Source of the DNA: Streptomyces longwoodensis | GTDB taxonomy: Bacteria; Actinomycetota; Actinomycetes; Streptomycetales; Streptomycetaceae | Direction: 5' to 3' | DNA: 64,000 nucleotides | Assembly (NCBI RefSeq): GCF_001514125.1 | Contig: NZ_KQ948555.1 | Location: 62,001 to 126,000, forward strand | Shown: piece after piece, positions 1 through 64,000 of the stretch | Layout of the letters: each line of letters starts with the position of its first letter | Position numbering within the stretch: position 1 is the stretch's first letter | The notes under the pieces: model-generated | What the model was told of the DNA's origin: nothing | Databases searched by the model: none | What the model saw: only the letters and a program-made list of their open reading frames with translations | Translations under genes and position numbers: made by a program

Positions 1-147
1 CGGCCGGGCGAGCAGCCGCCGGTAGGGGCCCGGCGGACGGGCCGCGCGGGGGCGGAAGTCGACGGTGACCAGGGTGTCGGCGGTGAGGGTGGGGAAGAGG
101 CGGGACGGTGTGCGGGCCGGCTGGTCCCGGCGCATCGACGGTGGCAT
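1..147 (-). CDS. 5' end of an unidentified gene (runs off window)
   Basis: An open frame on the minus strand begins at an ATG at 145-147 (second in-frame ATG at 133-135) and stays open to the window edge, giving about 49 residues beginning MPPSMRRDQPARTPSRLFPT. Codon third positions are strongly G/C, as in a real Streptomyces gene. It is divergent from the LysR regulator at 231, a common arrangement in which the LysR protein controls the neighbour. No family is recognisable from this fragment and it could be spurious. Confidence 0.35.
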   Translation of the reverse strand, partial: MPPSMRRDQPARTPSRLFPTLTADTLVTVDFRPRAARPPGPYRRLLARP

Positions 148-230
148 GACCCCAGGCTCGGGCCGGGGTGATCACCGGGTCCAACACCTGTCCCGCACCG
201 ATTGACACACCCGCGTTGTAAATTCGCGGG

Positions 231-1205
231 ATGTCCGGGACACCCGCCCCCCTCGACCCCCGTCTGCTGCGCGCCTTCCTCGCCGTCGCCGAGGAACTGC
301 ACTTCACGCGCGCCGCGGCCCGCCTGTACGTCGCCCAGCAGGCCCTCAGCCGTGACGTACGGCGGCTGGAGCGGGAGTTGGGCGCGGACCTGTTCCTGCG
401 GACCACCCGCCAGGTCACGCTGACACCGGACGGCGAGCGGCTGGTGCCGTACGCGCGCCGGGTGCTGGCGGCGCAGGACGACCTGCTCGCGGCGTTCCGG
501 CAGGCCCGCCCGCTGCTGGTGGACCTCAACTCGCCGGGCCTGGTCACCGGCCGCGCGGTGCTGCACCTGGCCCGCGAACTCGCCCCGGAACTGGAGCTGA
601 TGGCCCGCTTCGAGAGCGGGCTGACCTGGGCCGCGGCGGAGATCGCGGCGGGTCGGCTGGACGCGTCGTTCGGCCGTTACGCGGGCCTGGACCCGGCGCT
701 GCGGGCGGCGCTTGACCACCAGCCCGTGCGCCACGAGCCGATGGCCGTCCTGCTGCCCGAACACCACCGGCTGGCCGCGCTGGAGGAGGTGCCGCTGGAC
801 GCGCTCGCCGGGGAGCGGGTGTACGCGGGCGCCGGGAACCCGCGCACCCGGGAGTGGACGGACCTCGCCCACCGGCTGTTCCAGGGCCGCGGCATCGAGG
901 TGGCGCCGCCCGCGCCGCTCGCCATCGGTGACGAGGAGTTCCGCCGCATCATCGAGAAGTCGGGCGACCCGGTCCTCGTGGTGGTGGGCTTCCCGGCCCT
1001 GCCCGGCACCGTGCTGCGGCCGCTCGTCGACCCGGTGCCGCTGTCCCCGGTCTCGCTGGTCTGGCGCAAGGGGCTGGTCCACCCCGGCCTCGACGCACTG
1101 CGGCGGGCGGCGGCGCGGCTCACGGCCGAGAGGTCGTGGCTCCGGGTACCCGCCACCGCGTGGATCCCGGCGGTGGACAGGGACGGGGCCTCGGCCGGCA
1201 CATGA
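231..1205 (+). CDS. LysR-family transcriptional regulator
   Basis: 324 residues, normal LysR length. The N-terminal winged helix-turn-helix lies at about residues 9-68 (FLAVAEELHFTRAAARLYVA, then LSRDVRRLERELGADLFLR), followed by a substrate-binding domain at about 92-300. The effector is unknown. The ATG at 231 has no clear ribosome-binding site but sits 6 nt after TAAATT (219-224), a TANNNT -10 box, so the transcript may be leaderless. A perfect TTGACA at 202-207 is too close to pair with that -10. LysR proteins usually autoregulate and act on the divergent gene, here the unknown minus-strand gene starting at 147. Family call is secure; target is inference. Confidence 0.9.
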   Translation: MSGTPAPLDPRLLRAFLAVAEELHFTRAAARLYVAQQALSRDVRRLERELGADLFLRTTRQVTLTPDGERLVPYARRVLAAQDDLLAAFRQARPLLVDLNSPGLVTGRAVLHLARELAPELELMARFESGLTWAAAEIAAGRLDASFGRYAGLDPALRAALDHQPVRHEPMAVLLPEHHRLAALEEVPLDALAGERVYAGAGNPRTREWTDLAHRLFQGRGIEVAPPAPLAIGDEEFRRIIEKSGDPVLVVVGFPALPGTVLRPLVDPVPLSPVSLVWRKGLVHPGLDALRRAAARLTAERSWLRVPATAWIPAVDRDGASAGT

Positions 1206-1263
1206 CGCACCGCGTGACGCACCGCGCGGCGCACCGGCCACCACGCCCGTGGCGCGCCCGCCG

Positions 1264-1650
1264 TCACGCCCGCGTCGCGGCGCGGACCACCGCCGACACG
1301 GCGGCCGTGGCGGCGAGGCTGCCCAGCATGACCAGGGTGACGCCCACCATGAACAGGCCGCTGGCGTCGTCGGACCAGTCCCCGTAGGCGGCGACGGTCA
1401 GGCCGACGGTCGTGCCGGCGACGGCCGCGGCCACGTGGTGCCGGGACGCGGCCCAGTACACGGGCACCAGCAGGCTCAGCACGAGCCCGCCCACCTGCCA
1501 CGCCTCGTACGGCCCGGTCGTCGAACCGTCGGGCTGCACGTCCCGCTGCTGGTCCCACCCCAGCCAGGCGGCCCACAGCGCGCACGACACCCCGGCGAGG
1601 ACCAGGGCGGGGAACAGCCGGGGCACGGGTCTCAGAAGTCCTTGGCTCAT
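1264..1650 (-). CDS. small integral membrane protein, unknown function
   Basis: 128 residues starting MSQGLLRPVPRLFPALVLAG, with about four hydrophobic segments (near residues 11-28, 50-66, 72-90 and 98-122) and little soluble sequence, so an integral membrane protein. The ATG at 1648-1650 is preceded by GGAAGG at good spacing, which decides the start; longer frames upstream have non-coding composition. It lies downstream of nnaR on the same strand with about 95 nt between them and convergent to the LysR gene. No recognisable family or catalytic motif. Confidence 0.7.
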   Translation of the reverse strand: MSQGLLRPVPRLFPALVLAGVSCALWAAWLGWDQQRDVQPDGSTTGPYEAWQVGGLVLSLLVPVYWAASRHHVAAAVAGTTVGLTVAAYGDWSDDASGLFMVGVTLVMLGSLAATAAVSAVVRAATRA

Positions 1651-1745
1651 GCGGCCAGCCTTCCGCGGGGCCGGTCCGCGGAACAGGGCGCGGATACTCA
1701 GACCGACCCGAGTACGTCGGCCCTGGCCCGGCGTGCGCCGAGCCC

Positions 1746-2912
1746 TCACGCGCCCGCGTACTTCGCGTCCGTGGCCGGGTCCAGGGCCAGGCGGTAGCCG
1801 CGTTTGACCACCGTCTGGATCAGCTTCGGGGAGCCCAGGGCCGTGCGCAGGCGGGCCATCGCCGTCTCCACGGCGTGCTCGTCGCGGCCCGCGCCGGGCA
1901 GGGCGCGCAGCAGGTCGGCGCGCGGGACGACCCAGCCGGGGCGGCGGGACAGGGCCCGCAGGAGGGACATGCCGGCCGGGGGGACCGGCTTGAGCTCGCC
2001 GTCCAGGAGGACCGCGTGGCCGCGGATCTCCATGTGGTGGCCGGCCACCGGCAACGAGCGGGCCCGGGACGGGAGTTCCTGGCAGAGCAGCTGCACCAGC
2101 GGGCCGAGGCGGAAGCGGTCCGGCTGCACGGTGTCCACGCCGCGCGCCTGCAGCGGCAGCGCGGTGACCGGTCCCACGCAGGCGGGCACCACGTCGTGGT
2201 GGAACGCGGCCAGCAGGCCGGTCAGCAGGCCCCGTTCCTCCGCGCGGGACAGCAGGGAGGCGGCCGCGGGCGCGCTGGTGAAGGTGACCGCGTCCAGGCC
2301 GCGCGCCACCGTGGCGTCCAGCAGCCGGTCCAGCGGCCCGATGTCCTCCGGCGGCATCCACCGGTACACGGGCACGCCCACCACCTCGGCCCCGCCCTCC
2401 CGCAGCGCCTCCACGAACCCGGGCAGCGGCTCCCCGTGCAGCTGGACGGCGATGCGGCGGCCGTCGACGCCCTCCTCCAGGAGCCGGTCGAGCACCTCGG
2501 CCAGCGACTCGCTGGACGGCGACCACTCCTCGGTCAGCCCGGCGGCCCGTACCGCGCCCTTGACCTTGGGCCCGCGGGCCAGCAGCTCGACCGCGCGCAG
2601 CCGGGCCAGCAGGGCCTCGCCGAGCCCCCACCCGTCGGCGGCCTCGATCCAGCCGCGGAAGCCGATGGCGGTCGTGGCGACGACCACGTCCGGTGCCCGG
2701 TCGATGAGCTGCTGGGTCGCCGCGAGCAGCTCCCCGTCGTCGGCGAGCGGCACGATCCGCAGGGCGGGGGCGTGCTGGACGGCCGCGCCGCGCCGCTGGA
2801 GCAGGGCCCCGAGTTCGTCGGCCCGGCGCGCGGCCGTCACGCCCACGGTGAACCCGGCCAGGGGCCCGTGGTCCGGTCGCTGCTGTTCCTCGTACATGGC
2901 GTCGTCCCGCAT
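1746..2912 (-). CDS. nnaR: HemD-like domain fused to winged-helix regulator (NnaR type)
   Basis: 388 residues. Residues about 20-260 resemble uroporphyrinogen-III synthase (HemD); residues about 285-380 are an OmpR/PhoB-type winged helix (SLLRALSRRPGWVVPRADLL, ending VVKRGYRLALDP). Proteins of this architecture beside narK are known in Streptomyces and mycobacteria as NnaR, a co-activator with GlnR of nitrate/nitrite assimilation; here narK lies directly upstream on the same strand, which fits. Whether the HemD part has enzyme activity or senses a ligand cannot be read from sequence. The ATG at 2912 lacks a good ribosome-binding site; an in-frame ATG at 2897 (MYEEQQRPDHG) preceded by a weak GGGA is an alternative. 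A housekeeping HemD call is unlikely because of the DNA-binding domain and context. Confidence 0.82.
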   Translation of the reverse strand: MRDDAMYEEQQRPDHGPLAGFTVGVTAARRADELGALLQRRGAAVQHAPALRIVPLADDGELLAATQQLIDRAPDVVVATTAIGFRGWIEAADGWGLGEALLARLRAVELLARGPKVKGAVRAAGLTEEWSPSSESLAEVLDRLLEEGVDGRRIAVQLHGEPLPGFVEALREGGAEVVGVPVYRWMPPEDIGPLDRLLDATVARGLDAVTFTSAPAAASLLSRAEERGLLTGLLAAFHHDVVPACVGPVTALPLQARGVDTVQPDRFRLGPLVQLLCQELPSRARSLPVAGHHMEIRGHAVLLDGELKPVPPAGMSLLRALSRRPGWVVPRADLLRALPGAGRDEHAVETAMARLRTALGSPKLIQTVVKRGYRLALDPATDAKYAGA

Positions 2913-2977
2913 TCCAGTGGTCGTCGTGCCGCGGACACCAGGAGGATGCCGCAGTGCCGCAGTGCCCGCATGCCGAT

Positions 2978-3007
2978 CGAGCCTGTCAACGGCGCGTGAC
3001 AGGCTCG
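2978..3007. terminator. perfect stem-loop between narK and nnaR
   Basis: An 11-bp perfect inverted repeat CGAGCCTGTCA / TGACAGGCTCG with an 8-nt loop lies 46 nt after narK and about 65 nt before nnaR on the same strand. It could terminate or attenuate narK transcription or serve as an operator; there is no T-run. A direct repeat of GCCGCAGT flanks it at about 2949-2966. Confidence 0.6.
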
Positions 3008-3053
3008 GTTCGGCTCGATGTCGCCGGTGTTACGGCGCACTTCGGCCGGGCGG

Positions 3054-4442
3054 TCACACCTCCGCGTAGCTGAGCTGCGGCTTCTCCTCAGCTGCGGTCG
3101 CCGTCGCACGCGTAGCGGCGGACGGCTTTCGAAGGTATACGGCCCAGGTGACGGCGAAGCAGGCGGCGTAGAAGGCGAGGAAGGCGACGAACGCGCCGGT
3201 GCCGGAGCCGTAGGAGAGGAAGGACTGGCGGAAAGCGAGGTTGATGCCGACGCCGCCGAGCGCGCCGACCGCGCCGATCAGGCCCATGGACGCGCCGGAC
3301 AGCCGCCGCCCGTACGCCGCGGCCGCCTCGCCCGTCAGGCCCAGGGCGAGGGCCTTGGTGTGGAAGATGCCGGGGATCATCTTGAACGTCGACCCGTTGC
3401 CGAGCCCGCTGAGCACGAACAGCACCACGAAGACCGGCACGAACAGCCCCAGCGACTTCTGCTGGCTGGCGTACACCAGGACGGCCGTCGCGGCGCCCAT
3501 GCCGACGTAGGTGTACAGGCTGATGCGGGCCCCGCCCCAGCGGTCGGCGAGCCGGCCGCCGACGGGGCGGATCAGGGAGCCGAGCAGCGGGCCGATGAAG
3601 GTGAGGTACGCGGCCTGCAGCGGCGTGCGGCCGAACTGGTTGGTGAGCACCTGCCCGAAGGCGAAGCTGTAGCCGATGAACGACCCGAACGTCCCCACGT
3701 AGAGGAACGACATGATCCAGGTGTGTCCGTCGCGGGCCGCGTCCTTGGCGGCGCCGGTGTCGTTCCTGACCTTCTCCAGGTTGTCCATGAAGCGGAAGGC
3801 GAGCAGCGCGGCGAGCAGGATCAGCGGGATGTAGATGCCGAGCAGCACGCGCGGGCCGCCGTTCGCGCCGATGATGGCGAGGGCGATGAGCTGGATGACG
3901 GGGACGCCGATGTTGCCGCCGCCGGCGTTCAGGCCGAGCGCCCAGCCCTTCTTGCGCAGCGGGAAGTAGGCGTTGATGTTGGTCATGGAGGAGGCGAAGT
4001 TGCCGCCGCCGACCCCGGCCAGCAGGCCGACCAGCAGGAACGTCGAGAAGGACGTCCCGGGTTCCATCACCGCGAAGGCCGCGACGGTGGGCACGAGCAG
4101 CAGACCGGCGGAGATGACCGTCCAGTTCCGCCCGCCGAAGACCGCGACGGCGAAGGTGTACGGCACCCGTACGACGGCCCCGACGAGGGTGACCATCGAC
4201 GTGAGCAGGAACTTGTCGGCGGGGGTCAGCCCGTACTCCGGCCCCATGAAGAGCACCAGCACCGACCACAGGGTCCAGACGGAGAACCCGATGTGCTCGG
4301 ACAGGACGGAGAAGAAGAGGTTGCGGCGGGCGATCCGCTCACCGGTCGTGTTCCAGAAGACCTCGTCCTCCGGATCCCAGTGCTCGATCCAACGCCCGCC
4401 CCTGCGCGGGGCCGTGCCGGGGGCTGTGCTCGGGGCTGTCAT
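3054..4442 (-). CDS. narK: nitrate/nitrite transporter, MFS (NarK family)
   Basis: 462 residues, usual for NarK proteins, with about 12 membrane segments. The N-terminal region WIEHWDPEDEVFWNTTGERI is typical of actinobacterial NarK proteins, and the glycine-rich signature segments GLLAGVGGGNFASSMTNINA and GWALGLNAGGGNIGVPV match the nitrate-porter signature. Role: proton-coupled nitrate import and/or nitrite exchange at the cell membrane. The ATG is preceded by GGAGG. nnaR follows on the same strand, implying joint control of nitrogen-oxide use. A possible GlnR half-site lies about 100 nt upstream (4541-4556). Direction of transport cannot be deduced. Confidence 0.93.
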   Translation of the reverse strand: MTAPSTAPGTAPRRGGRWIEHWDPEDEVFWNTTGERIARRNLFFSVLSEHIGFSVWTLWSVLVLFMGPEYGLTPADKFLLTSMVTLVGAVVRVPYTFAVAVFGGRNWTVISAGLLLVPTVAAFAVMEPGTSFSTFLLVGLLAGVGGGNFASSMTNINAYFPLRKKGWALGLNAGGGNIGVPVIQLIALAIIGANGGPRVLLGIYIPLILLAALLAFRFMDNLEKVRNDTGAAKDAARDGHTWIMSFLYVGTFGSFIGYSFAFGQVLTNQFGRTPLQAAYLTFIGPLLGSLIRPVGGRLADRWGGARISLYTYVGMGAATAVLVYASQQKSLGLFVPVFVVLFVLSGLGNGSTFKMIPGIFHTKALALGLTGEAAAAYGRRLSGASMGLIGAVGALGGVGINLAFRQSFLSYGSGTGAFVAFLAFYAACFAVTWAVYLRKPSAATRATATAAEEKPQLSYAEV

Positions 4443-4540
4443 GACGCCTCCACGGTGCTGCGGGACTCAGGTGGTGCGGGGGGATGAGCGCTCCTGGGCC
4501 CCGAAGGTAGGCACCCCGCGTTTCGCTCCTGTGCCGACGG

Positions 4541-4556
4541 GTGACCGCGAGGGAAC
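4541..4556 (+). promoter_or_regulatory. possible GlnR half-box upstream of narK
   Basis: GTGAC-N6-GGAAC matches half of the GlnR box (GTNAC-N6-GAAAC) about 100 nt before the narK start and in the narK/M48 divergent region. The second half of the box is not convincing. A GlnR link is expected because nitrate genes are GlnR targets in Streptomyces, but a half-site of this type occurs by chance. Confidence 0.3.
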
Positions 4557-4574
4557 GTTGCTCTCACTCGGGCG

Positions 4575-4640
4575 GGGGGTGGGGTGAGAGGTGCCGGGGG
4601 GTGGGGTGAGAGGTGCCGGTGGGTGGGGGAGGGGCACCGG
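4575..4640 (+). repeat. G-rich 22-bp tandem repeat, possible quadruplex
   Basis: Two copies of a unit containing GGGGTGAGAGGTGCCGG, 22 bp apart, followed by a third degenerate G-rich stretch to about 4640. Several runs of 3-6 guanines occur on the plus strand. It lies in the 315-bp divergent region between narK (minus) and the M48 gene (plus), where no gene is seen. Confidence 0.55.
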
Positions 4641-4757
4641 GCCCGCCCGCCGGGGCGGTTATTGCCTGCCCCCGGGGTTCACCCGGCGGTAGGATCCGCG
4701 CGTCGTCGGCCCCGTCGGGGGGTTCGGTGGGGCGGCGGGTCCGGTGGGGGGACTGCG

Positions 4758-6371
4758 ATGGGATTCCGGTTGCGCGTGCTGCGCGCGTTCGTGCTGCTGG
4801 CGGGCTTCTTCCTGATGGGGTTCGTGCTGCTGGCGGCCATGGGGGTGCTGGACTGGCTGTTGGTGACACGGGTGTTCGTCGACCGTGCGGAGTGGGCCGC
4901 GGCGACGCTCGTGACCGTCACCCTGATGGTGGCCGTGGCGATCCTGCAGGGCATGCTCGCCTTCCTGCGGGCGGGGCGCCTGGAGACGGAACGGCACGCG
5001 GTCGCGGTGGGGCCCGACGACCAGCCCGAGCTGTGGGACGTCGTCCGGGCCGCCGCCGCGGCGACGGGGGAGCGGCCGCCCGACGAGCTGTACCTCGACG
5101 CGGACGTCAACGCCGGCGTCACCGAGCAGAGCCGCCTGCTGGGCCTGCTGCCCGGTCGGCGCCGCATGTACCTCGGACTGCCGCTGCTCGCCGGCCTGAC
5201 CGTCCCGCAGCTCCGTGGCGTCCTCGCCCACGAGTTCGGGCACTACGCGCACCTCGACACCCGGCTCGGCGGTGTGATCGTGCGCGGTCGTGCGGCGGTG
5301 CTGCACACGGTCGACGTGTTCGGGCGGAACGACACCTGGTTCCACCGTGCCGCGGGCCTGCTGTACGTCACCTACGCCCACCTGTTCCTGCGCACCTCGC
5401 AGGCCGTGGGCCGCGAACAGGAACGCGCCGCCGACCGGAGCGCCGCCCGGCACGCGGGGCGGGACGCCACCGCCGCCGCACTGCGCGCGCTGCCGGTCCT
5501 GGAAGCTGCGCACGACCACTACCTCACGGCCTACGCCGGAATGGGCGAGCCGGTGGGTGCCCTGCCGCAGCCGGGAGAGGTGTACGGCGGGTTCCGCCGC
5601 ATGGTCGACGCCCGGTCACCCGAGGGCGTCGCCGAGCTGTCCGCCGGACGGCGCCCGCCGCGCCCGCACCGCTACGACTCCCACCCGCCGATCGCCGAAC
5701 GGGTCGCCGCGGTCGAGGCGTTGCCCGACGACGGCCGGGCCACCGAACTGGACGACCCGCGGTCCGCGCTCACCCTGCTGCGCCACGCGGAGGAGGTCTT
5801 CACGGCGCTGGAGGCGTGCACGCTGCCCGCCGAGGCCGTCGGGTTGCCCCGCATGGACTGGGACGACCTGGTCATGGCCCGGGCCGTCGTCGACGCCGAG
5901 CAGTGGGCCCGGCCCTTGCGGGTCGCGGTGGCCAGGGCCGTGCGCGCGGAGGGGGCCGACACCGGCGGCGCACCGGCCGGGCCGGTCGAGGACGACGCGC
6001 TGCCCGGTCTGGAGGACGTGCTGGACGCCTTCGACCGCGGCTTGTTGTGGGGGGAGATCGCCGAGCGGATGCCCCGGCCCCACCAGGCGGCACGGCTGAC
6101 CGGGGCGTCGGCCCGCACCTTCATGCGGCCCCGCGTCTTCGACGGCCTCGCCGGTCTGGTCCACCTGCGTCTCGTCCAGGGCGGGCAGGCCACCCCCGAC
6201 GTGGCCTGGGCGGGTCGGCCCGGGCTCGCGCTGCCCGACGAGTGGGAGCAGGGCATGGACGACGCCCTCGACGCGGCCGTCGCCGACACCCCGGACTCGG
6301 CGCCGCTGCGCGCCCTCCTGGCCGGCGTCGGGTCCGGCTCCACCGCCGACCCGGTGGTCAGTGCCGGCTGA
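4758..6371 (+). CDS. M48-family membrane zinc metalloprotease
   Basis: 537 residues. Two N-terminal membrane segments (about 8-38 and 46-70) precede the catalytic domain. The zinc motif is HEFGH at residues 158-162 with the third ligand in ERAAD at 222-226, as in M48 (HtpX/Ste24-like) peptidases that degrade membrane proteins or act in envelope quality control. The C-terminal about 200 residues have no recognisable domain. The ATG at 4758 follows a GGGGGGA stretch with 5-nt spacing; the frame is open further upstream but that part is repetitive and non-coding. Divergent from narK. Substrate unknown. Confidence 0.85.
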   Translation: MGFRLRVLRAFVLLAGFFLMGFVLLAAMGVLDWLLVTRVFVDRAEWAAATLVTVTLMVAVAILQGMLAFLRAGRLETERHAVAVGPDDQPELWDVVRAAAAATGERPPDELYLDADVNAGVTEQSRLLGLLPGRRRMYLGLPLLAGLTVPQLRGVLAHEFGHYAHLDTRLGGVIVRGRAAVLHTVDVFGRNDTWFHRAAGLLYVTYAHLFLRTSQAVGREQERAADRSAARHAGRDATAAALRALPVLEAAHDHYLTAYAGMGEPVGALPQPGEVYGGFRRMVDARSPEGVAELSAGRRPPRPHRYDSHPPIAERVAAVEALPDDGRATELDDPRSALTLLRHAEEVFTALEACTLPAEAVGLPRMDWDDLVMARAVVDAEQWARPLRVAVARAVRAEGADTGGAPAGPVEDDALPGLEDVLDAFDRGLLWGEIAERMPRPHQAARLTGASARTFMRPRVFDGLAGLVHLRLVQGGQATPDVAWAGRPGLALPDEWEQGMDDALDAAVADTPDSAPLRALLAGVGSGSTADPVVSAG

Positions 6372-6645
6372 CTTCCGTCGCCACAGGGCCCCTCGGCTCC
6401 CGCCTCGACACCACCGTCCGCAGCGCGTTCCACGCCACCCACGGGTCCTCGAAGCGCTCCCGCAGGGTGTGCTCGTCTCCTCGCTCATGCCCCCAGCCAA
6501 TTCCCGCCCCCACCCCCCGGCCCATCGCCCGGACGCGCGCCCGCATACGCGCGTGTCCACCTCCACCCCGCGTGGGACCCGCCCCGCCCGGGGACTTCCG
6601 GCCGTACTCCCGGGCGGGCACTGTGAGAGGGGGAACGAAGGACAC
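6358..6645 (-). CDS. possible small conserved-looking protein (uncertain)
   Basis: A minus-strand frame ending at 6358 encodes a plausible C-terminus, LRERFEDPWVAWNALRTVVS then RREPRG, with nearly all third positions G/C in a stretch that carries no plus-strand gene. It is convergent with and overlaps the M48 gene by 14 bp. The start is unclear: the ATG at 6645 gives 95 residues but the first 40 are low-complexity; an ATG near 6525 or a GTG is also possible, none with a clear ribosome-binding site. Otherwise the 6372-6682 gap holds only the upstream region of the CGNR gene. Confidence 0.35.
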   Translation of the reverse strand: MSFVPPLTVPAREYGRKSPGGAGPTRGGGGHARMRARVRAMGRGVGAGIGWGHERGDEHTLRERFEDPWVAWNALRTVVSRREPRGPVATEVSRH

Positions 6646-6682
6646 CGGGGGGAACTGCTCCTACCTAGGCGGTGACAGGCAC

Positions 6683-7291
6683 ATGGCACCGGGTACGGCC
6701 ACGGCCCCGCACGAGCCGCGCTTCGACGCAGGACGTCTCTGTCTCGATCTGCTGGCGACCGCGCACCCCGTCGAACGGCTGCACTCCCTGCCCCCGTTGT
6801 ACGCCTGGATCACCGCCTCGGGACTCGTCCCGCAGGGCACCCTCCTGCCTGCGGCGGACCTGTCGTGGGTGACGGCGTTCCGGGAACTGCGCGGATGCGT
6901 CGGACAGTTGGTCCACGCCTCCCTGACCCCGGACCACCGCGCCCCCGCGGCCCCCGCCCTGTCCCCGGCCCTGGCCCGCCTCAACGACCTCGCCCGCGCC
7001 GCCACCCCGGCCCCCCGCGCCATACGGGAGGAAGACGGCACCCTCGTACGGCGGTTGGACGCTGCCCCGGAGTGCGCCGCCCTGCTCGCCGTCGTCGCGC
7101 GGGACGCGGTCGAGCTGCTGACCGACCCGGTCGCGCGGGCCGCGCTGCGGCAGTGCGCGGGGGACAACTGCCCGCTGGTGTACGTCGACACCTCCCGCGG
7201 CCGCCGCAGACGCTGGTGCTCCAGCGAGGTCTGCGGGAACCGCGAGCGGGTCGCCCGGCACCGCCGGCGCACCGCCGTCACCCGCGGCTGA
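6683..7291 (+). CDS. CGNR zinc-finger (ABATE-type) protein
   Basis: 202 residues. An N-terminal ABATE-like domain (about 10-140, beginning FDAGRLCLDLLATAHPVERL) is followed by a CGNR zinc finger near the C-terminus: CAGDNCPLVYVDTSRGRRRR and then WCSSEVCGNRERVARHR, supplying the cysteine pairs and the CGNR signature. Such proteins are putative transcription regulators with stress-related roles; the target is unknown. The ATG at 6683 is preceded only by a weak purine stretch. It lies about 300 nt upstream of sigU on the same strand. Confidence 0.85.
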   Translation: MAPGTATAPHEPRFDAGRLCLDLLATAHPVERLHSLPPLYAWITASGLVPQGTLLPAADLSWVTAFRELRGCVGQLVHASLTPDHRAPAAPALSPALARLNDLARAATPAPRAIREEDGTLVRRLDAAPECAALLAVVARDAVELLTDPVARAALRQCAGDNCPLVYVDTSRGRRRRWCSSEVCGNRERVARHRRRTAVTRG

Positions 7292-7590
7292 GAAGCGGAG
7301 GGATCGTGTCCGACACGTCGGGCATGCCGTCGATCGGCCGCTTCGTCCCCGCCCGGCCGTCGAGTGATCTCGCTTACACCTCGTTTGCCCCCGGCGTACC
7401 GCGGGGAGGGTGCGCGATCTTGTCGGTGTGGCGGATCTGTAAAGAATTGGGTGGGGGAATGTGCGTTCATGTCCCCCTCGTCATGACACCCCGAAGAAAT
7501 CTGTCGCCCAGGTTTGAACATCCCGCAGCTCACGTCCGTACCGGTGGGGGAGCGACCGACTGGGGGAACCCCCGGACACCGGAGGTGGGC

Positions 7591-8166
7591 GTGCGCAAGG
7601 ATGCGGCCGTGGCCAATGAACGTGGATCGAGGGCCCGACATCGCATGTCCCAGCCCTCGGAACCTGACGAGGAGCTGATGCGCGCCCTCTACCGGGAGCA
7701 CGCCGGCCCCCTCCTTGCGTACGTCCTGCGACTGGTCGCCGGAGACCGGCAGCGCGCCGAGGACGTCGTGCAGGAAACGCTCATCCGTGCCTGGAAGAAC
7801 GCCGGTCAGCTCAACCGGGCGACCGGATCGGTACGCCCCTGGCTGGTGACGGTCGCGCGCCGCATCGTCATCGACGGCCACCGCAGCCGGCAGGCCCGGC
7901 CGCAGGAGGTCGACCCGTCGCCGCTGGAGGTCATCCCCGCGGAGGACGAGATCGACAAGGCGCTGTGGTTGATGACCCTGTCGGACGCGCTGGACGACCT
8001 GACCCCGGCCCACCGGGAGGTGCTCGTCGAGACCTATTTCAAGGGGCGTACGGTCAACGAGGCGGCCGAAACCCTGGGCATACCCAGCGGCACCGTCCGC
8101 TCCCGGGTGTTCTACGCCCTGCGGTCGATGAAGCTGGCACTGGAGGAGCGGGGGGTGACGGCGTGA
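7591..8166 (+). CDS. sigU: ECF RNA polymerase sigma factor (SigU type)
   Basis: 191 residues from a GTG preceded by GGAGG with 5-nt spacing. Sigma region 2 is at about residues 38-105 (LYREHAGPLLAYVLRLVAGD; RAEDVVQETLIRAWKNA) and region 4 at about 130-180 (LTPAHREVLVETYFKGRTVN, then IPSGTVRSRVFYALRSMK). The next gene, a zinc anti-sigma factor, overlaps the stop by one base (TGATG), so the two are made together. The pair and its neighbours match the SigU/RsuA locus of Streptomyces, where excess SigU disturbs differentiation and secretion. The 300 nt upstream hold no gene; an IR GGGGGAACCCCC lies at 7562-7573 but no clear ECF promoter was found. Confidence 0.88.
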   Translation: MRKDAAVANERGSRARHRMSQPSEPDEELMRALYREHAGPLLAYVLRLVAGDRQRAEDVVQETLIRAWKNAGQLNRATGSVRPWLVTVARRIVIDGHRSRQARPQEVDPSPLEVIPAEDEIDKALWLMTLSDALDDLTPAHREVLVETYFKGRTVNEAAETLGIPSGTVRSRVFYALRSMKLALEERGVTA

Positions 8167-8996
8167 TGAGCATGTACGGGGGATACGGCACAGGTGGTTC
8201 GGGTATGTCTGGTCCCATGCAGGGATCGATGCACGGATCTCCGAGTCCGAGCGAGCACGAGACCGTCGGCGCCTACGCCCTCGGGATCCTCGACGACGCC
8301 GAGGCAACCGCTTTCGAGGCCCACCTCGCCGGCTGCGAGTGGTGCGCCCAGCAGCTCGACGAGCTGGCCGGGATGGAGCCGATGCTCGCCGCGCTCGCGG
8401 ACCTGCCCGGGACCGGCACGCCGGCGATCGGCGAGTCCCTGTCCGCACGGCCCAGCCCACGGCTGGCGGAGCGGCTGGTCGACGAGGTGGCCGAGCGGCG
8501 CGCCCAGAAGCGCCGGCGCTCCTTCTACATGGTCGCGGCCGCGGCGGCGCTGATCGTCGGCGGCCCGCTCACCGCGGTCGCGGTGACCGGCGGCGACGAG
8601 GGCGGCGGCAAGGCGCCCGTGGCGAGCGCGAGCAACCCGGCGCGGTCGGTGTTCAACACGCTCAGTGACAAGCTGACCGCCACCGACGCGGGCACCAAGG
8701 TCACCGGGACCGTGGCGCTCCAGGACAAGGCGTGGGGCACCGAGACCGTCGTCGAACTGAAGAACGTCACCGGGCCGCAGAAGTGCTCGCTCATCGCCGT
8801 CGGCAAGAACGGCGAGCGCGAGACCGCCTCGTCCTGGTCGGTGCCCGAGTGGGGCTACGGCATCCCCAACGCCAAGACCGACCAGGCCAAGCAGCCGCTG
8901 TACGTCCAGGGCGGCGTGTCGATGCCGGTGAACGACATCGACCACTTCGAGGTCATGACCTTCGACGGCAAGAAGCTCCTCGAGATCGACGCGTAG
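8166..8996 (+). CDS. rsuA: zinc-binding membrane anti-sigma factor (RsuA type)
   Basis: 276 residues, starting at an ATG that shares a base with the sigU stop; GGAGGAGCGG lies about 14 nt upstream. The N-terminal cytoplasmic anti-sigma domain carries H53-x3-C57-x2-C60 (HLAGCEWC) with a further His at 31, the ZAS/zf-HC2 pattern. A single membrane helix follows at about 120-142 (YMVAAAAALIVGGPLTAVAV) and then an extracytoplasmic anti-sigma-K-like domain of about 130 residues. It should hold SigU inactive at the membrane until proteolysis or redox change. The N-terminal 28 residues are Gly/Met/Ser-rich and poorly conserved-looking. Confidence 0.88.
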   Translation: MSMYGGYGTGGSGMSGPMQGSMHGSPSPSEHETVGAYALGILDDAEATAFEAHLAGCEWCAQQLDELAGMEPMLAALADLPGTGTPAIGESLSARPSPRLAERLVDEVAERRAQKRRRSFYMVAAAAALIVGGPLTAVAVTGGDEGGGKAPVASASNPARSVFNTLSDKLTATDAGTKVTGTVALQDKAWGTETVVELKNVTGPQKCSLIAVGKNGERETASSWSVPEWGYGIPNAKTDQAKQPLYVQGGVSMPVNDIDHFEVMTFDGKKLLEIDA

Positions 8997-9060
8997 CTTC
9001 CGCGCACCGGCCCCCTTCGCGTACGGTTGACGGCTGCCCAGCACGTCAGAAGGGGGCCCG

Positions 9061-11451
9061 GTGGCCGCTCAGGCTCAGCAGGACAACGCGGTCGACTCGG
9101 TCCGGGGCGAGCACGACTCCGTGCGCGACCGAGAGATCCGCGGGGAACAGGAACACCTGGACCGGGTGTACCGGCGGCTCGAGGAGAAGATCCACGAGGC
9201 CGAGTTCCTCATGAACGACGCGGCGCAGCGCGGCCAGGTCGGCACGCCCGGCGCGCTCGCCGAGCGGGACGCCCAGGTCTTCCGCGCCGGCATCCACCTC
9301 AACCGGCTCAACAACGAGTTCGAGGACTTCCTCTTCGGCCGGATCGACCTGCTGCCGGGCAAGGACGGCAAGAAGGGTCCGGACGGCGCCTACACCGCCG
9401 TCGAGCCGGCCGAGGGCGCGGTACGGCCCGACGGCACCGCCGACATCGCCGAGACCCTGCACATCGGCCGGATCGGCGTCCTCGACCAGGACTACGCCCC
9501 GCTGGTCATCGACTGGCGGGCCCCGGCCGCCGCGCCGTTCTACCGGTCCACGCCCGTGGACCCCGGCCGGGTCGTGCGCCGCCGGGTCATCCGCTCCAAG
9601 GGCCGCCGCGTCCTCGGCGTCGAGGACGACCTCATGCGGCCCGAGCTGACCGCCTCCCTCGACGGCCGGGAGCTGCCCGTCATCGGCGACGGCGCCCTGA
9701 TGGCCGCCCTCGGGCAGGCCCGCGGCCACACCATGCGCGACATCGTGGCCTCCATCCAGGCCGAGCAGGACCTGGTCATCCGGGCCCCCGCCGCGTCCGT
9801 GACGTACGTCGAGGGCGGCCCCGGCACCGGCAAGACGGCCGTCGCGCTGCACCGCGCCGCCTACCTGCTCTACCAGGACCGGCGCCGGTACTCGGGCGGC
9901 ATCCTGATCGTGTCGCCGACGCCCCTGCTGGTCGCCTACACCGAGGGCGTCCTGCCCTCCCTCGGCGAGGAGGGCCAGGTCGCGATCCGCGCGATCGGCT
10001 CGCTGGCCGTGGACGCCGTGGGCGCCGAGGCCACGCTGTACGACTCGCCCGCAGTGGCCCGCGCCAAGGGCTCGTCGCGGATGCTGAAGGTGCTGCGCAA
10101 GGCGGCGCGGGGAGCGCTGGAGCTGGGCCGCGGCGCCGGCGCGCCCGCCGGTCAGCTCACCTTCGACGGGGGCGACGCGGCCGGCACGCCGGGCGCCCCC
10201 GCCGGTCCGCCCACCCGGCTGCGGGTCGTCGCCTTCGGGCGGCGCCTCGAACTGGACGCCGCCGCGCTGGACCGCGTCCGCCGCACGGCCCTCGGCGGCA
10301 CCGCCCCGGTCAACCTGCTGCGCCCGCGCGCCCGCAAGCTGCTGCTCGACGCGCTGTGGGAGCAGTCGGGGGCCGCCGGCCGGCAGACCGACCCGGAGCT
10401 GGCCGCCGAGCTGCGCTCCTCCTTCGACGACGACATCACCTCCGAGGACTCCTTCACCGGGTTCCTGGACGCCTGGTGGCCGGAACTGACCCCCCGGGGC
10501 GTGCTGGCCGCCATGGCCGACGAGCGCCGCCTGGGCCGCTGGGCGCGCCGGGTCCTCAACCCCGGCGAGGTCCGCAAGGTCGCCCGGTCGCTGAGGCGGG
10601 ACGGGTACTCCGTGCACGACATCGCCCTGCTCGACGAGCTCCAGGCGGTGCTCGGCGTCCCGGCGCGCCCGCGCAGGAAGCGCGAACTGGACCCGCTGGA
10701 CCAGCTCACCGGCCTGGAGGAGCTGATGCCGGTGCGCGAGGAGTCGCAGCGCGAGCGGGCCGAGCGGCTGGCCCAGGAGCGCACCGAGTACGCCCACGTG
10801 ATCGTGGACGAGGCGCAGGACCTCACGCCGATGCAGTGGCGCATGGTCGGCCGCCGCGGCCGGCACGCCACCTGGACGGTCGTCGGCGACCCGGCGCAAT
10901 CCTCCTGGTCCGATCCGGACGAGGCGGCCGCGGCCCGCGACGAGGCCCTGGGCACCCGGCCCCGGCGCCGCTTCCGGCTGACGGTGAACTACCGCAACCC
11001 GGCCGAGATCGCCGAGCTGGCCGCGAAGGTGCTGGCGCTGGCCATGCCGGGCGCCGAGTCGCCGTCGGCGGTCCGTTCGACGGGCGTGGTGCCGCGCTTC
11101 GCGGTCGTGCGGGAGGCGCTGGGCGCGACCGTGCGGGCCGAGGCCGAGCGGCTGCTGGAGCGGGTCGAGGGCACGGTCGGCGTGGTCGTCGCCATGAACC
11201 GGCGCGAGGAGGCCCGGCGCTGGCTGGCCGGGCTCGGCGACCGGGTGGTGGCGCTCGGCAGCCTGGAGGCCAAGGGCCTGGAGTACGACGCGACGGTGGT
11301 CGTCTCGCCCGCGGAGATCGCGGACGAGTCCCCGGCGGGCCTGCGGGTGCTGTACGTCGCGCTGACCCGGGCCACCCAGCAGCTCACGGTCGTCTCGGGG
11401 GACCGGGACGAACCGGACGTACAGGGTGTTCCGGACCTGCTGAGGGACTGA
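9061..11451 (+). CDS. HelD-type UvrD/SF1 helicase-like ATPase
   Basis: 796 residues from a GTG after AGAAGGGGG. An N-terminal coiled-coil arm (about 1-90, EQEHLDRVYRRLEEKIHEAE) precedes a split SF1 ATPase: Walker A GGPGTGKTAV at about 252-261, DEAQDLTPMQW at about 582-592, motif QSS near 616 and a C-terminal YVALTRATQQLTVV. This layout is that of HelD, which binds RNA polymerase, enters the primary and secondary channels and frees stalled enzyme using ATP. A related actinobacterial group (HelR) protects against rifamycins; I see no rifamycin-associated inverted repeat upstream, so plain HelD is preferred. It is 64 nt downstream of rsuA. Confidence 0.87.
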   Translation: MAAQAQQDNAVDSVRGEHDSVRDREIRGEQEHLDRVYRRLEEKIHEAEFLMNDAAQRGQVGTPGALAERDAQVFRAGIHLNRLNNEFEDFLFGRIDLLPGKDGKKGPDGAYTAVEPAEGAVRPDGTADIAETLHIGRIGVLDQDYAPLVIDWRAPAAAPFYRSTPVDPGRVVRRRVIRSKGRRVLGVEDDLMRPELTASLDGRELPVIGDGALMAALGQARGHTMRDIVASIQAEQDLVIRAPAASVTYVEGGPGTGKTAVALHRAAYLLYQDRRRYSGGILIVSPTPLLVAYTEGVLPSLGEEGQVAIRAIGSLAVDAVGAEATLYDSPAVARAKGSSRMLKVLRKAARGALELGRGAGAPAGQLTFDGGDAAGTPGAPAGPPTRLRVVAFGRRLELDAAALDRVRRTALGGTAPVNLLRPRARKLLLDALWEQSGAAGRQTDPELAAELRSSFDDDITSEDSFTGFLDAWWPELTPRGVLAAMADERRLGRWARRVLNPGEVRKVARSLRRDGYSVHDIALLDELQAVLGVPARPRRKRELDPLDQLTGLEELMPVREESQRERAERLAQERTEYAHVIVDEAQDLTPMQWRMVGRRGRHATWTVVGDPAQSSWSDPDEAAAARDEALGTRPRRRFRLTVNYRNPAEIAELAAKVLALAMPGAESPSAVRSTGVVPRFAVVREALGATVRAEAERLLERVEGTVGVVVAMNRREEARRWLAGLGDRVVALGSLEAKGLEYDATVVVSPAEIADESPAGLRVLYVALTRATQQLTVVSGDRDEPDVQGVPDLLRD

Positions 11452-11531
11452 CGCCAGTGGTCCGTCCCGACTGTTTCCGGTGAACCTCGCCGACGGGAAT
11501 GGGTGTGCGGCATCCGTTTGTTAGCCTGGGT

Positions 11532-11670
11532 GTGGCACCGGCCCGATCCAAGCCCCCGGGCCCAACCTTCGTCGCTACGAGCGACCACTTGCCGCGAGGC
11601 GAGCATGGCGGGTCGGTGCCACTTGACCGTCGAGAGACCCACGTCCTTGGTGACGTGGGTCTCTTTCTTT
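11532..11670 (+). ncRNA. candidate structured RNA ending in an intrinsic terminator
   Basis: A 14-bp closing stem pairs 11532-11545 (GTGGCACCGGCCCG) with 11609-11622 (CGGGTCGGTGCCAC, one G-U). Inside are hairpins GTCGCT-ACG-AGCGAC (11571-11585) and CTTGCC-GCGA-GGCGAG (11588-11603). A TAGCCT -10 box at 11522-11527 would start transcription at the first base of the closing stem, and a strong terminator follows at 11633-11670. It sits alone in the 399-bp gap between the helicase and malic enzyme genes. It could be a trans-acting small RNA or a leader/attenuator of the malic enzyme gene 180 nt downstream. It does not match a riboswitch class I know. Confidence 0.6.
11633..11670 (+). terminator. 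intrinsic terminator
   Basis: AGAGACCCACGTC (11633-11645) pairs perfectly with GACGTGGGTCTCT (11652-11664) over a 6-nt loop and runs into TTTCTTTT, a textbook rho-independent terminator and rare in such clean form in this GC-rich DNA. It ends the candidate RNA and any readthrough from the helicase gene. Confidence 0.92.
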
Positions 11671-11850
11671 TGGCCGAGCGCGCCCCGTACCCTCTCGCAT
11701 GGTGGAATACTTTTTCCGATCCGACCGGTCGTGCGCCGCGCCCCGTGAACAAAACGTCCGCAACCCGGGGCGGCTACCCCGTACTCAGGGGTAGGTGCGA
11801 CGATCGGACGGCACAACTTCGCGACACGGTGAAAGCAGAGGAAGTCGGCC

Positions 11851-13266
11851 ATGGCAACGGCGCCCAGCGTCTCCTACTCGATGACGATCCGGCTGGAGGT
11901 CCCCGCGAGCGGGACCGCCGTCTCGCAGCTCACCAACGCCGTGGAGTCCTCCGGAGGCTCGGTGACCGGCCTCGACGTGACCGCGTCCGGCCACGAGAAG
12001 CTCCGCATCGACGTCACCATCGCGGCCACCTCGACCGGCCACGCCGACGAGATCGTCGAGAAGCTGCGCGGCATCGAGGGCGTCACCCTCGGCAAGGTCT
12101 CGGACCGTACGTTCCTGATGCACCTCGGCGGCAAGATCGAGATGCAGTCCAAGCACCCCATCCGCAACCGTGACGACCTCTCCATGGTCTACACGCCCGG
12201 TGTGGCCCGCGTCTGCATGGCGATCGCCGAGAACCCCGAGGACGCCCGCCGGCTGACCATCAAGCGCAACTCCGTTGCGGTCGTGACGGACGGCTCCGCC
12301 GTGCTGGGCCTGGGCAACATCGGCCCCAAGGCCGCGCTGCCCGTGATGGAGGGCAAGGCCGCCCTGTTCAAGCGGTTCGCCGGCATCGACGCCTGGCCGC
12401 TGTGCCTGGACACCCAGGACACCGACGCGATCGTGGAGATCGTCAAGGCGATCGCCCCCGGCTTCGCCGGCATCAACCTCGAGGACATCTCCGCGCCCCG
12501 CTGCTTCGAGATCGAGGCCCGGCTGCGCGAGGCCCTCGACATCCCCGTCTTCCACGACGACCAGCACGGCACCGCGATCGTCGTCCTCGCCGCCCTGACC
12601 AACGCGCTGCGCGTGGTCGGCAAGGGCATCGGGGACGTGCGGGTCGTCATGTCCGGCGCGGGCGCGGCCGGCACGGCCATCCTCAAGCTGCTGCTCGCCG
12701 CGGGCGTGAAGAACGCCGTCGTCGCCGACATCCACGGCGTCGTGCACACCGGCCGCGCGGACCTGGTGGACGCCCCGGCCGACTCGGCGCTGCGCTGGAT
12801 CGCCGACAACACCAACCCGGAGAACCTCACCGGCACCCTCAAGGAGGCCGTGCGCGGCGCCGACGTCTTCATCGGCGTCTCCGCCCCGAACGTCCTGGAC
12901 GGCGACGACGTGGCCGCCATGGCCGACGGCGCGATCGTCTTCGCGCTCGCGAACCCCGACCCCGAGGTGGACCCGGCGGTCGCCCGGCAGACGGCGGCCG
13001 TGGTGGCCACCGGCCGCTCGGACTTCCCGAACCAGATCAACAACGTGCTGGTCTTCCCGGGCGTCTTCCGCGGCCTGCTGGACGCGCAGTCCCGCACCGT
13101 CAACACCGAGATGATGCTCGCGGCCGCGAAGGCCCTGGCGGACGTGGTCACCGAGGACGAGCTGAACCCGAACTACATCGTCCCCAGCGTCTTCAACGAC
13201 AAGGTCGCGGGCGCGGTCGCCGGCGCGGTGCGCGAGGCGGCGAAGGCGGCGGGCGCGACGGCGTAG
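11851..13266 (+). CDS. NAD-dependent malic enzyme with N-terminal ACT-like domain
   Basis: 471 residues. An ACT-like regulatory domain (about 8-85) precedes the malic enzyme N-domain (KHPIRNRDDLSMVYTPGVAR; VTDGSAVLGLGNIGP; LEDISAPRCFEIE; FHDDQHGTAIV) and NAD-binding domain (SGAGAAGTAI at about 267-276). It oxidatively decarboxylates malate to pyruvate in the cytoplasm, supplying pyruvate and reducing power. The small size and ACT domain match the Streptomyces NAD-dependent enzyme; cofactor preference is known from the family, not seen directly. GAGGAAG precedes the ATG. The preceding structured RNA may influence its expression. Confidence 0.92.
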   Translation: MATAPSVSYSMTIRLEVPASGTAVSQLTNAVESSGGSVTGLDVTASGHEKLRIDVTIAATSTGHADEIVEKLRGIEGVTLGKVSDRTFLMHLGGKIEMQSKHPIRNRDDLSMVYTPGVARVCMAIAENPEDARRLTIKRNSVAVVTDGSAVLGLGNIGPKAALPVMEGKAALFKRFAGIDAWPLCLDTQDTDAIVEIVKAIAPGFAGINLEDISAPRCFEIEARLREALDIPVFHDDQHGTAIVVLAALTNALRVVGKGIGDVRVVMSGAGAAGTAILKLLLAAGVKNAVVADIHGVVHTGRADLVDAPADSALRWIADNTNPENLTGTLKEAVRGADVFIGVSAPNVLDGDDVAAMADGAIVFALANPDPEVDPAVARQTAAVVATGRSDFPNQINNVLVFPGVFRGLLDAQSRTVNTEMMLAAAKALADVVTEDELNPNYIVPSVFNDKVAGAVAGAVREAAKAAGATA

Positions 13267-13645
13267 GCGCCCGGCGCACCGGTACGGCCCGCGCGCCCTG
13301 GCCAGGCTGTGGAGCCCGGCCCTCCGCACTACCGCCGCGGGGGGCGTACGGTACATACGGGTCGCGGAGGATCCGGGCAGGTGTGAGCACCGCCACGGTC
13401 CCCCGCACCGGCGCGTCGTGGAACCACCTGGGCTCGGACGCCCTCTAGGGTGGCGGCCGGGCCGGCGCCCTTCGTGTGACTCCCCAGGGTGTTCTCACGA
13501 CTCCTACGGGTGCCGGATTGGCTTTACCGCCGCAGGTGGGGGCAGGATGCGTCCCTGGGCGCGAGCGCATCGGCATCGCAGTGCCTCGTGTGCGGCTCCG
13601 CCGCGTGGCACGCCCCAACGGCAAGAAAGACACGGGAGTAACAAC
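13267..13645 (+). other. intergenic region before hupA
   Basis: 379 bp with no convincing gene. It must hold the hupA promoter; a TAGGGT -10-like box is at 13446-13451 and an AG-rich ribosome-binding site at 13634-13638, but no confident -35 partner was found. Nothing else notable seen. Confidence 0.5.
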
Positions 13646-13927
13646 ATGAACCGCAGTGAGCTGGTGGCCGCGCTGGCCGACCGCGCCGAGGTGACCCGCA
13701 AGGACGCCGACGCCGTCCTGGCCGCGTTCGCCGAGGTCGTCGGCGACATCGTCTCCAAGGGCGACGAGAAGGTCACCATCCCCGGCTTCCTGACCTTCGA
13801 GCGCACCCACCGTGCCGCTCGCACCGCGCGCAACCCGCAGACCGGCGACCCGATCCAGATCCCGGCCGGCTACAGCGTGAAGGTCTCCGCGGGCTCGAAG
13901 CTGAAGGAAGCCGCGAAGGGCAAGTGA
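13646..13927 (+). CDS. hupA: HU-family nucleoid protein
   Basis: 93 residues, the full length of a canonical HU. It begins MNRSELVAALADRAEVTRKD and carries the beta-arm region GDEKVTIPGFLTFERTHRAA with the RNPQTGDPIQIPA DNA-wrapping tip. It lacks the long lysine-rich tail of the second Streptomyces HU (HupS), so it is the vegetative HupA type. It binds and bends DNA non-specifically in the nucleoid. GGGAG 8 nt before the ATG fixes the start. It is monocistronic, with a terminator at 13967-13997 shared with convergent murA. Confidence 0.95.
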   Translation: MNRSELVAALADRAEVTRKDADAVLAAFAEVVGDIVSKGDEKVTIPGFLTFERTHRAARTARNPQTGDPIQIPAGYSVKVSAGSKLKEAAKGK

Positions 13928-13966
13928 GCCGCGCCCCCTCAGGGGGGTGTCGCACGGCACGCCGAT

Positions 13967-13997
13967 GGGGCGGTCACCCGAGTCCGGGTGCCGCCCC
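13967..13997. terminator. bidirectional terminator hupA / murA
   Basis: GGGGCGG-(T bulge)-CACCCG pairs with CGGGTG-CCGCCCC around a short loop, lying 40 nt after hupA and 66 nt beyond the murA stop on the opposite strand. Confidence 0.75.
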
Positions 13998-14062
13998 TTC
14001 GCCGTACGCGCGTGCCCACACGAGGACGCCGACCCGGCGGGTGAGCGCCCTCGCGTGGACCG

Positions 14063-15409
14063 CTAGCCGAGCGCCTTGCCGGGCAGCTCGACCTTCGCGC
14101 CGAGCTCCACGAGCTTGTCCATGAAGTTCTCGTAGCCGCGGTTGATCAGGTCGATGCCGTGGACCCGGGACGTGCCCTGCGCAGCGAGGGCGGCGATGAG
14201 GTACGAGAAGCCGCCGCGCAGGTCGGGGATGACCAGGTCGGCGCCCTGCAGCCGGGTCGGTCCGGAGACGACCGCCGAGTGCAGGAAGTTGCGCTGGCCG
14301 AAGCGGCAGTCGGAGCCGCCCAGGCACTCGCGGTAGAGCTGGATGTGCGCGCCCATCTGGTTGAGCGCGGAGGTGAAGCCCAGCCGGGACTCGTAGACCG
14401 TCTCGTGGACGATGGACAGTCCCGTGGCCTGGGTGAGCGCCACGACCAGCGGCTGCTGCCAGTCGGTCTGGAAGCCGGGGTGCACGTCCGTCTCCAGCGC
14501 GATCGACTTCAGCTGGCCGCCGGGGTGCCAGAAGCGGATGCCCTCGTCGTCGATCTCGAAGGCACCGCCCACCTTCCGGTAGGTGTTGAGGAACGTCATC
14601 ATCGAGCGCTGCTGCGCGCCGCGGACGTAGATGTTGCCCTCGGTCGCCAGCGCCGCGGACGCCCAGGAGGCGGCCTCCAGGCGGTCCGACAGGGCGCGGT
14701 GGGTGTAGCCGCCGAGCTTGTCGACACCGGTGATGCGGATGGTCCGGTCGGTGTCCATCGCGATGATCGCGCCCATCTTCTGCAGCACGCAGATGAGGTC
14801 CTCGATCTCGGGCTCGACCGCCGCGTTGGACAGCACGGTGACGCCCTCGGCCAGCACGGCCGTCAGCAGCACCTGCTCGGTCGCGCCGACGGACGGGTAC
14901 GGCAGCCGGATCTTCGTGCCGCGCAGGCCCTTGGGGGCCTCCAGGTACTGCCCGTCGGCCCGCTTCTCGATGACCGCGCCGAACTGCCGCAGCACGTCGA
15001 AGTGGAAGTCGATGGGCCGGCCGCCGATGTCGCAGCCGCCGAGACCGGGGATGAAGGCGTGCCCGAGGCGGTGCAGCAGCGGGCCGCAGAACAGGATCGG
15101 GATGCGGCTCGACCCGGCGTGGGCATCGATGTCGGCGACGTTCGCGCTCTCGACGTAGGTCGGGTCGAGGACCAGCTCGCCCGGTTCCTCGCCCGGACGG
15201 ACCGTCACGCCGTGCAGCTGGAGCAGCCCGCGCACGACGCGCACGTCACGGATGTCCGGGACGTTGCGCAGCCGGCTCGGCGCGCTGCCCAGCAGGGCGG
15301 CCACCATGGCCTTCGGTACGAGGTTCTTCGCACCGCGGACACGGATCTCGCCCTCCAGCGGGGTCCCGCCGTGGACAAGCAGTACGTCATCAGCGCCGTT
15401 GACGGTCAT
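14063..15409 (-). CDS. murA: UDP-GlcNAc 1-carboxyvinyltransferase
   Basis: 448 residues from ATG 15407-15409 (MTVNGADDVLLVHGGTPLEG). Catalyses enolpyruvyl transfer from PEP to UDP-GlcNAc, first step of peptidoglycan precursor synthesis, in the cytoplasm. Key residues visible: K28-N29 in RGAKN and the active-site loop cysteine C126 in PGLGGCDIGGRPID, so this enzyme is of the fosfomycin-targeted Cys type, unlike the Asp variant of mycobacteria. The two-fold EPT repeat spans the protein. A TACTCT -10 box lies about 45 nt upstream. Streptomyces usually have a second MurA elsewhere. Confidence 0.95.
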   Translation of the reverse strand: MTVNGADDVLLVHGGTPLEGEIRVRGAKNLVPKAMVAALLGSAPSRLRNVPDIRDVRVVRGLLQLHGVTVRPGEEPGELVLDPTYVESANVADIDAHAGSSRIPILFCGPLLHRLGHAFIPGLGGCDIGGRPIDFHFDVLRQFGAVIEKRADGQYLEAPKGLRGTKIRLPYPSVGATEQVLLTAVLAEGVTVLSNAAVEPEIEDLICVLQKMGAIIAMDTDRTIRITGVDKLGGYTHRALSDRLEAASWASAALATEGNIYVRGAQQRSMMTFLNTYRKVGGAFEIDDEGIRFWHPGGQLKSIALETDVHPGFQTDWQQPLVVALTQATGLSIVHETVYESRLGFTSALNQMGAHIQLYRECLGGSDCRFGQRNFLHSAVVSGPTRLQGADLVIPDLRGGFSYLIAALAAQGTSRVHGIDLINRGYENFMDKLVELGAKVELPGKALG

Positions 15410-15653
15410 GAATCTCGCGTTCCGTGGAGTGGGGCAAGGGCCAGAGGAGACAGAGTAATCGCCGTGCACCCCCCTGCCGTAAGCCCGAGGACCGCCCAGT
15501 CACGTCATGGCTGTGTCACAACACGAACGGTTCCGCGGCGGGCACGTGCGGTCACCGGTGCCGGTGTGCGCCCGCGGGTGCGCTCGTGAGCCCTGACCTG
15601 CCTTCACCCCCGTGCCCGCATTGCCTCCCCATGCGGCGGGAAGATGCGGGATC

Positions 15654-16235
15654 ATGTCTGGCATGACCGAGGTGTCCTCGCTCACAGGGCGGCTGCTCGT
15701 GGCCACCCCCGCCCTGGCGGACCCGAACTTCGACCGCGCGGTGGTGCTGCTCCTCGACCACGACGAGGAGGGCTCCCTCGGTGTGGTCCTCAACCGCCCG
15801 ACGCCGGTCGGCGTGGGCGACATCCTCGAAGGCTGGGCCGAACTCACGGGCGAACCCGGCGTCGTCTTCCAGGGCGGCCCGGTGTCCCTCGACTCGGCCC
15901 TCGGCGTGGCGGTGATCCCCGGCGGGTCCTCCGGCGACGGTGTCCCCCTCGGCTGGCGGCGCGTGCACGGCGCGATCGGGCTCGTCGACCTGGAGGCCCC
16001 GCCGGAGCTGCTCGCCTCGGCCCTCGGCTCCCTGCGCATCTTCGCCGGGTACGCCGGCTGGGGCCCGGGACAGCTGGAGGACGAGCTGGCCGAGGGCGCC
16101 TGGTACGTCGTCGAGTCCGAACCCGGTGACGTGTCCTCGCCGGTCCCCGAGAGGCTGTGGCGGGAAGTGCTGCGCCGCCAGCGCAACGAGCTGGCGATGG
16201 TGGCCACGTACCCGGACGACCCGTCGCTCAACTGA
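15654..16235 (+). CDS. YqgE/AlgH family protein (DUF179)
   Basis: 193 residues if started at ATG 15654, or 190 from ATG 15663 (MTEVSSLTGRLLVATPALAD). The domain spans essentially the whole protein: DPNFDRAVVLLLDHDEEGSL, GVVLNRPTPVG, VFQGGPVSLDSALG and IFAGYAGWGPGQLEDEL are the family's conserved blocks. Function is not established in actinobacteria; AlgH was named for an alginate regulator in Pseudomonas. GGGAAG at 15638-15643 suits the 15654 start better. It is divergent from murA and 29 nt upstream of the leaderless DUF3039 gene. Confidence 0.9.
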   Translation: MSGMTEVSSLTGRLLVATPALADPNFDRAVVLLLDHDEEGSLGVVLNRPTPVGVGDILEGWAELTGEPGVVFQGGPVSLDSALGVAVIPGGSSGDGVPLGWRRVHGAIGLVDLEAPPELLASALGSLRIFAGYAGWGPGQLEDELAEGAWYVVESEPGDVSSPVPERLWREVLRRQRNELAMVATYPDDPSLN

Positions 16236-16264
16236 TGCCCGGCCGCTTCAGTACTCTTGGCCGT

Positions 16265-16555
16265 ATGAGCACTCTCGAGCCCGAGCGCGGAACCGGTACG
16301 GGGACCCTCGTCGAGCCGACGCCGCAGGTGTCGCACGGTGACGGCGACCACGAGCGCTTCGCCCACTACGTCCAGAAGGACAAGATCATGGCGAGCGCCC
16401 TCGACGGCACCCCCGTCGTGGCGCTGTGCGGCAAGGTCTGGGTGCCGGGCCGCGATCCCAAGAAGTACCCGGTGTGCCCCATGTGCAAGGAGATCTACGA
16501 GTCCATGGGCGCCGGCGGCAACGACGGCCAGGGCGGCGGCGACGGCAAGAGCTGA
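16265..16555 (+). CDS. DUF3039 protein with CxxC motif
   Basis: 96 residues. The core HYVQKDKIMASALDGTPVVA, ALCGKVWVPGRDPKKYPVCP and MCKEIYE is that of actinobacterial DUF3039, with a lone Cys and a CPMC pair that could bind zinc. The C-terminal tail is Gly-rich. Function unknown. A TACTCT -10 box (16252-16257) ends 7 nt before the ATG and there is no ribosome-binding site, so the mRNA is probably leaderless. Confidence 0.88.
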   Translation: MSTLEPERGTGTGTLVEPTPQVSHGDGDHERFAHYVQKDKIMASALDGTPVVALCGKVWVPGRDPKKYPVCPMCKEIYESMGAGGNDGQGGGDGKS

Positions 16556-16627
16556 CCCCGGCCCCGCGGACCGGTTCCCGCTCGGCATCCGGTGCGACGG
16601 TGTTCGTCGGTCCCCCGTTCGACGGCA

Positions 16628-16663
16628 GGCCCCCGAGGTGCGTGGACGCGCGCCCCGGGGGCC
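16628..16663 (+). terminator. terminator after DUF3039 gene
   Basis: GGCCCCCG (16628-16635) pairs with CGGGGGCC (16656-16663) across a 20-nt loop, followed by TTCGTG. It separates the DUF3039 gene from the hexosaminidase promoter. Confidence 0.55.
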
Positions 16664-16699
16664 TTCGTGTGCCGGTGGGGAGCCGGCCGGACTTCCGCC

Positions 16700-16715
16700 A
16701 GTGGTCGAGACCTCT
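16700..16715 (+). promoter_or_regulatory. DasR-responsive element (dre) at hexosaminidase promoter
   Basis: AGTGGTCGAGACCTCT matches the palindromic dre consensus (A[GC]TGGTCTAGACCA[GC]T) at 14 of 16 positions. It abuts the -35 box at 16715-16720, a position where a bound GntR-family repressor would block transcription. GlcN-6-P releases DasR from such sites in Streptomyces, so the gene should be induced by chitin or GlcNAc breakdown. Confidence 0.75.
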
Positions 16716-16743
16716 TGTGGGCCGGTCCCGGACGTCCTAGCCT
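16715..16743 (+). promoter_or_regulatory. hexosaminidase promoter, leaderless
   Basis: TTGTGG (16715-16720), 17 nt, TAGCCT (16738-16743), then 6 nt to the GTG at 16750. The predicted transcription start coincides with the start codon. Confidence 0.65.
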
Positions 16744-16749
16744 CCCGTT

Positions 16750-18420
16750 GTGCAGAGCGAAACCGACATTGCGCAGCCTGCAACGTCCCTCCTTCCGGCG
16801 CCGCGCGCCGTCGAGGGCCCGATGCGGTGCGGGCTGGACCTGGACGACTCCACGACCTTGTGGGCGGCCCCCGGCACCGAGTCGACCGAGCGCTGGCTGC
16901 GGGCCACCCTCGGCGCCGCCCTGGGCCTGCCGCTGCGGCCCGGCGCACCGGACGTTCCGGGCGGTGTGCGGCTGGTCCTGGACGACACCCTGGGCGCCGA
17001 GGCGTACCGGCTGGACGTCGTCGCCACCCGGGGCGTGGAGATCCGGGGCGGTGACCCGGCCGGCGTCTTCTGGGGCGCCCAGACCCTGCGCCAGCTCCTC
17101 GGCCCCGACGCCTTCCGGCGGGCACCCGTGCGCCCGGGGACCCGGCAGGGCCTGCCGCACCTGCGCGTCGAGGACGCCCCCCGCTTCCCCTGGCGCGGGG
17201 TGCTGCTCGACGTCGCCCGGCACTTCCTGCCCAAGGACGGCGTCCTGCGCCAGCTCGACCTGATGGCCGCGCACAAACTGAACGTGCTGCACCTGCACCT
17301 GACGGACGACCAGGGCTGGCGGGTGGAGATCCGGCGCCACCCGCGGCTCACCGAGGTCGGGTCCTGGCGGGCGCGCACCAAACTCGGCCACCGCGCCTCG
17401 CCGTTGTGGGACGAGCGGCCGCACGGCGGCTTCTACACCCAGGACGACCTCCGCGAGATCGTCGCCTACGCCGCCGAGCGGCACATCACGGTCGTCCCGG
17501 AGATCGACGTACCGGGGCACTCGCAGGCCGCGATCGCCGCGTACCCCGAACTCGGCAACACCGACATCGTCGACACCACCGCCCTCTCCGTCTGGGACAC
17601 CTGGGGGGTCAACCCCAACGTACTGGCCCCCACCGACACCACCTTGCGGTTCTTCGAGGGAGTGTTCGAGGAGATCCTGGAACTGTTCCCGGCGGACGCC
17701 GCCCGCTTCTCGGCGTTCGTGCACATCGGCGGCGACGAGTGCCCCAAGGACCAGTGGCGCGCCTCGCCCGCCGCGCAGGCCCGCATCGCGGAGCTGGGGC
17801 TCGCCGACGAGGACGCCCTGCAGTCGTGGTTCGTACGGCACTTCGATTCCTGGCTGGCCGCGCGCGGGCGGCGCCTGATCGGCTGGGACGAGATCCTGGA
17901 GGGCGGCCTGGCGCCCGGCGCGGCCGTGTCGTCCTGGCGCGGCTACGCGGGCGGGATCGCCGCCGCACGGGCCGGCCACGACGTCGTCATGTGCCCCGAG
18001 CAGCAGGTGTACCTGGACCACCGGCAGGCGCCCGGCGAGGACGAGCCGGTGCCGATCGGGTACGTGCGCACCCTGGAGGACGTCTACCGCTTCGAGCCCG
18101 TGCCGCCCGACCTGACGGGGGACCAGGCCCGCCACGTGCTGGGCGCGCAGGCCAACGTGTGGACCGAGGTGATGGAGGACCAGGCGCGCGTGGACTACCA
18201 GCAGTTCCCGCGCCTCGCGGCCTTCGCCGAGGTGGCCTGGAGCGACCTTCCGGCGCCCGCGGAACGGGACGTCGCGGACTTCGAGCGGCGGATGACCGCC
18301 CACTACGCCCGCCTCGACGCCCTGGGCGTGGCCTACCGTCCGCCGGCCGGACCCCGGCCCTGGCAGCGCCGCCCGGGCATCCTGGGCCGCCCGCTGGACG
18401 GGCCGCCGCCGCACCGGTAG
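16750..18420 (+). CDS. beta-N-acetylhexosaminidase, GH20
   Basis: 556 residues. GH20 N-terminal alpha/beta domain (about 20-140), then a TIM barrel from FPWRGVLLDVARHF through HLHLTDDQGWRVEIRRHP. The catalytic Asp-Glu pair is D329-E330 in HIGGDECPKDQWR; W residues in VWTEVMED and EVAWSDLP line the pocket. Releases terminal GlcNAc from chitobiose and similar oligosaccharides. No signal peptide is visible, so it likely acts in the cytoplasm on imported chitobiose. The leaderless GTG start is supported by the promoter. The overlapping dre site links it to the GlcNAc PTS genes at 57-60 kb. Confidence 0.93.
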   Translation: MQSETDIAQPATSLLPAPRAVEGPMRCGLDLDDSTTLWAAPGTESTERWLRATLGAALGLPLRPGAPDVPGGVRLVLDDTLGAEAYRLDVVATRGVEIRGGDPAGVFWGAQTLRQLLGPDAFRRAPVRPGTRQGLPHLRVEDAPRFPWRGVLLDVARHFLPKDGVLRQLDLMAAHKLNVLHLHLTDDQGWRVEIRRHPRLTEVGSWRARTKLGHRASPLWDERPHGGFYTQDDLREIVAYAAERHITVVPEIDVPGHSQAAIAAYPELGNTDIVDTTALSVWDTWGVNPNVLAPTDTTLRFFEGVFEEILELFPADAARFSAFVHIGGDECPKDQWRASPAAQARIAELGLADEDALQSWFVRHFDSWLAARGRRLIGWDEILEGGLAPGAAVSSWRGYAGGIAAARAGHDVVMCPEQQVYLDHRQAPGEDEPVPIGYVRTLEDVYRFEPVPPDLTGDQARHVLGAQANVWTEVMEDQARVDYQQFPRLAAFAEVAWSDLPAPAERDVADFERRMTAHYARLDALGVAYRPPAGPRPWQRRPGILGRPLDGPPPHR

Positions 18421-18651
18421 GGCCCGGGCCGAAATCCCGCCAGGATCACCGGAGAGGGGCAATTCACGCCCATCGGCGATGCCGTGTGAAATCGGGTCAT
18501 CCTGCTGATGAGGTGGGCGAATGCCTCCTAGCGGACCCCCGTCTTCGGGTGCCGCGAAGATGTGCCAGAGTTGCCACGTCCGCCCTGTCAGCACGTACCG
18601 TACGGCAACACAGGTGGGACCAGGTGGGGCAGCGGGAAGGGGCAGCCGGTT

Positions 18652-19545
18652 TTGAGCACGCACGCACCGCAGGCGGCGCAGGCCGTCACGCTGCCCACGA
18701 CGCTCGACGAGGCCGTGGCGGCCCTCGCGGCCATGCCCGCCGCCGTGCCCGTCGCGGGCGGCACCGACCTGATGGCCGCCGTCAACTCCGGTCAGCTCAG
18801 ACCCGCCGCCCTGGTCGGCCTCGGCCGGATCAGCGAGATCCGCGGCTGGCAGTACCAGGACGGACACGCGCTGCTCGGCGCCGGGCTCACGCACGCGCGC
18901 ATGGGGCGCCCCGACTTCGCTGCGCTCATCCCGGCGCTCGCCGCCGCCGCGCGCGCCGCCGGACCGCCGCAGATCCGCAACGCGGGCACCCTCGGCGGCA
19001 ACATCGCCTCCGCCGCGCCCACCGGCGACGCGCTGCCCGTGCTGGCGGCCCTGGAGGCGACCCTGATCATCGCGGGCCAGGGCGGGGACCGCCGCGAGAT
19101 CCCCGTCTCCCACCTGCTGGCCGGCGTGGAGATGCTGCGCGGCGGCGAGCTCATCGGGTACGTGCGCGTGCCGCTGCTGCACGCGCCCCAGGTCTTCCTG
19201 AAGGCGACCGGCCGGACCGGCCCCGGGCGCGCCGTCGCCTCGGTGGCCCTGGTCCTCGACCCGGCCCGGCGGGGCGTGCGGTGCGCCGTCGGCGCCATAG
19301 CGCCCATGCCGCTGCGGCCGCTGGAGGCCGAGCAGTGGGTCGCCCGGCTGATCGACTGGGACAACAACCGCGCGATCGTCCCCGAGGCCCTGACCGCCTT
19401 CGGGGAGTACGTCGCCGCGGCCTGCATCCCCGACCCGGCCCCCGAGCCGGACGGCTCCGTGACGCAGTTGCCGCCCGCCGTACTGCACCTGCGGCGCACC
19501 GTCGCCGCGCTGGCCCGACGAGCACTGGGGAGGGCGCTGTCGTGA
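18652..19545 (+). CDS. molybdo-hydroxylase FAD-binding subunit (XDH family)
   Basis: 297 residues from a TTG start (MSTHAPQAAQAVTLPTTLDE) preceded by GGAAGGGG; the frame is open upstream but non-coding. FAD-binding motifs of the CoxM/XdhB family are clear: PVAGGTDLMAAVNSGQLRP near residue 35 and PQIRNAGTLGGNIASAAPTG near residue 108. It passes electrons between the iron-sulfur subunit and an acceptor in the heterotrimer. First gene of a four-gene operon joined by GTGA overlaps. Conserved family, but substrate of this complex is unknown. Confidence 0.9.
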   Translation: MSTHAPQAAQAVTLPTTLDEAVAALAAMPAAVPVAGGTDLMAAVNSGQLRPAALVGLGRISEIRGWQYQDGHALLGAGLTHARMGRPDFAALIPALAAAARAAGPPQIRNAGTLGGNIASAAPTGDALPVLAALEATLIIAGQGGDRREIPVSHLLAGVEMLRGGELIGYVRVPLLHAPQVFLKATGRTGPGRAVASVALVLDPARRGVRCAVGAIAPMPLRPLEAEQWVARLIDWDNNRAIVPEALTAFGEYVAAACIPDPAPEPDGSVTQLPPAVLHLRRTVAALARRALGRALS

Positions 19546-21443
19546 CCGACGACCAGCACGCGGACCGGCACGGGCAGGACGCCCCGCGCAGCGGCGGCCG
19601 CTGGGACCCGCTGCCCCAGGGCGAGTACGACGACGGCGCCACCGCCTTCGTGCAGCTGCCCGAGGGCGGCATCGACGCCCTGCTGTCCGGCGACAGCCCG
19701 CTCGCGGCACCGGGCCAGTACGTCCCGCCGCAGATCCAGGCGAACACCCCGCACGAGGGCGCCCCGGCCCCCGGGGACACCGGCACGGGCGCGTGGGCGG
19801 CACCGGCCGGCGGCGTGCAGTGGCCCGAGCCGGGCCCGCCGACCTCCGGCGGCGACCGCTTCACGTACCACCCCGGCGCGACCGGCCAGTGGACGTTCGA
19901 CGACACCGCGGCCCACACGGCCGGCCCGCCCACCGGTGTGCCGGAGCCCGCGCCCGGACCCGGGCACGACGTGACCGGACAGTGGTCGATCCCCGTCGCG
20001 GGGGGCGACCTGCCGGACGAGTCGGGCGAGTTCACCACGTCCTCCCTGGTCGAGCAGTGGGGCGGCGGCAGCCCCCCGGCCACCCTCCCCGGCGGCGCGC
20101 CGGCCCCCTGGGCGACCGGGCCGGCGGACCACGACCCGGGCGCGGCCGACCCGCACGGCGGGGACGCGCCGGGCGGTGAGGCCCACGGCGGTGACTCGTG
20201 GGGACGGCAGCCCGGTGACGGCGACACGCACGGCGGCCAGGGCTTCGACCCGCACGGCGGCCAGGGTCACGATCCGCACGGCGGCCAGGGTCACGATCCG
20301 CACGGCGGCCAGGCCCACGACACGCACGGCGGCCGGGGCTTCGACCCCCACGGCGGCGGCGTACCGGGCGGCTACGCGGACGCGGGGCCCCCCGCCGACG
20401 TCGGACAGCAGGGCGCGCACCCCGCGTCCCACGGCACACCCGACGCGCCGGGCGACGCGCGTCACCCCGCCCACGACGCCGAACCGTCGTACGGCCACGG
20501 CCCCGTGGAGGGCGTCCAGCCCCTGCCTGAGGCCCCCGCGAGCCACGACGGCACCGGGGATGCCCCCGGCCCCCACGAGGCCGCCGACGCGGCGCACAGG
20601 GCCGCCGCGACCGACGGCGAGACGCCCGCGGCCGAGGACACCGACGCCGACACAGGACCCGACCCCGCCGGAACCGCCGAGGCCCCCGAGACCCAGGACG
20701 CCCCGGCCGACGGCACCGACGGCGCCGTGCACCCCGACGGGCGCGAGCAGGACGACGTACCCCCGCCGCAGGCCCTCCACGAGGAGCACCCCCTCGCGTC
20801 GTACGTGCTGCGCGTCAACGGCTCCGACCGCCCCGTCACGGACGCGTGGATCGGCGAGTCGCTGCTGTACGTGCTGCGCGAGCGGCTCGGGCTCGCGGGC
20901 GCCAAGGACGGCTGCTCGCAGGGCGAGTGCGGGGCGTGCAGCGTGCAGGTCGACGGCCGGCTCGTCGCCTCCTGCCTGGTCCCGGCCGTCACCACGGCCG
21001 GCAGCGAGATCCGCACCGTCGAGGGCCTGGCCGTCGACGGGCAGCCGTCGGACGTGCAGCGGGCGCTGGCCCGGTGCGGCGCCGTGCAGTGCGGCTTCTG
21101 CGTGCCGGGCATGGCGATGACCGTGCACGACCTGCTGGAGGGCAACCCGGCGCCGACCGAGCTGGAGGCCCGCCAGGCGCTGTGCGGCAACCTCTGCCGC
21201 TGCTCCGGCTACCGGGGCGTGCTGCGCGCCGTCCAGGAGGTCGTGGCCGAGCGCGACACGCACGCGGGCGGCGACGACGACGCGGACGGCGACGAGGCGC
21301 GCATCCCGCACCAGGCGGGCCCGGGCGCCGGCGGCGTCCACGCGTCGGCGTTCGACCCGGCACCCCACCACGGGCGCGGGCAGACGCACGGGCCCGGGCA
21401 CGGACAGGCGTACGGACAGGGCCAGGACGGAGGCCAGGCGTGA
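19542..21443 (+). CDS. [2Fe-2S] subunit of molybdo-hydroxylase with long disordered N-terminus
   Basis: 633 residues from a GTG overlapping the preceding stop (GTGA), with GGGAGG upstream. The functional part is C-terminal: plant-type ferredoxin cluster C458-x4-C463-x2-C466-x11-C478, and the second cluster C517-x2-C520 with C548-x3-C552-x-C554. Ordinary subunits are 150-200 residues. Here about 420 residues of Pro/Gly/Asp/Ala/His-rich low-complexity sequence come first, including 8-residue repeats of the DPHGGQGH type. The last 50 residues are also His/Gly-rich. The extension's job is unknown; it may bind metal, tether the complex or be a flexible spacer. Confidence 0.88.
   Translation: MTDDQHADRHGQDAPRSGGRWDPLPQGEYDDGATAFVQLPEGGIDALLSGDSPLAAPGQYVPPQIQANTPHEGAPAPGDTGTGAWAAPAGGVQWPEPGPPTSGGDRFTYHPGATGQWTFDDTAAHTAGPPTGVPEPAPGPGHDVTGQWSIPVAGGDLPDESGEFTTSSLVEQWGGGSPPATLPGGAPAPWATGPADHDPGAADPHGGDAPGGEAHGGDSWGRQPGDGDTHGGQGFDPHGGQGHDPHGGQGHDPHGGQAHDTHGGRGFDPHGGGVPGGYADAGPPADVGQQGAHPASHGTPDAPGDARHPAHDAEPSYGHGPVEGVQPLPEAPASHDGTGDAPGPHEAADAAHRAAATDGETPAAEDTDADTGPDPAGTAEAPETQDAPADGTDGAVHPDGREQDDVPPPQALHEEHPLASYVLRVNGSDRPVTDAWIGESLLYVLRERLGLAGAKDGCSQGECGACSVQVDGRLVASCLVPAVTTAGSEIRTVEGLAVDGQPSDVQRALARCGAVQCGFCVPGMAMTVHDLLEGNPAPTELEARQALCGNLCRCSGYRGVLRAVQEVVAERDTHAGGDDDADGDEARIPHQAGPGAGGVHASAFDPAPHHGRGQTHGPGHGQAYGQGQDGGQA
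20229..20357 (+). repeat. 24-bp tandem repeats encoding His-Gly-rich octapeptides
   Basis: Five 24-bp units starting at 20229, 20253, 20277, 20301 and 20325, with a partial sixth, each beginning CACGGCGGCC. They encode HGGQGFDP, HGGQGHDP, HGGQGHDP, HGGQAHDT and HGGRGFDP. Period is an exact multiple of three, so this is coding, not CRISPR. Confidence 0.9.
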
Positions 21444-23749
21444 GCAACGAAGCCGCCACCGCGACCACCGCCGCGGAGGCCGCACCGGCACCGGATCCCA
21501 TCGCGCACGGCCTGGGCGCGTCCCTGCCGCCCGCCGACGCCCGCGCCAAGACGGAGGGCACCTTCCCGTACGCGGCCGACCTGTGGGCCGAGGGCCTGCT
21601 GTGGGCGGCGGTGCTGCGCTCGCCGCACGCGCACGCGCGCATCGTGTCCATCGACACCTCCCACGCGCGCGAGATGCCCGGCGTGCGGGCCGTCGTCACC
21701 CACGAGGACGTGCCCGGCCGGGCGCTGCACGGGCGCGGCACGGTGGACCGCCCGGTGTTCGCCTCCGACGTCGTGCGCCACCACGGCGAGCCGATCGCGG
21801 CCGTCGCCGCCGACCACCCCGACACCGCGCGCATGGCCGCCGCGGCCGTCATCGTCGAGTACGAGGTGCTCGACCCGGTGACCGACCCCGAACAGGCCTT
21901 CGAGGCCGAGCCGCTGCATCCCGACGGCAACCTGATCCGGCACATCCCGCTGCGCCACGGCGACCCGGAGGCGGCCGGCGAGGTCGTCGTCGAGGGCCTG
22001 TACCGCATCGGCCGCCAGGACCCCGCCCCGATCGGCGCCGAGGCCGGGCTCGCCGTCCCGCGCCCCGACGGCGGCGTGGAGCTGTACCTGGCCTCCACCG
22101 ACCCGCACGCCGACCGCGACACGGCCGCCGCGGTGTACGGCCTCGCCCCCGAGCGCGTGAAGATCGTCGTCACCGGGGTGCCCGGCGCCACCGCCGACCG
22201 CGAGGACCAGGGCTTCCAGCTGCCGCTCGGCCTGCTGGCGCTGAGGACCGGCTGCCCGGTGAAGCTCACGGCGACCCGCGAGGAGTCCTTCCTCGGCCAC
22301 GTCCACCGCCACCCCACGCTGCTGCGGTACCGCCACCACGCCGACGCCGAGGGCCGGCTGGTGAAGGTCGAGGCACAGGTCCTGCTGGACGCGGGCGCGT
22401 ACGCCGATACCTCCTCGGAGGCGCTGGCCGCCGCCGTGTCCTTCGCCTGCGGCCCCTACGTCGTGCCGAACGCCTTCATCGAGGGCTGGGCGGTGCGCAC
22501 CAACAACCCGCCCTCCGGCCACGTGCGCGGCGAGGGCGCCCTCCAGGTCTGCGCGGCCTACGAGGCGCAGATGGACAAGCTCGCCAAGAAGCTCGGCCTC
22601 GACCCGGCGGAGCTGCGCCTGCGCAACGCGATGGCCACCGGCGACGTGCTGCCCACCGGCCAGACCGTGACGTGCCCGGCGCCCGTCGCCGAACTCCTCC
22701 AGGCCGTACGGGACTTCCCGCTGCCGCCGCTGCCCAAGGACGCGCCCGAGGACGAGTGGCTGCTGCCCGGCGGGCCCGAGGGCGCGGGTGAACCGGGGGC
22801 CGTGCGCCGGGGCGTGGGCTACGGCCTGGGCATGGTGCACATGCTCGGCGCGGAGGGCGCGGACGAGGTCTCCACGGCCACCGTGAAGGTCCAGGACGGC
22901 GTCGCGACGGTGCTGTGCGCCGCGGTGGAGACCGGGCAGGGCTTCACCACGCTCGCCCGCCAGATCGTCCAGGACACCCTCGGCGTCGACGAGGTCCACG
23001 TGGCGCCGGTCGACACCGACCAGCCCCCGGCCGGCGCGGGCTGCCGCGGCCGCCACACGTGGGTGTCGGGCGGTGCCGTGGAACGCGCCGCGAAGATGGT
23101 CCGCACCCAGCTGCTCCAGCCCCTCGCGCACAAGTTCGGCATGTCCACCGAACTGCTGCAGATCACGGACGGCAAGATCACCTCGTACGACGGGGTGCTG
23201 TCGACCACCGTCACCGAGGCGATGGACGGCAAGGAGCTGTGGGCGACGGCGCAGTGCCGCCCCCACCCCACGGAGCCGCTGGACGAGGCCGGCCAGGGCG
23301 ACGCCTTCGTCGGACTGGCGTTCTGCGCGATCCGCGCGGTGGTGGACGTCGACATCGAGCTGGGCTCGGTGCGCGTGGTGGAGCTGGCGGTCGCCCAGGA
23401 CGTGGGCCGCGTCCTCAACCCGGCGCAGCTGGAGGCCCGGATCGAGGCGGGCGTCACCCAGGGCGTCGGCATCGCGCTCACCGAGAACCTGCGCACCCCG
23501 CGCGGCCTGGTCCGCCACCCGGACCTCACCGGCTACGCGCTGCCCACGGCCCTGGACGCCCCGGACATCCGGATCGTCAAGCTCGTCGAGGAACGGGACG
23601 TGGTGGCGCCGTTCGGCGCGAAGGCAGTCAGCGCGGTGCCGGTGGTGACGTCCCCCGCGGCCGTCGCCTCGGCCGTACGGGCCGCCACCGGACGCCCCGT
23701 CAACCGCCTCCCCATCCGCCCCCAGGCCGCCGTGGTGACCCCCCAGTGA
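21440..23749 (+). CDS. molybdopterin-binding subunit, divergent XDH family
   Basis: 769 residues from a GTG (GTGA overlap; GGAGG 6 nt upstream). Family features: LPPADARAKTEGTFPYAADL at the start of the a/b hammerhead domain, RSPHAHARIVSIDTS, and the later VETGQGFTTLARQIVQDTLG and VAQDVGRVLNPAQLEARIEA. Active-site motifs are altered: the usual RGFG is RGEG (363-366), and the catalytic loop usually written KGVGEPP reads KAVSAVP (728-734), so the general-base glutamate is Ala732. The complex may have unusual chemistry, a different base, or no hydroxylase activity. Substrate unknown. Confidence 0.88.
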   Translation: MSNEAATATTAAEAAPAPDPIAHGLGASLPPADARAKTEGTFPYAADLWAEGLLWAAVLRSPHAHARIVSIDTSHAREMPGVRAVVTHEDVPGRALHGRGTVDRPVFASDVVRHHGEPIAAVAADHPDTARMAAAAVIVEYEVLDPVTDPEQAFEAEPLHPDGNLIRHIPLRHGDPEAAGEVVVEGLYRIGRQDPAPIGAEAGLAVPRPDGGVELYLASTDPHADRDTAAAVYGLAPERVKIVVTGVPGATADREDQGFQLPLGLLALRTGCPVKLTATREESFLGHVHRHPTLLRYRHHADAEGRLVKVEAQVLLDAGAYADTSSEALAAAVSFACGPYVVPNAFIEGWAVRTNNPPSGHVRGEGALQVCAAYEAQMDKLAKKLGLDPAELRLRNAMATGDVLPTGQTVTCPAPVAELLQAVRDFPLPPLPKDAPEDEWLLPGGPEGAGEPGAVRRGVGYGLGMVHMLGAEGADEVSTATVKVQDGVATVLCAAVETGQGFTTLARQIVQDTLGVDEVHVAPVDTDQPPAGAGCRGRHTWVSGGAVERAAKMVRTQLLQPLAHKFGMSTELLQITDGKITSYDGVLSTTVTEAMDGKELWATAQCRPHPTEPLDEAGQGDAFVGLAFCAIRAVVDVDIELGSVRVVELAVAQDVGRVLNPAQLEARIEAGVTQGVGIALTENLRTPRGLVRHPDLTGYALPTALDAPDIRIVKLVEERDVVAPFGAKAVSAVPVVTSPAAVASAVRAATGRPVNRLPIRPQAAVVTPQ

Positions 23750-23874
23750 GCGGTCACGACGACCGCGGACCGCGCTACGAGCCCGCGCCGGGCGTAGGAA
23801 AACTGCTGCTGTGGATCGCGGTGTTCGCGCTGGCGGCGGTCGTGGTGGTGCTGGGCGGCGTCTACTTCACGTGA
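23746..23874 (+). CDS. 42-residue single-span membrane protein of the molybdo-hydroxylase operon
   Basis: Starts at a GTG overlapping the Mo-subunit stop (GTGA), so it is translationally coupled as the fourth gene. The sequence is VSGHDDRGPRYEPAPGVGKL followed by one hydrophobic helix (LLLWIAVFALAAVVVVLGGV) and a short tail, predicting a short cytoplasmic head. No family known to me. Context suggests a membrane anchor or adaptor for the complex. Confidence 0.7.
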   Translation: MSGHDDRGPRYEPAPGVGKLLLWIAVFALAAVVVVLGGVYFT

Positions 23875-23922
23875 GGGCGTTCATGTGAGGACGACGGCAC
23901 GCACGCGTGGCCGGAGACGGCC

Positions 23923-23967
23923 GGCCGCTGAGGGACGGTCATCGAGGGACGGCCGCTGAGGGACGGT
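23923..23967 (+). repeat. 17-bp direct repeat upstream of P-loop gene
   Basis: GGCCGCTGAGGGACGGT occurs at 23923-23939 and 23951-23967, with a third partial GAGGGACGG between. The second copy supplies the purine-rich sequence just before the start codon of the next gene. Probably a local slippage duplication. Confidence 0.7.
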
Positions 23968-23972
23968 TGCTG

Positions 23973-24506
23973 ATGGACGGTGTCGTGCTGATCACCGGCG
24001 TGATGGCGTCGGGGAAGTCCACGGTGGCCCAGGCGCTCGCCGAGCGGCTGCCGAGGGCGGCACACGTGCGGGGCGACGCGTTCCGCCGGATGATCGTCTC
24101 CGGGCGCGCCGAGTACACCCCCGACGCCGGGCCGGACGGCGAGGCGCGGGCCCAACTGCTGCTGCGGCACCGCCAGTCGGCCGCCGCGGCGGACGCGTAC
24201 GCCGCGGCCGGCTTCACGGCGGTCGTCCAGGACGTGGTCCTCGGCGCCGACCTCACGGCGTACGTACGGCTGGTGCGCACCCGCCCCCTGCACGTGGTCG
24301 TGCTCGCACCGCCCGCCGAGGAGGTCGCGCGGCGCGAGGCGGACCGCGCCAAGACCGGCTACGGGGCGTGGACGGTCCGGCGGCTCGACGAGGAGCTGCG
24401 GACGCGCACCCCGCGCCTCGGGCTGTGGCTGGACACCGGCGGGTGGAGCGTGGAGCGGACCGTGGCGGCGATCCTGGCGGGGCGGGAACGCGCCAGGGTG
24501 GCCTGA
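23973..24506 (+). CDS. P-loop kinase-like ATPase, unknown substrate
   Basis: 177 residues from ATG 23973 (MDGVVLITGVMASGKSTVAQ). Walker A is G9-x-M-A-S-G-K15-S-T; RGDAFRRMIVSG resembles the substrate-binding Asp of small nucleoside/antibiotic kinases and zeta-like phosphotransferases; the lid region contains EEVARREADRAKTGYG. Probably transfers phosphate to a small molecule in the cytoplasm. A GAGGGACGG run at 23958 is the ribosome-binding site; a longer frame upstream is repeat DNA. It follows the molybdo-hydroxylase operon by 98 nt but is unlikely to be part of it. Confidence 0.75.
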   Translation: MDGVVLITGVMASGKSTVAQALAERLPRAAHVRGDAFRRMIVSGRAEYTPDAGPDGEARAQLLLRHRQSAAAADAYAAAGFTAVVQDVVLGADLTAYVRLVRTRPLHVVVLAPPAEEVARREADRAKTGYGAWTVRRLDEELRTRTPRLGLWLDTGGWSVERTVAAILAGRERARVA

Positions 24507-24658
24507 CGTCTTCCCCCGGGAGCGTTCCCCGGAGGCGGGGCGTTGTCAGTGGTGCCGCGTAGTGTGCGAGGCAGTGGGGGCGGTCGTCCGGCACGCCGGT
24601 TCGCTGTCACTCACGGGCAGTACACACGGGGAAGCACGCACGGGAGCACGGGGGAGCG

Positions 24659-25822
24659 ATGGGCAGGACCGACACCGTCACACCGGTGATCACATTCACC
24701 GAGGACGCGCTGGACCCCTTCGTCACGCACGTCCCCACGCGCCGCTGGCTGACCGGCCCAGGACTGCCCGTCGACGGCGGCCTGCTGACCTTCGACGCGG
24801 TGCGCACCGAGGGCCTGCGCACGGTCGGGGACTCCACCGGCGACCCCGGCCGCCTCGCGGCGCGGCTGCGCGACCAGCTGGTGATCGGCGGCATCCTGGG
24901 CGCCGACGGCCGGGAGCGGGAGTCGGTGCTGCTCGACGGGCTGACCGGCGCCGTCTCCACGACCCACTTCCTGCACGACCGCCCCGACCTGATGCGCACC
25001 CGCCCGCTGGCGCCCTCCCTGGGAACTCTGGTGCGCTTCGCCACGGCGGCCGACGAACTGGCGGCGCTGCGCGGCCAGTTCGCCTCCTACGCGGGCCGCT
25101 TCGGCCCCGAGGCGGTGGCGGAGGCGACGAACCAGCTGCTGGCGATCTTCGGCACGGACCCGCAGGGCCGTCCCGCGCCCTTCTGGACCATCACGGCGGT
25201 GATCCGCCCGCTCGCCCTCGTCGCCGGCCCCGGTACCCGGTCCGAATTGGCCCTCGACCTGCCGCCGCGGCTGCTGGACGACGCGTTCGGCGCCGCCGCG
25301 ATCGTCCGCTTCGAGGAGGTCGACTTCCCGGCCGCCCTCACCCACGAGCCGACCCGCCGCTTCCTGCGGGAGGTGGGCCTGCCCGAGGACGGCGTCTGGT
25401 TCGGCGGCAACACCGAGGTCCAGCTCCCCACGCTCGCGGAGTACCACGAGGCCGACTGCGCCCCCGCCACCGCGCCCCTCCCGCCCGGCGCCGACCGCCT
25501 GATCCGGCTCGGCCGGCTGGTCGAGGACACCAGCCTGGTGGTCGACGGCGGCACGGGCGCGGTGCTGTCGTGGGGCGAACGGGACGCGGCGCTGCGCCCG
25601 TTGAACGCCGACGTGTCCACGCTGGCCTTCACCCTCTGGCTGGTCCACCAGGAGCGGTCCCTGGACGCGATCCACGATCTGACCGACGCGTACGACCAGT
25701 TGGCCGACACGATGACCCGCACCCTGTCCGCGGTGGACCCCGTGGCGTGCCACCCCGGCCGCAACCACTGGCCGACGGTCTTCGCGGCGGGGGTCGGCGG
25801 CGGGCCGGCGCCCGGGCGCTGA
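24659..25822 (+). CDS. SUKH-4-like protein, two tandem domains
   Basis: 387 residues after GGGGGAG. Two related halves are visible: THVPTRRWLTGPGLPVDGGL (about 23-42) and THEPTRRFLREVGLPEDGVW (about 223-242), each opening a SUKH-4-type fold (nucleic-acid toxin immunity superfamily). Streptomyces encode many such proteins. The usual meaning is an immunity protein against a polymorphic or deaminase toxin, but no toxin gene adjoins it, so it may be an orphan or have another role. It is soluble, with no signal peptide. Domain call moderate, function inferred. Confidence 0.65.
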   Translation: MGRTDTVTPVITFTEDALDPFVTHVPTRRWLTGPGLPVDGGLLTFDAVRTEGLRTVGDSTGDPGRLAARLRDQLVIGGILGADGRERESVLLDGLTGAVSTTHFLHDRPDLMRTRPLAPSLGTLVRFATAADELAALRGQFASYAGRFGPEAVAEATNQLLAIFGTDPQGRPAPFWTITAVIRPLALVAGPGTRSELALDLPPRLLDDAFGAAAIVRFEEVDFPAALTHEPTRRFLREVGLPEDGVWFGGNTEVQLPTLAEYHEADCAPATAPLPPGADRLIRLGRLVEDTSLVVDGGTGAVLSWGERDAALRPLNADVSTLAFTLWLVHQERSLDAIHDLTDAYDQLADTMTRTLSAVDPVACHPGRNHWPTVFAAGVGGGPAPGR

Positions 25823-25865
25823 AAAACCACTGGGATCCCGGGACGCCCCCGCCCTAGGCTGGGGG

Positions 25866-25975
25866 CACTCCGACGAGACGTTCCCCCGGAAGTACGCCGC
25901 AGAGCGGGAGCGTCCCACCTCACCCGTACCGAGGTGCCGGAGGGGCGGCAGCCACCTTTGCCGACCCTTCCTCCC
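25866..25975 (+). other. structured 5' leader before the LLM oxidoreductase gene
   Basis: A TAGGCT box at 25855-25860 would start a leader of about 120 nt. In it, CACCTC/GAGGTG (25916-25921 with 25931-25936) and a long hairpin pairing GGAGGG (25939-25944) with CCCTTC (25965-25970) and CGGCA (25946-25950) with TGCCG (25959-25963) are predicted by eye. It is not a riboswitch class I can name. Confidence 0.4.
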
Positions 25976-25988
25976 GGAGGTCCCGCCC

Positions 25989-26834
25989 ATGAACGTCGGA
26001 ATCGGCCTGCCCATCGGCGATCCCGCGACCCTGCTCACCTGGGCCCGGCGCGCCGACGCCGGCCCCTTCAGCACGCTCGGCCTGCTCGACCGGCTGGTCT
26101 ACGACAACCCCGAGCCCCTGGTCGCCCTCGCCGTCCTGGCCGGCGCCACCCACCGCGTCCGCCTCCAGACCGAGGTGCTGCTCGCCCCGCTGCGCGACAC
26201 CGCGCTCCTGGCCAAGCAGGCCGCCACCCTGGACCGGATGACCGGCGGCCGCCTGGTCCTCGGCCTCGGCATCGGCGGCCGCGCCGACGACCACCAGGCC
26301 GCCGGTGTCGACCTGCGCACGCGTGGCCGGCGCCTGGACGAACAGATGGCGGTGCTGCGCCGCTTGTGGTCCGGCGAGCCGTACGGCGACGGCGTCGGCC
26401 CCATCGGCCCCGCCCCGGCCCGCACCGGTGGTCCCGAGGTCCTGTTCGGCGGCTTCCGCCCGGCCGCGCTGGAACGCGTCGCCCGCTGGGGCGACGGCTT
26501 CCTCGCGGCCGCGCCGCCTTCCTGGGCGGGCACCCTCTTCGACACCGTCCGCACGTCCTGGACGGCCCACGGCCGCACGGGCGTCCCCCGCCTCGTCGCC
26601 CAGGTCAACGTGGCGCTGGGCCCGGACGAGGTGATCGAGGACGCCCGCACGAACATGCACGCGTACTACGACTTCACCGGCACCCCGGACCGCATGGTCT
26701 CCGGCCTCCTGACGACCCCGACGTCCGTCCGCGACGCCATCAGGGCCTACGAGGACCTGGGCGCCGACGAGGTGATGCTCTACTGCTACGGCACCGACCC
26801 GGCACAGGTGGACCGCCTGGCGGAGGTGGTGTGA
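25989..26834 (+). CDS. LLM-class flavin-dependent oxidoreductase
   Basis: 281 residues, starting MNVGIGLPIGDPATLLTWAR after GGAGG. It has the luciferase-like TIM-barrel pattern: PLVALAVLAGATHRVRLQTE, LAPLRDTALLAKQAATLDRM and TGGRLVLGLGIGGRADDHQA are the conserved blocks around the flavin (FMN or F420) site. It is a cytoplasmic monooxygenase or reductase of unknown substrate. A strong terminator follows. The unusually structured leader suggests regulated expression. Whether FMN or F420 is used cannot be read. Confidence 0.88.
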   Translation: MNVGIGLPIGDPATLLTWARRADAGPFSTLGLLDRLVYDNPEPLVALAVLAGATHRVRLQTEVLLAPLRDTALLAKQAATLDRMTGGRLVLGLGIGGRADDHQAAGVDLRTRGRRLDEQMAVLRRLWSGEPYGDGVGPIGPAPARTGGPEVLFGGFRPAALERVARWGDGFLAAAPPSWAGTLFDTVRTSWTAHGRTGVPRLVAQVNVALGPDEVIEDARTNMHAYYDFTGTPDRMVSGLLTTPTSVRDAIRAYEDLGADEVMLYCYGTDPAQVDRLAEVV

Positions 26835-26872
26835 CCCGGGGTCACCCGAGAAGGGGTGACTGAACAACGACC

Positions 26873-26908
26873 GAAGGAGGCGGTGCCCCTCGGGGCACCG
26901 CCTCCTTC
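26873..26908. terminator. strong bidirectional terminator
   Basis: GAAGGAGGCGGTGCCCC (26873-26889) and GGGGCACCGCCTCCTTC (26892-26908) form a perfect 17-bp stem with a minimal loop between the LLM gene and the minus-strand tRNA-Cys. A smaller hairpin GTCACCC/GGGTGAC lies just before it (26841-26860). Confidence 0.9.
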
Positions 26909-26931
26909 GTGACGCCCTGTCAGGCGGGCAG

Positions 26932-27003
26932 AGGCCGTGGCGGGAATCGAACCCACGTAACTCGCTTTGCAGGCGAGCCCCTGAACCACTCGGGCACACG
27001 GCC
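26932..27003 (-). tRNA. tRNA-Cys (GCA)
   Basis: 72-nt cloverleaf on the minus strand. The acceptor stem is GGCCGTG/CACGGCC with discriminator U. The anticodon arm is CTCGC-CTGCAAA-GCGAG, giving anticodon GCA, and the T-arm contains GGGTTCGATTCCC. CCA is not encoded. No integrase or attachment-site duplication adjoins it. Confidence 0.95.
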
Positions 27004-27216
27004 GTTCCCGGGGCGGGAGGTGGTGCGTTCCCTCCCGTTCCCGGTGACTCGACCGTACGGGCCGGGGAGCGGGGCGCTCAAGGGATCCCGGGCCCCCGCA
27101 ACGCGACTGCCACACGCCGTTCATGAACCGCCGGGGCGGGACTACGACCAAGGTCCGAGGGGAGGACCGTCCCCCGACAGGGGTCACCGGCGGTCGTGGA
27201 CCTTACTCTGGCGGGC

Positions 27217-28668
27217 ATGGCCGTCGTGGAACCGGGTGACACCGTCGTCGCAGCAGACACCGCCGCCGCAGGGCAGACCGTGCTCGGGCGGTCGTACCGG
27301 GCGCTGAGTGTCGGGATCGTGTCCGTCGTGCTGCTCATCGCCTTCGAGGCGACCGCCGTCGGCACGGCCATGCCGGTCGCCGCGCGGGAGCTGGACGGGG
27401 TGTCGGTCTACGCGTTCGCCTTCTCCGGGTACTTCACCACCAGCCTCTTCGGCATGGTGCTCGCCGGGCAGTGGGCCGACCGGCGCGGGCCGCTCGGCGC
27501 GCTGACCGCGGGCATCGCCGCGTTCGCGGCCGGGCTGCTGCTCGCCGGGACCGCGGCCGCCATGTGGGTGTTCATCCTCGGGCGGGCCGTGCAGGGGCTC
27601 GGCGGCGGACTGGTCATCGTCGCCCTGTACGTGGTCGTCGGCCGCGCCTACCCGGAGCGGCTGCGGCCCTCGATCATGGCGGCCTTCGCGGCCAGTTGGG
27701 TCGTGCCGTCGGTCGTCGGGCCGCTCGCCTCCGGCGCGGTCACCGAGCACCTGGGCTGGCGCTGGGTGTTCATCGGCATCCCCGTCCTCGTCGTGCTGCC
27801 CCTCGCCCTCGCGCTGCCCCAGATACGCCGCCGCGCCGCCGGCCCGGTCGACGCCGGCGCCGGCCCGGCCTCGGTCGACCCGCGCCGCATCCGGCTCGCC
27901 CTCGCCGTGTCGCTGGGCGCGGGACTCGTGCAGTACGCCGTGCAGGACCTCGGGCCGCTCTCCCTCCTGCCCGGCCTGGCCGGGGCCGCGCTGCTCGTCC
28001 CGGCCGTGCGCGGGCTGCTGCCGCGCGGCACCTGCCGGGCCGCCCGCGGACTGCCCTCGGTGGTGCTGCTGCGCGGCCTCGCCGCCGGGTCCTTCATCGC
28101 CGCCGAGTCGTTCGTCCCGCTGATGCTGGTGACCCAGCGGGGCCTGTCGCCCACGCTCGCCGGGTTCTCGCTCGCGGCCGGCGGCGCGACCTGGGCGCTG
28201 GGGTCGTGGGTGCAGTCCCGGCCGGGCGTCGCGCCGTACCGGGAGCGGCTCATGGTGTCCGGCATGCTGCTGGTGGCCGCCGCCATCGCGGCCGCGCCCA
28301 GCGTGCTGATCCCCTCCGTGCCGGTCTGGACGGTCGCCGTCGCCTGGGCCTTCGGCTGCTTCGGGATGGGACTGGTCATCTCCTCCACGAGCGTGCTGCT
28401 GCTCCAGTTGTCCGCGCCCGAGGAGGCCGGCGCCAACTCCGCGGCCCTGCAGATCTCCGACGGCCTGTCCAACTCCCTCCTCCTCGCCCTGGGCGGCGCC
28501 GCCTTCGCCGCACTCGGCGGCGGCACGGTCGCCCACACGGCCACGACGGACACCGCGGGCGCGGCCACCGGCTCCCACCCCGCCGCGTTCGCCGCCGTCT
28601 TCCTCCCCATGGCCGTCGTCGCCCTCGCCGGCGCCTGGGTCACGACCCGCCTGCACACGCGCGACTGA
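27217..28668 (+). CDS. MFS transporter (drug/proton antiporter-like)
   Basis: 483 residues from ATG 27217 (MAVVEPGDTV). About 12-14 membrane helices; motif A between helices 2 and 3 is AGQWADRRGPLG, and GRAVQGLGGGLVIVALYVVV matches helix 4 of the DHA2-like drug-exporter group. It probably exports a small molecule by proton antiport; substrate unknown. TACTCT (27204-27209) lies 7 nt before the ATG with no ribosome-binding site, pointing to a leaderless mRNA and excluding the GTG at 27196. It is divergent from tRNA-Cys. Confidence 0.87.
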   Translation: MAVVEPGDTVVAADTAAAGQTVLGRSYRALSVGIVSVVLLIAFEATAVGTAMPVAARELDGVSVYAFAFSGYFTTSLFGMVLAGQWADRRGPLGALTAGIAAFAAGLLLAGTAAAMWVFILGRAVQGLGGGLVIVALYVVVGRAYPERLRPSIMAAFAASWVVPSVVGPLASGAVTEHLGWRWVFIGIPVLVVLPLALALPQIRRRAAGPVDAGAGPASVDPRRIRLALAVSLGAGLVQYAVQDLGPLSLLPGLAGAALLVPAVRGLLPRGTCRAARGLPSVVLLRGLAAGSFIAAESFVPLMLVTQRGLSPTLAGFSLAAGGATWALGSWVQSRPGVAPYRERLMVSGMLLVAAAIAAAPSVLIPSVPVWTVAVAWAFGCFGMGLVISSTSVLLLQLSAPEEAGANSAALQISDGLSNSLLLALGGAAFAALGGGTVAHTATTDTAGAATGSHPAAFAAVFLPMAVVALAGAWVTTRLHTRD

Positions 28669-28740
28669 CCCCGCCCGCCGCCCGGAGCCCCTCCGCAAAT
28701 CCCTCGCCCCGCCCCCGCCCCCGCCCCTACCCTCACCGCC

Positions 28741-28944
28741 ATGCACCCCTTCCCCCGCACCCCGGACACCGCCGCCCTCCACGCCGCCCTCGACGACCTC
28801 GCCGACGCCACCGGACGCCGTCCGGAGGACCTCGTGACCGAGGCCGTGGCCGCGCACCTGCGGGCCGAGGAGGCGCGGGTGCGGGCCGTGGCCGAGCGGC
28901 TGGCCGACGCCCACGCCGGCCTGCTGGAGAGGCTCGGCGCATGA
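28741..28944 (+). CDS. antitoxin of a Doc-type toxin-antitoxin pair
   Basis: 67 residues, MHPFPRTPDTAALHAALDDL... then GRRPEDLVTEAVAAHLRAEE, a small helical protein with the look of a ribbon-helix-helix/antitoxin. Its stop overlaps the toxin start (ATGA), the usual arrangement for co-translated pairs, and it precedes the toxin as in phd-doc. TACCCT at 28728-28733 ends 7 nt before the ATG, so the transcript may be leaderless. It should neutralise the toxin and repress the operon. Identification rests mainly on context. Confidence 0.72.
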   Translation: MHPFPRTPDTAALHAALDDLADATGRRPEDLVTEAVAAHLRAEEARVRAVAERLADAHAGLLERLGA

Positions 28945-29318
28945 CGACCCGCTTCCTCACCGTCGCCGAGGTCACCGACGTCGCGCGGGTCGCGTTCGGC
29001 GGGCAGCCGCCCGAGGTGCGCGCGCCCGGCCTGCTCGCGTCGGCCGCGCACCGGCCCCGCGCCCGCATGTTCGGCACCCCCGCCTACGACGACCTGTACG
29101 AGCAGGCCGCCGCGCTGCTGCACGCCGTCGCCACCAACCACCCCCTCGTGGACGGCAACAAGCGCGCGGCCTGGCTCGCGGCCGCCACCTTCCTCGCCCT
29201 CAACGGCGTCGACCTGGCCGGCTGCGACCAGGACGTCGCGTACGACCTCGTGGTCGACGTCGCCTCCGGGCGGGAGGGGGACGTCGGGGAGATCGCCGGG
29301 CGGCTGCGGGAGCTGTGA
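28941..29318 (+). CDS. Doc-type toxin (Fic/Doc family)
   Basis: 125 residues, Doc length. The Fic/Doc catalytic signature is H67-P-L-V-D-G-N73-K74-R75-A-A (HPLVDGNKRAAW), close to the Doc form HxFxDANKRT but with Leu for Phe and Gly for Ala. Doc proteins phosphorylate EF-Tu and stop translation; Fic relatives AMPylate targets. Key His, Asn, Lys and Arg are present, so it should be active. Overlaps the antitoxin by 4 nt. The pair sits between an MFS gene and a helicase in otherwise core DNA. Confidence 0.87.
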   Translation: MTTRFLTVAEVTDVARVAFGGQPPEVRAPGLLASAAHRPRARMFGTPAYDDLYEQAAALLHAVATNHPLVDGNKRAAWLAAATFLALNGVDLAGCDQDVAYDLVVDVASGREGDVGEIAGRLREL

Positions 29319-29469
29319 TGTGGGTCCCACCCGGGCCGGGGCCGGGCTCGTCCGCGCGGTCGCGGGCGGGGGCCGCCGGTAGGGTGGCCCGGTTGCCGTA
29401 CGCACCAGCCCACCGGTGGACCCAGGGCCCAGCAGACCCGGAGCCCGCCGGAAAACCCACCCGGAGACC

Positions 29470-31269
29470 GTGACTACCACCGCCGCTTCCTCCTCCTCGC
29501 ACCACCTGTCACCGGCCTTCCCCGGCCGGGCCCCGTGGGGTACCGCCAGCAAGCTGCGTGCCTGGCAGCAGGGGGCGATGGAGAAGTACCTCCAGGAGCA
29601 GCCGCGCGACTTCCTCGCCGTCGCCACCCCCGGCGCCGGCAAGACGACCTTCGCGCTGACGCTCGCCTCCTGGCTGCTGCACCACCACGTCGTGCAGCAG
29701 GTGACCGTGGTCGCGCCCACCGAGCACCTGAAGAAGCAGTGGGCCGAGGCGGCCGCGCGCATAGGGATCAAGCTGGACCCGGAGTACAGCGCGGGACCGC
29801 TCTCCAAGGAGTACGACGGCGTCGCCGTGACGTACGCCGGTGTCGGCGTGCGCCCGATGCTGCACCGCAACCGCTCCGAGCAGCGCAAGACGCTCGTGAT
29901 CCTCGACGAGATCCACCACGCCGGCGACAGCAAGTCCTGGGGCGAGGCCTGCCTGGAGGCGTTCGAACCGGCGGCCCGGCGCCTGGCGCTCACCGGTACG
30001 CCGTTCCGCTCCGACACCAACCCCATCCCCTTCGTGACGTACGAGGAGGGACAGGACGGCATCCGCCGCTCCGCCGCCGACTACACCTACGGCTACGGCT
30101 CCGCCCTCGCGGACGGCGTCGTGCGGCCCGTCATCTTCCTCTCCTACAGCGGCAACATGCGCTGGCGCACCAAGGCCGGCGACGAGATCGCCGCGCGGCT
30201 CGGCGAGCCGATGACCAAGGACGCGATCAGCCAGGCCTGGCGCACCGCGCTGGACCCGCGCGGCGACTGGATGCCGAGCGTGCTGCGCGCCGCCGACCAG
30301 CGGCTGACCGAGGTCAGGAAGGCCATCCCGGACGCGGGCGCGCTGGTCATCGCCTCCGACCAGGAGTCGGCCCGCGCCTACGCCAAGCTGATCCGGGAGA
30401 TCACCGGCAGCGGGGCCACGCTCGTGCTGTCCGACGACGCGGGCGCCTCGAAGCGGATCGACGAGTTCAGCCAGAGCACCGACCGGTGGATGGTCGCCGT
30501 CCGCATGGTGTCCGAGGGCGTCGACGTGCCGCGCCTCGCGGTCGGCGTGTACGCGACGACGATCTCGACGCCGCTGTTCTTCGCCCAGGCCGTCGGCCGT
30601 TTCGTACGGTCCCGGCGGCGCGGCGAGACCGCCTCGGTGTTCCTGCCGACCGTGCCCGACCTGCTCGGCTTCGCCAACGAGATGGAGCGCGAACGCGACC
30701 ACGTCCTCGACAAGCCGAAGAAGGACGGCGGCGAGGAGGACCCGTACGCCGAGTCCGAGAAGGAGATGGACGAGGCGAACCGGGAGCAGGACGAGGACAC
30801 CGGCGAGCAGGACATGCTGCCCTTCGAGGCGCTGGAGTCCGACGCCGTCTTCGACCGGGTCATGTACAACGGCGCCGAGTTCGGCATGCAGGCCCACCCG
30901 GGCAGCGAGGAGGAGCAGGACTACCTCGGCATCCCCGGCCTGCTCGAACCCGACCAGGTGCAGCTGCTGCTCCAGAAGCGGCAGGCCAAGCAGATCGCGC
31001 ACAGCCGGAAGAAGCCCGACACCGAGGCCGACCTGCTGGAGATGCCCGCCGAGCGGCGGCCCGTCGTCTCGCACAAGGAGCTGATGGAGCTGCGCCGGCA
31101 GCTCAACACGATGGTCGGCGCCTACGTCCACCAGAGCGGCAAGCCGCACGGCGTGATCCACACCGAGCTGCGCCGGGTGTGCGGCGGCCCGCCGAGCGCC
31201 GAGGCCACGGCCGGACAGCTGCGCCAGCGCATCGCCAAGGTCCAGGAGTGGGCCACTCGCATGAAGTGA
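29470..31269 (+). CDS. DEAD/DEAH-box superfamily 2 helicase
   Basis: 599 residues from a GTG just after GGAGACC. Walker A ATPGAGKTTFAL at about 58-69, motif II DEIHH near 158, motif III LTGTPFRSD near 193, and a C-terminal half with VRMVSEGVDVPRLAVGVYAT and FFAQAVGRFVRSRRRGETAS (motifs V and VI, arginine fingers). An acidic linker DEANREQDEDTGEQD separates the helicase core from an uncharacterised C-terminal domain. Soluble ATP-dependent nucleic-acid translocase resembling RadD/type III restriction helicases; no nuclease or methylase partner adjoins, so a repair or RNA role is more likely than restriction. Confidence 0.87.
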   Translation: MTTTAASSSSHHLSPAFPGRAPWGTASKLRAWQQGAMEKYLQEQPRDFLAVATPGAGKTTFALTLASWLLHHHVVQQVTVVAPTEHLKKQWAEAAARIGIKLDPEYSAGPLSKEYDGVAVTYAGVGVRPMLHRNRSEQRKTLVILDEIHHAGDSKSWGEACLEAFEPAARRLALTGTPFRSDTNPIPFVTYEEGQDGIRRSAADYTYGYGSALADGVVRPVIFLSYSGNMRWRTKAGDEIAARLGEPMTKDAISQAWRTALDPRGDWMPSVLRAADQRLTEVRKAIPDAGALVIASDQESARAYAKLIREITGSGATLVLSDDAGASKRIDEFSQSTDRWMVAVRMVSEGVDVPRLAVGVYATTISTPLFFAQAVGRFVRSRRRGETASVFLPTVPDLLGFANEMERERDHVLDKPKKDGGEEDPYAESEKEMDEANREQDEDTGEQDMLPFEALESDAVFDRVMYNGAEFGMQAHPGSEEEQDYLGIPGLLEPDQVQLLLQKRQAKQIAHSRKKPDTEADLLEMPAERRPVVSHKELMELRRQLNTMVGAYVHQSGKPHGVIHTELRRVCGGPPSAEATAGQLRQRIAKVQEWATRMK

Positions 31270-31478
31270 CCGCGGGTCCGCGTACGTACCGGGACAAAGT
31301 CCGGAAGTCCCCCCGGACCACTGACCGGATTCTGGACGGAGCCTTCCGCTCAGCGAACCCGTGCGGCTACTGTCCCGCTACGCACACGCCCCGTGGCAGC
31401 GCCGCCGCGGAGCGCAGCCGTGAAGCGACTCGGGCCCGGGAGGAACCCTGGCCGTCACCGATCGGCGGCCTCTGAAGC

Positions 31479-31504
31479 GCGTCACTGACGGGACTCGGTG
31501 ACGC
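31479..31504. promoter_or_regulatory. inverted repeat upstream of IclR gene, possible autoregulatory site
   Basis: GCGTCAC (31479-31485) and GTGACGC (31498-31504) form a 7-bp inverted repeat with a 12-nt spacer, 50 nt before the regulator's start codon. Confidence 0.4.
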
Positions 31505-31554
31505 ATCCGCCACGAAGGGGCCCGCCGACCTCACCGCTTGGAGGAGTGGGCGTC

Positions 31555-32196
31555 GTGACCGCGGAGACCTCTCAGACGCTCGACCGGGGACTACGGGTCC
31601 TCAAACTGCTGGCCGACACCGACCACGGGCTGACCGTCACCGAGCTGTCCACCAAACTGGGTGTGAACCGGACCGTGGTGTACCGGTTGCTGGCCACGCT
31701 CGAACAGCACGCCCTCGTCCGGCGTGACCTCGGCGGACGGGCCCGGGTGGGCCTCGGTGTGCTGCGGCTCGGCCGTCAGGTGCACCCCCTGGTCCGGGAG
31801 GCGGCGCTGCCCGCGCTGCGCTCGCTGGCCGAGGACATCGGGGCCACCGCGCACCTGACGCTGGTGGACGGCGCCGAGGCGCTGGCCGTCGCCGTGGTCG
31901 AGCCCTCGTGGACGGACTACCACGTGGCCTACCGGGCCGGGTTCCGCCACCCCCTGGACCGCGGGGCCGCGGGCCGGGCGATCCTCGCCGCACGCCAGCA
32001 GCCGCTGGGGGAGCCGGGCTACACCCTCACGCACGGCGAGCTGGAGGCCGGCGCGAGCGGGGCGGCGGCGCCCCTGATCGGTGTGACCGGGGTCGAGGGC
32101 AGCGTCGGGGTGGTCATGCTCGCCGACGCGATACCGGAGCGCGTGGGCCCGAGGGTGATGGACGCGGCCCGCGAGGTGGCGGAGGCCCTGCGCTGA
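31555..32196 (+). CDS. hpdR: IclR-family regulator (HpdR type)
   Basis: 213 residues from GTG 31555; GGAGG at 31540-31544. The winged helix is at about residues 6-60 (TLDRGLRVLKLLADTDHGLT, LGVNRTVVYRLLATLEQHAL) and the IclR effector domain follows. The C-terminal domain is shorter than usual, lacking part of the canonical 250-residue length. In S. coelicolor an IclR regulator at this position, HpdR, represses hppD and hpdA; here those genes lie 5-6 kb downstream, with the ABC operon and Lon-like gene between, so I assign that name by gene order and family. The tyrosine-catabolism role is inference from that homology. Confidence 0.78.
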   Translation: MTAETSQTLDRGLRVLKLLADTDHGLTVTELSTKLGVNRTVVYRLLATLEQHALVRRDLGGRARVGLGVLRLGRQVHPLVREAALPALRSLAEDIGATAHLTLVDGAEALAVAVVEPSWTDYHVAYRAGFRHPLDRGAAGRAILAARQQPLGEPGYTLTHGELEAGASGAAAPLIGVTGVEGSVGVVMLADAIPERVGPRVMDAAREVAEALR

Positions 32197-32299
32197 CCGC
32201 CGCGGCCGGCCGGGACGGCCGCCGGGGGGCGGGCCGGGGCGTACCCGACCGGGTCGACCGCGTCCCGTCGCCCCGCACCGGCACCGTTACATTGGCTCC

Positions 32300-33091
32300 G
32301 TGCTCTCACGCCTCACACGCCCCCAAGCCCTGGCCGCCTGTGCCGTGCCCCTCGTCGCGCTGCTCGGCACGGCCGCCTTCGCGCCGCTGCCGTTCTCCGT
32401 GGCGCAGCCGGGGATGACGGCCAACGTGCTCGGGGACAACAAGGGCACACCGGTGATCACGATCCAGGGGGCACCCACCCGGCCGACCCGCGGCCAGCTG
32501 CGGATGACCACGATCGAGGCGACCAACCCGGACACCCGGGTCTCCCTCGGCGACGTGCTCGACGCCTGGTTCGCCACCGACCGCGCCGTCATGCCGCACG
32601 ACTCGGTCTACCCCAGCGGGAAGAGCACCCGGGAGATCGAGGAGCACAACACCGAGCAGATGGAGCAGTCGCAGGACGCGGCCACCGCGGCGGCCCTGCG
32701 CTACCTGCACCTGAGCGCCTCCGACGTCAAGGTCACCCTGCGGCTCGCCGACGTCGGCGGCCCCAGCGCGGGCCTGCTGTTCTCCCTCGGCATCGTCGAC
32801 AAGCTGGACGGCGACGGCAGCGGCGGCGACCTCACCGGCGGCCGGGTCGTCGCCGGCACCGGCACGATCGAGGCGGACGGCTCGGTCGGCGCGGTCGGCG
32901 GTGTCGGCCTGAAGACGCAGGCCGCGCGCCGGGACGGCGCCACCGTCTTCCTCGTGCCGAAGGACGAGTGCTCCGACGCCACGTCCGAGCTGCCGAAGGG
33001 GCTGCGGCTGGTCCCGGTCACCACCCTCGAGGGCGCGGTCGGCGCGCTGAAGGCCCTGGAGTCCGGCAAGGGCACCGTGCCCAGCTGCTAG
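32300..33091 (+). CDS. secreted Lon-like serine protease domain protein
   Basis: 263 residues. An N-terminal signal or anchor segment (LAACAVPLVALLGTAAFAPL) precedes a Lon-type proteolytic domain: catalytic Ser156 in GGPSAGLLFSLGIVD and Lys205 in GGVGLKTQAA give the Ser-Lys dyad. The ATPase domain of Lon is missing, and the PDZ segment seen in YlbL-type relatives is not recognisable. It probably acts outside the membrane on envelope proteins. The GTG at 32300 is preceded 6 nt earlier by TACATT, suggesting leaderless transcription. Convergent with the ABC operon, only 13 nt away. Confidence 0.8.
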   Translation: MLSRLTRPQALAACAVPLVALLGTAAFAPLPFSVAQPGMTANVLGDNKGTPVITIQGAPTRPTRGQLRMTTIEATNPDTRVSLGDVLDAWFATDRAVMPHDSVYPSGKSTREIEEHNTEQMEQSQDAATAAALRYLHLSASDVKVTLRLADVGGPSAGLLFSLGIVDKLDGDGSGGDLTGGRVVAGTGTIEADGSVGAVGGVGLKTQAARRDGATVFLVPKDECSDATSELPKGLRLVPVTTLEGAVGALKALESGKGTVPSC

Positions 33092-33104
33092 GGGGGACCG
33101 CTGC

Positions 33105-34115
33105 TCAGCCCTGCTTCACGAACCCCTGCTGCGTCATCCACTCCAGTGCCACCAGGTGCGGGTCCTGCCCCTCGACGTCCACCTTGGCGTTGAGGTCCTG
33201 CGCCACCGTGTTGGTCAGCCTGCGCGTGACGGGGGCCAGGATGTCGGCGATCTGCGGGTACTTCTCCAGCGTCTTGGTGTGGATCATCGGGGCGGCGTTG
33301 TAGTTGGGGAAGAACTTCCTGTCGTCCTCCATGACCACCAGGTGCATCGCCTTGATGCGGCCGTCCGTGGTGAACACCTCGCCGTAGGTGCAGCTGCCCT
33401 TGGCGACCTGGGTGTAGATGATGCCGGTGTCCATCTGGGTGATGTTCTTGGCCGGCAGTGACATGCCGTACTTCTTCTCCATGCCCGGCAGGCCGTCCGC
33501 GCGGTTGGCGAACTGGCTCTCCACGCACAGGGTCACCGCGCCCGGGTCCTTCTCGGCCAGCGCGGCCACCTCGGACAGGGTCTTCGTGCCGTACTTCTTG
33601 AAGTTGGCCTGGTTCGTGGCGAGCGCGTAGGTGTTGTTGAGCGGGGCCGGGTCCAGCCAGGTGACGCCGTTCCTGCGGTCGGCGTCGCGCACCGCCTCCC
33701 ACTGCTCGTGCGGGTCGGGGATGGGCTGGGTGTTGCCGAGGTAGTTGATCCAGCCGGTGCCGGTGTACTCGTAGTCGGCGTCGGCGGAGCCCTGCCGCAC
33801 GGCCTCGCGGGAGCCGATGGAGCCCTGGATGCCGGTGCGGTCCAGGACGTCGGCGCCGGCCGCCTGGAAGGCGATGCCCATGATCGCGCCGAGGACCAGT
33901 TGCTCGCTGAACTCCTTGGAGGTGACCGTCAGGTGCGCGCCCTTGAGCGGCTCGCCCTGCCCGATGGTCCCGGGCCGCACGTCGTCCGCCATCGGTGACC
34001 CGCTGCTCAGCCCGCACCCCGGGGCCAGCAGCAGGAGCCCGCACAGCAGCAGACGGCGGGAGCGCAGCGGCAGACGGCGGGAGCCGGGGCGCGGGCGGCC
34101 GGTCCGGCGCCTCAT
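33105..34115 (-). CDS. betaine/choline-type ABC transporter substrate-binding lipoprotein
   Basis: 336 residues. A cationic N-terminus (MRRRTGRPRPGSRRLPLRSR) and hydrophobic stretch end in a lipobox LLLAPGC, so it is a lipoprotein on the outer face of the membrane. The OpuAC-like domain starts LTVTSKEFSEQLVLGAIMGI and includes YEYTGTGWINYLG, typical of quaternary-amine binding proteins. It delivers glycine betaine, choline or a related solute to the permeases. Last gene of a four-gene operon, overlapping the upstream permease stop by 4 nt (ATGA). Exact ligand unknown. Confidence 0.9.
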   Translation of the reverse strand: MRRRTGRPRPGSRRLPLRSRRLLLCGLLLLAPGCGLSSGSPMADDVRPGTIGQGEPLKGAHLTVTSKEFSEQLVLGAIMGIAFQAAGADVLDRTGIQGSIGSREAVRQGSADADYEYTGTGWINYLGNTQPIPDPHEQWEAVRDADRRNGVTWLDPAPLNNTYALATNQANFKKYGTKTLSEVAALAEKDPGAVTLCVESQFANRADGLPGMEKKYGMSLPAKNITQMDTGIIYTQVAKGSCTYGEVFTTDGRIKAMHLVVMEDDRKFFPNYNAAPMIHTKTLEKYPQIADILAPVTRRLTNTVAQDLNAKVDVEGQDPHLVALEWMTQQGFVKQG

Positions 34116-35125
34116 CGTCCGTCCTCCAGCCCGCGCGGCCGCAGCAGCAGCTCCGCCAGGGACGCCAGCCAGTCCACCAGCAGCGCCAGCGCCACCGTGA
34201 GGATCGAGCCCAGCACCAGGACCGGCATGCGCTGGTTGGTGATCCCGGTGGTGATCAGAACGCCCAGGCCGCCGCCCCCGCCGAAGGTGGCCAGGGTCGC
34301 CGTGCCGACGTTGAGGACGAGGGCCGTGCGCACGCCCGCGAGGATCAGCGGCACCGCGAGGGGCAGTTCGACCCGGGTGAGCACGCCCAGCGAGGACATC
34401 CCGATGCCGCGGGCCGCCTCGAGCAGCGTCGGGTCGTTGGCGTCGAGCCCGGCGATCGTGTTGGACAGCACCGGCAGCACGGCGTAGATGACGATGCCGA
34501 TGAGGGCCGCCTTCATGCCGGTGCCCAGCCAGATCACCAGCAGTGCCAGCAGGCCGATCGCCGGGGTCGCCTGGCCGGTGTTGGCGAACGCCATCGCCAC
34601 CGGGGTCGCCCTGCGCAGGGACCGGCGGGTGAGCAGGATGCCCGCCGGGATGGCGATGACCAGCACGAAGAAGGTGGAGATCACGGTCAGTTCGACGTGC
34701 TGCCACAGTGCCTTGGAGACCTGGCCGCCCGACAGCGCGTTCTCGGAGATCGCGTCCAGTTCGGCCTGCCGGAACCACAGCCAGGTCGCCAGCAGCAGGG
34801 CGACGAGGAACAGCGGCAGCAGGGTCAGCTTCTGCCAGGTGATCCGCGACCGCCCCGCTGCGGCCGCCGGCCGTCCGGCCCCCCGTCCCGTGTCGCCCGC
34901 TCCGCCGCTGCCGCCCGGGCCGGTCCCGGTCCCCTCGGAGCCGCCGTCCGCCGCTCCGGTATCGTCCCCGGCGTCCGGGCCGTCGGCCAGGTCCACCCCG
35001 TGCCGCGCGACGACTACGCCGTCCGCGCGGTCACCGGCCGCCACGCCGCCCGCACCGCCAGCGCCCACGCCGCCCGCGCCGCCCGCACCGCGCTGGCCGT
35101 CACCCCGTCCCGTCAGTCCCCTCAT
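34112..35125 (-). CDS. ABC transporter permease (betaine/choline type) with disordered N-terminus
   Basis: 337 residues. The first about 95 residues are Gly/Ala/Asp-rich low-complexity; the permease domain with five or six helices begins at about 105 (LLPLFLVALLLATWLWF) and contains the conserved cytoplasmic loop EAARGIGMSSLGVLTRVELP (EAA motif). Pairs with the ATPase and the second permease encoded upstream. The start ATG at 35123-35125 overlaps the ATPase stop. The glycine-rich N-terminal extension is atypical; an internal start is possible but no better site was seen. Confidence 0.87.
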   Translation of the reverse strand: MRGLTGRGDGQRGAGGAGGVGAGGAGGVAAGDRADGVVVARHGVDLADGPDAGDDTGAADGGSEGTGTGPGGSGGAGDTGRGAGRPAAAAGRSRITWQKLTLLPLFLVALLLATWLWFRQAELDAISENALSGGQVSKALWQHVELTVISTFFVLVIAIPAGILLTRRSLRRATPVAMAFANTGQATPAIGLLALLVIWLGTGMKAALIGIVIYAVLPVLSNTIAGLDANDPTLLEAARGIGMSSLGVLTRVELPLAVPLILAGVRTALVLNVGTATLATFGGGGGLGVLITTGITNQRMPVLVLGSILTVALALLVDWLASLAELLLRPRGLEDGR

Positions 35126-36360
35126 GCCGTCGTCCCCCCGCTCGCGCCCTCCTGTTCGGCGTGGGTCTGCGCGGCCCGGGTCTCCGCCAGGTCGTGCTGG
35201 TGCTCCATGGCCTCCAGGCGGTCGGCCTCCAGCAGCTCGTGCACGGAGTTCATCAGCGTCTCCATGTCGACGACGCCCGTGTACTCCCCGCGCCGCCCGG
35301 TCACCGCGGCCCGCCCGGAGCTGTCGGTGAGGACCGCCTCCAGCGCGTCGCGCAGGGTCGCGTCCCGGGTCACCGTGTCGTGCACCAGCGTCCCCGCACG
35401 CGCCAGCGAGCCCTTGGCGCGCATCAGGTCGCCGCGCCGCAGCCACTTGTAGGGGCGGCCCCGCCGGTCCAGCAGCAGGATCTCGTTGGTGCCGCTGGAG
35501 CGCAGCCGGTTGAAGATCGTCTGCAGCGGGTCGTCGACGGTCACCGTCGGGTAGTCGGTGATCTCCACGTCCCGGACGCGCGTGAGGTTGAGCCGCTTCA
35601 GGGCGGCCCCGGCGCCGACGAACCCGGACACGAAGTCGTCCGCCGGGTTGGTGAGGATCGCCTCCGGGGTGTCGAACTGGGCGATGTGCGAGCGTTCGCG
35701 CAGCACCGCGATCCGGTCGCCCAGCTTGATCGCCTCGTCGAAGTCGTGGGTGACGAACACGATCGTCTTGTGCAGCTCGCGCTGGAGGCGGATCAGCTCG
35801 TCCTGGAGGTGGTCGCGGGTGATCGGGTCGACCGCGCCGAACGGCTCGTCCATCAGCAGCACCGGCGGGTCCGCGGCGAGCGCCCGGGCGACGCCCACCC
35901 GCTGCTGCTGGCCGCCGGACAGCTGCCGGGGATAGCGGCCGCGGAACTCGCCGGGGTCGAGCCCCACCAGGTCCAGCAGCTCCTCCACCCGGTCCCTGGT
36001 CCGGCCCGTGGACCAGCCGGTCATCCTCGGCACCAGGGCGATGTTCTGGGCGACGGTCATGTGCGGGAACAGCCCGGCCGACTGGATCGCGTAGCCGATC
36101 TTGCGGCGCAGCTTCACCGGGTCGATGTCGGTGACGTCCTCGCCGCCGATGCGGATGCGGCCGCCGGTCGGCTCGATCAGCCGGTTGATCATCTTCAGCG
36201 TGGTGGACTTCCCGCACCCCGAGGGCCCGACGAAGATGACGGTCTCGCCCGCCTTGATCTCCATGCTGACGTTGTCGACGGCGGGCCGGGGACTGCCCGG
36301 GTACAGCTTGCTCAGGTTCTCCAGCTCGATGGTCGCGCCCCCGGCCGACGACTCAGACAC
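35122..36360 (-). CDS. betaine/choline ABC transporter ATP-binding protein with CBS domains
   Basis: 412 residues from a GTG. Walker A VGPSGCGKST (about 43-52), signature LSGGQQQRVGVARAL (about 147-161), Walker B LLMDEPFGAVD, then H-loop VTHDF. A C-terminal tandem CBS region (about 255-390) matches OpuA/ProV-type ATPases, where it senses ionic strength or nucleotides. Drives uptake of a compatible solute. Its stop overlaps the next gene (ATGA) and its GTG overlaps the upstream permease, so all four genes are coupled. Confidence 0.93.
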   Translation of the reverse strand: MSESSAGGATIELENLSKLYPGSPRPAVDNVSMEIKAGETVIFVGPSGCGKSTTLKMINRLIEPTGGRIRIGGEDVTDIDPVKLRRKIGYAIQSAGLFPHMTVAQNIALVPRMTGWSTGRTRDRVEELLDLVGLDPGEFRGRYPRQLSGGQQQRVGVARALAADPPVLLMDEPFGAVDPITRDHLQDELIRLQRELHKTIVFVTHDFDEAIKLGDRIAVLRERSHIAQFDTPEAILTNPADDFVSGFVGAGAALKRLNLTRVRDVEITDYPTVTVDDPLQTIFNRLRSSGTNEILLLDRRGRPYKWLRRGDLMRAKGSLARAGTLVHDTVTRDATLRDALEAVLTDSSGRAAVTGRRGEYTGVVDMETLMNSVHELLEADRLEAMEHQHDLAETRAAQTHAEQEGASGGTTA

Positions 36361-37000
36361 GGATCCCCCTCGGAATGGTCAGCCGTCCGATGAGGACGTA
36401 CGCGGCGTCGAACAGCAGCGCCAGCACGATGATCCCGAGCGTGCCGGCGAGGACCTGGTTGAGCGCGTTCGCGCTGCCCAGCGAGGAGATGCCGCGGAAG
36501 ATCTCGTTGCCGAGGCCGGGCCCGGAGGCGTAGGCGGCGATGGCGGCGATGCCCATCAGCATCTGGGTGGCGACGCGGATCCCGGTGAGGATCGGCGGCC
36601 AGGCCAGCGGCAGCTCGACCCGCAGCAGCCGGGCGAGACGGGACATCCCGATGCCGCGCGCCGCGTCGACCAGGGAGGGGTCCACCCCGCGCAGCCCGAC
36701 GATCGCGTTGCGCACGATCGGCAGCAGCCCGTACAGCGTCAGCGCGGTGACCGTCGGCGGCACGCCCAGGCCGACGACCGGGATGAGCAGGCCGATCATG
36801 GCGAGCGAGGGGATGGTCAGGACGGTCGACGTGGCCGTGGTGGCGAGGCCGCCGGCCCAGTCGCTGCGGTAGGTGGCGACCGCGATCAGCACCCCGATCA
36901 GGGTGGCCACGACCATGCACTGGAAGACGGCGCTCGCGTGCTGGTAGGCGTCGGTGAGCAGCTGCTGGTGCCGGCTGCTCAGGTACTCCCAGAAGGTCAC
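36353..37000 (-). CDS. ABC transporter permease (betaine/choline type)
   Basis: 215 residues from a GTG preceded by GAGGAGG, the first gene of the operon. Five or six membrane helices; the EAA loop reads DAARGIGMSRLARLLRVELP. Compact permease lacking the N-terminal extension of its partner at 34112. Together they form the heterodimeric channel of an OpuC-like importer. The ORF ends 8 nt inside the ATPase gene start. Just downstream of hpdA on the same strand with 18 nt between, so the whole cluster may be co-transcribed with hpdA. Confidence 0.92.
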   Translation of the reverse strand: MTFWEYLSSRHQQLLTDAYQHASAVFQCMVVATLIGVLIAVATYRSDWAGGLATTATSTVLTIPSLAMIGLLIPVVGLGVPPTVTALTLYGLLPIVRNAIVGLRGVDPSLVDAARGIGMSRLARLLRVELPLAWPPILTGIRVATQMLMGIAAIAAYASGPGLGNEIFRGISSLGSANALNQVLAGTLGIIVLALLFDAAYVLIGRLTIPRGIRV

Positions 37001-37018
37001 GCGGCACCTCCTCGCGGG

Positions 37019-37498
37019 TCAGGTCCTCGCCCGTTCCTCCGCCGCCTGCTCCACCAGCGGGATGATCCGCAGCGGGACGGGGTTCTCCATCACGATCGCG
37101 GTGGAGGCCCGGACGATCCCATCAAAACCGACGACCCGGTCGATGACCCGCTGGAGGTCGGCGTTGGAGCGGGCCACCAGCCGGCACAGCATGTCCCCGG
37201 TGCCGGTCGTGGTGTGCAGCTCCAGCACCTCCGGCACGGACGCCAAGTGGGCCCGCACGTCCGGGCCTTGGCCCTGGCGGATCTGCAGGGTGGCGAACGC
37301 GGTCACCGGGTAGCCGAGGGCCGCCGGATCGACGTCCGGGCCAAATCCGCGGATGACTCCGTTCGACGTAAGCCGGTCCAGGCGCGCCTGCACGGTCCCG
37401 CGCGCCACCCCGAGGCGGCGGGACATCTCCAGCACGCCGACGCGCGGCTCGCGGGCCAGCAGCACGATGATCCGGCCGTCCAGCTGATCGATCCCCAC
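37019..37498 (-). CDS. hpdA: Lrp/AsnC-family regulator (HpdA type)
   Basis: 159 residues from GTG 37496-37498, with GGGGAGG 7 nt before it. Helix-turn-helix at about residues 4-55 (LDGRIIVLLAREPRVGVLEM, SRRLGVARGTVQARLDRL), then an RAM/AsnC effector domain (GTGDMLCRLVARSNADLQRV). It is divergent from hppD and, in S. coelicolor, the protein at this position (HpdA) activates hppD and represses itself in response to tyrosine pathway intermediates. Family is seen; the name follows from gene order and known function. A perfect palindrome sits between the two genes. Confidence 0.85.
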   Translation of the reverse strand: MGIDQLDGRIIVLLAREPRVGVLEMSRRLGVARGTVQARLDRLTSNGVIRGFGPDVDPAALGYPVTAFATLQIRQGQGPDVRAHLASVPEVLELHTTTGTGDMLCRLVARSNADLQRVIDRVVGFDGIVRASTAIVMENPVPLRIIPLVEQAAEERART

Positions 37499-37542
37499 GG
37501 CGGTGCCTCCCCGGTGGTCATCCTGTACAGAAAGGCCGATGA

Positions 37543-38772
<1,230 letters not shown>

Positions 38773-38780
38773 GCCACCCC

Positions 38781-38804
38781 GCCGCGCCCCCCACGGGGCG
38801 CGGC
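38781..38804. terminator. terminator between hppD and TPR gene
   Basis: GCCGCGCCCC (38781-38790) and GGGGCGCGGC (38795-38804) form a perfect 10-bp stem with a 4-nt loop between convergent genes. Confidence 0.7.
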
Positions 38805-38818
38805 CCGGCCGCCGGACG

Positions 38819-40252
38819 TCAGCGCGGCACCCCGACGTCCGGCGGCTCGCCCACCTGCGCCAGCGCCGCCCGCGCCAGCGGCGCCCCCAGCGGCGAGAAG
38901 TACGGGTTGATGCGCAGCGCCTCCTCCAGGTGCCGCCGCGCCGCCCCGGACCGGCCCATCGCCTGCTCGATCACGCCCCGGTGGTACACGTACGGCGCGC
39001 TGCGCACCGTGCCGCCGTGCTCCCGGTCGGTGGCGACCGTCGCGTACCCGAGCGCCTCGGTGTCCTGCCCGATCCGGTGCAGCGCCCAGCCCAGCGCGTC
39101 GGCCACGTCGATGCCCGGCTGGCGCCGCCACTCGGCGCGCAGCAGCCGCACCGCGGCCACCGGGTCGCCGTGGTCCGCCTCCAGCAGGCCCAGCACCAGG
39201 TCCCCGTCGACCCCGCCGGCCGCGTCCCGCCGCACCCGCTCCCGGGCCAGGTCGTACTGCACCGCGGCCTCCTGCCGGAGCCCCAGTGACTCCTGCAGTT
39301 CGCCCAGCTCCAGGGCGTACTGGGGGAGGGGCTGCCGGGCCAGTGCCGTGCGGTACGCCGACTGCGCCTTCGCGGTGCGGCCCAGCGCGGCCAGCGCCCG
39401 CCCCCGCCCGGCGTGCGCGGCCCCCAGGTGCGGGTCGAGCAGCACCGCCTCCTCGAAGTGGCGCAGCGCGTCCTCCCGGTCGCCCCGCTCGAACGCCAGC
39501 TGCCCGCCCCGCTCCAGCCGGGCCGCCCGCTCCGCCAGGCCGGCCGCGGCCGCCGCCGCGTCGGACAGGGCGGCCGCCGCGTCCTCCCGCCAGCCCCGCT
39601 CGCGGTAGACCTCCGCCGCCCGCGCCAGCACCGCGGGCCCCGACGCCAGCCGCCGCAGCCGGCCGAGGGCGGCGTACGCCCGCTTGTAGTCGCCGAGCCC
39701 CGTGCAGGCGTCGATCAGCGCCGGGTACGCCGACCACCGCTTCGGCGCCGCCTCCAGCGCGGTCTCGCTCCAGCCGAGCGCGCCCCGGAAGTCCCGGCGC
39801 GCGACCGCGAGCCCGGCCATCCCGTCGAGGGCGTCCGGATGGTCCGGCCCCACCCGCAGCGAGGTGCGCAGCGCCCGCTCGGCCTTCGGGTAGAAGCCCG
39901 CCGCGTCGCCCGTGCGCCGCCCCTGCTCGACGTACGCCGTCCCGAGCAGCGCCCACGACCGGGCGTCGCGCGACTGCCGCCGCACCGCCCGCTCCCGGCG
40001 GCCGATCAGCTCCCCGAGGTCCGCCGGCGCGCCCGACACCCCCGCCACGACCGCCGTCCCGGCCCGCGCTCCCGGCGCCGCGGCGGCGGGCGTCCGCGCC
40101 ACGGGCGGCTCCCCGAACGGCACGCACAGCAGCACCGCGCCCAGCACCAGCGACCCGGCGACCGCACCGGCCAGGAGCGGCCGGCGACGCACCACCGCCG
40201 GGACCGGTGACCGTCGCGCGCGGGGCTCCGCTTGGTTCTCCATGGCGCTCAC
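38819..40252 (-). CDS. TPR-repeat protein with N-terminal membrane anchor
   Basis: 477 residues. A hydrophobic segment at about 26-45 (LLAGAVAGSLVLGAVLLCVP) after a basic N-terminus anchors or exports it. The rest is Ala/Leu/Arg-rich helical repeats, including recognisable TPRs (SWALLGTAYVEQGRRTGDAA, EEAVLLDPHLGAAHAGRGRA, and GWALHRIGQDTEALGYATVA). Probably an extracytoplasmic or membrane-bound scaffolding protein. ATGs at 40252 and 40243 are both possible. No catalytic motif. Convergent with hppD and divergent from the FAD-oxidase gene. Confidence 0.8.
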   Translation of the reverse strand: MSAMENQAEPRARRSPVPAVVRRRPLLAGAVAGSLVLGAVLLCVPFGEPPVARTPAAAAPGARAGTAVVAGVSGAPADLGELIGRRERAVRRQSRDARSWALLGTAYVEQGRRTGDAAGFYPKAERALRTSLRVGPDHPDALDGMAGLAVARRDFRGALGWSETALEAAPKRWSAYPALIDACTGLGDYKRAYAALGRLRRLASGPAVLARAAEVYRERGWREDAAAALSDAAAAAAGLAERAARLERGGQLAFERGDREDALRHFEEAVLLDPHLGAAHAGRGRALAALGRTAKAQSAYRTALARQPLPQYALELGELQESLGLRQEAAVQYDLARERVRRDAAGGVDGDLVLGLLEADHGDPVAAVRLLRAEWRRQPGIDVADALGWALHRIGQDTEALGYATVATDREHGGTVRSAPYVYHRGVIEQAMGRSGAARRHLEEALRINPYFSPLGAPLARAALAQVGEPPDVGVPR

Positions 40253-40341
40253 TGTGCGTCGGTGCGGCCACCGCGGTGGCGCAGCCGAAGCGTGCGGCGA
40301 GTGGGGTTCACACCGATGGCCCCCGGTGCGAACCTGTGATC

Positions 40342-41742
40342 ATGAGCCGTATCGAAGCGCCCAGCGACGACGTCACCGGCAACCTCCTCGACCGGCTGCT
40401 CACCGGCCTGCCCGCCGAGGCGGTCCACACCGACCCCGACGTCACGGCCTCCTACGCCCACGACATGGCGAGCTTCTGCCCGGCCGGCGCCCCGGCCGTG
40501 GTCGTGCTGCCGCGCACCGTCGAACAGGTGCAGCACGTGATGCGCGTGGCGACCGAGCTGCGCGTCCCGGTCGTCCCGCAGGGCGCCCGCACGGGTCTGT
40601 CGGGCGGCGCGAACGCCTCCGACGGCTGCATCGTGCTGTCCCTGACCCGCATGGACCGCATCCTGGACATCAGCCCCGTCGACCGGGTCGCCGTCGTCGA
40701 ACCCGGCGTGGTCAACGCGACGCTCTCCCGGGCCGTGGGCGAGCACGGCCTGTACTACCCGCCGGACCCCTCAAGCTGGGAGACCTGCACGATCGGCGGC
40801 AACATCGGCACCGCCTCGGGCGGCCTGTGCTGCGTCAAGTACGGCGTCACCGCCGAGTACGTCCTCGGCCTCGACGTCGTCCTGGCCGACGGTCGGCTGA
40901 TGTCCACCGGCCGCCGCACCGCCAAGGGCGTCGCCGGCTACGACCTCACCCGGCTGTTCGTCGGCTCCGAGGGCTCGCTCGGCATCGTCGTGCGGGCCGT
41001 CCTCGCGCTTCGGCCCCGGCCGCCGCGCCAGCTGGTGCTGGCCGCCGAGTTCGCCTCGGCCGGCGCCGCCTGCGACGCCGTCTGCCGCGTCATGGCGGGC
41101 GGGCACACGCCCTCACTCCTCGAACTCATGGACCGTACGACGGTCCGCGCCGTCAACGAACTGACCCGCATGGGGCTGCCCGAGACCACCGAGGCGCTGC
41201 TGCTGTGCGCCTTCGACACCCCCGACCCGGCGGCCGACCTCGCCGCCGTCGGCGCGCTGTGCGAGGCCGCCGGCGCCACCCAGGTGGTGCCCGCCGAGGA
41301 CACCGCCGAGTCCGAACTGCTGCTCCAGGCGCGGCGGTCGTCGCTCGTCGCGCTGGAGGCGGTCACGGGCACGACGATGATCGACGACGTGTGCGTGCCC
41401 CGCTCGCGCCTCGGCGACATGCTCGAAGGGGTGGAGCGGATCGCCGGGAAGTACGGCCTGACCATCGGGGTCGTCGCCCACGCGGGCGACGGCAACACCC
41501 ACCCCACCGTCTGCTTCGACGCCCAGGACCCCGGGGAGTCCCGGCGGGCCCGCGAGTCCTTCGACGAGATCATGGCCCTCGGCCTGGAACTCGGCGGCAC
41601 CATCACCGGCGAACACGGCGTCGGCGTGCTCAAGAAGGAGTGGCTGGCACGCGAACTCGGCCCCGTGGGGCTGGAGATGCAGCGGGCCGTGAAGGACGTC
41701 TTCGACCCGCTGGGCATCCTCAACCCCGGCAAGCTGTTCTGA
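40342..41742 (+). CDS. FAD-linked oxidase (glycolate/lactate dehydrogenase GlcD-like)
   Basis: 466 residues. FAD-binding PCMH domain: VVPQGARTGLSGGANASDGC at about 74-93 and TCTIGGNIGTASGGLCCVKY (about 148-167), then the FAD-linked C-terminal domain ending VVAHAGDGNTHPTVCFD and GTITGEHGVGVLKKEWLARE, with the FAD-contact histidines of the vanillyl-alcohol oxidase superfamily. Probably oxidises a 2-hydroxy acid, passing electrons to quinone or an FeS partner; no GlcE/GlcF partner adjoins. GAACCT lies 6 nt before the ATG, so perhaps leaderless. Substrate unknown. Confidence 0.88.
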   Translation: MSRIEAPSDDVTGNLLDRLLTGLPAEAVHTDPDVTASYAHDMASFCPAGAPAVVVLPRTVEQVQHVMRVATELRVPVVPQGARTGLSGGANASDGCIVLSLTRMDRILDISPVDRVAVVEPGVVNATLSRAVGEHGLYYPPDPSSWETCTIGGNIGTASGGLCCVKYGVTAEYVLGLDVVLADGRLMSTGRRTAKGVAGYDLTRLFVGSEGSLGIVVRAVLALRPRPPRQLVLAAEFASAGAACDAVCRVMAGGHTPSLLELMDRTTVRAVNELTRMGLPETTEALLLCAFDTPDPAADLAAVGALCEAAGATQVVPAEDTAESELLLQARRSSLVALEAVTGTTMIDDVCVPRSRLGDMLEGVERIAGKYGLTIGVVAHAGDGNTHPTVCFDAQDPGESRRARESFDEIMALGLELGGTITGEHGVGVLKKEWLARELGPVGLEMQRAVKDVFDPLGILNPGKLF

Positions 41743-41768
41743 CCGGCGGCCCCCGGCCGGCCCGGGGC

Positions 41769-42182
41769 TCACTGCGCGAGCAGCTGGTCGAGCGCTTCGT
41801 CGAGGCCCAGCTGCTCGCCCTCCGTCCCCGGGGGCACCACCGTCAGGGTCCGCTCCAGCCACGCCGAGACCTGCGGGATCGGCGCCTCCAGCAGCGCGTC
41901 GCCGTCCGGCGAACTGAGCGCCATCAGCACGACGCTGCGGCCCTGCGCCTTCGCCGGCCACGCCCGCACGTCGCCGTGCCCGCACGGCCGGAACACCCCT
42001 TCCACCAGCAGTTCGCGGGCGAACGTCCAGTGCACCGGCTGCTCGGAGTTGGTGTGGAAGACGACGTGCACGGCGAACGGGTCGTCACTGCGGTACGTCA
42101 GCCGGGCCGGGACCGGCACGCTGCGCTCCGGCGACAGGACCAGCTTCATCTCCAGCTCGCGCTCGACGAGGGTGTGGTGCAT
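41769..42182 (-). CDS. ssgG: SsgA-like sporulation/cell-division protein (SALP)
   Basis: 137 residues, ordinary SALP length, from ATG 42180-42182 with GGAAAGGA upstream. The SsgA family pattern is clear: VPVPARLTYRSDDPFAVHVV, EQPVHWTFARELLVEG, and RSVVLMALSSPDGDALLEAP. SALPs place septa and remodel cell wall in sporulating aerial hyphae. Gene order beside this FAD-oxidase, RDD proteins and M6 protease matches ssgG in S. coelicolor, required for correct septum positions; I use that symbol with some reserve. Expressed probably during differentiation. Confidence 0.85.
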   Translation of the reverse strand: MHHTLVERELEMKLVLSPERSVPVPARLTYRSDDPFAVHVVFHTNSEQPVHWTFARELLVEGVFRPCGHGDVRAWPAKAQGRSVVLMALSSPDGDALLEAPIPQVSAWLERTLTVVPPGTEGEQLGLDEALDQLLAQ

Positions 42183-42414
42183 GACGGTGTCCTTTCCACT
42201 GGAAGGCCGCTCGGACCGGGCCCGTGCCAGGTGAGAGGGAGCCGGGGGCCGGCCATTACGCGGGTTCGGGAAGATTTCTCTCCGAACGGGTGACGCGGGT
42301 GCACGACCGTGCCCGGAAAGGGGCGGGACTTGCGGGAGGGGAGGTGGGGCCCCCGCGCGTCTGGTAGATGTGGAGCCCCCCATCCCACCCCCGAGCAGAT
42401 ACGGGACGACGGAC

Positions 42415-44010
42415 ATGAGCGCCCCAACCCCGGCACCCGGCGACGACAGGCCCCGCGAGGGGTACTACCCGGACCCGTCCATCCCTGGATACGTCCGGTA
42501 CTGGAACGGCGCCTCCTGGGTGCCGGGCACCAGCCGCCCGGCGCCGTCCGACGGCCGGCCGCTCAGCCCGCCCGACCCCGACCCGGCGACGGACCGGGTG
42601 CCCTTGGTGGAGACGACGGGCCCGCACTTCTTCGACGAGGACCCGCGTCCGGAGGGGACCGCGTCGGCCTGGGGCGCCGACCGCTCCCAGCAGTCCGGCT
42701 TCGGCGGCGACCAGGACCGCCGCGTCTCCTGGGGCACCCCGCCGGCCGACCCGAGGATCCCGGCGGCCGCCGCCTCCGGGGCCGCCCCCGCCCCGGGCGA
42801 CCCGGGTACGCCGGTCGCCGGTGACACCCCGAGCCCGGCCCATCCCGCGGCCGGGAACGCCGGAGCCGGCGCTCCGGGCGGGACCGTCCCGCCCGACGCA
42901 CCGGCAGGGCAGGGCGCGTTCGGTCCCCCCGGCAGTGGTCCGGCCCCCGGTGCCCCGGGTGCCGCCGCCGCGTTCGGCGCCCCGGTCGCACACGTCCCGG
43001 GTGGCCCCGGCGGACACCCCGCACCCGGCGCCGACGCCGCGAGCGCCGTACCCGGCAGCGCCTCCCATGGCGTACGGGACGACGGCACCCTCACCTTCCG
43101 TGCGCCCGGCCCGCGCACGGGGCGCCACGACGGCGCGTCCCCGGCGTCCGCCGGAGCGGCGGCGCAGGGCGCCGGGGCAGCGCCCGGGGCGAGCGGCCCG
43201 GCCTTCGCGCCCGCCGGCCAGGGCCCCGCGCCGGCCCCCGCGGCCGACCCCACGGCCTCCGCCGCCCGGTCCGGCTTCGCCGCGGGCCCGGCGGCCGCCG
43301 ACCGCGCCCCGTCCTTCCCCGCCGCGGCGCAGCCCGGCGCCCCGCAGCCCGGCGTCCCCGGGCAGCCCGCCGCACCCGCCACCCCGGTGACCAGCGGTCC
43401 GGGCGGTGGCCAGCCGTCCTGGGCGCAGCAGGTGCACCGGCTCGCCGGGGCGGGGGACGACCAGCCGGTCGTGCCGTGGAAGCCGCCCGTGGAGGACGTC
43501 TTCCAGGCGGCCGCCCGGCGCCAGGCGTCGGCCCGCCCCGCGGGTCTCGGCCGGCGGCTGGCCGCGCGGTTCGTCGACAGCCTGGTCCTCGGCGCGGTGA
43601 CCGCCGTCGCCGCCGTGCCGCTCGGCACCCGGGCCCTCGACCACGTCCAGGAGAAGATCGACGCGGCCAAGCTGTCCGGACGGACCGTCACGGTCTGGAT
43701 CCTGGACGGCACCACGTCGGTGTACCTCGGCATCGTGGTCGCCGTGCTGCTGCTGGCCGGCGTCCTGTACGAGGCGCTGCCGACCGCCAAGTGGGGCCGC
43801 ACGCTGGGCAAGAAGCTGCTGGGCCTGCAGGTGCGGGACATCGAGGGGCACGAGCCGCCGGCGTTCGGCGCGGCCCTGCGCCGCTGGCTGGTCTACAGCG
43901 TCCCGGGCCTGCTGGCGGTGGGTCTGGTGGGCCTGGTCTGGGGGCTGTTCGACCGCCCGTGGCGCCAGTGCTGGCACGACAAGGCGGCGCACACGTTCGT
44001 CGCGGGCTGA
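42415..44010 (+). CDS. RDD-family membrane protein with DUF2510 and long linker
   Basis: 531 residues from ATG 42415. Residues about 15-50 form a DUF2510 domain (REGYYPDPSIPGYVRYWNGA, SWVPGTS). A Pro/Ala/Gly-rich disordered linker spans about 50-385. The C-terminal about 140 residues are an RDD domain with membrane helices (GLGRRLAARFVDSLVLGAVT and TLGKKLLGLQVRDI) and conserved Arg and Asp residues. Function of RDD proteins is poorly known; some are transporters. Followed 90 nt later by a second RDD gene, a likely duplicated pair. Confidence 0.82.
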   Translation: MSAPTPAPGDDRPREGYYPDPSIPGYVRYWNGASWVPGTSRPAPSDGRPLSPPDPDPATDRVPLVETTGPHFFDEDPRPEGTASAWGADRSQQSGFGGDQDRRVSWGTPPADPRIPAAAASGAAPAPGDPGTPVAGDTPSPAHPAAGNAGAGAPGGTVPPDAPAGQGAFGPPGSGPAPGAPGAAAAFGAPVAHVPGGPGGHPAPGADAASAVPGSASHGVRDDGTLTFRAPGPRTGRHDGASPASAGAAAQGAGAAPGASGPAFAPAGQGPAPAPAADPTASAARSGFAAGPAAADRAPSFPAAAQPGAPQPGVPGQPAAPATPVTSGPGGGQPSWAQQVHRLAGAGDDQPVVPWKPPVEDVFQAAARRQASARPAGLGRRLAARFVDSLVLGAVTAVAAVPLGTRALDHVQEKIDAAKLSGRTVTVWILDGTTSVYLGIVVAVLLLAGVLYEALPTAKWGRTLGKKLLGLQVRDIEGHEPPAFGAALRRWLVYSVPGLLAVGLVGLVWGLFDRPWRQCWHDKAAHTFVAG

Positions 44011-44100
44011 CCGCGCACCGCGCCGGCAGCGGAGGAACCGATACTCCGGACGGCCGCACGCCGGATGCGCGGCGGCGGAGTTCGCGGTCGACTCGGCTCC

Positions 44101-44901
44101 ATGACGACCGAACCGCCCCCCGGTTCCGGCGGCGAGCCGCCGGAGGACGACCCGTTCCGGAAACAGCCCCCGCAGTCCCCGTACGGGCCCGGCCCGGGCC
44201 AGGGTCAGGGCTCGCCGTACGACAGCCCGTACGGCGACCGGCAGCCGCCGTACGGCGACCAGCCCCCGCCCGGCGGCGGCCAGCCCCCTCCGCCCGGCGG
44301 CCAGCCCCCGCCCGGCGGGGGACAGCAACCGCCCCCCTACGGCGGTGGCGGCGGCCCGTACGGCGGCGGCCCGGGTGGCCCCTACGGCGGCGGCCCCGGC
44401 GGTCCCTACGGCGGTGACCCCTACGGGGGACGGCCCGCCGATCCGCTCGCCGGGATGCCTCCGCTCGCCGAGAGCGGCCGGCGCACCCTGGCGCGGATCA
44501 TCGACATGATCCTCGTGGGCATCGTGGTGGCCCTGCTCACCTGGGGATTCGGCGTCAACGAGTACGACGTGGACGGTGACAGGATCGAGGTGGGCAAGTC
44601 GTTCGCCCAGTCGGTCGTGGCCGCCGTGCTCTACGTCGCCTACGACACCTTCATGATCACGCGGTCGGGCCAGACCCTGGGCAAGAAGTGGCTGGGTCTG
44701 CGGGTGGCGGACCTGAGCAACGGCGCCACGCCCTCGGTGCAGACGTCACTGGTCCGCGCGCTGGTGCTGTGGCTGCCGTTCGCGTTCTGCTGCGCCTGCG
44801 TGTGGACCGTGATCTGCGGCGGCTGGAGCTTCTTCGACAAGCCGTACAAACAGGGCCTGCACGACAAGGCCGCCAAGACGGTGGTGGTGTCCGTGCGGTG
44901 A
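44101..44901 (+). CDS. RDD-family membrane protein with Pro/Gly-rich N-terminus
   Basis: 266 residues from ATG 44101. The first about 130 residues are low-complexity PPPGGGQ and PYGGGPGG repeats (repeat DNA at about 44337-44430). The RDD domain begins SGRRTLARIIDMILVGIVVA and includes TLGKKWLGLRVADLS, with three or four membrane helices. Same core as the preceding RDD protein but without DUF2510. No clear ribosome-binding site at the ATG; an ATG at 44065 is a weaker alternative. Unknown function; perhaps works with its neighbour. Confidence 0.8.
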   Translation: MTTEPPPGSGGEPPEDDPFRKQPPQSPYGPGPGQGQGSPYDSPYGDRQPPYGDQPPPGGGQPPPPGGQPPPGGGQQPPPYGGGGGPYGGGPGGPYGGGPGGPYGGDPYGGRPADPLAGMPPLAESGRRTLARIIDMILVGIVVALLTWGFGVNEYDVDGDRIEVGKSFAQSVVAAVLYVAYDTFMITRSGQTLGKKWLGLRVADLSNGATPSVQTSLVRALVLWLPFAFCCACVWTVICGGWSFFDKPYKQGLHDKAAKTVVVSVR

Positions 44902-44950
44902 CGGCGTGCCGGAGGGCACGCGGCGCGCCGCGGGCCCTCCGGGGGGCGGT

Positions 44951-45187
44951 TCAGCGGGACACCGGTTCCCGCTCCTTGTCGGGTGCGGGAGCGGCGGCGG
45001 CCGGTCGGGGCGACGGCTTCGGCGCGGGCACCGTCAGCGCGACGAGCAGACCGAGCGCGAGGGCCGCCACGGCGATCACGGCGATCCCGGGGCCCGAACT
45101 CGTCTGCGACAGCAGCAGCATGGCGAGCGTCGAGACGACGACGGTGCAGGAGCCGTACAGGAGCTGTGCGACAGTCGGACGAGGCAT
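44951..45187 (-). CDS. small two-helix membrane protein
   Basis: 78 residues from ATG 45185-45187 (MPRPTVAQLLYGSCTVVVST). Two hydrophobic segments at about 12-26 and 34-56, then a Pro/Ala-rich basic tail. GAGGA lies 10 nt upstream and a TAGAGT -10 box about 36 nt upstream (complement of 45222-45227), so the transcript has a short leader. Divergent from the M6 protease across a 354-bp regulatory region. No known family. Confidence 0.72.
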   Translation of the reverse strand: MPRPTVAQLLYGSCTVVVSTLAMLLLSQTSSGPGIAVIAVAALALGLLVALTVPAPKPSPRPAAAAPAPDKEREPVSR

Positions 45188-45340
45188 GGCAATCGTGTCC
45201 TCGGAAGCGGGGGAGATCTCGACTCTATTCGGCTGCATGCCCGAGCGGAACGAACAGTAAGCGTGAGCTGACCCACGGTGCCGGTGCACGGGGGGCGCAC
45301 GGATTCATGATGTCCGCTCCGTGGACCGTCCCACGCGCCC

Positions 45341-45459
45341 GTCATATGACAGTCACGTGTCCGCCATGCGAACACGGAGTCCCATTAATGCACTTGACCT
45401 GCTCAAGTCAAGGTCTGTCTTTTCTCGTAAACCAGTAGTCAAATGGCGTCACTTGACTA
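45341..45459. promoter_or_regulatory. operator array upstream of the M6 protease
   Basis: Within the 354-bp gap: a palindrome GTCATATGAC at 45341-45350; inverted repeat CTTGAC (45393-45398) / GTCAAG (45407-45412); inverted repeat TAGTCAA (45436-45442) / TTGACTA (45453-45459). The motif TTGAC/GTCAA thus occurs four times, in two inverted pairs. The region is notably AT-rich for this window and has TATAAC at 45466. Probably a regulator-binding cluster for the protease or for the divergent gene. Confidence 0.55.
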
Positions 45460-45541
45460 CACGCGTATAACCCCGCGCGGACATCCCTTGACCATCGGGA
45501 CCCCCTGCCGCGCGGTTCGGGCGCGTCAGGGGAGGCATCAA

Positions 45542-47890
45542 GTGAGCAGTAGATCCTGGACGTTCAGAACGGCCGCCACGGCGGTCGCCCTCGCGGCGGC
45601 CTCGGCGACGTTCTCGACGTTCGCCGTGGCGGAGGCCGCCGACACCTCGTCGGCCGGTGCCCCGGCGGTGGACCGGCACGACCCGCAGCCGGTCAAGGCC
45701 AAGGAGCACGACTTCGACGGCCCGTTGAGCAAGACGCAGGAGGCCCAGCGCCAGGAGGCCCTCCAGCAGGTCATATCCGGCCAGGCGACCGTCAAGGACC
45801 GCAACGGCTCCAAGGTCGTCCAGCTGCAGAGCCGCAAGGGCAGCAGCAAGTACGTCGAGCTCGGCCGCGAGAAGACCGACAAGATCTTCACGATCCTGGT
45901 GGAGTTCGGCGACAAGGTCGACAGCCGCTACGGCGGCACGCCCGGCCCGCTGCACAACAAGATCGCCGCACCGGACCGCGCCAAGGACAACAGCACCGAC
46001 TGGCAGGCGGACTACGACCAGAAGCACTACCAGGACCTGTACTTCGGCACCGGCAAGAACACCGAGTCGCTCAAGAAGTACTACGAGAAGCAGTCCTCGG
46101 GCCGCTACTCGGTCGACGGCGAGGTGACCGACTGGGTCAAGGTCCCCTACAACGAGGCCCGTTACGGCTCCAACGACGCCCCCACCGGCGCCTGGTACGC
46201 CGTCCAGGACGGCGTGAACGCCTGGGTCGCCGACCGCGAGGCGGCCGGTGACAGCGCCGAGAAGATCCGCGCGGAACTGGCGAGCTACGACCAGTGGGAC
46301 CGCTACGACTTCGACGGCGACGGCAACTTCAACGAGCCCGACGGCTACATCGACCACTTCCAGATCGTGCACGCCGGCGAGGACGAGTCCGCGGGCGGCG
46401 GCGCGCAGGGCGAGGACGCCATCTGGGCGCACCGCTGGTACGCGTTCGGCACCGACGCCGGTGCGAGCGGCCCCAGCGGCAACAAGCTCGGCGGCACCCA
46501 GATCGGTGACACCGGCATCTGGGTCGGCGACTACACCATCCAGCCGGAGAACGGCGGACTCGGCGTCTTCGCCCACGAGTACGGCCACGACCTCGGCCTG
46601 CCCGACGAGTACGACACCGCGGGCGGCGAGAACTCCACCGGCTTCTGGACCCTCATGTCCTCCGGCTCGTGGCTCGGCACCGGCAAGGAAGCCATCGGCA
46701 ACCTGCCCGGCGACATGAACGCCTGGGACAAGCTCCAGCTGGGCTGGCTGGACTACGACGTCGCCGCGGCGGCCCGGAAGTCCACCCACAAGCTGGGCGT
46801 CGCCGAGTACAACACCAAGGACGCCCAGGCCCTCGTGGTGCAGCTGCCCCAGAAGGAGGTCACCACCGAGGTGGTCGCCCCGGCGCAGGGTGCCACGCAG
46901 TGGTGGAGCGGCAGCGGTGACGACCTGCGCAACACCCTGACCCGCACGGTCGACCTCACCGGCAAGTCCTCCGCCTCCCTGTCGCTCACCGGCTGGTGGG
47001 ACATCGAGAAGGACTACGACTTCCTCTACACCGAGGTCTCCACGGACGGCGGCGCCAGCTACACGCCCCTCGACGGCACCCTCGCCGACGGCACCGCCAT
47101 CCCGCGCGACGGCAGCAACAAGCCGGCCCTGACCGGCACGGTGGAGACCCACCAGAAGCTGACGTTCCCGCTGAACGCCTACGCGGGCCAGAAGGTCCAG
47201 CTGCGCTTCCGCTACGCCACCGACGGCGGCGTGGCCCAGAAGGGCTTCACGGCCGACGAGATCACGGTGACCGCCGACGGTGCGGCCCTGTTCTCCGACA
47301 ACGCCGAGACGGCGGACGCCGCGTGGACCGCGAACGGCTTCTCGCGCATCGGCGCGTCCATCACGGACGACTACGCCCAGTACTACATTGCCGAGAACCG
47401 CCAGTACGTCTCGTACGACAAGACCCTGAAGACGGGCCCGTACAACTTCGGCTTCTCGACGACCCGTCCGGACTGGGTGGAGCACTACCCGTACCAGAAC
47501 GGCCTGTTGATCTGGAAGTGGGACACCTCCCAGGCGGACGACAACACCAGCGTCCACCCGGGCGAGGGCCTGATCCTGCCGATCGACTCGCACCCGGCCC
47601 CGCTGAAGTGGACCGACGGCACCCTGATGCGCAACCGCGTCCAGGCCTTCGACTCGACCTTCAGCTGGTACCCGACCGACGCGATCACGCTGCACAAGGC
47701 CGACGTGGCCACCAAGATCAAGTCGCGTCCCGGCGTCCCGCTGTTCGACGACGGCCGCTCGACCTACTACGACGCCTCCAACCCGGCGGCTGGCGTGAAG
47801 GTCACTGACACCAACACCTCCATCAAGATCATCTCAGAGCCGCTGAGCGGTTCCACGATCACGGTGAAGGTGGGTCCGTCGACGAAGTAG
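45542..47890 (+). CDS. secreted M6-family metalloprotease (immune inhibitor A type)
   Basis: 782 residues from a GTG with GGGGAGG 6 nt upstream. Signal peptide about 1-33 (AATAVALAAASATFSTFAVA) with cleavage near AEA. The zinc motif is H345-E-Y-G-H349 in FAHEYGHDLGLPDEYDT, diagnostic of M6 (InhA). A long C-terminal part (about 430-780) contains a domain with VSTDGGASYTPLDGTL like MAM/lectin modules. It is exported and degrades protein outside the cell. Regulated presumably by the inverted-repeat array upstream; a terminator follows. Confidence 0.92.
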   Translation: MSSRSWTFRTAATAVALAAASATFSTFAVAEAADTSSAGAPAVDRHDPQPVKAKEHDFDGPLSKTQEAQRQEALQQVISGQATVKDRNGSKVVQLQSRKGSSKYVELGREKTDKIFTILVEFGDKVDSRYGGTPGPLHNKIAAPDRAKDNSTDWQADYDQKHYQDLYFGTGKNTESLKKYYEKQSSGRYSVDGEVTDWVKVPYNEARYGSNDAPTGAWYAVQDGVNAWVADREAAGDSAEKIRAELASYDQWDRYDFDGDGNFNEPDGYIDHFQIVHAGEDESAGGGAQGEDAIWAHRWYAFGTDAGASGPSGNKLGGTQIGDTGIWVGDYTIQPENGGLGVFAHEYGHDLGLPDEYDTAGGENSTGFWTLMSSGSWLGTGKEAIGNLPGDMNAWDKLQLGWLDYDVAAAARKSTHKLGVAEYNTKDAQALVVQLPQKEVTTEVVAPAQGATQWWSGSGDDLRNTLTRTVDLTGKSSASLSLTGWWDIEKDYDFLYTEVSTDGGASYTPLDGTLADGTAIPRDGSNKPALTGTVETHQKLTFPLNAYAGQKVQLRFRYATDGGVAQKGFTADEITVTADGAALFSDNAETADAAWTANGFSRIGASITDDYAQYYIAENRQYVSYDKTLKTGPYNFGFSTTRPDWVEHYPYQNGLLIWKWDTSQADDNTSVHPGEGLILPIDSHPAPLKWTDGTLMRNRVQAFDSTFSWYPTDAITLHKADVATKIKSRPGVPLFDDGRSTYYDASNPAAGVKVTDTNTSIKIISEPLSGSTITVKVGPSTK

Positions 47891-47916
47891 TCGACGTTTC
47901 CCCAGGTCAGAAGCGT

Positions 47917-47950
47917 ATCGGCGGTGACCCCCTGGCGGGTCGCCGCCGAT
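47917..47950 (+). terminator. terminator after M6 protease
   Basis: ATCGGCGGTGACCC (47917-47930) pairs with GGGTCGCCGCCGAT (47937-47950), 14 bp with one wobble. Confidence 0.8.
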
Positions 47951-48024
47951 CCGTGTTTAGGTGCGTCCTGTGGCTCGCTTATTGACACCGACGCACCGAC
48001 CGACCGGAACGGGGATGTGACCGC

Positions 48025-48360
48025 ATGGCCGCAGGAGGTTTCTGCAAGCTGCCGAACGGCACCGTGGTGGTGGCGCTGAACCTGCCCCGCCCGGCCGCCG
48101 ACGGCCCCGGGGGAGTACGCGTCCTCGTGCACGCCGCCAACCGCGCCCGCGCCCTGACCAGGCTGCGCAACCTCGGCCTGCGCGCCGTCTACCTCCGCGG
48201 CAACGCGGCCCCGCCGACCCCGGACGAGATCACGGCGGTCCTCCACCACCCCGACGGCATGATATGGCGCACGGCCCCGGACAACGGTGTCACCGACCTC
48301 ACGATCGAACTCTGGCACCCGATCAGAGCCCTCCTGCGCCGCCCGACGGCACAGGCATGA
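48025..48360 (+). CDS. hypothetical protein, 111 residues
   Basis: Begins MAAGGFCKLPNGTVVVALNL. Soluble, no membrane segment, basic central region ANRARALTRLRNLGLRAVYL and later PTPDEITAVLHHPDGMIWRT. Upstream GGGGATG is a modest ribosome-binding site. The third-position G/C is that of a real gene, but I recognise no family. Convergent with pncA, separated by repeat elements. Confidence 0.65.
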   Translation: MAAGGFCKLPNGTVVVALNLPRPAADGPGGVRVLVHAANRARALTRLRNLGLRAVYLRGNAAPPTPDEITAVLHHPDGMIWRTAPDNGVTDLTIELWHPIRALLRRPTAQA

Positions 48361-48368
48361 CGCACTTC

Positions 48369-48482
48369 AGGGGCGCGGGGAACTGCGCGACGCCACGCAT
48401 CCCACGCGCCCCCTGAACCCGACCTTCAGGGCACCCACCCAGGGGCGCGGGGAACTGCGCGACCAGCCACGACGCACCCGCA
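48369..48482. repeat. Streptomyces extragenic repeat, two copies
   Basis: AGGGGCGCGGGGAACTGCGC occurs at 48369-48388 (then GA) and again at 48441-48460; the second copy continues GACCAGCCACGACGCACCCG, the longer form common between convergent genes in Streptomyces. The 164-bp gap holds no gene. Confidence 0.8.
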
Positions 48483-48523
48483 GAACACCCCCGACGCCCA
48501 GCCCCCCGACACGGGACCGACCG

Positions 48524-49111
48524 CTACTGGACGACCGGCTTCCCCGTGAGCTCCACACCCGCCGCCCGCATCTCCTCCAGCGCCCGCTCCGTGGTCCCCC
48601 CAGCCACCCCCGCCGTCAGATCCAGCAGCACCTGCGTACGGAACCCCGCCCGCACCGCGTCCAGGGCGGTCGCCCGCACGCAGTGGTCGGTCGCGATGCC
48701 GACCACGTCGACCTCGTCCACCTCCCGCTCGCGCAGCCAGTCCGCGAGCCCCACCCCGTTCTCGTCGGCCCCCTCGAACCCGCTGTAGGCCGCCGCGTAC
48801 GCCCCCTTGTCGAAGACGGCGTCGACCGACCCGGAGGCGACCGCGGGCGCGAAGTTCGGGTGGAAGCCCACCCCCTCGGTGCCGGCGACGCAGTGGGCCG
48901 GCCAGGAGTGGACGTAGTCGGGCTCGTCGGCGAAGTGCCCGCCGGGCGCGATGTGGTGGTCGCGGGTGGCCACGACGTGCCGGTACCCGGCGGGGGCCTG
49001 CCCGATCAGCTCGGTGATCGCGGCGGCCACGTCGGCGCCCCCGGCCACGGCGAGGCTCCCTCCCTCGCAGAAGTCGTTCTGCACGTCAACGACGATCAAG
49101 GCGCGGCGCAT
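48524..49111 (-). CDS. pncA: nicotinamidase / pyrazinamidase
   Basis: 195 residues. The isochorismatase-fold triad is visible: Asp9 in ALIVVDVQNDF, Lys102 in AVFDKGAYA, Cys144 in ATDHCVRATALD; metal ligands lie in TRDHHIAPGGHF (Asp51, His53, His59). Converts nicotinamide to nicotinate in the NAD salvage cycle. It lies 74 nt downstream of pncB, whose product uses nicotinate, forming a small operon. The start is a plain ATG. Confidence 0.93.
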   Translation of the reverse strand: MRRALIVVDVQNDFCEGGSLAVAGGADVAAAITELIGQAPAGYRHVVATRDHHIAPGGHFADEPDYVHSWPAHCVAGTEGVGFHPNFAPAVASGSVDAVFDKGAYAAAYSGFEGADENGVGLADWLREREVDEVDVVGIATDHCVRATALDAVRAGFRTQVLLDLTAGVAGGTTERALEEMRAAGVELTGKPVVQ

Positions 49112-49185
49112 GGTCGGTGTCCTTCGACGATGGGTGAAGTAACTGAGCGTAGAGACTCGGGGCCCGGACCGGGAGGGAACAGACC

Positions 49186-50532
49186 CTAGTTACCCGAAGG
49201 CACCTGCACGTACTCCGTCGGCAGGACCGGTTCCCCTCGGGAGAGCTGCGTCGCGGACAGCGGCAGGCCCGCCCGGACGGCGATGTGCCGGTCGCGGACC
49301 ACGTCCAGCGGCTCGCGGGCCAGGACCTCGCCGCCCCTGATCAGCTCGACCTGCAGCTGCCGCCCGGCCAGCTCGGCGGGCACCGGCCCGGTGCCGACGA
49401 CCTCGGCCTCGGCGACCCCGTCCTCGTCCAGCCGGCGCGCGGCCCACTTGCGGCCGCCGATGGAGGTCTTGCCGCCGGAGGACTTCTTCGCCACCGGCAC
49501 CAGCGGGGCGCGCGGGTCGTCGGACTCGGCGCGGGCGACCAGCTTGTAGACCATGGACGCGGTGGGGTGCCCGGACCCGGTGACCAGCTGGGTGCCGACG
49601 CCGTACGCGTCCACCGGCGCCGCCGCCAGCGAGGCGATGGCGTACTCGTCGAGGTCGGAGGTCACCACGATCTTCGTGTCGGTGGCGCCCAGCTCGTCGA
49701 GCTGCTGGCGCACCCGGTGGGCCACCAGCAGCAGGTCGCCGGAGTCGATGCGGACCGCGCCCAGCTCGGGCCCGGCCACCTCCACCGCCGTACGGACGGC
49801 CTCGGCGACGTCGTAGGTGTCCACCAGGAGCGTGGTGCCCCGGCCGAGGGCGTCCACCTGGGCGCGGAAGGCGTCCCGCTCGGTGTCGTGCAGCAGGGTG
49901 AAGGCGTGCGCGGAGGTGCCGACCGTGGGGATGCCGTACCGGAAGCCGGCCGCCAGGTCGGAGGTGGTGGCGAAGCCGCCGACGTACGCGGCGCGCGCGG
50001 CGGCCACCGCGGACAGCTCGTGGGTGCGGCGCGCGCCCATCTCGATCAGCGGGCGGGTGCCGGCCGCCGAGGACATCCGGGACGCGGCGGCCGCGATCGC
50101 CGAGTCGTGGTTGAGGATCGACAGGATCACGGTCTCCAGCAGCACGCACTCGGCGAAGGAGCCCTCGACGCGCATGATCGGGGAGCCGGGGAAGTAGACC
50201 TCGCCCTCGGGGTAGCCCAGGACGTCACCCGTGAAGCGGTACCCGGCGAGCCAGTCCAGCGTCGTCTCGTCCACGATCTCCCGCTCACGCAGGAAGCCGA
50301 GGACGCCCGCGTCGAAGCGGAAGTTCTCCACCGCGTCCAGGACCCGCCCGGTGCCCGCGACGACGCCGTAGCGCCGGCCTTCCGGCAGGCGCCGGGTGAA
50401 GACCTCGAACACGCTGCGCCGCTCGGCGGTACCCGCCTTCAGCGCCGCCTGCAGCATGGTCAGCTCGTACTGGTCCGTGAAGAGCGCCGTCGAGGGAACG
50501 TCCACCGGCAGCCCAAGGTCCGCTGTGTTCAT
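49186..50532 (-). CDS. pncB: nicotinate phosphoribosyltransferase
   Basis: 448 residues from ATG 50530-50532. NAPRTase blocks: [20 protein letters not shown] at the start, the active-site His/Lys region, [20 protein letters not shown], and [20 protein letters not shown]. Makes nicotinate mononucleotide from nicotinate and PRPP. TACGCT (complement of 50539-50544) lies 6 nt before the ATG and there is no ribosome-binding site, so likely leaderless. Divergent from clpS. A longer upstream frame is clearly shadow. Confidence 0.92.
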
Positions 50533-50556
50533 AGGAGGAGCGTACCCCAATCTCGT

Positions 50557-50602
50557 CAGTGTGACGATATCTGGCCGCCGTGGCAGCATGGGCAGTGTGA
50601 CG
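50557..50602 (+). promoter_or_regulatory. direct repeat in the pncB/clpS divergent promoter
   Basis: CAGTGTGACG occurs at 50557-50566 and 50593-50602, 36 bp apart, flanking GATATCT. The second copy runs into the clpS coding region. Could be a regulator site for NAD salvage; not otherwise characterised. Confidence 0.4.
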
Positions 50603-50905
50603 TCACCCGCTCCCCTTGAGATCGAACGCACCGAGTCGGCGGAGGAGGTCTTCGCCGTACCCGAGCCGGACGTCCCCTGGGTGACGATCGTGCACAACGA
50701 CCCGGTCAACCTCATGAGCTACGTGACCTACGTCTTCCAGACGTACTTCGGCTACTCCAAGGACAAGGCCACCAAGCTCATGCTCGACGTCCACCACAAG
50801 GGCCGGGCGGTCGTCTCCAGTGGCTCCCGCGAGGAGATGGAGCGGGACGTGCAGGCCATGCACGGCTACGGTCTGTGGGCCACCCTCCAGCAGGACCGCA
50901 AGTAG
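50588..50905 (+). CDS. clpS: ATP-dependent Clp protease adaptor ClpS
   Basis: 105 residues from ATG 50588 ([20 protein letters not shown]); a GTG at 50597 is an alternative. ClpS core: [20 protein letters not shown] with the N-degron pocket Asn-Asp, and [20 protein letters not shown]. It hands N-end-rule substrates to ClpA/ClpC. No clear ribosome-binding site. Followed 43 nt later by the DUF2017 gene, as usual in actinobacteria. Confidence 0.93.
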
Positions 50906-50948
50906 CGAGCACGCCCGCCCCCCAGCGAAGAGACCGCGAAACGACTTC

Positions 50949-51560
50949 ATGCCCGGACACTTCGAACCGCTTCCCGGCGGCGGCGCGGCCGTCGCCCTCG
51001 ACGACGTCGAGATCTCCATCATCCGCTCGCTGGCCGTCCAGCTCCTGGAGCTGATCGGCCCCGGCCCCGCCGAGGACGCCGGCGACGACCCGCTCGCCGA
51101 ACTGTTCGCCGAGGGCCCGAGCGAGCCGCCCTCCGACCCGGTGCTGCGCCGGCTGTTCCCGGACGCCTACACCGACCCGGTCGAGCCGCCCGCCGGCCCC
51201 CGGCAGGCCGAGGAGCACCAGGCGTACTCCGCCGAGTTCCGCCGCTACACCGAGAACGACCTGCGGGCCGCCAAGCGCGACAACGCCCTCGCGGTGGTCC
51301 GCACGCTCGACGCGCTCGCCTCCGAGGCGGCCGGCGAGGGCGGGGCGGTGCTGAAGCTGTCCCCCGAGGAGTCCCGGCGCTGGCTCGGCGCCCTGAACGA
51401 CCTGCGCCTCGCGATCGGCTCCCGGCTGGACATCAGCGACGAGGACGACACCGACCTGCTCTTCCGGCTCCCCGACGAGGACCCGCGCAAGCCGATGGTG
51501 ATGGCCTACCTCTGGCTCGGCGGACTGCAGGAAACGCTGGTCAACACCCTCATGCCGTGA
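50949..51560 (+). CDS. DUF2017 protein
   Basis: 203 residues from ATG 50949. The conserved block is VALDDVEISIIRSLAVQLLE near the start, then acidic linkers and a helical C-terminus (SRRWLGALNDLRLAIGSRLD, MAYLWLGGLQETLVNTLMP). Its gene regularly follows clpS in actinobacteria, hinting at a Clp-linked role, but none is proven. Cytosolic. A terminator follows directly. Confidence 0.88.
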   Translation: MPGHFEPLPGGGAAVALDDVEISIIRSLAVQLLELIGPGPAEDAGDDPLAELFAEGPSEPPSDPVLRRLFPDAYTDPVEPPAGPRQAEEHQAYSAEFRRYTENDLRAAKRDNALAVVRTLDALASEAAGEGGAVLKLSPEESRRWLGALNDLRLAIGSRLDISDEDDTDLLFRLPDEDPRKPMVMAYLWLGGLQETLVNTLMP

Positions 51561-51599
51561 CCCGGGGGCCGGGCGGGCCCGTCGGCCGCCGCCCCCGGG
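51561..51599 (+). terminator. terminator after clpS-DUF2017
   Basis: CCCGGGGGC (51561-51569) pairs with GCCCCCGGG (51591-51599) over an inner GC-rich loop. Confidence 0.6.
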
Positions 51600-51755
51600 C
51601 GTTCGCTCAGCGGACGCTCAAATCCGGATAACGATCCCGTCACCACGGCGGCCGTCTTTGCCAGCGTGTGTCCGTTGTGTCCGCTTCTCCCTGTGGTGTC
51701 CGCCACAGCGCCCTGAGGCGATCAGTGTTGCGGCCGTGATAAATCTTCACGACCG

Positions 51756-51787
51756 CCCGACGAACACCATCCGTATGTTCGGTCGGG
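51756..51787 (+). promoter_or_regulatory. inverted repeat in the 5' region of the permease
   Basis: CCCGACGAACA (51756-51766) pairs with TGTTCGGTCGGG (51776-51787) with one bulged base and a 9-nt loop, about 120 nt before the permease start in a 344-bp gene-free gap. Upstream an AT-rich TGATAAATC at 51737-51745 may mark the promoter. Confidence 0.45.
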
Positions 51788-51904
51788 TGCGCCACCGAGC
51801 CGGCGACCGCCGGCCAGGCACGAGCAGGCCCGCACGGCCCGCTCAGCTCCATCATCCGGGGGGATCGAAACCCGATCCGCGGCCGACGAAAGGCCCGGGT
51901 CGGC

Positions 51905-53344
51905 ATGGAGAAAGGCGCACCACACATGACCTCGAAGCAGGTCACGGACACCCCTGAAGAGGGGTACGAGCGAGGGCTCGGCAGTCGTCAGGTCCAGATG
52001 ATCGCGATCGGCGGCGCCATCGGCGTCGGTCTGTTCCTGGGAGCCGGGGCCAACATCGCCAAGGCGGGCCCCAGCCTGATCCTCATGTACGCGCTCGCGG
52101 GCGCGATCGTGTTCTTCATCATGCGGGCGCTCGGCGAACTGCTGCTGTACCGCCCGGTGTCGGGCTCGTTCGCGGAGTACTCGCGCGAGTTCCTCGGCCC
52201 GTTCTTCGGCTACTTCACCGGCTGGACGTACTGGCTGATGTGGGTCGTCACCGGCATGGCCGAGCTGACGGCCGCCGCGATCTACGTCAACTACTGGTTC
52301 CCGGCCGTCCCGCAGTGGGTCACCGCCCTGGTCTTCCTGGTGGTCCTGTTCGGGGTCAACCTGATCTCCGTGAAGCTCTTCGGCGAGCTGGAGTTCTGGT
52401 TCTCGATGGTCAAGGTCACCGCCCTGATCGGCATGATCGTGATCGGTCTCGGCGTGCTGACCTTCGGCTTCAGCAGCGCCGGCGACACCGCCGCGGTCTC
52501 CAACCTCTGGCAGTTCGACGGCTTCTTCCCCAAGGGCATCGGCTCGTCCCTGATGACCCTGCAGGGCGTGATGTTCGCCTACCTCGCCGTCGAGCTGGTC
52601 GGCGTCACCGCGGGCGAGTCCGAGGACCCGGAGAAGACCCTCCCCAAGGCCATCAACACCCTGCCCTGGCGGATCGCCCTGTTCTACGTCGGCGCCCTCA
52701 CCGTGATCCTCTGCGTGGTGAAGTGGACCGAGTTCGCGCCCGGCGTGAGCCCCTTCGTCGCCGCCTTCGCCAAGATCGGCATCCCGGCCGGCGCCGGCAT
52801 CGTCAACTTCGTGGTGCTCACCGCCGCCCTGTCGTCCTGCAACTCCGGCATGTACTCCACCGGCCGCATGCTGCGCACCCTGGCCGACAACGGCGAGGCC
52901 CCGAAGCCCTTCCGCAAGCTGTCCGCCACCAAGACCCCGGCGCTCGGCATCACCGTCTCGGTGCTGTTCATGGGCATCGGCGTGCTGCTCAACTACGTCG
53001 TCCCGGAGAAGGCGTTCGGCTACGTCACCTCCGTCGCCACCGCGGCCGGCATCTGGACCTGGCTGATGATCCTGATCAGCCACGTCCTCTACCGCCGCGC
53101 CGTGGTCGCCGGCCGGCTGCCCGCCTCGTCCTTCCCGGCGCCCGGCGGCTCGGTGTGCAGCTGGATCGCCATCGCGTTCCTGCTCTTCGTCACCTGCCTC
53201 ATCGCCTACGACGCCGACTCCCGCGTCTGCCTGTACGTGATGGCCGGCTGGGCCGCCGCCCTCGGCATCGGCTGGGCCGTGCTGAAGTCGCGCAACCCGG
53301 AGGTCACCCAGCGCCGCGAGCCGGAGCTGGAGAAGGTCGGCTGA
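51905..53344 (+). CDS. amino-acid permease (APC/AAT family, GABA/proline-like)
   Basis: 479 residues from ATG 51905; MTSKQVTDTP at 51926 is an alternative start. Twelve helices. The family signature RQVQMIAIGGAIGVGLFLGA follows a short cytoplasmic N-terminus, with LGELLLYRPVSGSFAEYSRE later. Proton-coupled uptake of an amino acid such as proline, GABA or D-alanine; specificity cannot be read. A large inverted repeat upstream suggests transcriptional or RNA-level control. Confidence 0.92.
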   Translation: MEKGAPHMTSKQVTDTPEEGYERGLGSRQVQMIAIGGAIGVGLFLGAGANIAKAGPSLILMYALAGAIVFFIMRALGELLLYRPVSGSFAEYSREFLGPFFGYFTGWTYWLMWVVTGMAELTAAAIYVNYWFPAVPQWVTALVFLVVLFGVNLISVKLFGELEFWFSMVKVTALIGMIVIGLGVLTFGFSSAGDTAAVSNLWQFDGFFPKGIGSSLMTLQGVMFAYLAVELVGVTAGESEDPEKTLPKAINTLPWRIALFYVGALTVILCVVKWTEFAPGVSPFVAAFAKIGIPAGAGIVNFVVLTAALSSCNSGMYSTGRMLRTLADNGEAPKPFRKLSATKTPALGITVSVLFMGIGVLLNYVVPEKAFGYVTSVATAAGIWTWLMILISHVLYRRAVVAGRLPASSFPAPGGSVCSWIAIAFLLFVTCLIAYDADSRVCLYVMAGWAAALGIGWAVLKSRNPEVTQRREPELEKVG

Positions 53345-53441
53345 CCGGAGCTGTAAAGGGGCACTGACCCTCCCCGGACGTCCGGCGCACGGGACCGCTC
53401 GTGGCAGCCCCGGACCGCCGCCGCCCAGGGCGTCCGCGATA

Positions 53442-53480
53442 CGGACCGCCCCGTACCAACCCTCGGTACGGGGCGGTCCG
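53442..53480 (+). terminator. strong terminator between permease and mec
   Basis: CGGACCGCCCCGTACC (53442-53457) and GGTACGGGGCGGTCCG (53465-53480), a perfect 16-bp stem, ending 5 nt before the mec -10 box. Confidence 0.85.
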
Positions 53481-53498
53481 CCGCATATCCTGGGCCCC

Positions 53499-53921
53499 AT
53501 GCTGACCATCACCCAAGCCCTCCACGACCAGATCGTCGCCCACGCGCGCAAGGACCACCCCGACGAGGCGTGCGGTGTGGTGGCGGGACCGGCGGGCTCG
53601 GACCGCCCCGAGCGCTTCATCCCGATGCTCAACGCGGCGATGTCGCCCACGTTCTACGAGTTCGACTCGGGTGACCTGCTCAGGCTCTACCGCGACATGG
53701 ACGACCGCGACGAGGAGCCGGTGGTCGTCTACCACTCGCACACGGCCACCGAGGCCTACCCCTCGCGCACCGACATCTCCTACGCCAACGAGCCCGGCGC
53801 CCACTACGTCCTGGTCTCCACCGCGGACACCGACGGCCTCGGCGACTTCCAGTTCCGCTCCTTCCGCATCGTGGACGGCGAGGTCAGCGAGGAGGAGGTC
53901 CGCATCGTCGAGGCGTACTGA
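53499..53921 (+). CDS. mec: JAMM/MPN+ metalloprotease acting on CysO (Mec)
   Basis: 140 residues. JAMM residues: Glu23 in PDEACGVVAG, then H79-S-H81 and S89-x2-D92 in YHSHTATEAYPSRTD. In mycobacteria Mec cleaves cysteine from the CysO-cysteine adduct, completing protein-thiocarboxylate cysteine synthesis. Here cysO and cysM follow on the same strand, the same trio. TATCCT (53486-53491) ends 7 nt before the ATG and no ribosome-binding site is seen, so leaderless. Separated from cysO by a leader-peptide region, so may not be co-transcribed. Confidence 0.9.
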   Translation: MLTITQALHDQIVAHARKDHPDEACGVVAGPAGSDRPERFIPMLNAAMSPTFYEFDSGDLLRLYRDMDDRDEEPVVVYHSHTATEAYPSRTDISYANEPGAHYVLVSTADTDGLGDFQFRSFRIVDGEVSEEEVRIVEAY

Positions 53922-54045
53922 CCTCCGCGAAAGGACTGCCGGGAAGGGCTCCCCCACCCGCCCACGTCTCACGCCTCGGCCGGATTCTGTCCAGCAGGTG
54001 GGATCACACTCCGGGAGTCCGGCCGGGAATCGTTACGATGAGCGC

Positions 54046-54141
54046 ATGGTTCTTCTCGACGTGGGCGACAAGGCGCCGGGCACCCTGCTCGTGGCGCGGC
54101 TGCACGTCGACCTGTGCAGGCTGAACAGCGCCATCTGTTGA
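54046..54141 (+). CDS. leader peptide upstream of cysO-cysM
   Basis: 31 residues MVLLDVGDKAPGTLLVARLH-VDLCRLNSAIC, ending in the LHVDLCR...SAIC pattern of actinobacterial putative leader peptides found before sulfur-assimilation genes. It contains two Cys codons, one the last sense codon. TACGAT (54034-54039) lies 6 nt before the ATG with no ribosome-binding site, so the transcript is leaderless. Mycobacteria use leaderless Cys-rich leader ORFs as cysteine-responsive attenuators; a similar job is inferred here. Confidence 0.78.
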   Translation: MVLLDVGDKAPGTLLVARLHVDLCRLNSAIC

Positions 54142-54238
54142 ACAGCCGCCGCCGCCGTACGGCCCCGAGCCGCGGCGCGCCGTGGTGCGCCCTCCCGCCC
54201 GACGAACCGACGAACCCTTCCGACAGGAGCCCTGAGCC

Positions 54239-54571
54239 ATGGCCATCGAGGTCCGCATCCCGACCATCCTCCGCCAGTACACCGACGGTCAGAAGGCGGT
54301 GGAGGGCAACGGTGAGACCCTCGCCGACCTGTTCGCCGACCTCGAGACCCGGCATGCGGGCATCCAGGCCCGCATCGTGGACGGGGGCCAGCTGCGCCGC
54401 TTCGTCAACGTCTACCTGAACGACGAGGACGTCCGCTTCGTCGACGGCATCGACACCAAGCTCACCGACGGCGACACCGTGACGATCCTGCCGGCCGTCG
54501 CGGGAGGTTCTGCCGCGGCGAAGCCGCGTCCGGCCGGGGTGGCGGCCGGGCGACGGGCGGGAATGGCCTGA
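54239..54571 (+). CDS. cysO: sulfur-carrier protein CysO (MoaD/ThiS family) with C-terminal tail
   Basis: 110 residues. ThiS/MoaD beta-grasp: VRIPTILRQYTDGQKAVEGN, FVNVYLNDEDVRFVDG and VTILPAVAGG. The mature carrier normally ends at the Gly-Gly (here G89-G90) and is thiocarboxylated there; this protein continues 20 residues (SAAAKPRPAGVAAGRRAGMA), so cleavage would be needed to expose the Gly-Gly. GGAGCC precedes the ATG. Serves CysM, the next gene, 6 nt downstream. The mec JAMM protease upstream is a plausible processing enzyme. Confidence 0.9.
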   Translation: MAIEVRIPTILRQYTDGQKAVEGNGETLADLFADLETRHAGIQARIVDGGQLRRFVNVYLNDEDVRFVDGIDTKLTDGDTVTILPAVAGGSAAAKPRPAGVAAGRRAGMA

Positions 54572-55528
<957 letters not shown>

Positions 55529-55538
55529 GCCACGCCGG

Positions 55539-56006
55539 CTAGGGAGCGAGGTGACGGACCTGGTCCCACAGGGCCGGGTCCACCACTCCCACCCGCCGCC
55601 GGAAGCCGTCCACCGGCACCTCGCGCAGCTCGTCGGTCTCCAGGAAGCTCGCCCGTCCCCGGGGGTCGCCCACGGAGCCGGGCGGCAGCGGGATCACTCC
55701 CGGCCGCTCGTCGTGGTGCTTGCTGGTGATCTTCACGACCGTGGCCCGGCTGCCGCGCACCACCAGCACCAGGCACGGCCGGTCCTTCTCACCGGGCCGG
55801 TCCTCGAAGGGCACGTTCGCCCACCAGATCTCCGCGGGCCGGGGCACCCCGGCCGCCGGCCCCTTCTGCCGCTGCCGCGCCGGCCGTGTCGGCCGCGTCG
55901 TGCGCAGGCGCCGCGTCCGGGACCCGCGTCCCCAGCCGTCCACGAGCGTGGCGACCAGGGCGAGCAGGACCACCGCAGCGAGTGCAAGCCACCAGGACGT
56001 GTCCAT
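55539..56006 (-). CDS. PemK/MazF-like domain protein with N-terminal membrane anchor
   Basis: 155 residues. A membrane helix at about 3-22 (SWWLALAAVVLLALVATL), a basic linker RRLRTTRPTRPARQRQK, then a PemK/MazF-type fold (PAEIWWANVPFEDRPGEKDR, PCLVLVVRG, TVVKITSKHH). Canonical toxins are soluble and paired with an antitoxin; here there is a membrane anchor and no small partner gene, so toxin activity is doubtful. TACCGT (complement of 56013-56018) lies 6 nt before the ATG; leaderless likely. Convergent with cysM, 10 nt apart. Confidence 0.78.
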   Translation of the reverse strand: MDTSWWLALAAVVLLALVATLVDGWGRGSRTRRLRTTRPTRPARQRQKGPAAGVPRPAEIWWANVPFEDRPGEKDRPCLVLVVRGSRATVVKITSKHHDERPGVIPLPPGSVGDPRGRASFLETDELREVPVDGFRRRVGVVDPALWDQVRHLAP

Positions 56007-56223
56007 ACGATGACGGTACCGGCGCGCGATCGGCAGTGCGCGCCCCCTGTCCTGCCTCGCGCGCCGCAGGTCCAGCCGAACCGGTGACAGCGCAGGTGAG
56101 TTCGCCCACAACGGCCCCTGGTGGAGGAGCGACCCGGCGTTTCGCGCCTTACGCTCGACGGACCGCACGACCCCCGTCGCCCCGTCCCCCGATCCCTTCC
56201 CGCCAGCGGAGGTTTCTGCTCCC

Positions 56224-56976
56224 ATGAAGCTCACCGTCGTCGGCTGCTCGGGGTCGTTCCCGTCCGCGGAATCGGCCTGCTCGAGCTACCTCGTCGAGGC
56301 CGACGGCTTCCGGCTGCTCCTCGACATGGGCAACGGCGCCCTGGGCGAGCTGCAGCGCCACTGCGGTCTCTACGACCTCGACGCGATCTTCCTGAGCCAC
56401 CTGCACGCCGACCACTGCATCGACATGTGCGCGTACTTCGTGGCGCGCTACTACCGCCATGACGGCGGCCGCTGCGACCCGCTCCCGGTCTACGGCCCGG
56501 AGGGCACCGAGCACCGGCTGACCACGGCCTACGCCGACACCCCCTCGGCCTCCTCGATGAGCGAGGTCTTCGACTTCCACACGGTCAAGCCGTCCACCTT
56601 CGAGATCGGCCCGTTCACGGTGCACACCGAACGCGTGGCCCACCCGGTGGAGGCGTACGGCATCCGCATCGAGCACGGCGGGAAGTCGCTGACGTACTCC
56701 GGCGACACCGGGCCGAGCCCCGCGCTGGAGCAACTCGCCCGGGACACCGACCTGTTCCTGTGCGAGGCGGCCTTCACGCACGGCAAGGAGTCCATCCCCG
56801 ACCTGCACCTCAACGGCCGCGAGGCCGGCGAGACGGCGGCCCGCGCCGGCGCCCGCCGCCTGGTCCTCACCCACATCCCGCCGTGGACCGACCCCGAGGT
56901 CAATGCGACGGACGCCCGCGCGGCCTACGACGGCCCGGTCCACCTGGCGGCACCAAGGGCGACGTACGAGATCTGA
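56224..56976 (+). CDS. MBL-fold metallo-hydrolase (RNase Z-like)
   Basis: 250 residues. The metal motif is H59-L-H61-A-D63-H64 in FLSHLHADHCID, with further ligands in YSGDTGPSP and VLTHIPPWTD. N-terminal MKLTVVGCSGSFPSAESACS resembles RNase Z/AtsA-type proteins. GGAGG 10 nt before the ATG. It hydrolyses an ester or phosphodiester; substrate unknown. It usually precedes rph and rdgB in Streptomyces, as in this window (with the PTS genes between), suggesting a link to RNA/nucleotide processing. A strong terminator separates it from nagE2. Confidence 0.88.
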   Translation: MKLTVVGCSGSFPSAESACSSYLVEADGFRLLLDMGNGALGELQRHCGLYDLDAIFLSHLHADHCIDMCAYFVARYYRHDGGRCDPLPVYGPEGTEHRLTTAYADTPSASSMSEVFDFHTVKPSTFEIGPFTVHTERVAHPVEAYGIRIEHGGKSLTYSGDTGPSPALEQLARDTDLFLCEAAFTHGKESIPDLHLNGREAGETAARAGARRLVLTHIPPWTDPEVNATDARAAYDGPVHLAAPRATYEI

Positions 56977-57002
56977 CCCCGTGCACGCGCGGTCCGTGCA
57001 CG

Positions 57003-57042
57003 CGAAGGCCCCCGGAGCGGTTCAGGGCTCCGGGGGCCTTCG
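57003..57042. terminator. bidirectional terminator MBL gene / nagE2
   Basis: CGAAGGCCCCCGGAGC (57003-57018) and GCTCCGGGGGCCTTCG (57027-57042) form a perfect 16-bp stem. Confidence 0.9.
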
Positions 57043-57059
57043 TCGGTGTCAGCCGGGGA

Positions 57060-58307
57060 TCACGCCTTCGTGAGGTCCTCGACCTCCTCCTCGGGCTCGC
57101 GGCCCGGGGTGGGCAGGTCGAACTTGACGATGGCGAACCGGAAGACCACGTAGTAGATCGCGGCGAAGACCAGTCCGATGGGGATGATGAGCCACGGCTT
57201 GGTGGCGAGGTTCCAGTTCAGCGCGTAGTCGATGAAGCCCGCGGAGAACGTGAAGCCCGCGTGCACCCCGAGGGCCCAGGTGACCGCCATGGACAGGGCC
57301 GTGAGCACCGCGTGGATGCCGTAGAGGATCGGCGCGATGAACATGAACGAGAACTCGATGGGCTCGGTCACACCGGTCACGAACGAGGTCAGCGCGAGCG
57401 AGATCATCATGCCCAGCACGGCCTTGCGGCGCTCGGGGCGGGCGGAGTGCGCGATGGCGAGCGCGGCGGCCGGCAGACCGAACATCATGATCGGGAAGAA
57501 GCCGGACATGAACTGGCCGGCGGTCGGGTCACCCGCGAAGAAGCGGTTGAGGTCACCGTGGACGACCTCGCCGGCCGCGTCCTTGAAGTCGCCGAGCTGG
57601 AACCACGAGACGGTGTTCACGAACTGGTGCATGCCGACCGGGATCAGCGCGCGGTTGATGAGACCGAACAGGCCGGCACCGACGGCGCCCAGACCGGTCA
57701 TCCACTCGCCGAAGTCGGAGATGACCTCACCGATCGGCTCCCAGACCAGACCGAAGAACACACCCATGACCGTGCCGACGAAGGCCATGATGATCGGCAC
57801 CAGGCGACGGCCGTTGAAGAAGCCGAGCCAGTCCACCAGCTTGGTGCGGTGGAAGCGCTGCCACACCACGGCGCCCAGCAGACCCATGACGATGCCGCCG
57901 AGCACACCGGGGTTGTTGTAGGTCGCGGCTATGTCGGCGCCGGCCTGGACCTTGGCCTCGGTGACGGGGAACGCCTTGAGCACGTTGCTGTAGACCAGGA
58001 AGCCGACGAGGGCGGCCAGCGCGGTGGAGCCGTCGGACTTCTTGGCGAAGCCGATCGCGACACCGATGCAGAACAGCAGCGGCAGGTTGTCGAAGATCGC
58101 GCCACCGGCCGTGGCGAACACCGCTGTGACCTTGTCGGGCAGGTTCAGCTTGTCGTGGATGTCCTGCTGGCCGAAACGGAGCAGCAGACCCGCGGCCGGC
58201 AGCACGGCGATGGGCAGCTGTAGGCTGCGGCCGACCTTCTGCAGACCCTGGATCAGACCGGATCCCCACTTCTTCGGGGGGGCCGCCGATTCGGTGGCGG
58301 TGCTCAT
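57060..58307 (-). CDS. nagE2: PTS N-acetylglucosamine permease EIIC
   Basis: 415 residues with about ten helices. EIIC signature: GRSLQLPIAVLPAAGLLLRF near the start, FLVYSNVLKAFP, TEPIEFSFMFIAPILYGIHA and the substrate loop AGFTFSAGFIDYALN. It is a stand-alone EIIC with no fused IIA or IIB; partners are NagF (here at 59996) and Crr encoded elsewhere. Imports and phosphorylates GlcNAc. GGAGGAAG before the ATG; two dre sites in the promoter put it under DasR. In S. coelicolor NagE2 is the main GlcNAc permease. Confidence 0.93.
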   Translation of the reverse strand: MSTATESAAPPKKWGSGLIQGLQKVGRSLQLPIAVLPAAGLLLRFGQQDIHDKLNLPDKVTAVFATAGGAIFDNLPLLFCIGVAIGFAKKSDGSTALAALVGFLVYSNVLKAFPVTEAKVQAGADIAATYNNPGVLGGIVMGLLGAVVWQRFHRTKLVDWLGFFNGRRLVPIIMAFVGTVMGVFFGLVWEPIGEVISDFGEWMTGLGAVGAGLFGLINRALIPVGMHQFVNTVSWFQLGDFKDAAGEVVHGDLNRFFAGDPTAGQFMSGFFPIMMFGLPAAALAIAHSARPERRKAVLGMMISLALTSFVTGVTEPIEFSFMFIAPILYGIHAVLTALSMAVTWALGVHAGFTFSAGFIDYALNWNLATKPWLIIPIGLVFAAIYYVVFRFAIVKFDLPTPGREPEEEVEDLTKA

Positions 58308-58325
58308 AGACTTCCTCCATCGGGT

Positions 58326-58358
58326 GGTGGTCTACACCACTCAGTGGTGTAGACCTGT
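58326..58358. promoter_or_regulatory. two tandem dre (DasR) sites before nagE2
   Basis: GGTGGTCTACACCACT (58326-58341) and AGTGGTGTAGACCTGT (58343-58358), each matching the dre consensus at about 14 of 16 positions, one base apart. They lie 19-51 nt before the nagE2 start on the promoter. Confidence 0.85.
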
Positions 58359-58454
58359 TGTAGCACGATGGGGTGGATATAAGGAACCCGTCAAAACTGC
58401 AACCGGAGCGCTACGCGGCGTACCGGATCCGGGCCCGTCCGGGAGTGCGCGAAA

Positions 58455-58483
58455 GGGCCCCCGGACCGGTGGTCCGAGGGCCC
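58455..58483 (-). terminator. terminator after nagE1
   Basis: GGGCCCCCGGACC (58455-58467) pairs with GGTCCGAGGGCCC (58471-58483) with one mismatch, downstream of nagE1; the minus strand continues CTTTCGC. Confidence 0.75.
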
Positions 58484-58507
58484 GAGAACCCCGTCAGCTG
58501 CGGACGT

Positions 58508-59809
58508 TCACGCCTTCGTGACGTCCTCGTGCTGGTCCTCCGGCTCCCGCCCCGGCGTCTTCAGGTCGAACCGGGTGATCGCGAAGCGGAAGATCACGTA
58601 GTACACCGCGGCGAAGCACAGCCCGATCGGGACGATCGCCCATGGCCGCGTCGCCAGGTTCCAGTTGATGACGTAGTCGATCAGCCCCGCCGAGAAGCTG
58701 AACCCGTCGTGCACCCCCAGCCCCCACGTCACCGCCATCGACACACCCGTCAGCACCGCGTGCACCGCGTACAGCCCCGGCGCGATGAACAGGAACGAGT
58801 ACTCGATCGGCTCGGTGATCCCCGTGACGAACGACGTCAGCGCCACCGACAGCATCAGCCCGCCGACCTCCTTGCGCCGCTCCGGCCGCGCGCAGTGCGT
58901 GATCGCCAGCGCCGCCGCCGGCAGCGCGAACATCATGATCGGGAAGAACCCCGAGGTGAACTGCCCCGCGTTCGGGTCGCCCGCCAGGAACATGTTGATG
59001 TCACCGTGCACCGGCTGCCCGCCCGGCGGCGTGTACGTGCCGAACTGGAACCAGATGGGCACGTTCAGGAACTGGTGCAGCCCGATCACCAGGAGCGCCC
59101 GGTTCGCGACCCCGAACACCCCCGCACCCCACGACCCCGCGTCCCGCAGCCACTTGCTGAAGCTCTCCAGCCCGTCACCGATCGGCGGCCAGACCCACAG
59201 GCACAGCGCCGCGAACGCGATCGCCACGAACGCCATGATGATCGGCACCAGCCGCCGCCCGTTGAAGAAGCCCAGCCAGTCCACCAGCTTCGTGCGGTGG
59301 AACCGCGCCCAGAAGAACGCCGCCAGCAGACCGATCACGATCCCGCCGAACACCCCCGGGTTCTGGAAGGTGTACGGCGTCACCGACCCGGCCCCCGCCC
59401 CCACGCTCACCTGGCACCCGAGGCCCGGCAGCTCCTTCGAGCCGCCCGGGCAGGACTCGGGGAACTGGTGCAGCACGTTGTAGTAGACGAGGAAGCCCAC
59501 CACCGCCGCCAGTGCCGTCGACCCGTCCGCCTTGCGGGCCATGCCGATGGCCACGCCCACGCAGAACAGCAGCGGCAGACCGAGCGAACCGTCCAGCAGG
59601 GCCCCGCCCGCGCCCTTCATCACCTTCGAGACGTTGTCCCAGCCGAGCCCGTCCGCCCCGAACACGTCCGGCTGGCCGAGGCGGTTGAGGATGCCCGCCG
59701 CGGGCAGCACCGCGATCGGCAGCTGCAGACTGCGGCCCATCTTCTGCAGGCCCTGGAACAGCCCGTTCCAGCGCGCCCGCGCGGGGCTGACCTCGGCGTC
59801 GGCGCTCAT
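58508..59809 (-). CDS. nagE1: PTS GlcNAc-type permease EIIC, second copy
   Basis: 433 residues from ATG 59807-59809, closely related to NagE2 (GRSLQLPIAVLPAAGILNRL, GLIDYVINWNLATRP) but with a different N-terminal extension and the insert ESCPGGSKELPGLGCQVSVG that NagE2 lacks. Tandem duplicates of the EIIC gene are normal at this locus; nagE1 is reported as less important than nagE2. AAGGA precedes the ATG and a dre site lies upstream. Divergent from nagF. Confidence 0.88.
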   Translation of the reverse strand: MSADAEVSPARARWNGLFQGLQKMGRSLQLPIAVLPAAGILNRLGQPDVFGADGLGWDNVSKVMKGAGGALLDGSLGLPLLFCVGVAIGMARKADGSTALAAVVGFLVYYNVLHQFPESCPGGSKELPGLGCQVSVGAGAGSVTPYTFQNPGVFGGIVIGLLAAFFWARFHRTKLVDWLGFFNGRRLVPIIMAFVAIAFAALCLWVWPPIGDGLESFSKWLRDAGSWGAGVFGVANRALLVIGLHQFLNVPIWFQFGTYTPPGGQPVHGDINMFLAGDPNAGQFTSGFFPIMMFALPAAALAITHCARPERRKEVGGLMLSVALTSFVTGITEPIEYSFLFIAPGLYAVHAVLTGVSMAVTWGLGVHDGFSFSAGLIDYVINWNLATRPWAIVPIGLCFAAVYYVIFRFAITRFDLKTPGREPEDQHEDVTKA

Positions 59810-59863
59810 CGGTGTCCTTCCGGGCCGCTCGGCTCGGCGGCGGGGTTTGGCGACCGTCCGCCA

Positions 59864-59879
59864 GGTGGTGTAGACCAGT
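59864..59879. promoter_or_regulatory. dre (DasR) site in the nagE1/nagF divergent region
   Basis: GGTGGTGTAGACCAGT differs from the dre consensus at two positions. It lies 55 nt before nagE1 and 117 nt before nagF and may serve either or both promoters. Confidence 0.8.
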
Positions 59880-59995
59880 TTTGGACGGTTCCGCTGTCGT
59901 GACGCCATCATTCGGTACGGACGGCATGACCGCTCGCGAAGTTGGGCCAACTGTGGGTTACTGCGACAAAGCGGTTCGGATCAGGGAGAAGCAAC

Positions 59996-60229
59996 ATGGC
60001 CAGCAAGGCTGAGAAGATCGTCGCCGGACTCGGTGGCATCGACAACATCGAGGAGATCGAGGGCTGCATCACCCGCCTGCGCACCGAGGTGAACGACGCC
60101 TCGCTGGTCGACGAGGCCGCCCTGAAGGCCGCCGGCGCCCACGGCGTCGTCAAGATGGGCACCGCCATCCAGGTCGTCATCGGCACCGACGCCGACCCGA
60201 TCGCCGCGGAGATCGAAGACATGATGTGA
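59996..60229 (+). CDS. nagF: PTS GlcNAc EIIB component
   Basis: 77 residues from ATG 59996 with GGGAG upstream. The EIIB phosphocysteine is Cys24 in [17 protein letters not shown], the standard phosphorylation site of the glucose/GlcNAc family. Cytosolic, carrying phosphate from Crr (EIIA) to NagE2. Divergent from nagE1 with a shared 187-bp control region; a terminator follows. Confidence 0.93.
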
Positions 60230-60251
60230 CCGGACGCCCCGCGCGTCCCCG

Positions 60252-60280
60252 GGGGCCCTTCCCGACCAGGGAGGGGCCCC
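60252..60280 (+). terminator. terminator after nagF
   Basis: GGGGCCCTTCCC (60252-60263) and GGGAGGGGCCCC (60269-60280), 12 bp with one wobble, then TTCC. Confidence 0.75.
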
Positions 60281-60314
60281 TTCCGCATCCCCGGCTACCA
60301 CTAGGCTCAGCGCC

Positions 60315-61046
<732 letters not shown>

Positions 61047-61054
61047 AGCGCACA

Positions 61055-61106
61055 CCAAGGAGGCGGGCGGACGGGAGCAACCCCGCCGCCCGCCCAGGCG
61101 TCTTGG
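61055..61106 (+). terminator. terminator after rph
   Basis: CCAAG (61055-61059) with CTTGG (61102-61106) encloses GGCGGGCGG (61062-61070) paired with CCGCCCGCC (61086-61094). Confidence 0.65.
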
Positions 61107-61179
61107 GCAGTACGCAGCACCTGCGCGCGCACCACACACGGGGGCCCTGCCAGGGCCTGACAGGGGAGGACACACCACC

Positions 61180-61581
61180 ATGGCCGCGAGCCGCCACCGA
61201 CGACGCCGTACCGCCATCGCCACCGCCCTCGCGGCCGTCGCCCTGACCACCGCACTCGCCACCGGCTGCGACGCCGTCGACAAGGCCCTCGACTGCGTCC
61301 AGACCGCCGACACCATCGCCGACGGCGTCACCCGGCTCCAGCAGGCCGTGGAGAACGCCTCCAACGACCCCACCCAGATCGACCAGTCGCTGCAGACCAT
61401 CGACACGGACCTCGACCGGATCGGCGACCGCACCGACGACACCGACGTCAACAAGGCCGTCGACGACCTCCAGAAGGCCGTCGACAACGTCCGCACGGCC
61501 GTCCGGAACGGCGACCGCACCCCCGACATCAGCCCCGTCACCGACGCCGCAGGCGAACTCACCAAGGTCTGCACGCCGTAA
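61180..61581 (+). CDS. small secreted lipoprotein, unknown function
   Basis: 133 residues from ATG 61180 after GGGGAGGA. Basic N-terminus, hydrophobic stretch TAIATALAAVALTTALATGC with lipobox ending at Cys30, so a lipoprotein. The mature part is acidic and helical with coiled-coil-like heptads (SLQTIDTDLDRIGDRTDDTD, then VNKAVDDLQKAVDNVRTAVR). Two other Cys (DCVQ and KVCTP) may form a disulfide. Family unknown to me; conserved position between rph and rdgB. Confidence 0.75.
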   Translation: MAASRHRRRRTAIATALAAVALTTALATGCDAVDKALDCVQTADTIADGVTRLQQAVENASNDPTQIDQSLQTIDTDLDRIGDRTDDTDVNKAVDDLQKAVDNVRTAVRNGDRTPDISPVTDAAGELTKVCTP

Positions 61582-61616
61582 CCGGCCCCCCCGCGGCCCC
61601 CGGGATACTGGGGGCC

Positions 61617-62219
61617 ATGACCCGCTTGATCCTCGCCACCCGCAACGCCGGGAAGATCACCGAACTCCGCGCGATCCTCGCCGAGGCCGGCCTCCCGCAC
61701 GAGCTCGTCGGCGCCGACGCCTACCCCGACGTCCCCGACGTCAGGGAGACCGGCGTCACCTTCGCCGAGAACGCCCTCCTCAAGGCCCACGCCCTCGCCC
61801 GGGCCACCGGCCACCCCGCCATCGCCGACGACTCCGGCCTCTGCGTCGACGTCCTCGGCGGCGCCCCCGGCATCTTCTCCGCCCGCTGGGCGGGCCGCCA
61901 CGGCGACGACCGGGCCAACCTCGACCTGCTGCTCGCCCAGCTCTCCGACATCGCCGACGGCCACCGCGCGGCCCACTTCGCCTGCGCCGCCGCCCTCGCC
62001 CTGCCCGACGGCACGGAACACGTCGTCGAGGGGCAACTCCGCGGCACCCTGCGCCACACCCCCCGGGGCACCCACGGCTTCGGCTACGACCCGATCCTCC
62101 AGCCGGACGGCGAGACCCGCACCTGCGCGGAACTCACCCCCGAGGAGAAGAACGCCATCAGCCACCGAGGCAAGGCCTTCCGAGCCCTGCTCCCGGCGAT
62201 CCGCGAACTGGTCGGCTGA
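61617..62219 (+). CDS. rdgB: non-canonical purine NTP pyrophosphatase (RdgB/HAM1)
   Basis: 200 residues. HAM1 motifs: ILATRNAGKITELRAILAEA near the start, the catalytic SDDSGLCVDVLGGAPG block (IADDSGLCVDVLGGAPGIFS) and GFGYDPILQPDG. Hydrolyses dITP, dXTP and ITP to monophosphates, guarding DNA. GATACT lies 7 nt before the ATG and no ribosome-binding site is seen: leaderless. Downstream is the minus-strand tRNA-Leu. Confidence 0.95.
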   Translation: MTRLILATRNAGKITELRAILAEAGLPHELVGADAYPDVPDVRETGVTFAENALLKAHALARATGHPAIADDSGLCVDVLGGAPGIFSARWAGRHGDDRANLDLLLAQLSDIADGHRAAHFACAAALALPDGTEHVVEGQLRGTLRHTPRGTHGFGYDPILQPDGETRTCAELTPEEKNAISHRGKAFRALLPAIRELVG

Positions 62220-62290
62220 ACGCCGAGGACCCGGTGAACGCGCCGAGGGCCCGGCTCGCATCCACGAACCGGACCCTCGGTCACCTCATG

Positions 62291-62374
62291 TGCGGTCGGT
62301 GGGACTCGAACCCACACGGGATTTCTCCCACGGGCACCTAAAACCCGCGCGTATGCCTGTTTCGCCACGACCGC
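62291..62374 (-). tRNA. tRNA-Leu (UAG)
   Basis: 84-nt class II tRNA. Acceptor GCGGTCG/CGACCGC, discriminator A. The anticodon arm CGGGT-TTTAGGT-GCCCG gives anticodon UAG (reads CUA/CUN), a long variable arm follows (GGGAGAAATCCC) and the T-arm has GGTTCGAGTCC. It is not bldA, whose anticodon is UAA. CCA not encoded. Confidence 0.92.
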
Positions 62375-62387
62375 TCGACAGTGATCC

Positions 62388-62935
62388 TCAGTGTACGGGG
62401 CTCCCGCCACCGCCGTCCCTGGACTTCTTGCGACACCATGTCGCGGTCAGGGCGTGGCAGTTGGGGCGCAGGTAGCGGAGGTTCCCGGCGCGCTTGTCGA
62501 GCCAGTTCCCGGAGGCCGGCGTGGAGCCGCTCGCGGCGGGGGCGTGGCGCTCCCGGTGGCAGGACGACCATGACGACCAGGACGTCGTCCGCACGCGACC
62601 GCCTCGCCGCTGCCGGTGCGGCGCTCCAGGGGCGCCGCGTGAAGTGGCTCGTGTCCAGACCCAGATCGGCCACCTTCCGGCGCACCCGGCGGTGGTTGGC
62701 GTAGTCCACTTCCAGCCCCAGCGCGCGCATGACGTCCGCGTAGCTGTCGGCCGACGTCACGGCGGCCCGGATGTCGTCCTTGGGCAGCGCCGGCCGGACG
62801 TGCCGGAAGTGGGACGTGTCGACCCCCCTCTCCCTGAGCAACCGTCCCAGCGCCGCCCGGGACCGGCCGTCGTCCGGGACTCCCAGCACCCGCGCGGTGC
62901 CACGGACGCTGTCCGCGGCACCAGTGACCCAGCGG
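62388..62935 (-). pseudogene. HNH-type endonuclease-like pseudogene
   Basis: The minus strand encodes recognisable pieces of a Streptomyces HNH-signature protein: ADSVRGTARVLGVPDDGRSR, SYADVMRALGLEVDYANHRR and VADLGLDTSHFTRR in one frame (about 62620-62935), then NWLDKRAGNLRYLRPNCHAL and TATWCRKKSR in another frame (about 62390-62490). Between them the zinc/HNH block (the usual CxxC ... LxxDHxxG) is gone, the frame shifts, and the LCPNCH motif has become LRPNCH. There is no start or N-terminal domain. Reads as a truncated, internally deleted remnant. Confidence 0.72.
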
Positions 62936-62951
62936 GACACCCGAAAAGCGG

Positions 62952-62983
62952 AGCGGCTCACACCGGGTGGGGTGCGAGCCGCT
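62952..62983 (-). terminator. terminator after cell-wall-binding gene
   Basis: AGCGGCTC (62952-62959) pairs with GAGCCGCT (62976-62983), extended by CACC/GGTG inside; on the minus strand it runs to CGCTTTTCGG. Confidence 0.8.
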
Positions 62984-63041
62984 TGGGAGGTGGTGGTGGG
63001 GGCGTCGATGATGCTCGTCGGCGCCCCCGCCGGGTAGGCCG

Positions 63042-64000
63042 TTACTGGTGGTGGAGCGTCTTGAGCGGTGTCAGGTTCGGCTGGGCGGCGATCCGCTCGG
63101 CGCGCGGGGCGGCCGGGGCGCTGCCGGTGGTGCCCGCGGAGAGGGTCCGCGAGGACGTCGTCGTCGGGACGAGGCCGTTGTAGTACGGGTGGTACGTGTA
63201 GTAGGCGCTGCCCGCACTCATCGAGGTGCCCGCGGTGTTCAGCTCGGCCTGGGCGAGCGAGCCCGTGCCGCCGAACCCGACCATGATGTTGACGCTGGCG
63301 GCCTCGCGCAAGAGGTAGTTGTTCACCTCGGGCGACAGCGTGGTGGCGCTGCTGCTCCACAGCAGGGGCCCGTAGACGTTCATCGCCGCGGCGCCCGAGA
63401 CCCCGTCGCGCCAGGCGCCGGAGTAGGCGAGGCCGGTCATGTTCGGCGCGGTCCACCAGAACATGGCGATGGCCACCGACAGGGAGCCGTCCGTGGTGCC
63501 CGAGATCGGGTAGTACGAGTACGTGGACGGCCACCGGGAGTAGGAGGTGTGGGTGAGCGCGTAGCGCGCCGCCGCACCGACCGGGATGATCATGGTCTTG
63601 TCGGGGTTGAGGCTGTTCAGGTACGCCTGCACCGACGCGGTCAGCTTGTTGCCGTTGGTGAGGACGATCCCGGCCGCGCTGGCGGAGCCGTCGGAGCCGG
63701 CCGCGGCCGCCGCCGAGAGCGCCGCGCGGTACTCGGTGCCGCCCGCCAGGAAGACGTACTTCGGGGCGGAGGTGATGGTCTTGCTCACCATGACCGAGGT
63801 GGCGTAGCGGTCCGCGCCGGTCAGCCGCACCGGGACGTACCCGAGCGCCTTCACCTGGGAGGCGACCGTGTTGTCCAGGACGGACGTGCTGCCGGTCAGG
63901 TAGACGGGCTTGCCCGGGGCCAGGATCCGCTTCAGCTCGTTCTTCGTCGTCGACGAGAGCCCGGTCTTCTGGGTCATCAGCACCGGGCCCTCCTTCCGGC
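63042..64000 (-). CDS. cell wall-binding repeat 2 protein, 3' part only (runs off window)
   Basis: About 319 residues of an open frame to the window edge, beginning inside the gene at KEGPVLMTQKTGLSSTTKNE. The repeat GPVLxTQ ... LxKxLxPGKPVYLTGSTSVL ... VxRLTGADRYATSVMVS is the clostridial/actinobacterial cell wall-binding repeat 2 (CWB2). The C-terminal half (about 150-319) has no recognised domain but is rich in Ser/Thr/Tyr (YSRWPSTYSYYPISGTTDGS). Surely exported. The N-terminus with signal peptide lies outside. A terminator follows. Confidence 0.85.
   Translation of the reverse strand, partial: RKEGPVLMTQKTGLSSTTKNELKRILAPGKPVYLTGSTSVLDNTVASQVKALGYVPVRLTGADRYATSVMVSKTITSAPKYVFLAGGTEYRAALSAAAAAGSDGSASAAGIVLTNGNKLTASVQAYLNSLNPDKTMIIPVGAAARYALTHTSYSRWPSTYSYYPISGTTDGSLSVAIAMFWWTAPNMTGLAYSGAWRDGVSGAAAMNVYGPLLWSSSATTLSPEVNNYLLREAASVNIMVGFGGTGSLAQAELNTAGTSMSAGSAYYTYHPYYNGLVPTTTSSRTLSAGTTGSAPAAPRAERIAAQPNLTPLKTLHHQ

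Follow-up and report, generated by a model that had tools for sequence, protein, structure and literature searches.

The element described here lies at positions 11532-11670 of the plus strand of the window, the whole stretch of 64,000 nucleotides of Streptomyces longwoodensis DNA that was analysed, between the genes for a HelD-type superfamily 1 helicase (9061..11451, plus strand) and a malic enzyme (11851..13266, plus strand), both assigned through Pfam. The helicase gene ends about 80 nt from the element. The flanking genes were predicted with a simple GC-frame gene finder, and their limits are hence approximate. By gene order, the helicase gene is presumed to be the counterpart of SCO2952, and SCO2951 is taken to be the malic enzyme gene in S. 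coelicolor.

Fold and terminator of the element

A preliminary description of this DNA had proposed a 14-bp closing stem, two internal hairpins, one of them with a GCGA tetraloop, and a clean intrinsic terminator, and all of these are present in the predicted fold of 11532-11670. The fold has a minimum free energy of -78.4 kcal/mol (z -6.9), which none of 200 shuffled sequences equalled, and the 91-nt body alone (11532-11622), with the terminator removed, gives a z of -4.3. The 5' strand of the closing stem, P1 (11532..11545, plus strand), starts at the predicted 5' end of the RNA and pairs with 11609-11622. An inner extension can be added to the stem as first described: beyond a 2-nt bulge, CCA (11548..11550, plus strand) pairs with UGG (11606-11608), with two-sided changes at all three pairs, which brings the stem from 14 to 17 bp and its 3' strand, extension included, to 11606..11622 on the plus strand.

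Enclosed by the stem on the plus strand are a C-rich strand, GCCCCCGGGCCCAAC (11552..11566), the P2 hairpin (11571..11585; GUCGCU-ACG-AGCGAC, 6 bp), which has compensatory changes at its second and fourth pairs, and the P3 hairpin (11588..11603; 6 bp), whose GCGA loop at 11594-11597 is of the GNRA type. The C-rich strand is unpaired in the comparative model and is proposed as a target-pairing or ligand site. The fold also draws a weak 3-bp GCC/GGC hairpin inside it, for which the comparative model has no need, and in single-sequence ensembles the strand is about half unpaired (mean 0.47). No pseudoknot partner for the C-rich strand emerged from APC-corrected mutual information, which returned nested pairs and noise.

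The intrinsic terminator (11632..11671, plus strand), found by scan and fold alike, consists of a 14-bp hairpin followed by TTTCTTTT, and it is the sole terminator that the scan detected in 11000-12200, where 0.2 would be expected. The sequence of its hairpin differs from species to species. The terminator is claimed for this window and for the hairpins visible in Streptomyces, the crude scan of other families being uninformative.

Conservation and covariation across Actinomycetes

By blastn, the element was detected in all 37 Streptomyces of a sample of relatives together with one distant family, and in 83 of 297 genomes across the class. An exact pattern for the P2-P3 core matched 204 of 395 genomes of the class, with at least one match in 64 of 137 genera; these counts demand an exact match and are lower bounds on presence, and a few of the matches may be due to chance. 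The same pattern read backwards, which served as a control, gave occasional matches only. Some families of the class had no match to the core pattern, and about 10 of the 25 genomes of what is apparently Mycobacterium had one. With the P2-P3 linker one base longer, the pattern misses Streptomyces and exposes the family f21, whose own linker has this additional base. Among the matches listed are Nocardia, Mycobacterium, Gordonia, Rhodococcus, Nocardioides, Aeromicrobium, Kribbella, Cellulomonas, Isoptericola, Phycicoccus, Ornithinimicrobium, Micropruina, and Propioniciclava, the family identity being firm for named loci and a guess for others. The tally of a covariance-model scan of 396 genomes of the phylum was left unused, as few candidates were scored per genome and the scan was insensitive.

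In an alignment of about 56 Streptomyces loci, identity is 0.87-1.00 over the -35 element, GTTAG, and the whole RNA body, and reaches 1.00 in the C-rich strand and P3 (0.99-1.00 for P3 and linker 2 together). Identity falls to 0.54 in the spacer of the promoter and to 0.23 between body and terminator; the terminator itself stands at 0.65, and the sequence beyond it at 0.28. The conservation of the promoter boxes and the RNA body far exceeds the regional background. The CCC/GG core of the C-rich strand is invariant in 40 sequences from many families, and the P3 loop reads GNGA throughout alignment A1.

A covariance model built from 40 sequences found the closing stem P1 in 80 of 80 named loci, among the matches listed, that had been picked by the P2-P3 core alone. 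In alignment A2, comprising 58 distinct sequences, two-sided changes occur in 20 of the 27 pairs; the covariation score of 0.389 compares with 0.149 for shuffled alignments, none of the 500 shuffles scored as high, and slid structures attained at most 0.115. Alignment A3, comprising 78 further distinct sequences, scores 0.399 against 0.121 and contains two-sided changes in all 17 pairs of P1 and its inner extension, the reverse of the lack of compensatory changes in homologues which the preliminary description had named as counting against its proposal. Because the A3 loci were picked by the P2-P3 pattern, the invariance of P2 and P3 there is partly by construction, and P1 alone is taken as independent evidence from that alignment. 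Sharing structure, covariation, and core, the loci form one homologous RNA family that extends over many families of Actinomycetes. G-U pairs are frequent (22 of 56 at one P1 position, for example) and would be A.C on the opposite strand; the plus strand is therefore the functional RNA.

The RNA is usually present in one copy per genome. In Nocardia abscessus, two copies lie head to tail a few bases apart (L233:3899-3983 and 3987-4071, minus strand). The sole plasmid records matched are from Rhodococcus (L031:3001-3060 and L032:3001-3043); one of these copies is partial, and one adjoins an IS30 transposase. Weak second or divergent matches of the model at G173:C2:187206-187318 and L131:1501-1616 (42 and 39 bits) are possible diverged paralogues. 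The tandem pair and the plasmid copies with their transposase neighbour are what a DNA-level element, namely an attachment site or mobile repeat that is palindromic by accident, would have in its favour, but such an element accounts poorly for G-U pairs, strand-specific covariation, a promoter, a terminator, and a copy number that is usually one, and it is given next to no credence. A mobile or phage origin was also sought in phage records and viral contigs, which yielded no match.

The genes around the RNA differ from one family to another. HelD upstream with malic enzyme downstream is an arrangement of Streptomyces loci only. A WhiB gene lies upstream in mycobacteria, in several of which the RNA and an acyl-CoA carboxylase gene downstream converge, and PhoU_div, PemK-like, and aminotransferase IV proteins are found nearby in other families. 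The gene downstream lies on the same strand at 90 of 179 loci and on the opposite strand at 89. These observations bear on the suggestion, made in the preliminary description, of a riboswitch or attenuator for the malic enzyme. A position upstream of that gene, on the same strand and with a terminator at the end, is as expected of a cis-acting regulator. Linkage to one same-strand downstream gene was, however, not found across genomes, the malic enzyme being no conserved partner of the RNA, and the terminator stands apart from the conserved body and varies freely. The suggestion was rejected because the flanks differ between families and the downstream strand is about equally often the same or the opposite, and cis-acting control of the malic enzyme gene is regarded as very improbable.

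Two further neighbours recur. In several families (L124 and about 40 other loci), the gene upstream encodes a protein of about 212 aa that has no Pfam match, and this may be the ancestral context of the RNA. In Nocardioides (L202, L204, L205, L209, and others), the start of a PemK/MazF-like protein follows the RNA by about 30-90 nt on the same strand.

The promoter upstream of the closing stem

The TANNNT -10 box noted in the preliminary description corresponds to TAGCCT, a sigma-A/HrdB-like box at 11522..11527 (plus strand), about 5-10 nt upstream of the stem. A more informative signal, and one that the preliminary description did not contain, is a GGAAY-N18/19-GTT promoter of the ECF (SigR/SigH) type upstream of the stem. 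Its -35 element, GGGAAT, lies at 11495..11500 (plus strand; 0.90 identity over about 56 Streptomyces loci), and its GTT -10 element at 11520..11522 (plus strand; GTTAG, 0.96 identity in Streptomyces) overlaps the TANNNT box. The GGAAT-N19-GTT of the window matches the published SigR consensus, GGAAT-N18-19-GTT (PMC9205884); that of SigH is GGAAYR-N17-18-GTT (PMC4803200). Control by SigE was discounted, since published SigE target promoters mostly carry GTC in place of GTT (PMC6767563), whereas the RNA promoter carries GTT.

Both -10 boxes are constant within Streptomyces, where GTTA[CG] and TA[CG]NNT are each found in 56 of 56 loci. Over all 181 non-redundant loci, GGAAY-N18/19-GTT occurs within 25 nt upstream of P1 in 92, mostly 4-11 nt away, with a spacer of 18 in 80 loci and of 19 in 12, and controls at 17 offsets, each in about 177-180 loci, returned 1 match in total. 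The motif expected of SigR/SigH regulon members thus stands at the predicted transcript start, with controls near zero. It was found in 11 of 12 loci of Mycobacterium s.l., 12 of 17 of Nocardia, and 49 of 56 of Streptomyces. Of the 89 loci that lack the ECF box, 58 carry TANNNT in the last 26 nt, compared with 0.8% of control windows. The ECF box stands alone in most Mycobacterium and Nocardia and in Gordonia; it is combined with an overlapping TANNNT in Streptomyces, the families f20 and f38, and Ornithinimicrobium; and TANNNT stands alone in most Nocardioides, Kribbella, Cellulomonas, and Aeromicrobium. In the family f21, neither box is close to P1, and the RNA possibly extends further on its 5' side; just upstream of P1, this family (L133-L153) has a conserved stretch resembling GACAGCCCTTCGGGGCTCTCGC, which may form an additional 5' hairpin.

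To judge from the promoter sequence, the RNA is probably under SigR/SigH control in Streptomyces and Mycobacteriales. With a promoter of this type, it would be expected to accumulate when cells meet thiol-oxidative, heat, or antibiotic stress. Stress control does not appear to be universal, since some lineages carry the TANNNT box only.

The same promoter bears on whether the element merely derives from the 3' UTR of the HelD mRNA, or is left over from a terminator, with no function of its own. The HelD gene does lie upstream on the same strand at the short distance given above; nevertheless, it does so only in Streptomyces loci, and the RNA has promoter boxes of its own, kept at 0.90-0.96 identity inside a non-conserved intergenic region, so that this origin is considered highly unlikely. 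Promoter boxes, a terminator in the window, and unconserved flanks together mark a stand-alone transcription unit. The element is an independent RNA gene of about 100-140 nt with its own promoter, structured body, and terminator, and the existence of a stand-alone RNA family is close to certain. The new structured stand-alone small RNA of the preliminary description is thereby borne out through covariation, a promoter at the stem, a terminator, and the absence of an Rfam family.

Relation to known small RNAs and proposed function

Conservation beyond one genus is known for few small RNAs of Actinobacteria. Rfam 15 gave no match at the RNA locus, neither at the gathering threshold nor at permissive E-values, two weak chance matches at loose E-values lying far under their thresholds. 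It likewise gave none at the RNA in 17 diverse relatives from many genera, in agreement with the initial remark that no known family was recognised. Neither RF01066 (6C RNA), whose fold also differs, nor the 6S-type families matched at the locus. The literature searched contained no report of the structure, spread, or promoter class of the RNA.

An expressed RNA from this position may nonetheless be on record. The scr RNAs take their names from the adjacent SCO gene, and since the gene order of HelD (SCO2952) and malic enzyme (SCO2951) fits this naming, scr2952 is probably the same RNA, that is, the S. coelicolor member of the family, as judged by gene-order naming. SCO2952 is a HelD gene (PMC8655204). 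The sRNA scr2952 was found to be expressed in S. coelicolor by Vockenhuber et al. (2011) and, according to the available text of PMC8388888, a paper on S. ambofaciens ncRNAs that cites that work, is conserved in more than half of the tested Streptomyces. That text is silent on the structure, promoter class, and function of scr2952 and on any occurrence outside Streptomyces; it places the confirmed scr RNAs in Rfam, yet the RNA locus has no Rfam match.

Among other known RNAs, 6C RNA/B11 (RF01066) resembles the present one in being a small RNA conserved in Actinobacteria and in having unpaired segments rich in C. 6C, however, is made of two hairpins, each with a C-rich loop, whereas the present RNA has a single C-rich strand, located in a closed multibranch junction together with a GNRA hairpin. 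Ms1/6S-like RNA (scr3559) is likewise actinobacterial, stand-alone, structured, and widely distributed, but Ms1, with its roughly 300 nt, consists mainly of a single long, bulged stem; its architecture is different, and no match was obtained. The scr5583 family (Moody et al. 2013, PMC3765725) is also a conserved Streptomyces sRNA with a C-rich loop, though it is named after another chromosomal locus (SCO5583). In concept, as the RNA arm of an ECF sigma stress response, the RNA is comparable to the SigE-dependent small RNAs of Enterobacteria (PMC6767563); these are unrelated in sequence and structure, and the sigma factor here would be SigR/SigH and not the envelope-stress SigE.

The explanation towards which we lean, if only somewhat, is a stress-sigma-driven, stand-alone, trans-acting small RNA whose C-rich strand pairs with mRNAs. 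In Streptomyces, Mycobacterium, and Nocardia, the RNA would be transcribed by ECF sigma factors of the SigR/SigH class, as suggested by its promoter; a housekeeping -10 box overlapping the ECF box would also serve in Streptomyces, and this box, mostly alone, would serve in Nocardioides, Kribbella, Cellulomonas, and others. P1 would keep the trans-acting regulator compactly folded, with the invariant C-rich strand, CCCCGGGYCC, exposed; this strand may then pair with G-rich stretches such as mRNA ribosome-binding sites and so bring about repression during stress. The conserved P2 and the GNRA hairpin P3 might stabilise the RNA or bind a protein. A GC-rich seed of 11-12 nt has too many chance matches in a high-GC genome. 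Pairing with mRNAs is put forward by analogy with B11 (6C RNA), whose C-rich loops pair with G tracts at ribosome-binding sites (PMC10470900).

The conservation of P2 and P3 comes close to that of the C-rich strand, which would fit protein binding equally well. It is conceivable, with appreciable though lesser probability, that P2, P3 with its GNRA loop, and the C-rich strand together offer a sequence-specific surface on which RNA polymerase, the ribosome, or an RNA-binding protein docks, the RNA acting as a sponge or scaffold in the manner of 6S and Ms1 and not by mRNA pairing. In the loci sampled by whole-element similarity, P2 and P3 retain much of their sequence besides their pairing, P3 and linker 2 are almost invariant across Streptomyces, and the RNA is present once in most genomes. 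On the other hand, an RNA of about 100 nt has a build unlike that of 6S or Ms1, and 6S-type Rfam families are not matched. Because the sequence of P2 and P3 is conserved, binding to a protein, RNA polymerase, or the ribosome is held to be nearly as likely as mRNA pairing. A more speculative and rather doubtful proposal is that the class-wide RNA constitutes the SigR/SigH thiol-stress RNA arm and acts via a sequence-specific complex, in which RNA polymerase, the ribosome, or a dedicated RNA-binding protein would recognise the invariant C-rich strand and the GNRA hairpin; this would be a functional class undescribed so far.

In the literature searched, the SigR/SigH thiol-stress regulons are described through their proteins. 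With its SigR/SigH-type promoter in Streptomyces, Mycobacterium, and Nocardia, this highly conserved and usually single-copy RNA offers a directly testable RNA component of the thiol-stress response, and its covariance model could become a new Rfam family. As a separate observation, ASdes, a TB sRNA family in Rfam, matches above threshold at L062:540-607 in the non-Streptomyces genome G078.
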